Positions 1 through 38,847 of a DNA stretch of 38,847 bases are shown here, in pieces. Within the stretch, counting starts at the first letter, position 1. Every line of letters begins with the position of its first letter. Both the position numbers and the translations under genes were made by a program. Below the pieces are notes generated by a model. The model had not been told where the DNA came from and searched no databases. It worked only from the letters and a program-made list of their open reading frames with translations. The DNA is from Betaproteobacteria bacterium (GTDB taxonomy: Bacteria; Pseudomonadota; Gammaproteobacteria; Burkholderiales; Gallionellaceae): positions 1 to 38,847 of the forward strand of contig JAGVIV010000259.1 in NCBI GenBank assembly GCA_020055845.1, in the 5' to 3' direction.

Positions 1-179
1 AGAGCGGACAACAGCTGGCGATTGTGTGCCACGGCACGCGTGACATCCCCAACATGGTCGCCCAAATTGAGACTGTCGTAGGGCGCGAGACTCACTCCGC
101 CCTGACGGGTAGTTTGCAATGCCCGCACGCGCGCGGGAGCCGGCCAATCCGGAACAATACGATGCTCAGGGGAGCTCAT
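1..179 (-). CDS. pgeF: PgeF, peptidoglycan editing factor (YfiH/laccase-domain family), N-terminal part only
   Basis: Reading from an ATG at 179 toward the window edge gives an N terminus with VPDWPAPARVRALQTTRQGG followed by SLNLGDHVGD. These are the hallmark early motifs of the YfiH/PgeF family (formerly called multicopper polyphenol oxidase). In E. coli PgeF stops wrong amino acids from entering peptidoglycan precursors; other members act on purine nucleosides. Only about 59 residues are present and the metal-binding part lies outside the window. The start overlaps the end of rluD by 14 bp, so the two genes are probably translationally coupled, an arrangement common in proteobacteria. Recognition comes from these motifs and the rluD neighbour. 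Confidence 0.88.
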   Translation of the reverse strand, partial: MSSPEHRIVPDWPAPARVRALQTTRQGGVSLAPYDSLNLGDHVGDVTRAVAHNRQLLSA

Positions 180-1233
180 GCGCGATTCCTCTGACTCGCT
201 TGAGCAACTGCTGCATATCGTCCGGCATATCCCTGTGCCACTCCATCCACTCACCCGTTTCGGGATGCTCCAGACCCAGACGCTCCGCATGCAGCGCCTG
301 ACGCGGGAACTCCAGAAGCGTTGCACGCATCTGCGGCGGGCACTTCTGCGCACCTTTGATATAGATATGGTCGCCGACCAGAGGATGGCGCAGGTGCGCC
401 ATATGCACGCGAATCTGGTGCGTTCGCCCCGTCTCCAGCTTGCAGCGCAGCAGGGTGCAACCCGGAAAAGATTCGACGATGGCGTAATGTGTGACGGCGG
501 GCTTGCCGCCTTCAACCACCGCCATCTTGGTACGCTGAGAAGGATGACGATCGATAGGCTGATCGACTCTGCCGCCGCGCTCGATCTCACCGTGCGCCAA
601 AGCCAGATACTCGCGGCTCACACTGCGTTCCTGTAACTGGCGCACCAATGCAGTCTGCGCGACCAGCGTCTTGGCCACGACCAGCAAACCGCTGGTGTCC
701 TTGTCGAGCCGGTGCACGATACCCGCACGTGGCACTTCAGCCAGTGCCGGTTCGTGATACAGCAGCGCGTTCAGCAAAGTGCCATGCCAATTCCCGCTGC
801 CGGGATGCACCACCAAACCCACGGGTTTATTGATGACGATGATGCTGTCATCCTCAAACACGATGTCGATGGCAATATCCTCGGCTTCGTACGGTTGATC
901 GGCGGGATTGCTTTGCGGTACAACATCGAGCAGCTCCCCTCCCCATACTTTCTGTTTGGAAGTGGCCGCCGCACCGTTCAGGGTAACTTGTCCCTGCGCC
1001 ACCCATTCCTGCAAACGACTGCGTGAATACTCCGGCAACAGCTTGGCCAGCGCCTGATCCAGACGCGAGCCGCCATATTCGAGCGGCACTTTGAAGTTCA
1101 ATGCTGAGACGGCATCCGCGGGGAGGACATTATCAAGGTCGCCCTCCGCATCGGCATCATCCGGCGGAACACCGGGCTGGGTTGAAGGGGTATCTTTGGT
1201 ATAATCGTGCAAAATTTTATCGGATTCAGTCAT
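166..1233 (-). CDS. rluD: RluD-type 23S rRNA pseudouridine synthase
   Basis: A 355-residue pseudouridine synthase of the RsuA/RluA superfamily. RluD modifies U1911, U1915 and U1917 in helix 69 of 23S rRNA. After an acidic, proline-rich N-terminal segment comes an S4 RNA-binding domain (GGSRLDQALAKLLPEYSRSRLQEWV). The catalytic motif HRLDKDTSGLL contains the nucleophilic Asp, and ETGRTHQIRVHM is a further conserved motif. The open frame continues upstream to 1299, but MTESDK at 1233 is the better start because anything longer would run deep into bamD. The ATG at 1233 overlaps the bamD ATG on the other strand (CATG). pgeF follows with a 14-bp overlap. Paralogues RluA and RluC are the alternatives; the pgeF and bamD context favours RluD. 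Confidence 0.93.
   Translation of the reverse strand: MTESDKILHDYTKDTPSTQPGVPPDDADAEGDLDNVLPADAVSALNFKVPLEYGGSRLDQALAKLLPEYSRSRLQEWVAQGQVTLNGAAATSKQKVWGGELLDVVPQSNPADQPYEAEDIAIDIVFEDDSIIVINKPVGLVVHPGSGNWHGTLLNALLYHEPALAEVPRAGIVHRLDKDTSGLLVVAKTLVAQTALVRQLQERSVSREYLALAHGEIERGGRVDQPIDRHPSQRTKMAVVEGGKPAVTHYAIVESFPGCTLLRCKLETGRTHQIRVHMAHLRHPLVGDHIYIKGAQKCPPQMRATLLEFPRQALHAERLGLEHPETGEWMEWHRDMPDDMQQLLKRVRGIAHELP
1197..1205 (+). promoter_or_regulatory. Extended -10 promoter for bamD
   Basis: TGGTATAAT is a perfect extended -10 (TGn plus TATAAT) 26 bp before the bamD ATG. No good -35 hexamer lies 16-18 bp upstream, which is typical of extended -10 promoters. The element lies inside the 5' coding part of rluD on the opposite strand, as the overlapping starts require. 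Assigned by consensus match only. Confidence 0.55.
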
Positions 1234-1978
1234 GCGCCATAGTTTATACGTTTTCCTCCTGCTCACGTTAGTTGCTTGCAGTTCCACTCCAGATACCACG
1301 AACTACACGGCTGAAGAGTTGTACTCACAGGGCATGGCTTCGATGGAGGATCACAACTTCGAAAAAGCGGTCAAGACCTTCGAAAAACTGCAATCGCGCT
1401 ATCCCTACGGACGCTACGCCCAACAGGCACAGATGGAAATCGCCTACGCCTATTACAAACAGGGCGAGCCTGCCCCCGCACTCAGCGCCATCGAGCGCTT
1501 CATCAAACAGTATCCCAACAACGCGCATCTCGACTACGTCTACTACCTCAAAGGACTGGTTAATTTTGACGAGAACCTTGGCGGCATCATGAACGCCTTG
1601 TCGCAACAGGACCCGTCCGAACGCGACCCCAAGTCGCTACACGAGTCATTCGACACATTCAAAGAGTTGGTGACACGTTTCCCGTCCAGCATCTACGCAC
1701 CCGATGCCAGATTGCGTATGCAGTATCTGCTCAACACACTGGCAGGATCGGACATCCACGTCGCGAACTACTATCTGCGCCGGGGGGCTTATATCGCGGC
1801 CGCCAACCGCGCCAAAGGTGTGCTGAGCGATTATCCAAACACACCGCAAACACGCGAAGCGTTGCAGGTACTGGTACAGGCCTACGATGCCATGGGTATG
1901 AAAGAACTGCGCGACGATGCGCAACGCATACTCAAATTAAATACCGGTAAAAGCGCGAGCGCACCCGCGGTGAAATAA
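1232..1978 (+). CDS. bamD: BamD, outer membrane protein assembly lipoprotein (ComL/YfiO)
   Basis: A 248-residue lipoprotein with a short signal peptide and lipobox LVAC (Cys16), then TPR-like repeats (LYSQGMASMEDHNFEKAVKTF, AYAYYKQGEPAPALSAIERF) as in BamD. BamD is the essential periplasm-facing partner of BamA and helps fold beta-barrel proteins into the outer membrane. The length is normal for the family (about 245-265). QYPNNAHLDYVYYLKGL and the C-terminal part with YDAMGMKELRDDAQRILKLN are characteristic. The start codon overlaps that of rluD on the other strand, so each gene's promoter must lie inside the other. The Nudix gene begins 58 bp downstream. Confidence 0.95.
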   Translation: MRHSLYVFLLLTLVACSSTPDTTNYTAEELYSQGMASMEDHNFEKAVKTFEKLQSRYPYGRYAQQAQMEIAYAYYKQGEPAPALSAIERFIKQYPNNAHLDYVYYLKGLVNFDENLGGIMNALSQQDPSERDPKSLHESFDTFKELVTRFPSSIYAPDARLRMQYLLNTLAGSDIHVANYYLRRGAYIAAANRAKGVLSDYPNTPQTREALQVLVQAYDAMGMKELRDDAQRILKLNTGKSASAPAVK

Positions 1979-2036
1979 CACCTTAAGCAATTAAGATTCC
2001 GGGCCTGAATTTTGGAACTGACAGCGGAGAGCAATC

Positions 2037-2597
2037 TTGAAATACTGTCCTGAGTGCGGAGCACCCGTAGAACTCCGTCTGCCGCAAGACGATAACCGCG
2101 AGCGCCATGTCTGCACTGTCTGCGCCACCATTCATTACCACAATCCCAAACTCATAGTCGGCGCTATCCCGGAGTGGGAAGACGGGCGCATCCTGCTGTG
2201 CCGCCGCGCCATCGAGCCACGCCACGGCTTGTGGACACTGCCCGCGGGATTCATGGAAAACGGCGAAACCACCGCCGAGGCGGCGGCACGCGAAACACTG
2301 GAAGAAGCCAACGCCCGCGTCGACATCACGCATCTGTATTCAATGTACAACTTGCCTTACATCAATCAGGTGCATCTGCTATTTCGTGCCCGCCTGCTCG
2401 ATCTCGATTTTTCGCCGGGCGTAGAAAGCCTGGATGTCGCCCTGTTCGAGGAACGCGATATCCCCTGGGACACGCTCGCTTTCCGTCCGGTGAAATACAC
2501 CCTGCAACGCTTTTTCAGCGACCGCAGAAGCGGCAGCTTCCCGTTCTTCAATGCCGACCTGAACGCACCCGGACATACTCACGATGGCCATGCATAA
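2037..2597 (+). CDS. NUDIX hydrolase with N-terminal zinc ribbon
   Basis: The 186-residue product starts with a four-Cys zinc ribbon (Cys4, Cys7, Cys26, Cys29), followed by a Nudix fold. The Nudix box runs from Gly71 through Glu77 to Arg85-Glu86 and Glu89-Glu90 and keeps all catalytic Glu residues; its usual late Gly is Asn92. Such enzymes hydrolyse nucleoside diphosphates linked to another moiety (NADH, ADP-ribose, capped nucleotides); the substrate is not evident here. It is shorter than NudC. The start is TTG: a GGAGA ribosome-binding site sits 6 bp upstream and the zinc ribbon begins right after it. The last 14 bp overlap mlaA, suggesting coupled translation. Confidence 0.88.
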
Positions 2598-3303
2598 GTC
2601 ATCTAGGCTGCGTCAAACCACGCTTGCGTTTATCGCCGTACTCGCCACGGGCTGCGCTTCGGCACCGAACGCCAATCCCAAAGACCCGTTCGAATCGTAC
2701 AACCGCAGCGCCTTCAAGTTCAACGAGGCGCTCGACAAGAACGTGCTCAAACCAACAGCACAAGCCTACAACGCAGCGGTGCCCGATGTCGCCAAGACAT
2801 TGCTGCACAATTTTTTCTCCAATCTCGATGACATCACCGTCACGCTGAACGATTTGCTGCAGCTCAAATTCAAACAAGCCGCCTCCGATGGCAGCCGTGT
2901 ATTGTTCAATTCCACATTCGGCATACTCGGTCTTATCAATGTGACCGAGCGTCTCGAAAAACATAATGAAGATTTTGGTCAAACGCTGGGTTATTGGGGC
3001 ATCAGCAGCGGCCCCTATCTGATGCTGCCATTCTTCGGACCCAGCACGATACGCGACGGCAGCGGGCTGGCCGTGGACGGCTTCACCGGCGTTATTCCCA
3101 ACATCCACGATGCCGCGACACGCAACAGTCTGTACCTTACCGACAAAATCCATCTGCGCGCCGAGTTGATTAGTTTCGAGAGCACGCTGGACGAAGCTTC
3201 AGACCGCTATGCCTTCATCCGTGATTTTTATCTCGCACGCCGCCAAAGTCTGGTTTATGACGGCAATCCGCCACGGGAAAAATACATTGACGAAGATGAC
3301 TGA
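2584..3303 (+). CDS. mlaA: MlaA (VacJ) phospholipid-binding lipoprotein
   Basis: A 239-residue lipoprotein with lipobox Cys24 (ATGC) and the VacJ/MlaA signature [19 protein letters not shown]. Further family motifs are [29 protein letters not shown] and [19 protein letters not shown]. MlaA sits in the inner leaflet of the outer membrane and removes misplaced phospholipids from the outer leaflet, passing them to periplasmic MlaC and the MlaFEDB complex. The remaining mla genes are not in this window. It overlaps the Nudix gene by 14 bp. The C terminus is rich in charged residues, ending EKYIDEDD. Confidence 0.93.
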
Positions 3304-3377
3304 ATAGCCGACAAGCTGCTCATCATTCGACACACCGCATTCGCCGCAGCGTATCAAATATTAAGGAGCATGCCGTA

Positions 3378-3917
3378 ATGCCCGAAGTACCTCCGACTGA
3401 ATCACCCCAGCCCGAATCCCTACAGCCTGAATCCCTACAGCCTGAATCCCTACAGCCTGAATTACCTCAGACAGAACCAGCCAAGACTGAAGCACCGCAA
3501 ACTATTGGGGTTCAAGCTGTCGCGCCTGCCACAGAATCAGCGCCCACCCCGCCCCCGCAGATTATCGAAAGAAACATCTCCAAACACTATCTGATCAAAT
3601 GGAAGTTACTCATGAATTTGCAGATTAATGGCATGGAGCGCAACTTTTATGGCTGGCTGGGCGACATCTCGACAACAGATGCAACGGCTTACATAGAAAA
3701 TAATTTGCCCATCAACACCAAGCTCAAAGCCGCTTTTATCATTCCGCCAAAGTATGCGCACGGCCCGACCATCACACTGCAGGCAAACTGCAAGTCGACT
3801 TATTGTGTACTCGGCAATAACGGTATGTTTCGCGCCGGCATCAAGTTTCTGAATTTCGAAAACAACGGGCAGGATGCGCTGGAAAAAGAACTGCTAAACC
3901 ATATTCCGCACGGCTGA
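3378..3917 (+). CDS. PilZ-like domain protein with Pro/Glu repeat N terminus
   Basis: A 179-residue protein. Residues 1-65 are low complexity, rich in Pro, Glu, Gln and Ser, and contain tandem PESLQ units. The rest resembles a PilZ beta-barrel: ERNFYGWLGDIST, then ENNLPINTKLKAAFIIPP and FRAGIKFLNF. The PilZ motif D/N-x-S-x-x-G appears as DISTTD and the RxxxR motif is not evident, so c-di-GMP binding is doubtful. The ribosome-binding site AAGGAG lies 9 bp before the ATG. There is no signal peptide. The domain call is a pattern judgement; an unrelated fold is possible. Confidence 0.55.
   Translation: MPEVPPTESPQPESLQPESLQPESLQPELPQTEPAKTEAPQTIGVQAVAPATESAPTPPPQIIERNISKHYLIKWKLLMNLQINGMERNFYGWLGDISTTDATAYIENNLPINTKLKAAFIIPPKYAHGPTITLQANCKSTYCVLGNNGMFRAGIKFLNFENNGQDALEKELLNHIPHG
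3421..3465 (+). repeat. Three tandem 15-bp units inside the PilZ-like gene
   Basis: TACAGCCTGAATCCC occurs at 3421-3435 and 3436-3450, with a third copy at 3451-3465 that differs in its last bases. The unit is a multiple of 3, so copy-number change adds or removes five residues (LQPES) without shifting the frame. Confidence 0.9.
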
Positions 3918-3926
3918 CATCCGAGT

Positions 3927-3951
3927 GCCGTCCGGTATTGCGCCGGACGGC
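3927..3951. terminator. Hairpin between convergent genes
   Basis: GCCGTCCGG and CCGGACGGC form a perfect 9-bp stem around a 7-base loop between the PilZ-like gene and htpX, which converge here. No T-run follows on either strand, so it is a stable hairpin that may stop or protect both transcripts. It is not a textbook intrinsic terminator. Confidence 0.5.
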
Positions 3952-3958
3952 GACACGC

Positions 3959-4840
3959 TTAACGAGCGGAGCGCAATGCCTCGATTCGCTCATCCAAAGG
4001 CGGATGGGTCATGAACAACTTAGAGAAGCCGCCGCTGCTGGAAATCGCCATCGCGGCCATGTTCTGCGGCATCGCTGCTTGCTCGTGATTCACCTTGAGT
4101 TTTTCCAGTGCCGCAATCATCTTCTGCCTCCCGGCCAGATTTGCGCCGCCCGCATCGGCACGGAACTCGCGCTGGCGCGAGAACCACATGACGATGACAC
4201 TTGCCAGCACACCCAGCACCAACTGCGCCACGATTTCCGCCACAAATGCACCAATGCCGGGACCTTCGCGTCCGTCATTCTTAAGCAGCACACGATCCAC
4301 AAAATATCCAAACAGCTTGGAGAAGAACACCACGAAGGTGTTCACCACACCCTGGATCAAAGCCAATGTCACCATGTCACCATTGGCAACGTGGCTGATT
4401 TCGTGCGCCAGCACCGCTTCGACTTCGTCTTTGCTCATGTTGTTAAGCAGGCCGGTACTCACGGCCACCAGCGCATCGTTGCGATTCCATCCGGTGGCAA
4501 AAGCATTCACGTCCGGCGCATCATAGATGGCCACTTCCGGCATACCAATACCGGCAGACTGCGCCTGGCGGCGCACCGTATCCAGCAACCAGCGCTCTGT
4601 CGGATCGAAAGGATTGGTGATGACTTGCGCCCCGACGGATTGCTTAGCCATCCATTTCGACATAAACAAAGAGATGATAGATCCGGCGAAACCAATCACC
4701 GCGGACAACACCAGCAGCGCGCTGAAATTGATACCGCCGCTCTGATCCATCCAGCGATCCACGCCCAGCAAACGCAACGTGATATTGATGACCAACAGTA
4801 CCGCGATATTGGTCAAAATAAACAGAAAGATTCTTTTCAT
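3959..4840 (-). CDS. htpX: HtpX, membrane-bound zinc metalloprotease
   Basis: A 293-residue M48 protease. Two N-terminal membrane segments (about 3-24 and 40-60) precede the catalytic zinc motif HEISH (His146, Glu147, His150). Two more hydrophobic segments follow, at about 157-175 and 193-212. [18 protein letters not shown] supplies the downstream Glu zinc ligand. HtpX degrades misfolded inner-membrane proteins and works alongside FtsH. The length matches E. coli HtpX (293). It is transcribed alone, convergent with the PilZ-like gene and divergent from the gene at 4991. Confidence 0.96.
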
Positions 4841-4990
4841 TACTCGTCTCCGAAATGACTGATTTTAGAACGGCGTGCAATCTATCTCGCACCCGGTACG
4901 GCTCCCCAGATGGGGACGACAGCAACGATTTCAAGTCCCCGTCGGGGGTGATACACTCGCGCGGCATTGGAGCACCCATAGGAGAAAAAG

Positions 4991-5803
4991 TTGCACGAAA
5001 TATTCACTCACCCCGCCCTGCAAGCCGGATTACTCCCCTTCATCGCCGCACTACTCAGCGCGGAACTGTTCCAGCGTCTGCGCCTGAGCGGTCTCGCCGT
5101 CATCGCCGGCTTCGCCGCCACGGTCTATTTCGCGAGCGATTTCAATATCGACCCGCTCACCGAAACACACAAGATTATCTGGCTGGGCATAGGTGCAAGC
5201 ATTCTGGCGCTGCCGCTCACCTTGCTGCCGTGGGCACATTGGCGCACGCTGCTCAGCCTGTCTGCGGCCATCGCAACAGCTTGGGCATTCTGGGATTCAC
5301 TACAACAACGAGCACTCGTCGACGCGCTGGCATGGGGTACGGGCTGCGCGTTGTATGCGGCATGGCTGGTGTTTTGGTTCGACGAGCTGCGCGAAAAATC
5401 GGTGGCTGCTGCCAATGCCGGACTGGGGCTGGGGCTGGGTAGCGGCTGCGCGGCGCTGCTCGCCTCCGCCTATCTGCCCGGACGCTTCGCCCTGGCCTTG
5501 GGGGCGGCGGCGGCAGGCTATCTACTGATCCAAGCCATCAGCAACACCCGCCTCGCCTGCGGTCGCAGCTTCACCCTGCCTTTAGCCCTCATCGCCGCTC
5601 TCGCGGGATGTTCCGCCGTACTCGCCGGACAACAACCCTGGTATACCTTGCCGGTGTTGGCACTGATACCTCTAGCTGTACGCATCCCGGTCCCCGAACG
5701 CTGGACGATATGGCTGCAATCACTCGCGCTGTCTTTGCTCAGCTGCGCCTGCGCTGGGGCCGCAATCTATTTGACCTGGAACAAAGGAGCGCCTTTATTT
5801 TGA
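4991..5803 (+). CDS. Polytopic inner-membrane protein of unknown function
   Basis: A 270-residue, very hydrophobic protein with about eight predicted membrane segments rich in Ala and Leu, such as LPFIAALLSAELFQRL, LAVIAGFAATVYFA and SILALPLTLLPWA. No catalytic motif is recognisable. The start is TTG, with GGAG ending 6 bp upstream. The stop codon overlaps the TTG start of a small lipoprotein (TTGA), so the two are translationally coupled and may act together in the envelope. The 150-bp region shared with divergent htpX should hold both promoters; no strong hexamer pair stands out. I do not recognise the family beyond conserved hypothetical membrane protein. Confidence 0.75.
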   Translation: MHEIFTHPALQAGLLPFIAALLSAELFQRLRLSGLAVIAGFAATVYFASDFNIDPLTETHKIIWLGIGASILALPLTLLPWAHWRTLLSLSAAIATAWAFWDSLQQRALVDALAWGTGCALYAAWLVFWFDELREKSVAAANAGLGLGLGSGCAALLASAYLPGRFALALGAAAAGYLLIQAISNTRLACGRSFTLPLALIAALAGCSAVLAGQQPWYTLPVLALIPLAVRIPVPERWTIWLQSLALSLLSCACAGAAIYLTWNKGAPLF

Positions 5804-6006
5804 AAACAACAACACTGATATCAATTGCGCTAGCCAGCCTTGCATTAACGGCATGTAGCGGCGACCCTTACCGCGGGCTCTACGAGGGAATCAAGGCTCA
5901 GAACGATGCAAACCGAAGCCCGCAAGAGCGGGCCATAACCCCGGCTCCCAGCTATGACGCGTACAAGAAAGAGCGCGAAAAGAACGCTAATACTCCAACT
6001 CAATAG
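5800..6006 (+). CDS. Small lipoprotein (68 aa)
   Basis: TTG at 5800 opens a product starting MKTTTLISIALASLALTACS, a clear lipoprotein signal with lipobox LTAC (Cys19). A short hydrophilic tail follows, with DPYRGLYEGIKAQND and a Lys/Glu-rich end. A longer reading of the same frame starts at 5608, but it would run inside the upstream gene and bury the signal peptide, so the short form is preferred. AAGGAG lies about 11 bp upstream. Coupled by a 4-bp overlap to the membrane protein before it. Function unknown; probably membrane anchored. Confidence 0.8.
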   Translation: MKTTTLISIALASLALTACSGDPYRGLYEGIKAQNDANRSPQERAITPAPSYDAYKKEREKNANTPTQ

Positions 6007-6020
6007 ACTCTCGTGAGCCC

Positions 6021-6055
6021 AATAAAAAAGGGAGCCTGAGGCTCCCTTTTTTATT
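6021..6055. terminator. Bidirectional rho-independent terminator
   Basis: GGGAGCC-TGA-GGCTCCC forms a perfect 7-bp stem flanked by AAAAAA on the left and TTTTTT on the right, so it can stop transcription from both sides. It sits between the lipoprotein gene and convergent pbpG, exactly where one is needed. Confidence 0.93.
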
Positions 6056-6071
6056 GAACTCACAGCACAAC

Positions 6072-7004
6072 TCAGCTGCGCCGATTCGATACGCGTACCG
6101 CACGCACCGATGAACTTTCCATCCATTTCTTGATACGGTTCGCATCACCCACGCGGGTACGCTTACCCCACGAATCCAGTAACACAATAATCACAGGGCG
6201 CTTAGAGATAGTAGCCTTCATCACCAGACAACGCCCCGCCTCGCTGATATAGCCGGTCTTGCTCACGCCGATGTTCCACGAAGCGTTGCGCACCAGAGGA
6301 TTCGTGTTGCTGAAGCGCAGCGGCCTGTGTTTTCCCACTTGCACGATATGTGTCGATGAAGTGGTAAAACGGTGGATAGGTTCGTAGTATTGCGCGGCCC
6401 GCACCATCAACACCAGATCCTGAGCGGTCGATACATTGTTGCTATTCAATCCGGTGGGATCGAAAAAGCGTGTGGAACTCATACCCAAAGCCTTGGCCTT
6501 GGCATTCATCATCACGAGTGCCGCTTGTGTTCCTCCCGGATAAGTGCGTGCCAATGCGGCAGCAGCGCGATTCTCCGAAGCCATGAGCGCCAGCTTGAGC
6601 AGCTCGCCGCGAGTCAAGGTCGACCCAGGACTCATGCGCGAATGGGTGCCCTTGAGTCTATCCATATCCTCGGTCGAGATTGTAATCTTCTCATCCAACG
6701 GCAACTGCGCATCCAACACCACCATCGCCGTCATCAGCTTGGTGATAGAGGCGATAGGCGCGACGTTCTCGGCATTCTTGGTATACAAAGGACGCTTGCC
6801 CTGCTCATCGTAAATCAGCACGATGGAGGACTGTAATTTGGGAGCAGAAGTGAGTTTGAAGACTTCGCTGGTAAGCGCCTCATCTTGTTGCATTGGCGTG
6901 CTGATTACACCTGTTTGCAGCGATGCGACAACATCCGGCTGCGCAGCATGCAAGGGCAAACTTTGGCTCAACAACAACAGTGAAACAATGATATTTTTTT
7001 TCAT
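6072..7004 (-). CDS. pbpG: D-alanyl-D-alanine endopeptidase, PBP7/PbpG type (S11 family)
   Basis: A 310-residue secreted serine peptidase: signal peptide MKKNIIVSLLLLSQSLPLHA, then the penicillin-binding motifs SITK (catalytic Ser86, Lys89), SEN (143-145) and KTG (249-251). PbpG cleaves D-Ala-meso-diaminopimelate cross-links in peptidoglycan during wall growth. It lacks the large C-terminal domain of DacA-type carboxypeptidases and matches PBP7 length (about 310). The first 60 residues after the signal are variable. Transcribed alone, with a shared terminator downstream. A D,D-carboxypeptidase activity cannot be excluded from sequence. Confidence 0.9.
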   Translation of the reverse strand: MKKNIIVSLLLLSQSLPLHAAQPDVVASLQTGVISTPMQQDEALTSEVFKLTSAPKLQSSIVLIYDEQGKRPLYTKNAENVAPIASITKLMTAMVVLDAQLPLDEKITISTEDMDRLKGTHSRMSPGSTLTRGELLKLALMASENRAAAALARTYPGGTQAALVMMNAKAKALGMSSTRFFDPTGLNSNNVSTAQDLVLMVRAAQYYEPIHRFTTSSTHIVQVGKHRPLRFSNTNPLVRNASWNIGVSKTGYISEAGRCLVMKATISKRPVIIVLLDSWGKRTRVGDANRIKKWMESSSVRAVRVSNRRS

Positions 7005-7080
7005 AGCTCCTCGAAGGAGAGTGATGACGCTGCGAAGGATACCTTAAAATCCCAATAAATCAAGGTCAAATCAAACATTA

Positions 7081-8862
7081 TTAATGTGCTTCTTGTTGTT
7101 GCAAAGCCCACATCTGCGCATACACCCCTTGCAACATCAACAGTTCGCGGTGCGAACCGCGCTCGATGATACAGCCCTTATCCATCACCAGAATTTGTTG
7201 CGCATCTACAACAGTGGAGAGACGATGGGCGATGACCAGAGTAGTACGGTCGCGCGCGACATGGCGCAACTCGTCCTGTATAGCCTTCTCCGAGTGGGAA
7301 TCCAGCGCCGAAGTCGCTTCGTCAAAAATCAAAATGGCCGGGCGTTTCAAGATTGCCCGCGCAATCGCCACGCGCTGCTTCTCGCCGCCGGAAAGCTTCA
7401 ATCCGCGCTCGCCCACCATGGTGTTGTAGCCCTGCGGCAAAGACTCGATAAAAGCGTGGATATGCGCGGACTGTGCTGCTTGCAGCACTTCATCTCGAGT
7501 CGCATCGGGTCGGCCATAGGCAATGTTGTAATAAATACTGTCATTGAACAACACCGTATCCTGCGGCACGATACCGATACTCGCGCGCAGACTGGCCTGC
7601 GTCACCGTGCGAATATCCTGCCCGTCAATCTCGATACAACCTTCGCCCACATCATAAAAACGAAACAGCAAACGCGACAGCGTGGATTTACCCGCACCGC
7701 TTGCTCCCACCACGGCAATAGTATGTCCCGGCGGGATCTCAAAATTAACCCCGGACAATATCTGCCGGTCTGGATCGTAACTGAAAGCCACATTTTTAAA
7801 TTCCACCCGGCCATGGCTCAGGCGGAGCGGCTGCGCCTGTGGTGCATCCGCCACCTCGCGACTTTCGCTCAGCAAGGTGAACATACGCTCCATATCCGCC
7901 AGCGCATTTTTAATTTCGCGATACACGAAACCCAAAAAATGCAACGGCATATACAGCTGCAACATGAACACATTGACCAGCACCAGATCACCCAAAGTCA
8001 TCTTGCCCTGAACCACTTCGTCGGCCGCCAGCAGCATGAGCAGCGTGATTCCCACCGCAATAATAAAGCTCTGCCCGGCATTGAGTGCCGCCAACGAAGT
8101 CTGGTTCTGCACTGCAGACACTTCCCACTTGCTCATCTGCTCGTCGTAACGGCGCACCTCGTATTTCTCGTTGCCGAAATACTTCACCGTCTCGTAATTA
8201 AGCAGACTATCGATGGCGCGCGTATTCGCTTTCGAATCCATATCGTTCATGGTGCGCCGATACACCATGCGCCACTCGGTGATGAACAACGTGAACACGA
8301 TATAAATCATCAGCGTGGCAAAAGTGATGATGGCAAACCACGGACTGTATTTGACGAACAAAATCCCCGCGACCAGCGCGATTTCGAGCAGTGTGGGCAA
8401 AATATTAAACAACAGAAAAGTCAGCAGAAAACTGATACCGCGCGTGCCGCGCTCGATGTCGCGCGACACACCACCCGTCTGGCGTTCAAGATGGAAACGC
8501 AGACTCAAATTATGCAGATGCTCGAACACCTGTATTGCCACACGCCGTATCGCGCGTTGTGTCACCTTGGCAAATACCGCATCGCGCAACTCGCCGAACA
8601 GCGTGCTGAACAAACGCAGCAAACCGTAGCCCACAACCAAGATCACCGGCACCGCCAGCATCGCCTTGGGCTTGTCCATCGCATCCACGATTTCTTTCAG
8701 CACCAAAGGCACCGCGACACTGGTCAACTTGGCCAGCACTAGCAGCAGAACAACAATACTCACGCGCCACTTGAACTCCAGCAGATACGGCAACAGGGTG
8801 CGCACCGTGCGCCAGTCGGCACGGCCTGCGGAAGTTGGGCTATGGGAAGAATGTGTGTGCAT
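7081..8862 (-). CDS. Atm1/HMT1-type ABC exporter (fused permease and ATPase)
   Basis: A 593-residue half-transporter with an N-terminal six-helix exporter domain (about 30-320) and a C-terminal ATPase. The ATPase has Walker A GASGAGKST (386-394), signature LSGGEKQR, Walker B AILIFDEATSALD and switch His in VIAHRLST. The segment LLNYETVKYFGNE (about 220-232) is a hallmark of the Atm1/ABCB7 subfamily, which exports glutathione-bound or metal-related compounds. MsbA-type lipid A flippases lack it. Its substrate in bacteria is generally heavy-metal or glutathione conjugates; nothing local defines it further. Transcribed alone between pbpG and tRNA-Lys. The end is His-containing (LQQQEAH). Confidence 0.9.
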   Translation of the reverse strand: MHTHSSHSPTSAGRADWRTVRTLLPYLLEFKWRVSIVVLLLVLAKLTSVAVPLVLKEIVDAMDKPKAMLAVPVILVVGYGLLRLFSTLFGELRDAVFAKVTQRAIRRVAIQVFEHLHNLSLRFHLERQTGGVSRDIERGTRGISFLLTFLLFNILPTLLEIALVAGILFVKYSPWFAIITFATLMIYIVFTLFITEWRMVYRRTMNDMDSKANTRAIDSLLNYETVKYFGNEKYEVRRYDEQMSKWEVSAVQNQTSLAALNAGQSFIIAVGITLLMLLAADEVVQGKMTLGDLVLVNVFMLQLYMPLHFLGFVYREIKNALADMERMFTLLSESREVADAPQAQPLRLSHGRVEFKNVAFSYDPDRQILSGVNFEIPPGHTIAVVGASGAGKSTLSRLLFRFYDVGEGCIEIDGQDIRTVTQASLRASIGIVPQDTVLFNDSIYYNIAYGRPDATRDEVLQAAQSAHIHAFIESLPQGYNTMVGERGLKLSGGEKQRVAIARAILKRPAILIFDEATSALDSHSEKAIQDELRHVARDRTTLVIAHRLSTVVDAQQILVMDKGCIIERGSHRELLMLQGVYAQMWALQQQEAH

Positions 8863-8941
8863 GAGGATTCACGGATAGATCGAACGGCACATTATAACGG
8901 GCATCGCGCAGGAGACGAGCCGCAAAACCCCTTGCGCTCGC

Positions 8942-8972
8942 AAAATAAAAAAGCCTGCATCGCTGCAAGCCT
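8942..8972 (-). terminator. Rho-independent terminator of tRNA-Lys
   Basis: On the minus strand GCTTGCA-GCGA-TGCAGGC pairs over 7 bp with one G-U wobble and is followed by TTTTTTATTTT. It starts about 10 bp after the CCA end of the tRNA. Confidence 0.85.
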
Positions 8973-8981
8973 TGGTATCTT

Positions 8982-9057
8982 TGGTGGGTCGTGCGGGGAT
9001 CGAACCTGCGACAAACGGATTAAGAGTCCGCTGCTCTACCAGCTGAGCTAACGACCC
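8982..9057 (-). tRNA. tRNA-Lys (anticodon CTT)
   Basis: The minus strand gives a complete 76-nt cloverleaf: acceptor GGGTCGT pairing with ACGACCC, encoded CCA end, D arm TTAGCTCAGCTGGTAGAGC, anticodon loop CTCTTAA reading CTT, and T arm with GGTTCGATCC. The CTT anticodon reads AAG. A terminator follows directly. tRNA genes are common integration targets, but nothing foreign abuts this one. Confidence 0.97.
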
Positions 9058-9122
9058 GGAAGAGGCGCGCATTTTAGGCGAGCGGCTAAAATTGTCAAGG
9101 CTAACGTGCCTGTCTTCGGCAA

Positions 9123-9926
9123 TTAAGGCAGCGCTCTGAGCAAACGAAAACCGGCAAAACGCGAATAAAATCCCGGCACTTCCCGGTAACGGCTCGCGGC
9201 ACGCACGGACTGTCCGGTATTGAACCAAGAGCCGCCGCGCAGCACGCGTTGCCTGCCGTCGCTCTGCCAGGGACGTGCATCGTTCGGCGCGCCCTTGTAA
9301 CTGTCGTGATAACTGTCTTCAACCCACTCCCACACATTACCGCTCATATCGTACAGGCCGAAAGCATTGGGCTGCTTGCCTGCCACGCGTGCCGTTGCGG
9401 TCACGCTGCTGTCCTGCATTTCTGCTGAGCCGCCATACCAAGCCACACTATCCGCATCGTCGCTGCCGCAGTAGCGCTGCCGCACGCCGCCACGGCAGGC
9501 ATATTCCCATTCCGCCTCGCTCGGCAAGCGGTAGTGTTTGCGCGTCCGCGCATTGAGCCTCTGGATGAATATCTGCACATCGTTCCAACTCACCTGCTCC
9601 ACGGGACAATCATCGCCGCAACTGGAGAAATAACTGGGATCATTGTCCAGCATGCCGCGCGAATGGTCATGCATGACGGCGCGCCACTCGCCCTGAGTGA
9701 CCTCCGTCTTGCCCAATGCGAATGCCCGCGGGATGGTCACTCGGTGCGGCGGCAGTTCATCAGCATCCCCGTCGTAAGATCCCATATTGAAACTGCCTGC
9801 GGGAATAATCACCATCTCGGGGCAGTCCGGACAATCGCGCAAGCTCTCGGCTTGCGCCACAACCGGCATGAGCGAAACACCAGCCATCACGAGGCCGCAT
9901 AAATAGCCTGCCGCGTTTGCCTGCAT
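9123..9926 (-). CDS. Secreted formylglycine-generating-enzyme family (SUMF1-like) protein
   Basis: About 267 residues with an N-terminal signal peptide (ending near VVAQAES) and a full FGE-sulfatase domain: MVIIPAGSFNMGS, HRVTIPRAFALGKTEVTQGEW, PVEQVSWNDVQIFIQRLN, YRLPSEAEWEYACRGG, MSGNVWEWVED and RVLRGGSWFN. The fold is used by enzymes that convert Cys to formylglycine and by others that only bind ligands. No sulfatase gene is nearby and export to the periplasm is predicted, so the target is unknown. GTG at 9932 is an alternative start; ATG at 9926 gives a normal signal peptide. No strong ribosome-binding site precedes either. Confidence 0.88.
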   Translation of the reverse strand: MQANAAGYLCGLVMAGVSLMPVVAQAESLRDCPDCPEMVIIPAGSFNMGSYDGDADELPPHRVTIPRAFALGKTEVTQGEWRAVMHDHSRGMLDNDPSYFSSCGDDCPVEQVSWNDVQIFIQRLNARTRKHYRLPSEAEWEYACRGGVRQRYCGSDDADSVAWYGGSAEMQDSSVTATARVAGKQPNAFGLYDMSGNVWEWVEDSYHDSYKGAPNDARPWQSDGRQRVLRGGSWFNTGQSVRAASRYREVPGFYSRFAGFRLLRALP

Positions 9927-10172
9927 TTGCACAAAAAAATTACGAGTTCAGAACGGTTGTCTTGAAAAATAAACAGGCGAAACAACATACTTATTAAAAT
10001 AATTCATTAACTTACCTCAATATAAAATATAATAATTACTAAAATTTCGAAACACATGCCATATTTGTCACAGATAATATCAAAGTTGTTTCGTTTTACT
10101 GATATTCAATTGACACTCGCCTGATAGGTGCCCGGTACAAGCATAGCAATTAAGATAGTCAGTGCTGCGGAA

Positions 10173-10201
10173 TTGACAGTGGAACGAACGTTCTTTACTA
10201 T
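10173..10201 (+). promoter_or_regulatory. umuDC promoter with LexA box in the spacer
   Basis: TTGACA (10173-10178) and TACTAT (10196-10201) are 17 bp apart, a near-consensus sigma-70 promoter 33 bp before umuD. The spacer contains GAACGAACGTTC (10182-10193), a GAAC-N4-GTTC box. This matches the noncanonical LexA motif described for Sideroxydans and related betaproteobacteria, and resembles the Bacillus-type SOS box. The usual betaproteobacterial CTGT-N8-ACAG is absent. LexA bound here would block RNA polymerase. The upstream region 9933-10170 is AT-rich with no gene visible. Confidence 0.85.
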
Positions 10202-10202
10202 G

Positions 10203-10231
10203 CTGCAAACGTCAACCAAGAACGTTTGCAG
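10203..10231 (+). promoter_or_regulatory. Inverted repeat over the umuD leader
   Basis: CTGCAAACGT (10203-10212) and ACGTTTGCAG (10222-10231) are perfect 10-bp arms around a 9-base gap, ending 3 bp before the umuD ATG. In RNA the hairpin would cover the ribosome-binding region; in DNA it could be a second operator. The right side contains GAACGTTT, a partial LexA half-site. Confidence 0.6.
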
Positions 10232-10233
10232 CC

Positions 10234-10674
10234 ATGAATCATCCCGCTCCATCTACACTTTGGCATCCTAGCCAGATTGCACCGATACAAGTCATCCCCT
10301 TATACGGTCATGCCGTTCCAGCGGGCTTTCCATCCCCTGCAGATGACTACGTTGAAGACAGACTCGACCTGAATCAGCTACTGGTGCAGAACAAGTCCGC
10401 CACTTTCTTTCTGCGGGTCAAAGGTGACTCCATGATTGGCGCGGGAATTAATGATGGAGACATCATCGTCGTTGATCGCTCTCTGGAGCCCATCGAGCGG
10501 GCCGTCGTTGTTGCCATCGTAGACAGCGAACTGACGGTTAAACGATTGCTATACCGCAATGGCATTGCAGAACTCCATGCCGAGAATCCTAAGTATCAAC
10601 CCATCCAATTCAAGGAAGGACAGGAGCTCACCATCTGGGGAGTCGTCACCAGTTCAGTGCATATGGTGCGGTAG
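10234..10674 (+). CDS. umuD: UmuD, SOS mutagenesis protein (S24 self-cleaving)
   Basis: A 146-residue LexA-like protein. The self-cleavage site Ala30-Gly31 lies in [14 protein letters not shown], with catalytic Ser66 in GDSM and Lys103 in ELTVKRLLY. After RecA-stimulated cleavage, UmuD' joins UmuC to form DNA polymerase V for translesion synthesis. There is no N-terminal DNA-binding domain, so it is not LexA itself. It is slightly longer at the N terminus than E. coli UmuD (139). It lies 2 bp upstream of umuC in one operon behind a LexA box. Confidence 0.95.
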
Positions 10675-10676
10675 GG

Positions 10677-11960
10677 ATGACCATGCGTACCATCGCCCTG
10701 GTCGACGTGAACAACTTTTACGTCAGCACCGAACGGGTATTCAATCCCAAGCTGGAAGGTAAACCCGTCGTCGTCCTCTCAAACAATGATGGTTGTGTCG
10801 TAGCACGAAGCGCCGAGGTTAAAGCACTCAACATCCCCATGGGGGAACCGTGGTTCAAGCTTAAAGACATTGCCAAGCAACACGGCATCATTGCCTACTC
10901 ATCCAACTATGCCTTGTATGCGGACATGTCCAACCGGATCATGACCGTCCTGAGTGAGTTCAGTCACCGGCAAGAGATCTACAGTATCGATGAGTGTTTC
11001 CTTGATCTCACCGGCCACCCGCAAGACCCCAAGCAAACCGGCCAACTTATCCGCCAGCGCATCAAACAATGGGTAGGCGTACCTGTGTGCGTGGGGATCG
11101 CCTCCAGCAAGACCTTAGCCAAGCTATCCAATCATGTCGCCAAGAAGCGAAGCCAGTATCAAGGCGTGTGTAACTTCAATGCGATGTCACCGACCGAAAT
11201 ATCGGACATCCTGGATAGCATCGAAGTGGGGGAAGTCTGGGGTATTGGTCGTAAGCTCGATGCACAGCTACAAGTAGGTGGCATCCATACGGTCAGGCAA
11301 CTGAGAGACTTTGATGTGACCCGATTGAGGAATCGGTTCGGCGTTGTGATGGAACGTACCGTCAGAGAACTGCGTGGTGAATCCTGTATCGAGATGAGCG
11401 ATATTGCACCACCCAAGCAACAAATCATCAGCTCACGTAGCTTTGGCAGATACGTTACTGAATTGCCTGAGCTGGAGGAGGCGGTCAGCAGCTATGTGTC
11501 GCGAGCAGCAGAAAAACTCAGAAAGCAGCATTCCGTTGCTTCAACCCTCTATGTCTATATCCGAACCAATCCGCACAAGGAAGGTGAGCCCCAATACAGC
11601 CCAGGACTCATGATCGGTTTGGAGCAAGCCAGTTGCGACACGATGAAGTTGGTTGATGCAGCACTTAAAGGATTGCGCCATATATATAGGAATGGGTACC
11701 GATACCAAAAGGCCGGAGTCATGCTCTCGGATATTCGCCCGGCAGGAATTGTTCAGGGGGAGCTATTCGCTCCCGAACTCCCTAAACCCAGCAGTGCTCA
11801 ATCCAAACTCATGGATACGCTTGATCAGATTAACCGCAAGATGGGAAATGGCACATTGAAGATTGCTAGTGAGGGTACTCAACAGCATTGGCAGATGAAG
11901 CGTGGGAACGTCAGTCCGGCTTATACCTCTAGATGGTCTGAGTTGCCGGAAGTGCGGTGA
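10677..11960 (+). CDS. umuC: UmuC, Y-family DNA polymerase V catalytic subunit
   Basis: A 427-residue Y-family polymerase: palm motif [16 protein letters not shown], catalytic [10 protein letters not shown], and a helix-hairpin-helix region around [11 protein letters not shown]. The C-terminal domain resembles other UmuC proteins ([19 protein letters not shown]). With UmuD' it copies damaged DNA at the cost of mutations. It starts 2 bp after the umuD stop; an alternative ATG lies 6 bp further on. The length is normal (E. coli UmuC is 422). Mobile umuDC operons of this kind are common on plasmids and integrated elements, and this one borders the accessory region. Confidence 0.95.
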
Positions 11961-12012
11961 TATAACCACAAAAAAATCTCCCGAGCACGATAATAGAGGG
12001 TAACTACACTGT

Positions 12013-12143
12013 CTGTAATTCGGCCATAGCAGCCGGTGGCACCCAAATTAACCAACGACCGGTATGGACTCGTTACCGACCATCGGCGCGGGAATCATCC
12101 TGAACGTCTGCTATCTAAAATCTCGACTGCGTACTATCGACCC
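12013..12143 (+). repeat. 131-bp dispersed repeat, copy 1
   Basis: This block matches 27210-27340 on the opposite strand at all but about four positions. It begins CTGTAATTCGGCCATAGCAG and ends CTATCGACCC. It contains the inner palindromic-looking CGACCGGTATGG and ACCATCGGCGCGG segments. A short frame inside it can be translated in both copies, but the mismatches are not biased to third positions and no ribosome-binding site is present, so I treat it as noncoding. It resembles intergenic repeat families scattered in betaproteobacteria. Confidence 0.9.
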
Positions 12144-12188
12144 GAAGCGGACAGTTATGGCTTCAGGAAGCCGACACTGAACGTAAAA

Positions 12189-12512
12189 TTAACCGGCTCC
12201 GCGCTTTTGCGGAGTCCGGGTTGAATGTCGGGTTAGACTGGACGGTGATTCTACAAGCCGCCCGGACACAAACTTGTGAAGTACGCTGGCGATCAACGTC
12301 TGGTACGGCATACCTTCTTCGAGTGCGCGGGCTTGAATATCCATCAGATCGGGCGTGGACAGGCGAATGTTGACCCGCTTTTCTTTGAGGAAAGTAGCTG
12401 TAGCTGCGGCTTTGAATTTTGCCAACTTTGCTTTCGACGGAGATGTGGACTTGATATCACCCTTTTCGTAGGCATCCAAAATCTCTTTCTCAAATGCATC
12501 AATTTTTTTCAT
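12189..12512 (-). CDS. CopG-like antitoxin of a type II toxin-antitoxin pair
   Basis: A 107-residue protein starting MKKIDAFEKEILDAYEKGDI, with a KEKRVNIRLSTPDLMDIQARALEEGMPYQTLIASVLHKF segment typical of COG5304/CopG-type ribbon-helix-helix antitoxins. Such proteins neutralise the partner toxin and repress the operon. Family members normally end near KFVSGRLVE; here about 17 further residues (SSLTRHSTRTPQKRGAG) are read through a GC-rich hairpin (12197-12214) right beside repeat copy 1. The original 3' end may therefore have been replaced. The start overlaps the toxin gene by 14 bp. Confidence 0.82.
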   Translation of the reverse strand: MKKIDAFEKEILDAYEKGDIKSTSPSKAKLAKFKAAATATFLKEKRVNIRLSTPDLMDIQARALEEGMPYQTLIASVLHKFVSGRLVESPSSLTRHSTRTPQKRGAG

Positions 12513-12792
12513 CAGGGTTGCTCCTCAGCAAATAGTCACGGGTAGCCTTCCTACTAGGAATCACTGTTTTTAGAAAATAGTGATCCGGTTCTTCAACGTA
12601 AGGCACCAAGTAAACATAGTTATCAAACGACACGACAAGAATGGACTGGTTTGGATATTTCCCCGCATTCGGGTGGCGTAATTCATCCAGCAAACCATCG
12701 GCCTCAATCGCAAGTGCGATCACCTCAAACGAAATGCCACGCTCAACTTTCAGCGTCTCATTTTTAACAGGATTCCAGCGAAATGGTTTCAT
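12499..12792 (-). CDS. BrnT-like toxin of a type II toxin-antitoxin pair
   Basis: A 97-residue protein with the pattern of BrnT-related toxins that partner COG5304 antitoxins: FRWNPVKNETLKVERGISFEVI, then HPNAGKYPNQSILVVSFDNYVYLVPYVE and the conserved ending FLKTVIPSRKATRDYL. Characterised BrnT members are RNases with a RelE-like fold. That activity is inferred here from family resemblance. The toxin gene comes first and the antitoxin second, overlapping by 14 bp, as is usual for brnTA-like pairs. The 330 bp upstream hold no gene that I can support. Confidence 0.8.
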   Translation of the reverse strand: MKPFRWNPVKNETLKVERGISFEVIALAIEADGLLDELRHPNAGKYPNQSILVVSFDNYVYLVPYVEEPDHYFLKTVIPSRKATRDYLLRSNPDEKN

Positions 12793-13123
12793 GCGGCAAG
12801 TTTACTGCGATGTGTGCCTATTGTCACCTATCGGTGCGAGAGGTCTAACAGTTACTTAGACAGCCCCACCGGTCTGCACTATCGATCATAGTGTGGAATG
12901 CATATTTTCGATAAGCAATTGATTCACTTAAGTCTGCTGAATTTATTGTTCCGCATATACATAATAGTACGGGGGAGCGAATGTCTTCTTTGGGGAAAAA
13001 ATACGAACGGTCGGTCATGGCACAAAGCACTCATAGCGTCATACTATCGCAAAGCGGACGCAAGAGGCACCATCGTACCTCACGAGGAAGCGACTGACCG
13101 GAAGGTCAGCCGCACTCCATTGG
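12793..13123. other. Intergenic region between recombinase and toxin genes
   Basis: No convincing gene. The stretch contains fragments that recall the dispersed repeats elsewhere (AAAGCGGACG near 13052) and a small perfect hairpin CTGACC-GGAA-GGTCAG at 13097-13112. The promoter of the toxin-antitoxin operon should lie next to 12793, reading left, but no hexamers stand out. Confidence 0.4.
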
Positions 13124-13738
13124 CTATATCTCTGTTTGCTCTGAAATCTCCAGCGCATCGTCAACTTCAATCCCCAAGTACCGCACGGTGCTTTCCAACT
13201 TCGAGTGTCCTAACAAAAGCTGCACTGCCCGTAGATTCTTGGTTCGCCTGTAAATTAGAGTTGCCTTGGTTCTGCGCATCGTATGCGTGCCATAGATGGC
13301 GGGATCAAGTCCAATTTCGGCGACCCAGCGATGAACTATCCTTGCGTATTGTCGGGTTGAAACATGAAGGGAATTTTTCAGACGACTAGGGAATAGGTAC
13401 TGCTCCGACTTTAAATTTTCCTGGGCAATCCACGCGGAGACCGCATTTCTAGTATCCTCAGTCAGTTCAAACTGCACTGGCCTCTGCGTCTTTCGTTGAA
13501 CGACTATCGCTCGCGCCAACAACTGATTGCCATGAGTAACATCTCGAACTCGTAAGTTGACCAAATCACAACCGCGCAGCTTGCTGTCGATGGCTAGGTT
13601 AAACATTGCCAGATCACGGATTCGTCTGCCGATTTGCAGATGGATGCGAATAGCCCAGATGTCTTTCAGCTTCAATGGTGGCTTCTGCCCGATCAGTTTG
13701 CCTTTATTCCAAGGTTCGTGGGATTGAATGTTTTCCAT
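13124..13738 (-). CDS. Solo tyrosine recombinase (phage-integrase family)
   Basis: A 204-residue tyrosine recombinase with the complete catalytic set: Arg55 (SKLRGCDLV), Lys83 (QRKTQRPVQ), His152 and Arg155 (THTMRRTKA), His178 (LLGHSKLE) and Tyr187 (STVRYLG). It lacks the N-terminal arm-binding and core-binding domains of phage integrases and is about the size of FimB/FimE inversion recombinases. Closely similar solo recombinases are widespread in proteobacterial chromosomes and plasmids. No excisionase or phage gene is nearby. It diverges from the ptx operon across 580 bp rich in inverted repeats, which are candidate recombination sites. Ribosome-binding site AAGGAG lies within an inverted repeat. 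Confidence 0.9.
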   Translation of the reverse strand: MENIQSHEPWNKGKLIGQKPPLKLKDIWAIRIHLQIGRRIRDLAMFNLAIDSKLRGCDLVNLRVRDVTHGNQLLARAIVVQRKTQRPVQFELTEDTRNAVSAWIAQENLKSEQYLFPSRLKNSLHVSTRQYARIVHRWVAEIGLDPAIYGTHTMRRTKATLIYRRTKNLRAVQLLLGHSKLESTVRYLGIEVDDALEISEQTEI

Positions 13739-13739
13739 T

Positions 13740-13770
13740 TCAGACTCCTTGTTGATTGAACGGAGTCTGA
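13740..13770 (-). promoter_or_regulatory. Inverted repeat covering the recombinase ribosome-binding site
   Basis: TCAGACTCC and GGAGTCTGA (read on the minus strand) are perfect 9-bp arms about 11 bases apart, ending 1-2 bp before the recombinase ATG. The right arm contains the ribosome-binding site AAGGAG. In the transcript the hairpin would hide that site; in DNA it could be an operator. Confidence 0.6.
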
Positions 13771-14255
13771 TTCTGCGGTTTTGCTTCGCTTCTGTCGGTG
13801 TCTGCTTTGGGTTATCCTCACTCTATGAGTGCTACGTGCCATCAAGAGACACTGAGAGTTGAGATTGACCTGCTCGTAACCAGCCATTCGCGACTGAATA
13901 ATCAAGTCGCCAGATAGCTGCCAGTGGCGACCTCACACAATGTGGACGTTGCGGACCCTCGTGGTTTTCTGAAAATGATTTTGTTTTAGTCCTCGGGAAC
14001 GTCCACTCCTGACTATTTCGACTTCACATTTTTTAACTCATTGGCGATGCCGGATACCGGCTGCTTTCGGGTATTGAGCTTGCAGAGCAAACTGGGTATT
14101 TAAAATACGGGTTGAAATCTGGTCAGTTATCCCAAACTTGATTGAGACACTTGCGAAGTATTTGCATTTTTTCATTCTGACGATTCTTCATACTTCCTCC
14201 ATGACCTATGGCTAACGGCGCACGTAAACGTGGCCCTTATAGTTAATTCAAGAAA
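13771..14255. repeat. Intergenic region with several inverted repeats between recombinase and ptxA
   Basis: No gene is supported. Visible structure: GTCGCCA (13906-13912) with TGGCGAC (13925-13931), and GTGGACGTT (13942-13950) with AACGTCCAC (13998-14006). The latter are perfect 9-bp arms spanning 65 bp. These could be recombinase crossover or binding sites, or remains of the dispersed repeats. Confidence 0.5.
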
Positions 14256-14300
14256 AGTTCATCTCACTGTCATCGCATTGTCATCTCCGAAAACTACCCT
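14256..14300 (+). promoter_or_regulatory. Pho box and -10 of the ptx operon
   Basis: CTGTCAT (14267-14273) and TTGTCAT (14278-14284) are spaced exactly 11 bp, matching the PhoB consensus. A weaker third unit AGTTCAT lies 11 bp upstream (14256-14262). TACCCT at 14295-14300 is a plausible -10, 10 bp after the box. This predicts induction by PhoB under phosphate starvation. Confidence 0.8.
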
Positions 14301-14337
14301 GCCTCCTGTTTAGAAATTATTGATTGCATACCGTAGT

Positions 14338-14356
14338 TGATTCGATTTTCGAATCA
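14338..14356 (+). promoter_or_regulatory. 8-bp inverted repeat in the ptxA leader
   Basis: TGATTCGA-TTT-TCGAATCA is a perfect inverted repeat between the Pho box and the ptxA start. It contains a T-N11-A arrangement typical of LysR-type sites, so PtxE is a candidate ligand. A leader hairpin is the alternative. Confidence 0.5.
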
Positions 14357-14380
14357 GCAGAGCAGAAAAAGGGAGTAGTA

Positions 14381-15187
14381 GTGATAGAACTCACGAATGT
14401 TTCAGTCAAATACCCCAAAGAGGTGGTAGCACTGCACCCGACTACGCTGCGTTTCATGCGCGGGAAATTCAATGTGTTGCTGGGATCTTCCGGAGCAGGG
14501 AAGTCCAGCCTGTTGCGTTGCCTCAATCTGCTCAACACACCTTCGACAGGTTCGCTTCAGGCAGAAGATATCGGTTGCATCGACACAAACGCCAAACTCA
14601 GGCTGCATCGTAGCCGCACTGGAATGATATTCCAGCAGCACCAGTTGATCGGCCGCCAGACGGCACTCGCCAATGTTCTACTGGGTCGCATCGGCTTTCA
14701 CTCAACATGGCGAACCCTATTTCCGCTTCCGCGTTCGGAGCAGCAAATCGCGCTGGAGTGCTTGGATCGTGTCGGACTGCTGCACAAGGCTACTGAACGA
14801 GTGGATCGACTAAGCGGAGGCCAATTGCAGCGCGTCGGTATCGCCCGTGCACTGGCACAGAAGCCCAGCCTGATGCTGGCAGACGAACCTGTGGCGAGTC
14901 TTGATCCGTCGACTTCGCGGCGCGTGTTGACCCAGCTCAAGAGTATCTGCCGCGAAGACGGCATCACGACTGTGGTCAGTCTGCACCAAGTGGATCTGGC
15001 GCGGGAATATGCGGATCGGGTTATTGCTCTGGCGCATGGCCGCATCGTGTTTGACGGCGCACCCGAAAAATTAACTGATGTATTGCTGCAAACGATCTAC
15101 GACCAGGCTCCGGACAACATCCGGGAATCGGTCGTCTCTCCACCCCTGATGTCCCCGTTTTTAGAACTATCTATAGATAAGGAGTAA
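14381..15187 (+). CDS. ptxA: PtxA, phosphite ABC transporter ATP-binding protein (PhnC-like)
   Basis: A 268-residue ATPase with Walker A GSSGAGKSS, Q-loop FQQHQLIGRQTALANVLLGR (a PhnC-family feature), signature LSGGQLQRVGIARA and Walker B LMLADEPVASLD. It energises uptake of phosphite or phosphonate. The open frame begins at TTG 14324, but GTG at 14381 has GGGAG about 5 bp upstream and gives the family N terminus (MIELTNVSVKYP), so it is chosen. The assignment as ptxA, over phnC, rests on the ptxD gene in the same operon. The next gene follows after 3 bp. Confidence 0.88.
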   Translation: MIELTNVSVKYPKEVVALHPTTLRFMRGKFNVLLGSSGAGKSSLLRCLNLLNTPSTGSLQAEDIGCIDTNAKLRLHRSRTGMIFQQHQLIGRQTALANVLLGRIGFHSTWRTLFPLPRSEQQIALECLDRVGLLHKATERVDRLSGGQLQRVGIARALAQKPSLMLADEPVASLDPSTSRRVLTQLKSICREDGITTVVSLHQVDLAREYADRVIALAHGRIVFDGAPEKLTDVLLQTIYDQAPDNIRESVVSPPLMSPFLELSIDKE

Positions 15188-16054
<867 letters not shown>

Positions 16055-16062
16055 TTAATGAG

Positions 16063-16869
16063 ATGAACTCAAATTCCGTCAATTTTGAGCAGATACTGAA
16101 CCGCGAGCAGCGCGCCTGGAATGTCGGAGCGTTGCGGTTCGCGGTCATACTTGCGGTCATTGTTTTCTGTGCACATTACGTGGGCCTTTTTGACGGCAAG
16201 CGTCTCGCCGATGGCGTTCCCAGTCTGTTCAGTCTAGTGGGCGAGATGATGCCGCCCAACTTTAGCGACGCGCGCAATTGGGTAAAGCCGGTCCTGGATA
16301 CCCTCGCGATGAGTATCGCCGGTACGGCACTCGCGATCTGCCTGTCGTTACCGCTCGCGTTTCTGGCGGCGCGCAACACAACGCCCCATCCGCTTGTATA
16401 TCAGTTCGCACGCAGCCTGCTCAATGCGTTGCGCGCCATCCCCGAGTTGATCATGGGCATCATTTTTGTGGCAGCGGTCGGTTTTGGTGCATTGCCTGGC
16501 GTATTGGCACTCGGGTTGCACTCGATTGGCATGGTCGGCAAGTTCTTCGCCGAGGCGATCGAGCACGCCGATCAGGCACCGATAGAGGCGGCTCGTGCGG
16601 CAGGTGCCACGCCGCTGCAAGTACTGTTGCACGGCGTATTGCCTCAGGTATTGCCGCAGCTCGCCGATACATCGATCTACCGTTGGGAATACAACTTCCG
16701 AGCTTCAACAGTCATGGGAATGGTCGGAGCAGGCGGCATCGGTTTCGAACTGATGGGGTCGCTGCGCATCATGCAATATCAGGATGTATCGGCAATTTTG
16801 CTGGTGATTCTGCTGATGGTCACACTGGTGGACGCGTTTAGCGGATACCTCAGAAAACGTTTTAAATAG
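16063..16869 (+). CDS. ptxC: PtxC, phosphite ABC transporter permease (PhnE-like)
   Basis: A 268-residue permease with about six membrane segments and the binding-protein-dependent transport (EAA) loop [25 protein letters not shown], which contacts the ATPase. [14 protein letters not shown] near the C terminus and [19 protein letters not shown] in the middle are PhnE-family features. It starts 8 bp after ptxB. With PtxA and PtxB it forms the importer. As with its partners, sequence alone would also allow phosphonate transport. Confidence 0.88.
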
Positions 16870-16883
16870 CCGGGAAATATAGA

Positions 16884-17891
16884 ATGAAACCAAAAATCGT
16901 TATTACAAGCTGGGTCCATCCCGCCGTTATCAGCCGTTTGTCCGAACATTGCATTGTTGTTGCCAACGAGACGAAGGAACGGCTCTCGCGCGAGGAGATA
17001 CTGAAACGAGCTTGCGATGCGGATGTAATCATGACCTTCATGACGGACAGTATCGACGAAGCTTTTGTCGATGCATGTCCTCGCCTCCGCCTGATTGCCT
17101 GTGCTCTCAAAGGATACGACAACTACGACGTGGAAGCCTGTACCAAACGCGGAATCTGGATCACCAATGTGCCGGACCTTCTAACTATACCGACTGCTGA
17201 GCTCACGATCGGATTGTTGATAGGGCTGACACGCAAGATCTTGCAGGGAGACGAATTCGTTCGAAGCGGGAGATTTGAGGGCTGGCGACCTACGCTCTAT
17301 GGAGCCGGGCTGACCGGACGTACGCTCGGCTTTATCGGTATGGGCGCGGTTGCGCAGGCGATTGCAGCGCGTCTTCAGGGATATGAAATGAACCTCAACT
17401 ATGTCGATATCAAGCCGCTGCATCCGGAGCTTGAAGGACGGTTGGGTTTGCGCCGTGTCGGCATGGAGCAGTTACTGGCGGACAGCGATTATGTCGTTCC
17501 CATGGTTCCCTACAATCCGGACACTTTCCATCTGATCGATGCTGCATCGATTGCGGCCATGAAGAATGGCGCCTATCTGGTCAATGCCTGCAGAGGGTCG
17601 GTAGTTGACGAAGAGGCGGTCGCCGATGCACTTGCTTCCGGCAAGTTGGCTGGCTATGCGGCCGATGTTTTCGAATTGGAAGAATGGGCGCGCCTCAGCC
17701 GACCGCAAGACATTCAGGCGCGACTGTTGATGGATACTGAAAGAACGCTATTTACTCCGCATATTGGCTCGGCCGTGGATTCGGTTCGGCTCGCCATCGA
17801 GATGGAAGCAGCGTCTAATATTTTGCAGTATCTGAACGACGAGATACCGCAGGGGGCGATCAATCGTCCGCTAGAAGGAATTGCAGTCTGA
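16884..17891 (+). CDS. ptxD: PtxD, NAD-dependent phosphite dehydrogenase
   Basis: A 335-residue D-2-hydroxyacid-dehydrogenase-family enzyme that oxidises phosphite to phosphate with NAD. It aligns by eye along its length with the Pseudomonas stutzeri WM88 enzyme (336 aa): [46 protein letters not shown] and TPHIGSAV. The active-site residues are in place: Lys76, Arg237, Glu266 and His293 (292 in WM88). The cofactor loop [12 protein letters not shown] and Asp175 after the second strand suggest NAD, not NADP. ALKGYDN and the ELEEWAR segment distinguish PtxD from ordinary glycerate or lactate dehydrogenases. Its TGA overlaps the proposed ptxE start. Confidence 0.93.
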
Positions 17892-18790
17892 GCACGCTCA
17901 ATCTCGATCAAGTCGCGAGTTTCCTGTCTATCGCCCGACAACTCAGTTTCAGGGCAGGAGCTCGTGAGCGCGGGCTGTCACAAGGGGCGATCTCGCAGCA
18001 GATGCAAAAGCTGGAGGCGCAACTCGGTGTTCGCTTGATCGAAAGGGATTCAACCGGTTGCAGCCTTACGCACGATGGAAGAGTGTTTCTACCTTATGCA
18101 GAGAGCCTATTGAAGCTGAGTGCAAATGCACTGGGAGCTTTCCGGGACAAGCCGATCACAATAGGCGCCAGCAGCAATATTGGAATCTATCTATTGTCGC
18201 CCTATATAAAAGCATATCTGGAAGGCGCCAATGAAAAGAGTCAATTGGATATGCAAATTTACCAGAATCCGACAATTGCCGATAAGCTGGCCGCCGGAGA
18301 AGTGGATGTGGCAGCTATGGAATGGTGGGACGGACGCCCGGGTTATGAGGCACGTTTGTGGAGGCATGAGGAACTCGTAGTCATTGTGCCGCCCAACCAT
18401 CCCTGGGCTGCCTTGAAGTGTCTGCCACGTGACATGCTTAAGGGCGTCCCATTGTTAGGGGGGGAGTCGGGTACCGGCACTGGACGTATTCTGGCCAGCT
18501 ACTATGGTGTTGATGCTCCTGATCTCACAGTTGGCATGCAGCTTGGGTCAACAGATGCGGTGAAGCAATGGGTCAAAGCAGGGCTCGGAGTTTCGCTTGT
18601 TCTAGCTGGCTCGGTAATTGAAGAGACTCGGGCGGGTATACTTGTGTCAATACCACTTGAAGATGGAGGGCCCAAAAAAGCGCTTTACATCATATGGCGA
18701 GACTCTCTTGCTGTTAATCATCCGGCGCACAAATTTGGAAGTTGGTTAGCTTCTTGTGTAGACGGATACTCTATTTCAGTAGATCGCTGA
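17888..18790 (+). CDS. ptxE: PtxE, LysR-family regulator of the ptx operon (probable CTG start)
   Basis: The first ATG in frame (18002) would cut off half of the helix-turn-helix. The frame stays open upstream and encodes [21 protein letters not shown] followed by [22 protein letters not shown], the normal LysR DNA-binding domain. The only plausible start giving a full-length 300-residue protein is CTG at 17888, with AAGGAA about 8 bp upstream and a CTGA overlap with the ptxD stop. The effector domain (about 90-300) keeps LysR motifs such as [12 protein letters not shown] and [11 protein letters not shown]. Presumed to sense phosphite and activate or modulate ptx. Unlike many LysR genes it is not divergent but last in the operon, as in known ptxABCDE clusters. 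Confidence 0.85.
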
Positions 18791-19262
18791 AGTGAGCTAG
18801 GTCGAGAAGTATGTCTTCATTGAAATTCTCTTGTGGGGCTGCATCGGGTCGAATGGGTGAGGTGGTCACCGTCCGCAGTCTGGCAGTTTGTTTTTTCGCG
18901 GTGAGTGACTCTTTTCAGGAAGCCAGTTCGCGGTGCTGACTGATCACATCGTGCCATGACCCGCCATTCAAGGTTGAAATTGCACGGCCAGTTAGCGGAC
19001 GTTGGGGATAAATATTTTGCATTGCCGCGCAGTCGTTCATCAAATGCAGCTCAGTGGCATAGTGGCAAATGAAATTTCAATAGTGTCTTAGACAGCGAAT
19101 CTGGGTGGCAGTTTGCACCATCAGCTATGTTCACGAAGAGCGCAATCCGTATACGAGTTTGGCGTAATTGATGGGTTTAAGCATCGCGGGCCAAGGACAT
19201 TTCATATTACATTCATTCGGATTGCATCTTTATAAAAATAGGAATACATTGCCTGCCGATGA
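18791..19262. other. Intergenic region upstream of the nor operon, with repeat remains
   Basis: About 470 bp with no supportable gene. 18921-18954 matches 21793-21826 (28 of 34 bases, including the exact core TGCTGACTGATCAC), and TTAGCGGACGTT at about 18990 recalls the dispersed repeats. TATAAAAAT near 19231 is a possible -10 for the nor operon. Confidence 0.5.
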
Positions 19263-19276
19263 ATCATTTAAATGAT
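19263..19276 (+). promoter_or_regulatory. Perfect 14-bp palindrome before the nor operon
   Basis: ATCATTTAAATGAT is a perfect palindrome centred 21 bp before the first start codon and downstream of the likely -10. An NO-responsive repressor such as NsrR (half-sites ending in ATTT/AAAT) is a candidate. The fit to its 11-1-11 consensus is partial, and no FNR/Dnr box (TTGAT-N4-ATCAA) is seen. Confidence 0.55.
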
Positions 19277-19290
19277 CTGGGTAGGGCAGT

Positions 19291-19641
19291 ATGATCGAGC
19301 CAGCAAGTCTTGGAAATTTCTTCACCATTTTTTTCAGCTCTGCGATGGTGATCGTGCTGGGTGCGTTGTATGCCTTGCTATTCGCCTTCTCGCGCCTTAA
19401 AGGCGACTCCCGCCTGATACCGCTGGCCTACCTGTCTTATGCCGGGCTAGTAATTTCCACACTCTTTCTAGCGGATGCAGCCAATCTTCTCAAACATCCT
19501 TTTTGGGTAGTCATTGTTGTATTCATGTTGGTGGGGTACTTACTCGCACCTCATGCGATATGGCATTTGTGTGTAGGCACACATGTCGCAGAGCATGCAG
19601 AGGCAGAGCCGGTGCCGATTAAGTTTTTTAACGTTGAGTAA
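19291..19641 (+). CDS. 116-aa membrane protein leading the nor operon
   Basis: The protein has three predicted membrane segments (about 10-33, 44-62 and 69-90) and a hydrophilic tail containing HLCVGTHVAEHAEAE. No family is recognised with certainty. It precedes norC by 11 bp on the same strand, so it is most likely co-transcribed and involved in NO reductase assembly, stability or function; that role is inferred from position. His89 and the later His residues near the membrane face could bind metal or haem, but there is no CxxCH motif. Confidence 0.75.
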   Translation: MIEPASLGNFFTIFFSSAMVIVLGALYALLFAFSRLKGDSRLIPLAYLSYAGLVISTLFLADAANLLKHPFWVVIVVFMLVGYLLAPHAIWHLCVGTHVAEHAEAEPVPIKFFNVE

Positions 19642-19652
19642 GGGGGAAAACC

Positions 19653-20246
19653 ATGGCGACAAGTCAGTGGTGGGCATCTGAATCATTCTGGCGCAAGACG
19701 GCCATTTGGGTTACCGGCGGGTCTTTCGTTGCGCTGATCTTATTAACGATGGACACGATTCCGCAAATATCCGCCGGGTCTAAACGCGTTCCCGCTTATT
19801 CGGTCATCAACTATCGTATCTCATACAAATTTGATGAAGCTCGTCACGCGCAAGTGCCTGTCATCGGCGCTAAAGAACCTTTGTTCGGTAAAGAGTTGAA
19901 CGAGGAAGAAGCCGAAGCTTTGGTCAAACTCGGCAAGCTGACTACACAGGCGAAGAACTGCATGAACTGCCACACCCTTTTAGGCAACGGTGCTTATTAC
20001 GCACCCGACCTGACGAAAGCCTGGCTGGATCAATATTGGGGTACTAAGGAAGTGCGCGAAGAGCAGATGCTCGCTTTCATCAAAGACCCAAGTGACAAAG
20101 TGCACAACAGTATGGGACGCCGCATGCCCAAGCTTGACATCACGGATGAGGAAGCGCGCGGCGTAGTGGCCTTCCTGAAATGGATGTCCAGCATCGATAC
20201 TAACGGCTTCCCCTACAACTTCAAATCCATCGAACAGGAGAATTGA
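19653..20246 (+). CDS. norC: NorC, cytochrome c subunit of nitric oxide reductase
   Basis: A 197-residue protein anchored by one N-terminal membrane helix (about 16-32). A monohaem site CMNCH follows (about residues 107-111), in the NorC context TQAKNCMNCHTLLGNGAYYAPDLTKAW. MGRRMPKLDITDEEARGVVAFLKWM supplies the distal Met ligand region. It passes electrons to NorB. It is slightly longer than typical NorC (about 150) because of an insert between the anchor and the haem domain (about 40-90). GGGGGAAAACC precedes the ATG. It overlaps norB by 4 bp. Confidence 0.94.
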   Translation: MATSQWWASESFWRKTAIWVTGGSFVALILLTMDTIPQISAGSKRVPAYSVINYRISYKFDEARHAQVPVIGAKEPLFGKELNEEEAEALVKLGKLTTQAKNCMNCHTLLGNGAYYAPDLTKAWLDQYWGTKEVREEQMLAFIKDPSDKVHNSMGRRMPKLDITDEEARGVVAFLKWMSSIDTNGFPYNFKSIEQEN

Positions 20247-21694
20247 TCATGGCGACACTAGGACAGTTGGATAGTGCCAACCTGAACGGTGGGCAAAAGC
20301 TGGCGGTGAAATACTTCACTGTAGCAATCGTATTGTTTGGTGCGCAGATATTGTTCGGTATGCTTTCCGGGCTTCAATATCTGTATCCCGATTTTTTGTA
20401 TGGCGTACTAGATTTCAGCGTCAACCGCATGGTGCACATTAATGCACTTGTAGTCTGGCTACTGTATGGCTTCCTCGGCTCGGTATATTGGCTGCTGGAG
20501 GAAGAATCGCAACATGAAGTGATCGGTCTCAAGCTAGGTAACCTGATCTTTTGGGTACTGACATCCGCCGTTACCGTCGTGGTGCTGGTATATCTGTTCG
20601 TGCAGATCGGACCGGGTAAGGAGTCCACAATCTGGCTCATCAACGAAGGGCGTGAATACATCGAGGCGCCGCGATGGGCTGATATTGGCATCGTAGTGAG
20701 TGTTTTAGTGGTGTTTTTCAACGTCGCCGCCACCTTCTCCAAAGGCCGCTATACGGGTATTGCGGGTGTGTTGGTGCTGGACATGTTGGCCTTATTCGGC
20801 ATCTATCTGGCCGGCATGTTCTACACGACTAACATCTCCATTGACCAATACTGGTGGTGGTGGGTCATTCACTTGTGGGTGGAAGCAACTTGGGAAGTGA
20901 TGGTCGCCTGCATCATGGCTTACGGTCTGATGAAGGTGTTGGGCGTGAGTCGCAAGATTGTCGAGACATGGCTCTATATCGAAGTCGCATTGATGTTCGG
21001 TTCCGGCATTTTGGGCTTGGGTCACCACTACTTCTGGATTGGTACGCCTGAATACTGGTTCAGCATCGGCGGATTCTTCTCAGCACTAGAACCCATCCCA
21101 TTAGTTGCAATGGTGGTGCATGCCGTGTTCGATGCAGGTGCACGCCATGCCAAGAACAACAACCATCCGGCGATGGCTTGGTTGATCGCACATGCTTTCG
21201 GCAACTTCTTTGGTGCGGGTGTGTGGGGTTTCATGCATACCTTGCCGCAGATAAATCTCTACACCCACGGCACACAATGGTCGGCGTCACACGGTCACCT
21301 CGCGTTCTTTGGAGCCTATGCCACTATCATCATTGCCATGTTCTACCTTGCCGTACAACGTTGGCGCAGTGGGGTATGGATGTCAGGCGATCTTCCGGGT
21401 AACGGCTGGAAATGGAAATGGTCTCTGGGCTTGCTCAACCTCGGCATGGTAGGCATGACGGTATCGATGTTGGTCTCCGGCTATGTTCAATCTCAGATCG
21501 AGCGAGCCATCGAAGGTTCGACTTGGATGGGATATTTTGCAGCGCAGATACATCCTTGGTTTGTACAAGGCATGTGGTGGCGTGAAGTGTTCGGTGTGAT
21601 GTTTCTAGTTGGTTTCGTTCTGTTGGTTTGGGACTTGCTGACTATCGGCAAGGGCGAGAAACGCGCCATGCAGTCAGCAGTTTCAGAGAATTGA
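20243..21694 (+). CDS. norB: NorB, catalytic subunit of nitric oxide reductase
   Basis: A 483-residue, 12-helix haem-copper-oxidase-family protein that reduces 2 NO to N2O at a haem b3/non-haem iron site. His ligands lie in RMVHINALVVWLLYGFLG, WWWWVIHLWVEATWEVM (with the NorB Glu residues), LGHHYFWIG and THGTQWSASHGHLAFFGAY. It lacks the long N-terminal extension of quinol-dependent qNor, and norC precedes it, so it is cNor. The accessory genes norQ and norD, usually next, are absent; a terminator follows directly. ATG at 20249 is an alternative start. Confidence 0.95.
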   Translation: MIMATLGQLDSANLNGGQKLAVKYFTVAIVLFGAQILFGMLSGLQYLYPDFLYGVLDFSVNRMVHINALVVWLLYGFLGSVYWLLEEESQHEVIGLKLGNLIFWVLTSAVTVVVLVYLFVQIGPGKESTIWLINEGREYIEAPRWADIGIVVSVLVVFFNVAATFSKGRYTGIAGVLVLDMLALFGIYLAGMFYTTNISIDQYWWWWVIHLWVEATWEVMVACIMAYGLMKVLGVSRKIVETWLYIEVALMFGSGILGLGHHYFWIGTPEYWFSIGGFFSALEPIPLVAMVVHAVFDAGARHAKNNNHPAMAWLIAHAFGNFFGAGVWGFMHTLPQINLYTHGTQWSASHGHLAFFGAYATIIIAMFYLAVQRWRSGVWMSGDLPGNGWKWKWSLGLLNLGMVGMTVSMLVSGYVQSQIERAIEGSTWMGYFAAQIHPWFVQGMWWREVFGVMFLVGFVLLVWDLLTIGKGEKRAMQSAVSEN

Positions 21695-21712
21695 TCTAGT
21701 AAGAAAGCTGAT

Positions 21713-21747
21713 AGCCCACCTAGTTGTTTTTCGGGTGGGCTTTTTTC
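21713..21747 (+). terminator. Rho-independent terminator after norB
   Basis: AGCCCACC (21713-21720) and GGTGGGCT (21734-21741) form a perfect 8-bp stem followed by TTTTTT. It closes the nor operon. Confidence 0.92.
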
Positions 21748-21792
21748 TGAAGAATAGAAATGTTACCTGTGACATAAGTTCGCTTGGAGGTG

Positions 21793-21826
21793 AGGCAATT
21801 CGTAATGCTGACTGATCACTTCGTGC
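21793..21826 (+). repeat. Diverged 34-bp repeat downstream of nor (partner of 18921-18954)
   Basis: Matches the copy upstream of the nor operon at 28 of 34 bases, sharing TGCTGACTGATCAC exactly. Same orientation, 2.87 kb apart. Confidence 0.55.
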
Positions 21827-21921
21827 TGTTTCGGTCATAGATGCAGGGCGACTTCAGGTCAGTTGCAATATTTCCCATAACCACGTTCTTAGCATTGTTG
21901 TATTGTTAGCCTCATATCATT

Positions 21922-21945
21922 AAGATAGCAATTAATTACTATCTT
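21922..21945 (+). promoter_or_regulatory. 24-bp operator-like palindrome before the export operon
   Basis: AAGATAG (21922-21928) and CTATCTT (21939-21945) flank the palindromic core AATTAATT, so 11 of 12 position pairs match. It ends 11 bp before the GTG start. Size and symmetry fit a TetR-family operator, and a TetR gene closes this operon at 25048, so autoregulation is likely. Confidence 0.7.
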
Positions 21946-21956
21946 GGTGTAATTTC

Positions 21957-23120
21957 GTGGCTTCGCAAAAAATCAAAATTTGGTTAGTTGGGGTTGGGCT
22001 ACTGATTGTTTTTTCTTGGGTCGTCGTTACCCAAGGGCCGTTAGCCCCGGTCAAAATTACGGTCGAGAAAGTTCAAGTCGGCAATCTTGCCAATAGTGTG
22101 TTCGGCATCGGCACGTTGAAGCCTAGGCACAGTTACAACTTGGCCCCCACCATGACAAGCCGGGCGAAAAGCGTATTGGTCGATCAAGGGGATAGTGTTG
22201 TTGCGGGTCAGGTGCTGATCGAAATGGATCCGGTCGATCTGGATGATAAGTTGGCGGGCAGCCGGCACGTGGTCGAGAAAACGGCCAATGCAATTCTAGC
22301 GGCGAAAGCGCAACTCAGTGAAGCACAAAGCCGTCTCAAAACTATCGCCGCAACTGCAACGCGGTATCAGGAGTTGCGCGAAGGCGGTTTCGTCAGCCAA
22401 GAGATGTTCGATGCGAAGCTGCATGAGCAGAATGCAGCCTCGTCGACTTTGGCGGCATCCTTGGCGAATCTCGCTATCGCCCGCGATGAGCATGCGCGAG
22501 CTCAAGCTGATACCCGTGGTGTCGGCAAGGCGCGCGCGCAAACTCGCTTGCTCAGCCCCATCAATGGCGTGATCGCGGCAAGACTTGTTGAGCCCGGCAG
22601 CACGCTCGTTGGCGGACAGGTTGCTTTTCAAGTAATAGACCCAAATACGCTGTGGGTGGAAACGCGCATCGCACAACAACAAGCGGGGCTGGTTCGTGTC
22701 GGGCAAGTGGCAGAAATCGTGTTGCGCTCACAACCGCATACTCTACTTGTGGGCAAGGTTGAACGTATCGACATGGTGAGCGACGCGGTAACCGAAGAAC
22801 GTATCGTCAATGTTTCGCTAAATAGCGCACAAGCCAGCATTGGCGAATATGCGGAAGTCACGCTCAAGCTGCCTGAAATAAATGACACGCGCAGCATTCC
22901 CAGCGCTGCCCTTAAACGAGTGGATAAACAGAATGGGGTATGGGTCTTGCAGGCTGGCAAGATTGCGTTCAAACCCGTCAAGATCGGCCTCGCCACCATG
23001 GATGGCCGCACTCAAATACTGGATGGCCTAAGCGATGGCGATGAGGTGATCGTATATAGCCAGCAGGCATTGCGCGTTGACCTCAAAGTCAAAGTCGTGC
23101 CCGAATTGGTGCAACGCTGA
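21957..23120 (+). CDS. HlyD/MacA-type periplasmic adaptor protein
   Basis: A 387-residue membrane-fusion protein with an N-terminal signal anchor (about 7-25). A lipoyl-like domain (VFGIGTLKPRHSYNLAP, KSVLVDQGDSVVAGQVLIEMD), a coiled-coil hairpin (about 105-180) and a beta-barrel (TRLLSPINGVIAARLVEPGSTL) follow. It bridges an inner-membrane pump to an outer-membrane channel, but no TolC gene is nearby. The start is GTG at 21957, just after the palindrome. The ABC permease and ATPase follow, so this is a MacAB- or DevBCA-like tripartite exporter. Substrate unknown. Confidence 0.88.
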   Translation: MASQKIKIWLVGVGLLIVFSWVVVTQGPLAPVKITVEKVQVGNLANSVFGIGTLKPRHSYNLAPTMTSRAKSVLVDQGDSVVAGQVLIEMDPVDLDDKLAGSRHVVEKTANAILAAKAQLSEAQSRLKTIAATATRYQELREGGFVSQEMFDAKLHEQNAASSTLAASLANLAIARDEHARAQADTRGVGKARAQTRLLSPINGVIAARLVEPGSTLVGGQVAFQVIDPNTLWVETRIAQQQAGLVRVGQVAEIVLRSQPHTLLVGKVERIDMVSDAVTEERIVNVSLNSAQASIGEYAEVTLKLPEINDTRSIPSAALKRVDKQNGVWVLQAGKIAFKPVKIGLATMDGRTQILDGLSDGDEVIVYSQQALRVDLKVKVVPELVQR

Positions 23121-23123
23121 ACC

Positions 23124-24314
23124 ATGATCAATCTGGCGGGACGCGACATTCTGCATGGCTGGGGGAAATTCGTTTTCACCGGCGTCGGTTTGGGTCTGCT
23201 GATCGGTGTGACGCTGACCATGGCAGGCGTTTATCGCGGCATGGTAGATGATGCGCGGGTGCTAATCGAGAATGCAGGTGCCGATCTGTGGGTGGTGCAG
23301 CAGGATACCTTGGGGCCGTATGCCGAACCCTCTAGTGTGCATGATGATGTGGCCAAAGATCTGCTGGGCATACCGGGCATACGTGAAACTGGCAATGTCA
23401 CTTACCTGACGATGCAGATACGTCACAACAGCAAAGAGATACGCGTGATGTTGGTGGGTTTTGAGACGGGCAAGCCGGGCGAACCAGCTTATCTTGTTGC
23501 GGGTCGTCCAATCACACGCTCGCACTACGAAGCACTGGCCGACATCAAAACCGGTCTTGCGCTAGGCGACAGAGTCACCATCCGTCGTCATGAATATGCT
23601 GTTGTTGGATTAACGCGCCGCATGGTCTCATCCGGTGGCGACCCGATGATTTTCATTCCGCTCAAGGACGCGCAGGAGGTGCAGTTCCTCAAAGACAACG
23701 ATTCGCTCGTGAACGAGCGTGCTCGCACGGCTGCCAACCCCGCATTCAATCGTCCAGGGGTTCCCGGCTTGTTGGAGGCGATACAAGCCAGTCAAACCTC
23801 CAGCCGCTTCGTGAATGCCGTATTAGTGCGCGCCGTGCAGGGTAGCGAAGCGGCGGTATCCGAACAGATCGTGCGTTGGAAACACCTGCAAGCCTATTCC
23901 AAAGACCAGATGGACGAGATTTTGGTGGCGCGCCTGATCGCCACTTCGTCCAAACAGATTTTCATGTTCCTCGTGATCCTCGCCATCGTCAGCGCGGCCA
24001 TCGTCGCTTTCATCATATTCACCATGACGATGAACAAGGTACGCGAGATTGCAGTGCTCAAATTGATCGGGGCAACCAACAACACCATCAGCGGCATGAT
24101 TCTGCAACAAGCCTTGGGATTGGGTTTGATTGGATTTTTGGTGGGCAAGTTGTCGGCGACGCTGTGGGCGCCTTTGTTTCCAAAATATGTGTTGCTGCTG
24201 TCGGGCGATGCCGTCTTGGGATTTTTTCTGGTGATGCTCATGTGCGCGCTTGCCAGCGTCTTCGCTATCCGCGCTGCGCTGCGCATCGACCCCGCAACAG
24301 CGATTGGAGGCTGA
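23124..24314 (+). CDS. ABC transporter permease, FtsX/MacB-like (DevC type)
   Basis: A 396-residue permease with an N-terminal helix (about 17-38), a large periplasmic domain (about 40-270) and three C-terminal helices (about 283-305, 329-350, 360-380), the FtsX layout. MTMNKVREIAVLKLIGATNNTISGMILQQALGLGL is the typical cytoplasmic coupling region and ALRIDPATAIGG the typical end. It has no fused ATPase; the next gene supplies it, beginning 1 bp after the stop. This matches DevC-type exporters more than true MacB, which carries its ATPase on the same chain. Confidence 0.88.
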   Translation: MINLAGRDILHGWGKFVFTGVGLGLLIGVTLTMAGVYRGMVDDARVLIENAGADLWVVQQDTLGPYAEPSSVHDDVAKDLLGIPGIRETGNVTYLTMQIRHNSKEIRVMLVGFETGKPGEPAYLVAGRPITRSHYEALADIKTGLALGDRVTIRRHEYAVVGLTRRMVSSGGDPMIFIPLKDAQEVQFLKDNDSLVNERARTAANPAFNRPGVPGLLEAIQASQTSSRFVNAVLVRAVQGSEAAVSEQIVRWKHLQAYSKDQMDEILVARLIATSSKQIFMFLVILAIVSAAIVAFIIFTMTMNKVREIAVLKLIGATNNTISGMILQQALGLGLIGFLVGKLSATLWAPLFPKYVLLLSGDAVLGFFLVMLMCALASVFAIRAALRIDPATAIGG

Positions 24315-24315
24315 G

Positions 24316-25023
24316 ATGAGTGAACCCGCCATTCATATCGAGAACTTGAAGAAGCGTTACGGTGCGGGTGATACCGCCGTGGATGCGCTCAAAGGAGTCG
24401 ACATGACCATCTGGCCGGGAGAGGTCGTGGGCTTGGTCGGCCCCAGCGGTTCCGGCAAGAGCACGCTACTCAAATGCTTGGGCGCGGTGATCGAGCCCAC
24501 CGCTGGACGCATGACTTTGGGCGGACAAACTATTTTTGACGAGGGATGGAAAATCGAAGATTTGCGCACGCTGCGTCGCGACCGCATCGGCTTCATCTTC
24601 CAGGCGCCTTATCTGATCCCATTCCTGGATGTCACCGACAACGTGGCTTTGTTGCCGATGCTGGCGGGCGTATCGAATACCGACTCGCGTATCCGCGCAC
24701 AAGAATTATTGGCGGCACTGGATGTGGGACACCGTTCCAAGGCTGCTGTTTCTCAACTATCGGGCGGCGAGCAGCAGCGCGTTTCCATTGCGCGCGCATT
24801 GGCCAATCATCCGCCGGTCATCCTTGCCGATGAACCGACCGCGCCGTTGGATAGCGAACGCGCGCTCAATGTGGTGCGCATCCTTAATCAGATGGCGGAG
24901 CAATATCAAACTGCCATCATCGTCGTAACCCATGATGAAAAGATCATTCCCACATTCAAGCGCATCTATCACATTCGTGATGGGCGAACTTATGAAGAAG
25001 CGGGTGAAGGCCGGCATGTTTGA
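24316..25023 (+). CDS. ABC transporter ATP-binding protein (LolD/DevA-like)
   Basis: A 235-residue ATPase with Walker A GPSGSGKST, signature LSGGEQQRVSIARAL and Walker B VILADEPTAPLDSE followed by VVTHDEK. The frame is open from 24250, but ATG at 24316 gives the family N terminus (SEPAIHIENLKKRYG) and lies just after the permease gene; the longer form would run inside it. It powers the permease and adaptor encoded upstream. In the D-loop region the common TSALD is APLD, which several MacB/LolD-like proteins share. Confidence 0.92.
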   Translation: MSEPAIHIENLKKRYGAGDTAVDALKGVDMTIWPGEVVGLVGPSGSGKSTLLKCLGAVIEPTAGRMTLGGQTIFDEGWKIEDLRTLRRDRIGFIFQAPYLIPFLDVTDNVALLPMLAGVSNTDSRIRAQELLAALDVGHRSKAAVSQLSGGEQQRVSIARALANHPPVILADEPTAPLDSERALNVVRILNQMAEQYQTAIIVVTHDEKIIPTFKRIYHIRDGRTYEEAGEGRHV

Positions 25024-25047
25024 CGATTTGTTAGAAGGAGAGAAATT

Positions 25048-25662
25048 ATGAATCAGGAAATAATAAAAAAACGCATGAGTTCCGAAGAGCGTCAGGGCGA
25101 GATTATCCGCGTGGCGGTGGAGCTGGCGGCCGATAAGGGCGTGGATAGTGTCACTACACAAGATATGGCCGATGCCATGAACCTCACACAAGGTGCGATT
25201 TTTAGACACTTTGCAACCAAGGACGATATCTGGTTTGCCGTCATCGTATGGGTGCGCGAACGCCTGATGAAAGTATTGGACAATGCGGCGGCTGATGCAA
25301 CCGATCCGTTGAATGCGATCGAGCGCATGTTCTTTGCACACATTGCATTCATCAGCAAACATCCTGCGATTCCTCGTTTGCTGTTCTCCGAGTTGCTGCA
25401 CAAAAAAAACGGTAAGTTGCGCCAACTCATCGAGGGAATCATCTCGGGATACGAGGCCAAGATTGCCGGTTTGTTGGAGGAGGCGAAATCACAATCTCTT
25501 GTATCGGCAGATCTCGACAGCCCAAGTGCGGCAGTGCTCTACATCGGCATGATTCAGGGTTTGGTAATGCAGTCATCGATCTTTGGAGGCAAGCGCGCCC
25601 TCCAGCAGCAAGCAGAAAAAACCTTCCCGATCTTTTTACATGGAATCAAAACGCGTCGTTAA
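25048..25662 (+). CDS. TetR-family transcriptional regulator
   Basis: A 204-residue regulator. The N-terminal helix-turn-helix (about 18-65) reads IIRVAVELAADKGVDSVTTQDMADAMNLTQGAIFRHFATKDDIWF. The C-terminal ligand domain is variable, with LLFSELLHKKNGKLRQLIEGIISGYE. It is the last gene of the export operon, 24 bp after the ATPase, with AGAAGGAGAG upstream of the ATG. The near-perfect palindrome before the first gene of the operon is its likely operator, so it probably represses its own operon until an exported compound binds. The ligand is unknown. Confidence 0.9.
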   Translation: MNQEIIKKRMSSEERQGEIIRVAVELAADKGVDSVTTQDMADAMNLTQGAIFRHFATKDDIWFAVIVWVRERLMKVLDNAAADATDPLNAIERMFFAHIAFISKHPAIPRLLFSELLHKKNGKLRQLIEGIISGYEAKIAGLLEEAKSQSLVSADLDSPSAAVLYIGMIQGLVMQSSIFGGKRALQQQAEKTFPIFLHGIKTRR

Positions 25663-25696
25663 TTATTTCGATTTTTTACCCACACAAGGAGTCACC

Positions 25697-26134
25697 ATGA
25701 AGAAACAGTCAATCTTAGTCGCATCCCTTATCACTTTTGCATTGTTTTTTTCTCATGCTCAAGCCGCAGAGCCGCTTGAGCTACAAAAAGTGATGAAGGG
25801 GTTGGGCAAGAACATGCAGGTCATCACCGACGGTATCTCGCGCGAAGATTGGGAACTGGTAGCCAAGACAGCACCACTGATAGCAGCGCATCCCCAACCG
25901 CCGATGTCCGAAAAAATGCGCATCATGAGTTTCATGGGGACGGAGATGTCCATGTTTAACGCATTTGACGGCGAGACCCATGAAGCCGCTCATGAGCTTG
26001 AACATGTCGCACATGAGAAGGATGGACATAAAGTAATCGCCGCGTTCCAGAAAGTGCAAGCCACCTGTTTGAATTGCCACCAGACCTTTCGTAGCAAGTT
26101 TGTTGAACATTTTTACGGCACTGCAAGCAAGTAA
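25697..26134 (+). CDS. Class II c-type cytochrome (cytochrome c'/c-556-like), periplasmic
   Basis: A 145-residue protein with a signal peptide ending near HAQAAEP, a mostly helical body and one haem site CLNCH (124-128) close to the C terminus. This is the layout of cytochrome c' and c-556 four-helix bundles. Cytochromes c' often bind NO or act in electron transfer. Met residues in the first helix (MKGLGKNMQVI) could supply a sixth ligand as in c-556. An AAGGAG site lies 8 bp upstream. The next gene encodes a related protein. A link to the nor operon 4 kb upstream is inference. Confidence 0.85.
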   Translation: MKKQSILVASLITFALFFSHAQAAEPLELQKVMKGLGKNMQVITDGISREDWELVAKTAPLIAAHPQPPMSEKMRIMSFMGTEMSMFNAFDGETHEAAHELEHVAHEKDGHKVIAAFQKVQATCLNCHQTFRSKFVEHFYGTASK

Positions 26135-26173
26135 ATCGCTCATTGGTGTGCCATCTCACAAGGAGAAAATACT

Positions 26174-26641
26174 ATGAAGAACTGTAAATTGAGTTGGATT
26201 TTGGTTGCCGTGCTGTCCGTTGTTGTTGCCGCATTGGGGTACAAATTCACAGTAGGCAATGTGCGGCCATCGGACGATGGCCGTCAGGCGGTTATGTTGA
26301 GTAAAGATGAACGCAATGCTTTGTTGTTGGAGATGCGTGTGTGGTTGCAAAGTTCGCAAGGCATTTTGGCAGCGGCTTCCTCAAAAGATTTCGATGCGGT
26401 CATCAAATCAGCCAAAGCATCGGGAATGGGGGCCGAGGCAGATACTCCCGGCTCATTGTTCAGGAAACTCCCTGTCGAGATGAAGGCGCTGGGTTTTGAT
26501 ACGCGAGGGAAATTTGATGATATCGCTGCTGAAGCGGCAAAGTCAAAAGACAGCAATCAGGTAGTAACCAAGCTGAGTGTTGCCATGAATAACTGCATCG
26601 CATGCCACGAGATGTATCGCTTCGTTGAAGAAACCAAATAA
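26174..26641 (+). CDS. Membrane-anchored class II-like c-type cytochrome
   Basis: A 155-residue protein with a single N-terminal hydrophobic segment (about 7-23) that has no obvious cleavage site. A helical domain and a C-terminal haem site CIACH (141-145) follow. This is the same architecture as the gene 39 bp upstream, with little sequence identity beyond the haem region. Probably tethered on the periplasmic face. AAGGAG lies 8 bp before the ATG. It likely shares an operon with the preceding cytochrome. Role unknown; electron transfer or NO binding is plausible. Confidence 0.82.
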   Translation: MKNCKLSWILVAVLSVVVAALGYKFTVGNVRPSDDGRQAVMLSKDERNALLLEMRVWLQSSQGILAAASSKDFDAVIKSAKASGMGAEADTPGSLFRKLPVEMKALGFDTRGKFDDIAAEAAKSKDSNQVVTKLSVAMNNCIACHEMYRFVEETK

Positions 26642-26695
26642 ACCAAGTCGAACTGTTCGGGGTCGGCTTTTATTTGAAAGAAAGGTGACATAAGC

Positions 26696-27087
26696 ATGTC
26701 TACAATCAAGCAACCCCGAGGCTGGCTGATAAGTTCACTCTCGATAGTGGCAATCCAGTTTGGTTTGATGACAATCAAGGAAGGTGGCGCAGTGTTGCTG
26801 GGTAATGAGGCGGCAGTTGCCGCTGCTGGAAACTATGTGCCATTCGTACTCTGGTTCAATTTCTTGTCGGGCTTTGCCTACATCTGTGGCTACAGCAACA
26901 TTGGGCGGTTTGGCTAGCGGTGGCAATTGCCTCCGCAATCGCACTCACATTTACTGCATTCGGTATGCACATCAATTCCGGTGGCGCTTATGAGCAACGT
27001 ACAGTTATTGCGATGAGTATGCGTACTGCGGTGTGGTTCGTGATCGCGGGCGTGACGACTCGTCTGTTGTTGCGCAAGCGTATTTGA
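26696..27087 (+). pseudogene. Frameshifted small membrane-protein gene
   Basis: The first frame encodes MSTIKQPRGWLISSLSIVAI through NFLSGFAYI and then runs to a stop at about 26917. A different frame continues without interruption as LWLQQHWAVWLAVAIASAIA through GGAYEQRTVIAM to the stop at 27087. Together they make a plausible four-helix membrane protein of about 130 residues. The shift is at about 26881-26884, where homologues as I recall them have roughly six more residues, so a deletion of about 16 bp is likely. Either it is a recent pseudogene or this is an assembly error. It follows the cytochrome genes on the same strand. Confidence 0.75.
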
Positions 27088-27121
27088 AATTCTCGTGAAA
27101 GGTGCGTTGATTTAGATCACG

Positions 27122-27148
27122 CGTCAGCCTGTGAAAGTAAAGCTGACG
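27122..27148. repeat. Inverted repeat beside repeat copy 2
   Basis: CGTCAGC (27122-27128) and GCTGACG (27142-27148) are perfect 7-bp arms with a 13-base loop, 35 bp after the broken membrane-protein gene. No T-run follows, so termination is uncertain. Confidence 0.5.
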
Positions 27149-27209
27149 GCTGATAATTTATCATCGTAAACAGGCGGTAAAAAAGCAGCCTGTCGCCACC
27201 GTCTCTTGT

Positions 27210-27340
27210 GGGTCGATAGTACGCAGTCGAGATTTTAGATAGCAGACGTTCAGGATGATTCCCGCGCCGATGGCCGGTAACGAGTCCATACCGGTCGTTG
27301 GATAATTTAGGTGCCACCGGCTGCTATGGCCGAATTGCAG
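27210..27340 (-). repeat. 131-bp dispersed repeat, copy 2 (inverted relative to copy 1)
   Basis: The reverse complement matches 12013-12143 at about 127 of 131 positions. The flanks differ completely, so the repeat unit is sharply bounded: CTATCGACCC on one side, TGCAATTCGG on the other. It closes the accessory block opposite copy 1. Confidence 0.9.
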
Positions 27341-27761
27341 TCTATCTAGGCCCTAATTATGAATGCCGCTTGTTTTCCTCCGGACAGAAAATCCAAAGTA
27401 CAAAATGTGATGGAAAGCAACTAGTTGCACTGATTTAAATTCATAATCTTGCACTAGGAAATTTCGTATGCCTATTGCCGCGCTACTGACCGTTGCATGC
27501 TCAGCTATATCAAATATATTTATGTTTAGCTCCCAAGACGGCGCTTGCATTCTTAGTAATGCCCCCCAGAGCTGCCGGTATCTCTCCTATGAAATCTTTG
27601 TATAGCCCAATAACTTACAGGTAATGCTGCGATAAATCGCACTTGCAGTGCAATTTATCTTATTGATGAATAAAGAAATATATTGCATTTTTCCCAGCCT
27701 GCCCCAAAATATTCATCAGGCCACATTGGCTAGTTCGAATGCAAAATCGATTGGGATAAAT
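27341..27761. other. Intergenic region with no supported gene
   Basis: AT-rich. A 45-codon frame at 27468-27605 has AGGAA 7 bp upstream but shows no recognisable pattern. Nothing else is visible except the approach to the small gene at 27762. Confidence 0.35.
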
Positions 27762-27890
27762 ATGATCCGCACATTTTCTCAAGGGTTCATTAAGGGGGCC
27801 AAAGAAACCCCGCGCGCATTCTTTGCTCCAGCAGTTGCACTCTGGAGAGTGTTGCTAATTACGACAGAGTCACTCGTGAGCAAGAAGTGA
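27762..27890 (+). CDS. Small conserved-looking protein (42 aa)
   Basis: ATG at 27762 encodes MIRTFSQGFIKGAKETPRAF followed by FAPAVALWRVLLITTESLVSKK. The pattern of a basic amphipathic start, a KETPRxFFAP motif and a hydrophobic segment resembles short proteins I recall from proteobacterial accessory regions. The frame extends upstream to GTG 27648, but that extension looks random. The stop TGA overlaps the GTG of the next small gene (GTGA). Function unknown; possibly membrane associated. Confidence 0.5.
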   Translation: MIRTFSQGFIKGAKETPRAFFAPAVALWRVLLITTESLVSKK

Positions 27891-28048
27891 GTTCTGAATG
27901 CATCAGTGAGCTTCCAGAAGGATTCATCTCTTGGGAGGCATTCTTGGCACAGCTTCCCATTGAGGAGCGGGAGCAAATCAAGCAAGGCGGGGAGGAAATT
28001 GCGCAGGAAATCGCCAAGGCGAGATCCATTGCAGCCAATAAGACCTGA
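27887..28048 (+). CDS. Small acidic protein (53 aa), overlapping the previous gene
   Basis: GTG at 27887 overlaps the stop of the 42-aa gene by 4 bp and opens a 53-residue product reading SSECISELPEGFISWEAFLA, then QLPIEEREQIKQGGEEIAQE and a short basic end. It is strongly helical and charge-rich, unlike a random frame. The overlap is the classic sign of translational coupling. Function unknown; an antitoxin-like or regulatory partner for the upstream peptide is one possibility, without direct evidence. Confidence 0.5.
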   Translation: MSSECISELPEGFISWEAFLAQLPIEEREQIKQGGEEIAQEIAKARSIAANKT

Positions 28049-28392
28049 TGGATGTCTGAGCTTCCCTCGGTAATTCGTCTTCCAAGAGGTGAGTTTCATG
28101 CTACCAGTTTTTCCGGGTTAAATGCAGTCGTTAAATTTTTGTGCTTCTCAACGTCTGCTACGGGAAGCGGACTTAATCGACGGCGTGCGCCACCGGCAGC
28201 TAAGGCCGAGAATGTGAGGGTCAGAAATCGGTGCTACGTCATTTTGATGCAATGGCCTGCCCAATGCCAGAAGGGGCTTTGCAGCTGCAACTAAATCCGA
28301 AAATGCTTTAACTGATCGGTACCAGAGAAACCATTAAGCAGTCTCTCAGTTTTAAATTTATAGGCCGGAATAAGTACACATCATGTCGTGCC
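28049..28392. repeat. Intergenic region with a rearranged repeat fragment
   Basis: At about 28150-28205 the reverse complement contains CGGCCTTAGCTGCCGGTGGC, close to the first end of the 131-bp repeat (CGGCCATAGCAGCCGGTGGC). CAACGTCTGCT and AAGCGGAC, pieces seen in or beside copy 1, are also present. The copy lacks the middle. No gene supported. Confidence 0.5.
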
Positions 28393-28770
28393 TTATTCAA
28401 TTACCGTCAGTTCAATCTCTAGCCGGTCAAATTTCTCACTATGCGATTCTAATTTGTAGACGCGCAGTTTGTACCACGCCTCATCTTCATCATGTGACAC
28501 GCACAATTTGATATTGAAGCGGCTGCTAATCTGAATTGCCGAAGTGATACCAGTTTTATCGAAGCGCTCATCCCGTCCATGAAGAGTGGCAAGAAAATCT
28601 AACAGTAGTGCAGGTGAGATGAACGAAACATAGAGAAGCAACTCCATGCTTCCAAAATCGGCCCTCCACTCAAGTAAACAGTCCCTCGCATCTGTCATTG
28701 AATGCTTGAGCATGATTTTCTTTAATTCAGTTGGGCGAGTTGTCTGTTTTGAAATTGACATGAATGACAT
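28393..28770 (-). CDS. Hypothetical protein (125 aa)
   Basis: I do not recognise this family. It begins MSFMSISKQTTRPTELKKIM (a second Met at residue 4 is an alternative start) and has a central hydrophobic stretch MELLLYVSFISPALLLDFLATL. The C-terminal half is charged and beta-like, ending LEIELTVIE. It lies on the same strand as the restriction island, 330 bp after the 510-aa gene. Codon use and length suggest a real gene, but no motif supports a function. It may be the last member of the island or an unrelated gene. Confidence 0.5.
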   Translation of the reverse strand: MSFMSISKQTTRPTELKKIMLKHSMTDARDCLLEWRADFGSMELLLYVSFISPALLLDFLATLHGRDERFDKTGITSAIQISSRFNIKLCVSHDEDEAWYKLRVYKLESHSEKFDRLEIELTVIE

Positions 28771-29099
28771 GCTATTTATGATTGATCTATAGCTGGCAGA
28801 TGAATTCTTGGCTCAAAAACTGAAACAGTGGAAAAAATTGGACTCTGATTAGTGGATAGCATCGGACGCTGTTTGACACTGGTTGCCCAGCGTCCATCCT
28901 CCTCCATCTAGCACTATACACCTACACCGAGAATCAAAGATGGCTTAGCTTTGGGGCTGCGATGATCCGCACACAATAAAGCACTTTGACACCTGAAATT
29001 CGAAATCGCACTACCAAGGACGTCCGAACTGCCCGTGTGCTAATGTTCGCTCGGTGTATGAAGTCAGACATCTCCCCGATCGGATCTTCTTACAGACTG
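28771..29099. other. Intergenic region with a hairpin
   Basis: GGACGCTG (28864-28871) and CAGCGTCC (28888-28895) are perfect 8-bp arms, downstream of the 510-aa gene in its reading direction. No T-run follows. A weak frame on the plus strand from 28986 shadows the neighbouring gene and is not supported. Confidence 0.45.
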
Positions 29100-30632
29100 C
29101 TACTCCCCCAACATCTCAGCCAATTGGTTACTTTTTTCAAATGCATCCAAATGCAATATCAACGCACCATATGTTTCGAATCTAGCTTCGTGCCATTCCC
29201 CTGCCATTCCAGCCCTCGCGCTCATCTCGAAGTATGTTGAATCATTTTTCACCTTAAAGATTTGAATTTGCACGTCACTAAAAACAAAATTCAGCGTTGC
29301 ATCAAATCGGGCAAAGACTTCAAAGCCATGCGATTCAAGTGATGCCAACTCTTCTTCTGTGAAATGCAGATAATCAAATTCTTGGCTGTTCTCATCCTCT
29401 TCGGATACTTCCCACTCTTCCGAGATGGGAATGTCCGCAAGACGTGTGTTGAATCCGATATCACCCTCAAACCCCATGACCCCATAAAGAGCAAAGCTAA
29501 TCTCCGAACGCGGACAATATTTGTTACGGCCGAAACCCGAAGCATCAACTTCACCAACAATCCGTCGCTGTGCTGCTTCGCGCAATTTCCCTTGTATAGA
29601 ATTAAAGGCATGCTTGCGCCCTTTGCAACTTGGAGTTTGCATAAATGCAGCAGCTCCTTTTACTGCACTCCAGATACATACCAATATCTGATTTACAGGT
29701 AGATCATTAAGTAATTCCTCGAATATCTTTTCTGTTTTTTCTCCCGTATCGGAATCGAACCCATGTTCCCCAAGCATGTGCTGCATGTACTGAACGCATT
29801 CATCCACTGCAATAGTCCGAATGAGGATTGGTAGCTCTGCCTTTTGAAAGCGTGACAAACCGCCTACAAAAAGACTGCCCAGATAGTTCTGGGTATCCGG
29901 AATGTCCATACAGAATTCATCGTTCATTCGAATCGCTGGGAGAAGCGCTGCTTGAACGAAATACCAACTTATCGTTCTATCTTTATTTTCCAAAAAATTC
30001 GCAGTTGTGCAATGCTCAAGATCGATTTGAAGTAAATCACTTTTATAGATGGCTCGAAGCGAATTTATCGACTTATCTTTAGTTGGCCAAAAAAGCTCCT
30101 GCTTTTCCTGAAAGGGAACAAGATGTGTCAAATCCTCTGCCGCCCAAGTCTTCAACAAAGCATACAATCCTACCAACTCTGCTAAGGCAATCTCGCCGAT
30201 ATCTTGATACGACAAAGCTGGCTGGTCTTTATAGGCTTCGCGAATCTTATCGACGAAGGATGTTGCTTGCCGCTCTTTCTCCTGCTTTCTTGCATCAGAA
30301 CAATGAGCACATTTACAGTCCTTCAAAGGAATGCTCTGATTTCCCTCGATATTGGCAGTGACTATATGCCCGCACTTTTGGCAAGAATGAAGTATTTGAT
30401 CGATTGGCTTTGCTTTACTTGGAAGATTTGCGAGCATAGGTGAATTGCCACAAACGATACAGTTAAGATTATTTATCCTGACATTACCAAACAAGAGGTA
30501 AAACCTGGCTTCCGCCACATCCTCCAATCCCAATTCATCTAGCAACGAACGCACACTTTCTCCGCCCCTGTATCTTTGGTACAAAGCTAATATTTCAGAT
30601 GGTGACTTGCTGCTGAGTGCATTGCCTTCCAT
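29100..30632 (-). CDS. Zinc-ribbon protein of unknown function in the restriction operon (510 aa)
   Basis: I do not recognise this protein. The N-terminal 110 residues contain a helical segment (SPSEILALYQRYRGGESVRS) resembling a small helix-turn-helix. Three Cys clusters follow: Cys58/Cys61 (CIVC), Cys84/Cys87 (CQKC) and Cys106/108/111 (CKCAHC), suggesting zinc ribbons for nucleic-acid or protein binding. The remaining 400 residues have no visible catalytic motif and end in an acidic, probably beta-rich region (EEWEVSEEDENSQEF). ATG at 30632 is preferred over GTG at 30641. It lies 41 bp after hsdR on the same strand with no terminator between, so it is probably co-transcribed with the type I system. 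Confidence 0.75.
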   Translation of the reverse strand: MEGNALSSKSPSEILALYQRYRGGESVRSLLDELGLEDVAEARFYLLFGNVRINNLNCIVCGNSPMLANLPSKAKPIDQILHSCQKCGHIVTANIEGNQSIPLKDCKCAHCSDARKQEKERQATSFVDKIREAYKDQPALSYQDIGEIALAELVGLYALLKTWAAEDLTHLVPFQEKQELFWPTKDKSINSLRAIYKSDLLQIDLEHCTTANFLENKDRTISWYFVQAALLPAIRMNDEFCMDIPDTQNYLGSLFVGGLSRFQKAELPILIRTIAVDECVQYMQHMLGEHGFDSDTGEKTEKIFEELLNDLPVNQILVCIWSAVKGAAAFMQTPSCKGRKHAFNSIQGKLREAAQRRIVGEVDASGFGRNKYCPRSEISFALYGVMGFEGDIGFNTRLADIPISEEWEVSEEDENSQEFDYLHFTEEELASLESHGFEVFARFDATLNFVFSDVQIQIFKVKNDSTYFEMSARAGMAGEWHEARFETYGALILHLDAFEKSNQLAEMLGE

Positions 30633-30673
30633 ACCTATCACCCAATATCTATTGAAACGAAATATTAATCATT

Positions 30674-33600
30674 CTATAACCATGCCTCACCCAATGCCTG
30701 AGCCTGTTGCAACACCAGTTCAACAGCCGCATCCTGCATATCCGGCGGATATTTATACTTGCGCAAGATGCGTTTCACCATCAAACGCAATTTCGCTCTC
30801 ACACTTTCGCGCTGCGACCAATCGACGCTCAAGTTTTGGCGCAAGCTCTCAGTCAACTCATGGGCGATTTTCTTTAGTATCTCGTCACTCAATTCGCGCA
30901 CTGCGGATTCATTGTCGGCCAGCGCATCGTAGAAACGAATCTCGTCTTCCGTCAGCCCCAGCTCATCGCCACGCTCTGCCGCCGCGCGGAATTTCTTCGC
31001 CATCGCGATCAACTCTTCGATGACTTGCGCCGTTTCAATGGCGCGGTTCTGGTAACGTTTGATCACATCAGTCAGCAGATCGGAGAACTTCTTGTCCTGC
31101 ACAATGTTGCCCGCAAAGCGGGTTTTAATTTCCCCTTGCAGTAAACGCTCCAGCAACTCAACCGCCAGATTCTTCTCCGGCAGGTTGCGCACCTCGGCAA
31201 GAAACGCATCATCCAGAATACCGATGTTGGGCTTATCCAAACCCACCGCGTTGAAAATATCCACCACCTCTTCCGACACCACCGCCGAACCGATGATCTG
31301 CCGGATTGCTAACTCGCGCTCCTCGTTGGTTTTCTTTTGCTGGCTGATCTCGCGCTTGGTCAGGATCACTTTCACCGCCTGGAAAAACGCCACCTCTTCA
31401 CGCACGGCTTTGGCTTCGTCTAGTGTGCAGCACAAGGTGAACGCCTTGCTCATCGCCAGTGCGGTATCGGCAAAGCGCTTCTTGCCATCCTTCTCGCCCA
31501 GCACATGGTTGGCTGCGCCCGCGAGACGTTTGTGGCTGGCCGTTAAGAAGTCGCTGTAGTCGTAGCCGGACAACAGACCGCGCAGGATGTCCAACTTTTC
31601 TTCCAGCACCGCATACGCCTCATGCGCATCCACCGTCGGCTTGCCGCGCCCGTTGCTATTGGTGTATTCCTTCAGCGCACTGCGCAACTCATTGGCGATG
31701 CCGATATAGTCCACCACCAAGCCGCCTTGCTTGTCTTTGAACACACGATTCACCCGTGCAATCGCTTGCATCAGGTTGTGCCCCTTCATCGGCTTATCCA
31801 CGTAAAGGGTGTGCACGCACGGCGCATCAAAGCCCGTCAGCCACATATCGCGCACAATGACGATCTGCAACGGATCAGCGGGGTCTTTGAAGCGCTTCTC
31901 CAAGCGTTTCTTCATCTGCCCACTGTAGATGTGCGGACGCAGCAAAGCCTTATCGCTGGCCGATCCCGTCATCACGATCTTGATCGCGCCTTTCTCGGGA
32001 TCAGCGTCATGCCACTCAGGGCGCAGCTTGATGATCTCGTTGTACAAGTGGACGCAAATCTCGCGGCTCATCGCCACGACCATCGCCTTGCCCGTCTGCG
32101 CCTTGCTGCGTTCCTCATAGTGCGCCACCAAATCCGCCGCCACACTCGCCACACGCGGCTCTGCCCCCACCACTTTTTCTAACGCAGCCCAGCGGCTCTT
32201 CAACTTGGCTTGCTGGCTTTCCTCTTCGTCTTCGGCCAGCTCATCCACCTCATCGTCAATCTGCACCAGCTCTTCCGCTTTCAAAGACAACTTGGCCAAG
32301 CGAGACTCAAAGTAGATGGCTACAGTCGCACCGTCTTCCTTCGCCTGCTGCATGTCGTACACATGGATGTAATCGCCGAACACAGCGCGCGTGTCTCGGT
32401 CTTCGCTGGAAACAGGCGTACCGGTGAAAGCCACGAACGTGGCATTGGGTAAGGCATCGCGCAAGTGCTGTGCGTAGCCCACTTGATAAACCGACTTCGG
32501 CTCCGCCGCCATCAACGCTTGCGCATCATTCGCTGCTTCACGCGAAGGCTTGATGGTCTTCAGCTTCGCCTCAAACCCGTATTGCGTGCGGTGCGCCTCG
32601 TCGGCAATCACCACGATATTGCTGCGCTCAGAAAGAATGGGGAAGGTGTCTTCATCCTCACCCGGCATGAACTTCTGAATGGTGGCGAACACAATGCCGC
32701 CCGAGGGACGGTTGGACAACTTCGCGCGCAAATCTTGCCGCGTGTTGGCTTGCACCGGCTGCTCGCGCAACAAATCCTGCGCCAGCGAAAACACCCCGAA
32801 CAACTGCCCGTCCAAATCGTTGCGGTCGGTAATCACCACAATGGTCGGATTTTCCATCGCCGTTTCGCGCATCACCCGCGCAGCAAAGCACGTCATGGTG
32901 ATGCTCTTACCGCTGCCCTGCGTATGCCACACCACGCCGCCCTTGTGCGACCCACCGGGGCGCGAAGCGGTCACCACCTGATTGATTGCCGCGCGCACCG
33001 CATGGAACTGGTGATAGCCCGCAATCTTTTTAATCAGCGCACCATCATCCTCGAACAGCACAAAGTAGCGCAGATAATCGAGCAGATAGGCCGGAGCCAG
33101 CACACCGCGAATCAGCGTCTCCAACTCATTGAACTGCCCCAGCGGATCAAGCATCGCCCCGTCAATCGTGCGCCACTGCATGAAGCGCTCGGCATCACTC
33201 GACAACGAACCCAGCCGCGCCTCGCTGCCGTCCGAAATGACCAGCACCTCGTTGTACTGGAACACATCGGGAATCTGCTCTTTGTAAGTTTGAATCTGGT
33301 CATAGGCTTTCCAGATGTCGGCGGCTTCATCGGCGGGATTCTTTAGTTCCAGCAACACCAGCGGCAAACCGTTCACGAACAGAATCACATCCGGTCGGCG
33401 GGTGTGGTGTGCGCCTTTAATAGAAAACTGATTGATTGCCAGCCACTCATTGCGGCTAGGCTCTGCCCAATTAACAAGCCGCACAAAATCGCCGCGCGTC
33501 TCATTACATTGCTGATACTGCACCGGAACACCGCCCACCAACAATTGATGAAAGTGCTTGTTGGCCGAGAGCAGCACTGGCGTGCCCAGATCAACCACCT

Positions 33601-33826
33601 GCTTGATCGCATCCTCACGTGCAGCCGCAGGTATCGCCGGATTCAGCCGCTCAACCGCCGCACGCAACCGCTCCACCAGCACCACCTGCCGGTAATCGCT
33701 GCGCTCGGGTGCATCGCCATCTACCGCGATGTCCGGGCCGTACAACGTGGAATAGCCCACCTCGGTGAGCCAGCCTAATGCTTCCTGTTCCAGTTGGTCT
33801 TCGGTCATCAAAAAATTCCAATGCAT
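30674..33826 (-). CDS. hsdR: HsdR, type I restriction enzyme endonuclease/translocase subunit
   Basis: About 1050 residues. The N-terminal nuclease domain has PD-(D/E)xK residues Asp146 (RRPDVILF) and Glu160-x-Lys162 (LLELKNP). The SF2 motor follows, with Walker A TQGSGKS, DEAH box [12 protein letters not shown], motif III FTGTP and motif VI IARVNR. A C-terminal helical domain binds the methylase. HsdR cuts unmodified DNA after ATP-driven translocation, in complex with HsdM2S. ATG at 33808 ([14 protein letters not shown], the usual family start) is an alternative to 33826. The gene is intact. DUF3800 and kwaAB separate it from hsdS. Confidence 0.95.
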
Positions 33827-34048
33827 GTTGATACGGCACGTAAAGTGTTTATTCCTAGTAGCAACTTAACATTCAACTTAGCAAGCTAAGTTCATAACCA
33901 ACTGATTTATATATGACATAACTCTGAATAACGCAAGATTTAGCATTAACTAAATGACTGTTAAGAAGCATTCCGTAGCTGATTTTAAGTTGCCAGCCAG
34001 AGTATTGCCGCATAGAATACGTCCATGGACTGGGGATTCTCGGTCGGC
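33827..34048. other. Intergenic region between hsdR and the DUF3800 gene
   Basis: About 220 bp, AT-rich near hsdR, with no open frame I can support. It must carry any separate hsdR promoter. It ends in the plus-strand terminator at 34049. Confidence 0.4.
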
Positions 34049-34084
34049 AAAGGCCTCCGGCGATAGTCGGGGGCTTTTGTTTTT
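34049..34084 (+). terminator. Plus-strand rho-independent terminator without an obvious gene
   Basis: GCCTCCGGC-GATA-GTCGGGGGC pairs over 9 bp with two wobbles and is followed by TTTTGTTTTT on the plus strand. All genes around it read left on the minus strand, so it would end an unrecognised plus-strand transcript, possibly a small RNA starting after about 33900. Confidence 0.65.
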
Positions 34085-34089
34085 GTGCC

Positions 34090-34857
34090 TCACGGAAACA
34101 CCTTCAACCCTAAACCCTCCGCATGTCCATTGGTCTGCGCCAGCTTGGCTTTTAGCAAATCAAATGCGCGGTTAGGCTGATCAGGCCGAATCACCGACAA
34201 CCCAATAGGTCGCGCAACCAAATCGGCAAGCTGCAAGCCCGACGAGTTGGATCGTTTGTCGGCAAACACAATCTCAAACGGAAAGTCTTCGCTCTTGTAA
34301 TTACCACCATCACAGATGCGGCGAAACTCCAGCTCCAGCTCGTTATCCTCGTTTTGGCCGCGCTTCTCCACCACCAAATGAACATGCGGATTTTCTTTAT
34401 TGCCGCTACGCCATTCGCCCTGCTTCTTCAAAAACGCACTGATACGCTCCAAACCAAACTGCAAGGCCAGATGGTAAGGATTCTCCGGTGTTTTGTATCG
34501 TTCCTGTAGCTTATCCTTGCGGATCACCACTGCGACCAGATGAAACGGCGCTGCCGCCATGATGCTCGTCAGTTCCTCGATAAAGGCTGCTTTCAATGCC
34601 TTGGTTTTCAGAAAAGCAAAAGCCCCAAGGTCACGCCGAATCTCACGCTCATGCAAAATCACCTGATCATGTCCAAAGTGACGAAACTTGAAGCCCTGCA
34701 CGGCAGGCACAATCTCCGCCAGATATTGGTTTTTGCGCACCACCATGAAAGCCAACACTAGCAAGGGGAAGTCGGGGTCAATATTACCCAAGGACGGACT
34801 TCCGCTCTCGTCAACGAAGACCAGATACTCGCTGAAAGCTTTACTCGCATGTGTCAT
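34090..34857 (-). CDS. DUF3800 domain protein
   Basis: A 255-residue protein with the DUF3800 opening YLVFVDESGSPSLGN (Asp and Glu near 15-16) and the conserved C-terminal block FADKRSNSSGLQLADLVARPIGL. The family is thought to have an RNase H-like fold with acidic active-site residues, and its members often lie in defence islands and on mobile elements. Biochemical function is unknown. It sits between the kwaAB cassette and hsdR on the same strand, so it may be co-expressed with the restriction system. The ORF is intact, with no membrane segments. Confidence 0.85.
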   Translation of the reverse strand: MTHASKAFSEYLVFVDESGSPSLGNIDPDFPLLVLAFMVVRKNQYLAEIVPAVQGFKFRHFGHDQVILHEREIRRDLGAFAFLKTKALKAAFIEELTSIMAAAPFHLVAVVIRKDKLQERYKTPENPYHLALQFGLERISAFLKKQGEWRSGNKENPHVHLVVEKRGQNEDNELELEFRRICDGGNYKSEDFPFEIVFADKRSNSSGLQLADLVARPIGLSVIRPDQPNRAFDLLKAKLAQTNGHAEGLGLKVFP

Positions 34858-34935
34858 GTGCCAACCTTTTCAAAAATAGCCTCTACGAATTTGGTCAGCA
34901 GGCTGCTGGCTAATTTAAATAACGGCATTTTATGC

Positions 34936-35016
34936 CTATTCCAGCGCAGCCTCGGCTTCCGGCACGCGCAGTTGGCCGGAGATCAGGCGGGGGAGCAGCG
35001 TGTCGCTGGGCGTCAT
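34936..35016 (-). pseudogene. Duplicated 3' end of hsdS (26-codon remnant)
   Basis: The minus strand encodes [26 protein letters not shown] and a stop. Full-length hsdS at 36516 ends [22 protein letters not shown]. The DNA at 34972-35006 matches 36549-36583 at 33 of 35 bases. The scrap starts 1 bp after the kwaB stop, and its different final residues suggest it is the tail of the original hsdS, or of another allele, displaced when kwaAB entered. Confidence 0.85.
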
Positions 35017-35017
35017 A

Positions 35018-35962
35018 TCAAGTTGGACTGCCTAGCTTATGCTTCACATCGACATCGAAATTTTCGGAATTTATTTTCGATGTTAAGCGGTCGTTATTCA
35101 GCACGCGCAAAACTATTTCAATGTCTTCCTCTGTGACTAGCAGCTTTCCATCTGCGGAATACTTTATTCCCCAGCCTTCTTCAGCATTCACTCTTTTTAG
35201 ATTCGCCAAAAAGTTGGCATCTTTGTAATAAGCAGCTTTTTTGACTTGTGACAATCGCCGCAAACGACGAATGTTGTTACCGACCAAGGTCGAAATCTCA
35301 GTGGCGTTCTCAAACAGGTTCAGGGTATGAAACTCATCTACGATTTCATCGCGGTTTCGTTCCATACCTTCCCTGAAGTTCAGGGCGGTCTCGAAATTCT
35401 TCTTGTCCGCTATGAATGTCGTGCCATCGTAGGAGAAAAAATCCACCTTCCCGTCTATTCGGAATATCTCTTTCTGATCAATATCAACCAGCATGTTATC
35501 TTGAAATATCATGCTGATAAGCTGAGAAACCTTTTTGGTTGTCCAGCCCTCGGATACGCGTCGTGCCGCATACATCGGCGGTTTCCCAGCAATATCTAAG
35601 CGAGCGATATAGAGCCACGAATCAATTAACTGTTCAATCGAATCAGCAAAGCCCGGTTCATCTTCTGCGGCAATGACATCGATGATGGCCTGGAAATCTG
35701 TTTCCGATGTGGCAATACCAAGAAGGTTGTCATCTAAATCGGCAGTATGGAAGTCATATTCAAGCGCATTGTTTGACTGCTGAATCTTGCTGCTTGCAAT
35801 ACCACGCAACCTTTTTCGCAACTTATCATCGGCATTGACTTGCAGTACATCGTAGGTGGCTTGTCGATGAACTAACGTGCGTTTAATTAAGTAGAGCGAA
35901 ACGCTGGCACGAGACCAGTCGAGTGTTTTAATTTTGGCAAGCAGCCTCTTTTTTTCTTCCAT
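35018..35962 (-). CDS. kwaB: KwaB, Kiwa anti-phage defence protein (DUF4868)
   Basis: A 314-residue protein fitting DUF4868. The N-terminal half is variable. The central part contains the conserved pattern EIFRIDGKVDFFSYDGTTFI followed by ADKKNFETALNFREG, and the C terminus reads LRVLNNDRLTSKINSENFDV and VKHKL. In the known Kiwa system KwaB is a cytoplasmic, DNA-binding effector that associates with membrane KwaA and blocks phage replication. It starts 2 bp after kwaA. Family assignment is from motif pattern, length (E. coli KwaB about 315) and its membrane-protein partner. Right after its stop comes a copied piece of hsdS. Confidence 0.83.
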   Translation of the reverse strand: MEEKKRLLAKIKTLDWSRASVSLYLIKRTLVHRQATYDVLQVNADDKLRKRLRGIASSKIQQSNNALEYDFHTADLDDNLLGIATSETDFQAIIDVIAAEDEPGFADSIEQLIDSWLYIARLDIAGKPPMYAARRVSEGWTTKKVSQLISMIFQDNMLVDIDQKEIFRIDGKVDFFSYDGTTFIADKKNFETALNFREGMERNRDEIVDEFHTLNLFENATEISTLVGNNIRRLRRLSQVKKAAYYKDANFLANLKRVNAEEGWGIKYSADGKLLVTEEDIEIVLRVLNNDRLTSKINSENFDVDVKHKLGSPT

Positions 35963-35964
35963 GC

Positions 35965-36519
35965 TTACACCTCTGGGTTACGTTCTGTGACCAAATAAAG
36001 TTGCTCTGAAATTTCGACAATCCGGCATTGCTCGTTTTTCCTTAGTCGCCCGCCCTTCGCCAGCCAGTAATCCTGATACTCCCTGCCATTCTTTTCGTAA
36101 TGCACATCAAAGATGTTGTATCCCAACATGGCAAGAATAGGGTTGTTGAAGATAGTGTGCGTTTTGAGTGTCAACCAAAACATGATGAACATGAAAAAGG
36201 CAAAGCTAATGAGAAGCTGGGTATTCCAGTGTTCAATGACAAAGAAGGAAACCATGTACGGGATCGTGTAACTGACCAACTCGCTCGACTTGTTTGATAC
36301 GGATTTTACGGTAACTGGTGCCATTGAAACTTTGGGAAGGCTCACTGTTGCCCACAAAATAATGCAGCTCACCACCGCCAAGCCAAGAATCGGCCAAATA
36401 ATGTGCGGGTGCAGCATTTCTTGTTTCTCGAAATCATAATTCTGAATGCAGAAAATTATGGCAAGCGGCGAATAAGCACTCAGAAAAATAATGACCGATG
36501 AAAATATCCGTAGCTTCAT
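35965..36519 (-). CDS. kwaA: KwaA, Kiwa membrane sensor protein
   Basis: A 184-residue protein with four predicted membrane segments (about 6-26, 40-59, 86-104 and 105-122) and a cytoplasmic tail containing NIFDVHYEKNGREYQDYWLA. This is the size and layout of KwaA, which detects phage attachment or membrane change and recruits KwaB. Sequence is poorly conserved in this family, so the call depends on the adjacent DUF4868 gene. Its ATG overlaps the hsdS stop (ATGA), so translation is coupled to the restriction specificity subunit. This is unusual, since Kiwa is normally a stand-alone pair. Confidence 0.78.
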   Translation of the reverse strand: MKLRIFSSVIIFLSAYSPLAIIFCIQNYDFEKQEMLHPHIIWPILGLAVVSCIILWATVSLPKVSMAPVTVKSVSNKSSELVSYTIPYMVSFFVIEHWNTQLLISFAFFMFIMFWLTLKTHTIFNNPILAMLGYNIFDVHYEKNGREYQDYWLAKGGRLRKNEQCRIVEISEQLYLVTERNPEV

Positions 36520-37832
36520 ACAAGCTCGCCCTCTGCAGAAATACGAATTTGGCCAGAAATCAGGCGGGGGAGCAGCGTGTCGCGGAGAGTGGCGAGGGTT
36601 TGGGCTTGCTGCTTATTATCGGAAAGCTTCGATAACAGCGGTGCACTTACATCGTGAAAGATTTGCATGATGGCTGTACAAGGTAAAACACATTGAATGC
36701 CTGCGACCACATCTGGACGCACAGCTGGATAAGCAGCACCGTCGGCAAGATGCGCGAGGTGTTCAATGCTTGCGTCTTGTGTTGCAGCGAGATAAACAAA
36801 CTCGGTGTTTGCAACCAGCGTTGGGCGCAGTACGGCAAAGCCTGTGCTGCCAGTCAGATTTTCAGTCGGCTCATGGATGAATGCAAAGGAACGATTTCCC
36901 GGACGCACTGTACCGACAATCGTATCACCATCGCGCAGTACGCGCCGTGCGCGACTTGGCGCCTCATCGAATAAATATTCGGAGACCTCCGCAACTTCGT
37001 TATCTTTGACATTTGCCAAATCAATATATGCCAACACGTCAGGATGATTTTTCGTCGTCCATGATTCAGGATTGAGCGTTGCCAAGTTTGCCAGCGTTCC
37101 AATCTTCCACCCCCTCGGCACCAAACCCAGTTCCGATTCCTCGAAGCTGTCGGGGAAGAGCGCGGCGGTGGTTTCGCTCATGCCTTCGGGGGCGCGGCCT
37201 TGTTGCTTGGCGTGGACGGGATCGAAATCGACAAACCACGATTTGAACGTCGCCTGCGCAATGGCTTCCAGCGTGACATTGGTTTCGCGCAGAAGGGCGA
37301 TGCGGTCGTCGAGTGCTCCAAGTATTGTGGATATTGATTCTTGTTCGATGAGGGGTGGTAAGAGAAATCGGAACTCACAAATCCGAGTAGGCGCTGTGTG
37401 TTTGACCGTTGAGCCTGTCGCACCAGAAACAACATGATGCCGATAGTCCCGGCTTCGTAAAAGGTAGTGCAAATAATTTGATTGAACAGCTGCGCCGGGT
37501 TTAATTTCGACCAAGCCTACACGCTGATTGTGAAGCCAAACAGTGCCTTCTGTTTTAGGAATAACGGCGGCATAACCAAGCGTGTCTGCGGCACGACTCA
37601 AGTCGGTCATGGTGACTACAACATCGCCTTTATGAAGAACATAATCCTCGGGTATAACTCCAGAGTAATACTTCCCTTTACCTAGTTGAAATCCACCACC
37701 AATCGCAAAATTGCCCGGGGTAACCAATTGGTATTGGGTTGGCACTTCACTGAAAAATTCGCTCTTGAAGGCATATCCGTGTTTTACCGAAATCAAGTCA
37801 CCAAGCTTGAAATCTGTCCATTCAGAACTCAT
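36516..37832 (-). CDS. hsdS: HsdS, type I restriction specificity subunit
   Basis: A 438-residue protein with two target-recognition domains, each followed by a conserved helical spacer. The first spacer includes [20 protein letters not shown] and [17 protein letters not shown], the second [24 protein letters not shown]1 starts [20 protein letters not shown] and TRD2 [19 protein letters not shown]. It determines the bipartite DNA target of HsdM methylation and HsdR cleavage. It overlaps hsdM by 11 bp and kwaA by 4 bp. The last codons are duplicated 1.6 kb downstream. Confidence 0.94.
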
Positions 37833-38847
37833 ACCCCAGCCCTCCCAGCTTCTGCCGGATCAAAGCATCGAGTTCGGTTCCCTTCGCCATTTGCTCGCCC
37901 AGTTTTTCGGTGAGCTTTTGCATCTTATCGGCGAAAGCTTCGTCATCGTCTTCCACTTCTTCCGCGCCAACATAGCGGCTAGGGGTGAGGACGTGGCCGT
38001 GTTCGGCGATTTCTGCGAGTTTGACGCTGCGGCAGTAGCCGGGAATGTTGGCGTAGTCGCCAGCGTCTTTCTCTTTACGCCATGAGGCGACGGTGGCGGC
38101 GATGCGCTCAATGACCTCATCGGTGAATTCAGTTTGCACGCGGCTGATCATAGTGCCGAGTTTGCGCGCGTCGATGAAGAGCACTTCGCCTTGTCTTGTG
38201 GTTTTTTGTTTGGCGAGGAACCACAGGCAGGCGGGAATCTGAGTATTGAAGAAGAGCTGGCCGGGCAGCGCGATCATCACTTCCACCACGTCGGCTTCGA
38301 CCATCGCTTTGCGTATCTCGCCCTCGGAGTTTTGGCTGGAGCTCATGGAGCCGTTCGCCAGCACGATGCCCGCGCGGCCATTAGGTTTGAGGTGGTAGAG
38401 CATGTGTTGCAGCCACGCATAGTTGGCGTTGCCCGCAGGTGGGTCGCCATACACCCAGCGCGGATCGCCGGTGAGGCTGCCGTGCCACCAGTCACTGATG
38501 TTAAACGGTGGGTTAGCCAGGATGAAGTCGGCGCGCAGGTCGGCGTGTTGGTTTTTGGTGAAGGTGTCGCCCGGCTCGCGCCCCAGGTTGAAGTCGATGC
38601 CGCGAATGGCGAGGTTCATCGCGGCCAAGCGCCATGTGGTGGGGTTGGATTCCTGCCCGAACACGGCGACATCGCCCAGCTTGCCGCCGTGCGATTCGAT
38701 GAACTTTTCCGACTGGACGAACATGCCGCCGGAGCCGCAGCAGGGGTCGTACACTTTGCCATGATGCGGTGCGAGCACGGCGACCAGCGTTTTGACGATG
38801 CTGGCTGGGGTGTAGAACTGGCCGCCGCGCTTGCCTTCGGCGCTGGC
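37822..38847 (-). CDS. hsdM: HsdM, type I restriction adenine methyltransferase (partial, 5' end outside window)
   Basis: The last 341 or so residues of an N6-adenine methylase. [18 protein letters not shown] leads into the SAM-binding motif [12 protein letters not shown] and the catalytic motif [10 protein letters not shown]. HsdM methylates one adenine per half-site within the HsdM2S complex, protecting host DNA. The frame is open to the window edge, so the N-terminal domain lies beyond 38847. The first Met inside the window (38778) is internal and not the start. It overlaps hsdS by 11 bp and heads the operon as seen here. Confidence 0.95.

Follow-up and report, generated by a model that had tools for sequence, protein, structure and literature searches.

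The available text of PMC11514479 describes Kiwa as a system of two genes, which encode KwaA and KwaB. The available part of PMC12255303 places DarTG2 between hsdS and hsdR, and proposes the hsdS-hsdR site as a recombination hotspot for defence systems. On the Psychrobacter plasmid pP62BP1, ORF32 is listed as a 401-aa hypothetical protein that is 22% identical to a Hahella protein, and the available part of that report assigns it no function or family (PMC3346939).

In this study, we analysed a window of 38,847 nucleotides, which is the entire contig C57 from a draft genome with 343 contigs and 2.79 Mb in total, and focused on a gene for a 510-aa protein directly behind a type I restriction-modification (RM) operon that also carries Kiwa. 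The results showed that the 510-aa protein belongs to a rare and so far undescribed protein family, and that the gene is probably a recent cargo of this operon.

The 510-aa gene lies directly behind hsdR

The genes of the operon follow one another on the minus strand. The first, hsdM (37822-38778), lies near the contig end and lacks its N-terminal part; it was identified by both Pfam and PADLOC, as were hsdS (36516-37832) and hsdR, the type I restriction subunit (30674-33826). Between hsdS and hsdR lie kwaA (35965-36519; PADLOC E 1.1e-43), kwaB (35018-35962; PADLOC E 1.5e-102) and, after 160 bp, a DUF3800 gene (34090-34857; Pfam E 2.5e-17), which is separated from hsdR by 263 bp. The 510-aa gene (29100-30632), whose relatives were found by tblastn and profile searches, starts at an ATG at 30632 and ends with its stop at 29100, and an alternative GTG start at 30641 would give 513 aa. 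The gap of 41 bp to hsdR and the shared strand given by the initial annotation were thus confirmed. No minus-strand terminator-like site is listed in this gap, in a scan that says little because it returned 17 sites against 12.8 expected. It is possible that the 510-aa gene and hsdR lie on one transcript.

The GC content of the 510-aa gene is 43.4% (GC3 0.42), compared with 56.5% for hsdR (GC3 0.71); kwaA and kwaB are likewise low in GC, at 43-44%. A 125-aa ORF (28393-28770, minus strand, GC 42%) lies 329 bp behind the 510-aa gene on the same strand; Pfam gave no match to it at cut-off, and PADLOC gave none. Within 26500-31000, the Rfam scan gave nothing at gathering score, and no flanking direct repeats marking an element were found. 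A 131-base stretch occurs twice in the window (27210-27340 and 12013-12143), 97% identical and in opposite orientation, and is possibly a small mobile repeat; pieces of 28058-28882, shorter than this repeat, recur in genomes of the genus.

We compared the 510-aa protein with four libraries and found no match at cut-off in any of them, which agrees with the initial statement that no known motif is present. The best values were E 0.71 in Pfam, E 0.12 in PHROGs and E 0.043 in NCBIfam (13.7 bits against a cut-off of 37), and PADLOC gave no match.

The 510-aa gene is absent from sister hsd loci

HsdR matches were present in 99 of the 158 genomes of the same bacterial family. We compared 13 hsd loci whose HsdR was 56.8-95.8% identical to that of the window. 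G061 was set aside because its contig breaks off within hsdR on the side to be compared, as were several split matches and those at or below about 49%. The 510-aa gene was found in none of the 13 (blastp E ≤ 1e-4, ORFs of 70 aa or more); the flank past hsdR extends for only about 1 kb in L064 and about 1.6 kb in L071, and hsdR of L067 is a fragment. The sole Kiwa-bearing sister among these loci, L062, carries hsdM, hsdS, kwaA and kwaB (97-98% identity), a SoFic gene and hsdR, and lacks the 510-aa gene, so that the gene does not travel with kwaA and kwaB. It is also missing from L066, a locus of the window's genus with 96% identity in the DUF3800 gene and 88.5% in hsdR, whose contig ends before hsdS. 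At the DNA level, positions 26000-31000 were compared with seven other genomes of the genus: G118 matched only 26003-27080, G115 only 30680-31000, within hsdR, and the others gave either no match or only pieces no longer than about 130 bases.

The gene therefore adjoins a defence operon, is absent from sister operons and differs from hsdR in GC. Because it is missing from the sister loci and the genus genomes and its GC is unlike that of hsdR, we regard it as cargo of this operon, probably a recent one. The initial annotation had described the gene as attached to the restriction/Kiwa operon and fixed there. The attachment holds for this genome, where the gene lies directly behind hsdR in an operon with type I RM, Kiwa and DUF3800 genes, while the 13 sister loci, including those with the same Kiwa pair and the same DUF3800 gene, contradict fixation. 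These findings indicate that a gene behind a defence operon needs comparison with sister operons before it is called a component.

The interval between hsdS and hsdR (33827-36515 in the window) was compared with its counterparts in the sister loci (L060-L072), and its cargo differs between them. The window holds Kiwa and DUF3800 and L062 Kiwa and SoFic, whereas Fic genes occupy L060 and L070, and Schlafen AlbA_2 genes L063, L064 and L065, the last together with a YhcG nuclease. DUF4357 and DUF3800 were found in L068, SIR2_2 in L069, RhuM/Fic in L072 and nothing in L061. In L069, an Mrr gene lies behind hsdR. A hotspot of the same type has already been proposed (PMC12255303).

The protein belongs to a rare and widely scattered family

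The family as collected comprises 21 loci including the window, with the other 20 in Pseudomonadota, Bacillota, Bacteroidota and Actinomycetota; in the alignments made, the relatives are 14-25% identical to the window protein. A pattern scan of genome contigs with the window protein as sole query gave no relative. With tblastn against 72,556 plasmid records, five relatives were found, and further queries with these added ten, giving 15: four in Psychrobacter, two in Streptomyces and one each in Virgibacillus, Rossellomorea, Exiguobacterium, Methylophaga, Thiothrix, Oceanisphaera, Janthinobacterium, Pseudomonas and Citrobacter. The remaining members are the window, a Chitinophaga chromosome contig, a gammaproteobacterial draft genome (L026, the same contig as G1113), G075, G727 and G747. 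Among the 158 genomes of the same bacterial family, a member was detectable only in the source genome and in G075, where the protein is 385 aa long, 22-24% identical and not at an hsd locus. With the profile A1, two more genomes were identified in a sample of 398 from the phylum (three counting the window), and a single additional one in 274 from the class of G727 (two counting the centre). With the centre set aside, this amounts to 1 of 157 genomes sampled in the bacterial family, 2 of 397 in the phylum and 1 of 273 in the class of G727. When genome contigs were scanned a second time, two loci came up, one of them a contig already in the set.

Two candidates were dropped. G1031, which came up when profile A9 was run on 274 genomes from the class of the window, matched over 49 profile positions only, and G385 (L005), from a single-sequence search of 399 genomes of the order, was by eye a stretch of a RecF/SMC-like ORF. 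Phage records queried with two members gave no match, and five pattern scans of viral contigs, each with two to six short patterns, gave no relative. Among E. coli genomes, none had DNA of the Citrobacter member, the sole member tried there, whose gene encodes tetratricopeptide (TPR) repeats. The literature search, in which subscription journals are thinly covered, found no title or abstract opening naming the family.

We then assessed selection in the members with close homologues. The dN/dS values were 0.17-0.28 in all six close Psychrobacter pairs and one Streptomyces pair, a test that covers the relatives, the window copy having no close homologue. The close relatives are under purifying selection, and when dN/dS was split by gene region no consistent fast part appeared. 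Since the relatives retrieved by the profile share the Cys pattern and the core, and since close pairs of relatives show these dN/dS values, the 510-aa gene is not a mere chance ORF.

In all four Psychrobacter plasmids, a gene for a 69-aa XRE regulator faces the family member (L018 180-389, L019 1-210, L020 107-316, L021 22-231). The XRE proteins are 94-99% identical in amino acid sequence, compared with 60-88% for the family members.

A conserved helical core carries different front ends

To describe the architecture, we used an alignment of 18 rows (A9), with L014, L019 and L021 left out. In the window protein, an HTH-like helical segment (residues about 5-47; 30492-30620, minus strand) appears as three helices in a low-confidence model. 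It is followed by a zinc-ribbon-like module of CxxC, CxxC and CxCxxC (residues 58-111; 30300-30461, minus strand), then by a conserved helical core (residues about 139-396; 29445-30218, minus strand) and a C-terminal tail (residues about 397-510; 29103-29444, minus strand) that has no counterpart in other members. The three Cys clusters noted in the initial annotation were located at residues 58/61, 84/87 and 106/108/111, and its long domain was borne out as far as the core extends, the last ~110 residues being a tail private to the window copy. Residues 417-510 of this tail had no Pfam match, and its strands and helix are seen solely where the model has a pLDDT below 50.

The core of about 250 residues is common to all aligned rows. 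In window numbering, L156 is conserved in 18/18 rows, P183, L308 and S376 in 17/18 and R369 in 15/18. The front ends differ. Ten of the 18 rows have an HTH-like segment followed by CxxC, CxxC, CxC and a last Cys (front A), five have another segment followed by two Cys pairs (front B), and three have TPR repeats recognised by Pfam, the HTH-zinc front being wholly absent there. Both Cys pairs are present in all 15 non-TPR rows, CxC in all ten front A rows and the last Cys in nine of these ten. When the family profile was compared with the PDB, the best match was the zinc ribbon 1qyp (E 0.007), covering the Cys module only; together with the conservation of the Cys pairs, this is in keeping with a zinc-ribbon-like module, as initially named, in a protein whose fold is modelled with low confidence. 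The HTH reading is weak: the family consensus matched resolvase HTH_7 with E 0.06-0.09 and 14.0 bits, where the curated cut-off of 23.8 was not reached.

The tree of the core was rooted by midpoint, and the window row is a long branch whose position is uncertain. The TPR rows group together (support 95/89) within a clade that also contains the HTH-zinc member L004 (96/93). This nesting suggests an exchange of the front end, in which TPR repeats took the place of an older front.

Structure prediction and a fold search, proposed in the initial annotation, gave poor models and no recognised fold. The model of the 510-aa protein had a mean pLDDT of 45.2, with residues 271-360 at 65-82 and helical; the core of L026 modelled alone had a mean of 51.7, with residues 141-240 at 60-86 and helical. 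Foldseek returned 133 rows with E ≤ 10, none with E ≤ 0.001 and the best at 1.9. In VIA, the best scores were Z 5.7 (rmsd 22, 111 aligned) and 5.6 (3.4, 85 aligned) for the 510-aa model and Z 5.1 (3.5, 83 aligned) for the core model, and the rows were scattered over AAA+ lids, ParB, designed bundles and others. A missing fold match is no evidence of a new fold.

Relatives lie near defence genes of different kinds

At 6 of the 21 loci, a recognised defence system lies within 2.2 kb on the same strand, with five kinds represented; these are raw counts that have no matched control, so we claim no statistical enrichment. Besides the window, with hsdR at 41 bp, relatives were found near a TIR effector (L026, 141 bp; PADLOC E 6e-8), AbiL (L027, AbiLi and AbiLii, 76 bp), a type I RM as annotated (L018, 1.4 kb), a type III-like RM (L029, DNA methylase and ResIII helicase, 0.36 kb, one small ORF between) and an E2/E1/JAB gene (L015, 2.1 kb upstream, two genes between), in agreement with the defence context initially seen at one locus. 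The neighbour in L026 also matched the Pfam nucleoside deoxyribosyltransferase with E 4e-5, below that family's cut-off. By eye, this TIR-effector-like protein behind the member (L026 3037-3960) starts with two CxxC pairs, and the gene pair thus holds a second zinc-ribbon-like front.

Four more loci have defence genes within about 8 kb, as annotated: BREX in L017, a type II RM in L021, a restriction endonuclease in L009, which also has a RES-Xre pair at 2 kb, and a cytosine methyltransferase, AbiEii and DndB in L010. The context is ambiguous in three loci, with a GAP1-N1 protein on the other strand in L016, a reverse transcriptase in L020 and a DUF4411 gene with an HTH in L008. No defence gene was recognised in the other eight (L004, L006, L007, L014, L019, L022, L023 and L028), among which L004 has a trypsin-like gene and an integrase fragment nearby. 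The initial annotation would have counted homologues scattered with no defence context against an immune role. The outcome is mixed: the homologues are indeed scattered, six of the 21 have a recognised defence system within 2.2 kb, four more have defence genes within about 8 kb, three are ambiguous and eight have none that was recognised.

Plasmid records account for 15 of the 21 loci, a high share that arises because a plasmid collection was searched. Of the six loci from outside this collection, four belong to the group within 2.2 kb, and since the window was picked for its defence context the fair count is three of five. PADLOC models gave no match to the members, the best value being E 0.034 for one of 18 rows. 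Two unrelated plasmids carry a CoiA-annotated gene at a distance of 1.1-1.2 kb from the member (L006 8025-8846 and L020 2793-3902). For the gene upstream of the Methylophaga member, an AcaB-type identity was rejected; the gene had no Pfam match.

Possible functions of the family

The constant core with different fronts points to a sensor coupled to an effector or relay that the members have in common. The changing neighbours and the absence of the gene from sister operons suggest that it is autonomous and moves from island to island, and because members often lie near defence genes of different kinds, the protein may be a stand-alone immune protein. We therefore favour, at slightly below an even chance, the reading that the 510-aa protein works autonomously as an accessory of defence islands and mobile elements, and that it is most likely an anti-phage protein of a stand-alone, abortive-infection-like kind. 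We infer that the front end would sense, in the window copy through the HTH-like segment and a zinc ribbon binding DNA or RNA, and in other members through the different front with two Cys pairs or the TPR array; the conserved helical core would then act or relay the signal. The gene would have landed behind hsdR in a type I RM operon carrying Kiwa and DUF3800, and may be transcribed together with that operon. The GC content of the gene and the dN/dS values of its relatives fit this reading as well. Against it stand the eight loci with no recognised defence gene, the choice of the window for its context, the plasmid origin of most loci, the lack of a PADLOC match, the HTH alignment below cut-off and the poor structure models.

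A broader form of this proposal is possible but rather doubtful: an undescribed stand-alone immune family of at least four phyla would carry swappable sensors (HTH-zinc, other Cys or TPR) on a new all-helical effector or signalling core, and would move between RM, Kiwa, AbiL, TIR, E1/JAB and BREX neighbourhoods. If this were true, it would add a rare, widely spread immune protein family that is missing from PADLOC-DB 2.0.0, and the natural series of front-end swaps on one core would make the sensing and the acting part testable by domain exchange.

We consider it unlikely, though it is the strongest rival, that the protein is a regulator of mobile elements, in which the HTH and zinc ribbon bind DNA and the core dimerises or senses, controlling plasmid or island genes and perhaps adjacent defence genes. 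Such a role would suit the HTH-like and Cys-bearing front and the XRE gene facing all four Psychrobacter members. Tyrosine recombinases or integrases also lie near several members (L016, L009, L017 and L008), the integrase of L016 ending 34 bp before the member's start as used, and the member in L014 sits, by eye, inside conjugation-type genes. However, the conservation sits in the core, the neighbours vary by locus, and DNA binding is not the shared function because the TPR members lack the whole HTH-zinc front.

Less probable still, and in our judgement improbable, is a maintenance protein of plasmids or islands, an addiction or partition-type factor whose defence neighbours are only fellow passengers. 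The number of plasmid loci, the facing XRE gene in Psychrobacter and a ParA gene near the Rossellomorea member are in keeping with it, but the plasmid share can be put down to the collection that was searched, no partner gene is seen repeatedly among the members, and, according to the available parts of two reports, two member-bearing Psychrobacter plasmids have separate replication and partition modules (PMC3346939, PMC6514802). A plasmid replication initiator was rejected on the separate REP modules that the same sources give for these two plasmids.

We regard it as very improbable that the protein genuinely belongs to, or regulates, this type I RM system or Kiwa: its place 41 bp behind hsdR on the same strand, the lack of a listed terminator-like site in the gap and the position of L018 1.4 kb before a type I RM operon would fit, but occupancy weighs against it (0 of 13 sister hsd loci, so that no conserved place in the operon exists), GC differs from hsdR, and relatives adjoin unrelated systems.

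Comparison with known systems

With the reading of a stand-alone accessory protein in mind, the family can be set beside described proteins part by part. The Cys module has paired CxxC motifs in common with zinc ribbons of the RPB9/MCM type (1qyp as above; MCM, E 0.05); this module alone matches, and no counterpart to the core was found there. The Cys region also matched weakly the NCBIfam model of ECs_2282 putative zinc-binding proteins in two of six members scanned (best E 0.003), a model of 60 positions against which the window protein scored 13.7 bits, below the cut-off of 37. As a whole protein, one family member has been in print since 2012: ORF32 of pP62BP1 is the member L021 and was reported as a hypothetical protein (PMC3346939).

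At the level of the operon, Kiwa shares its operon with the 510-aa gene in the window genome. The protein is not similar to KwaA or KwaB, which are encoded by separate genes, and has no homology to HsdM, HsdS or HsdR by Pfam and PADLOC; the sister operon with the same Kiwa pair lacks the gene. Compared with DarTG2, the 510-aa gene is a single gene, lies behind hsdR and is unrelated to DarTG by library searches. Like the embedded genes of the DarTG2 type, as presented in the available part of PMC12255303, it is hsd-operon cargo that varies between sister loci.
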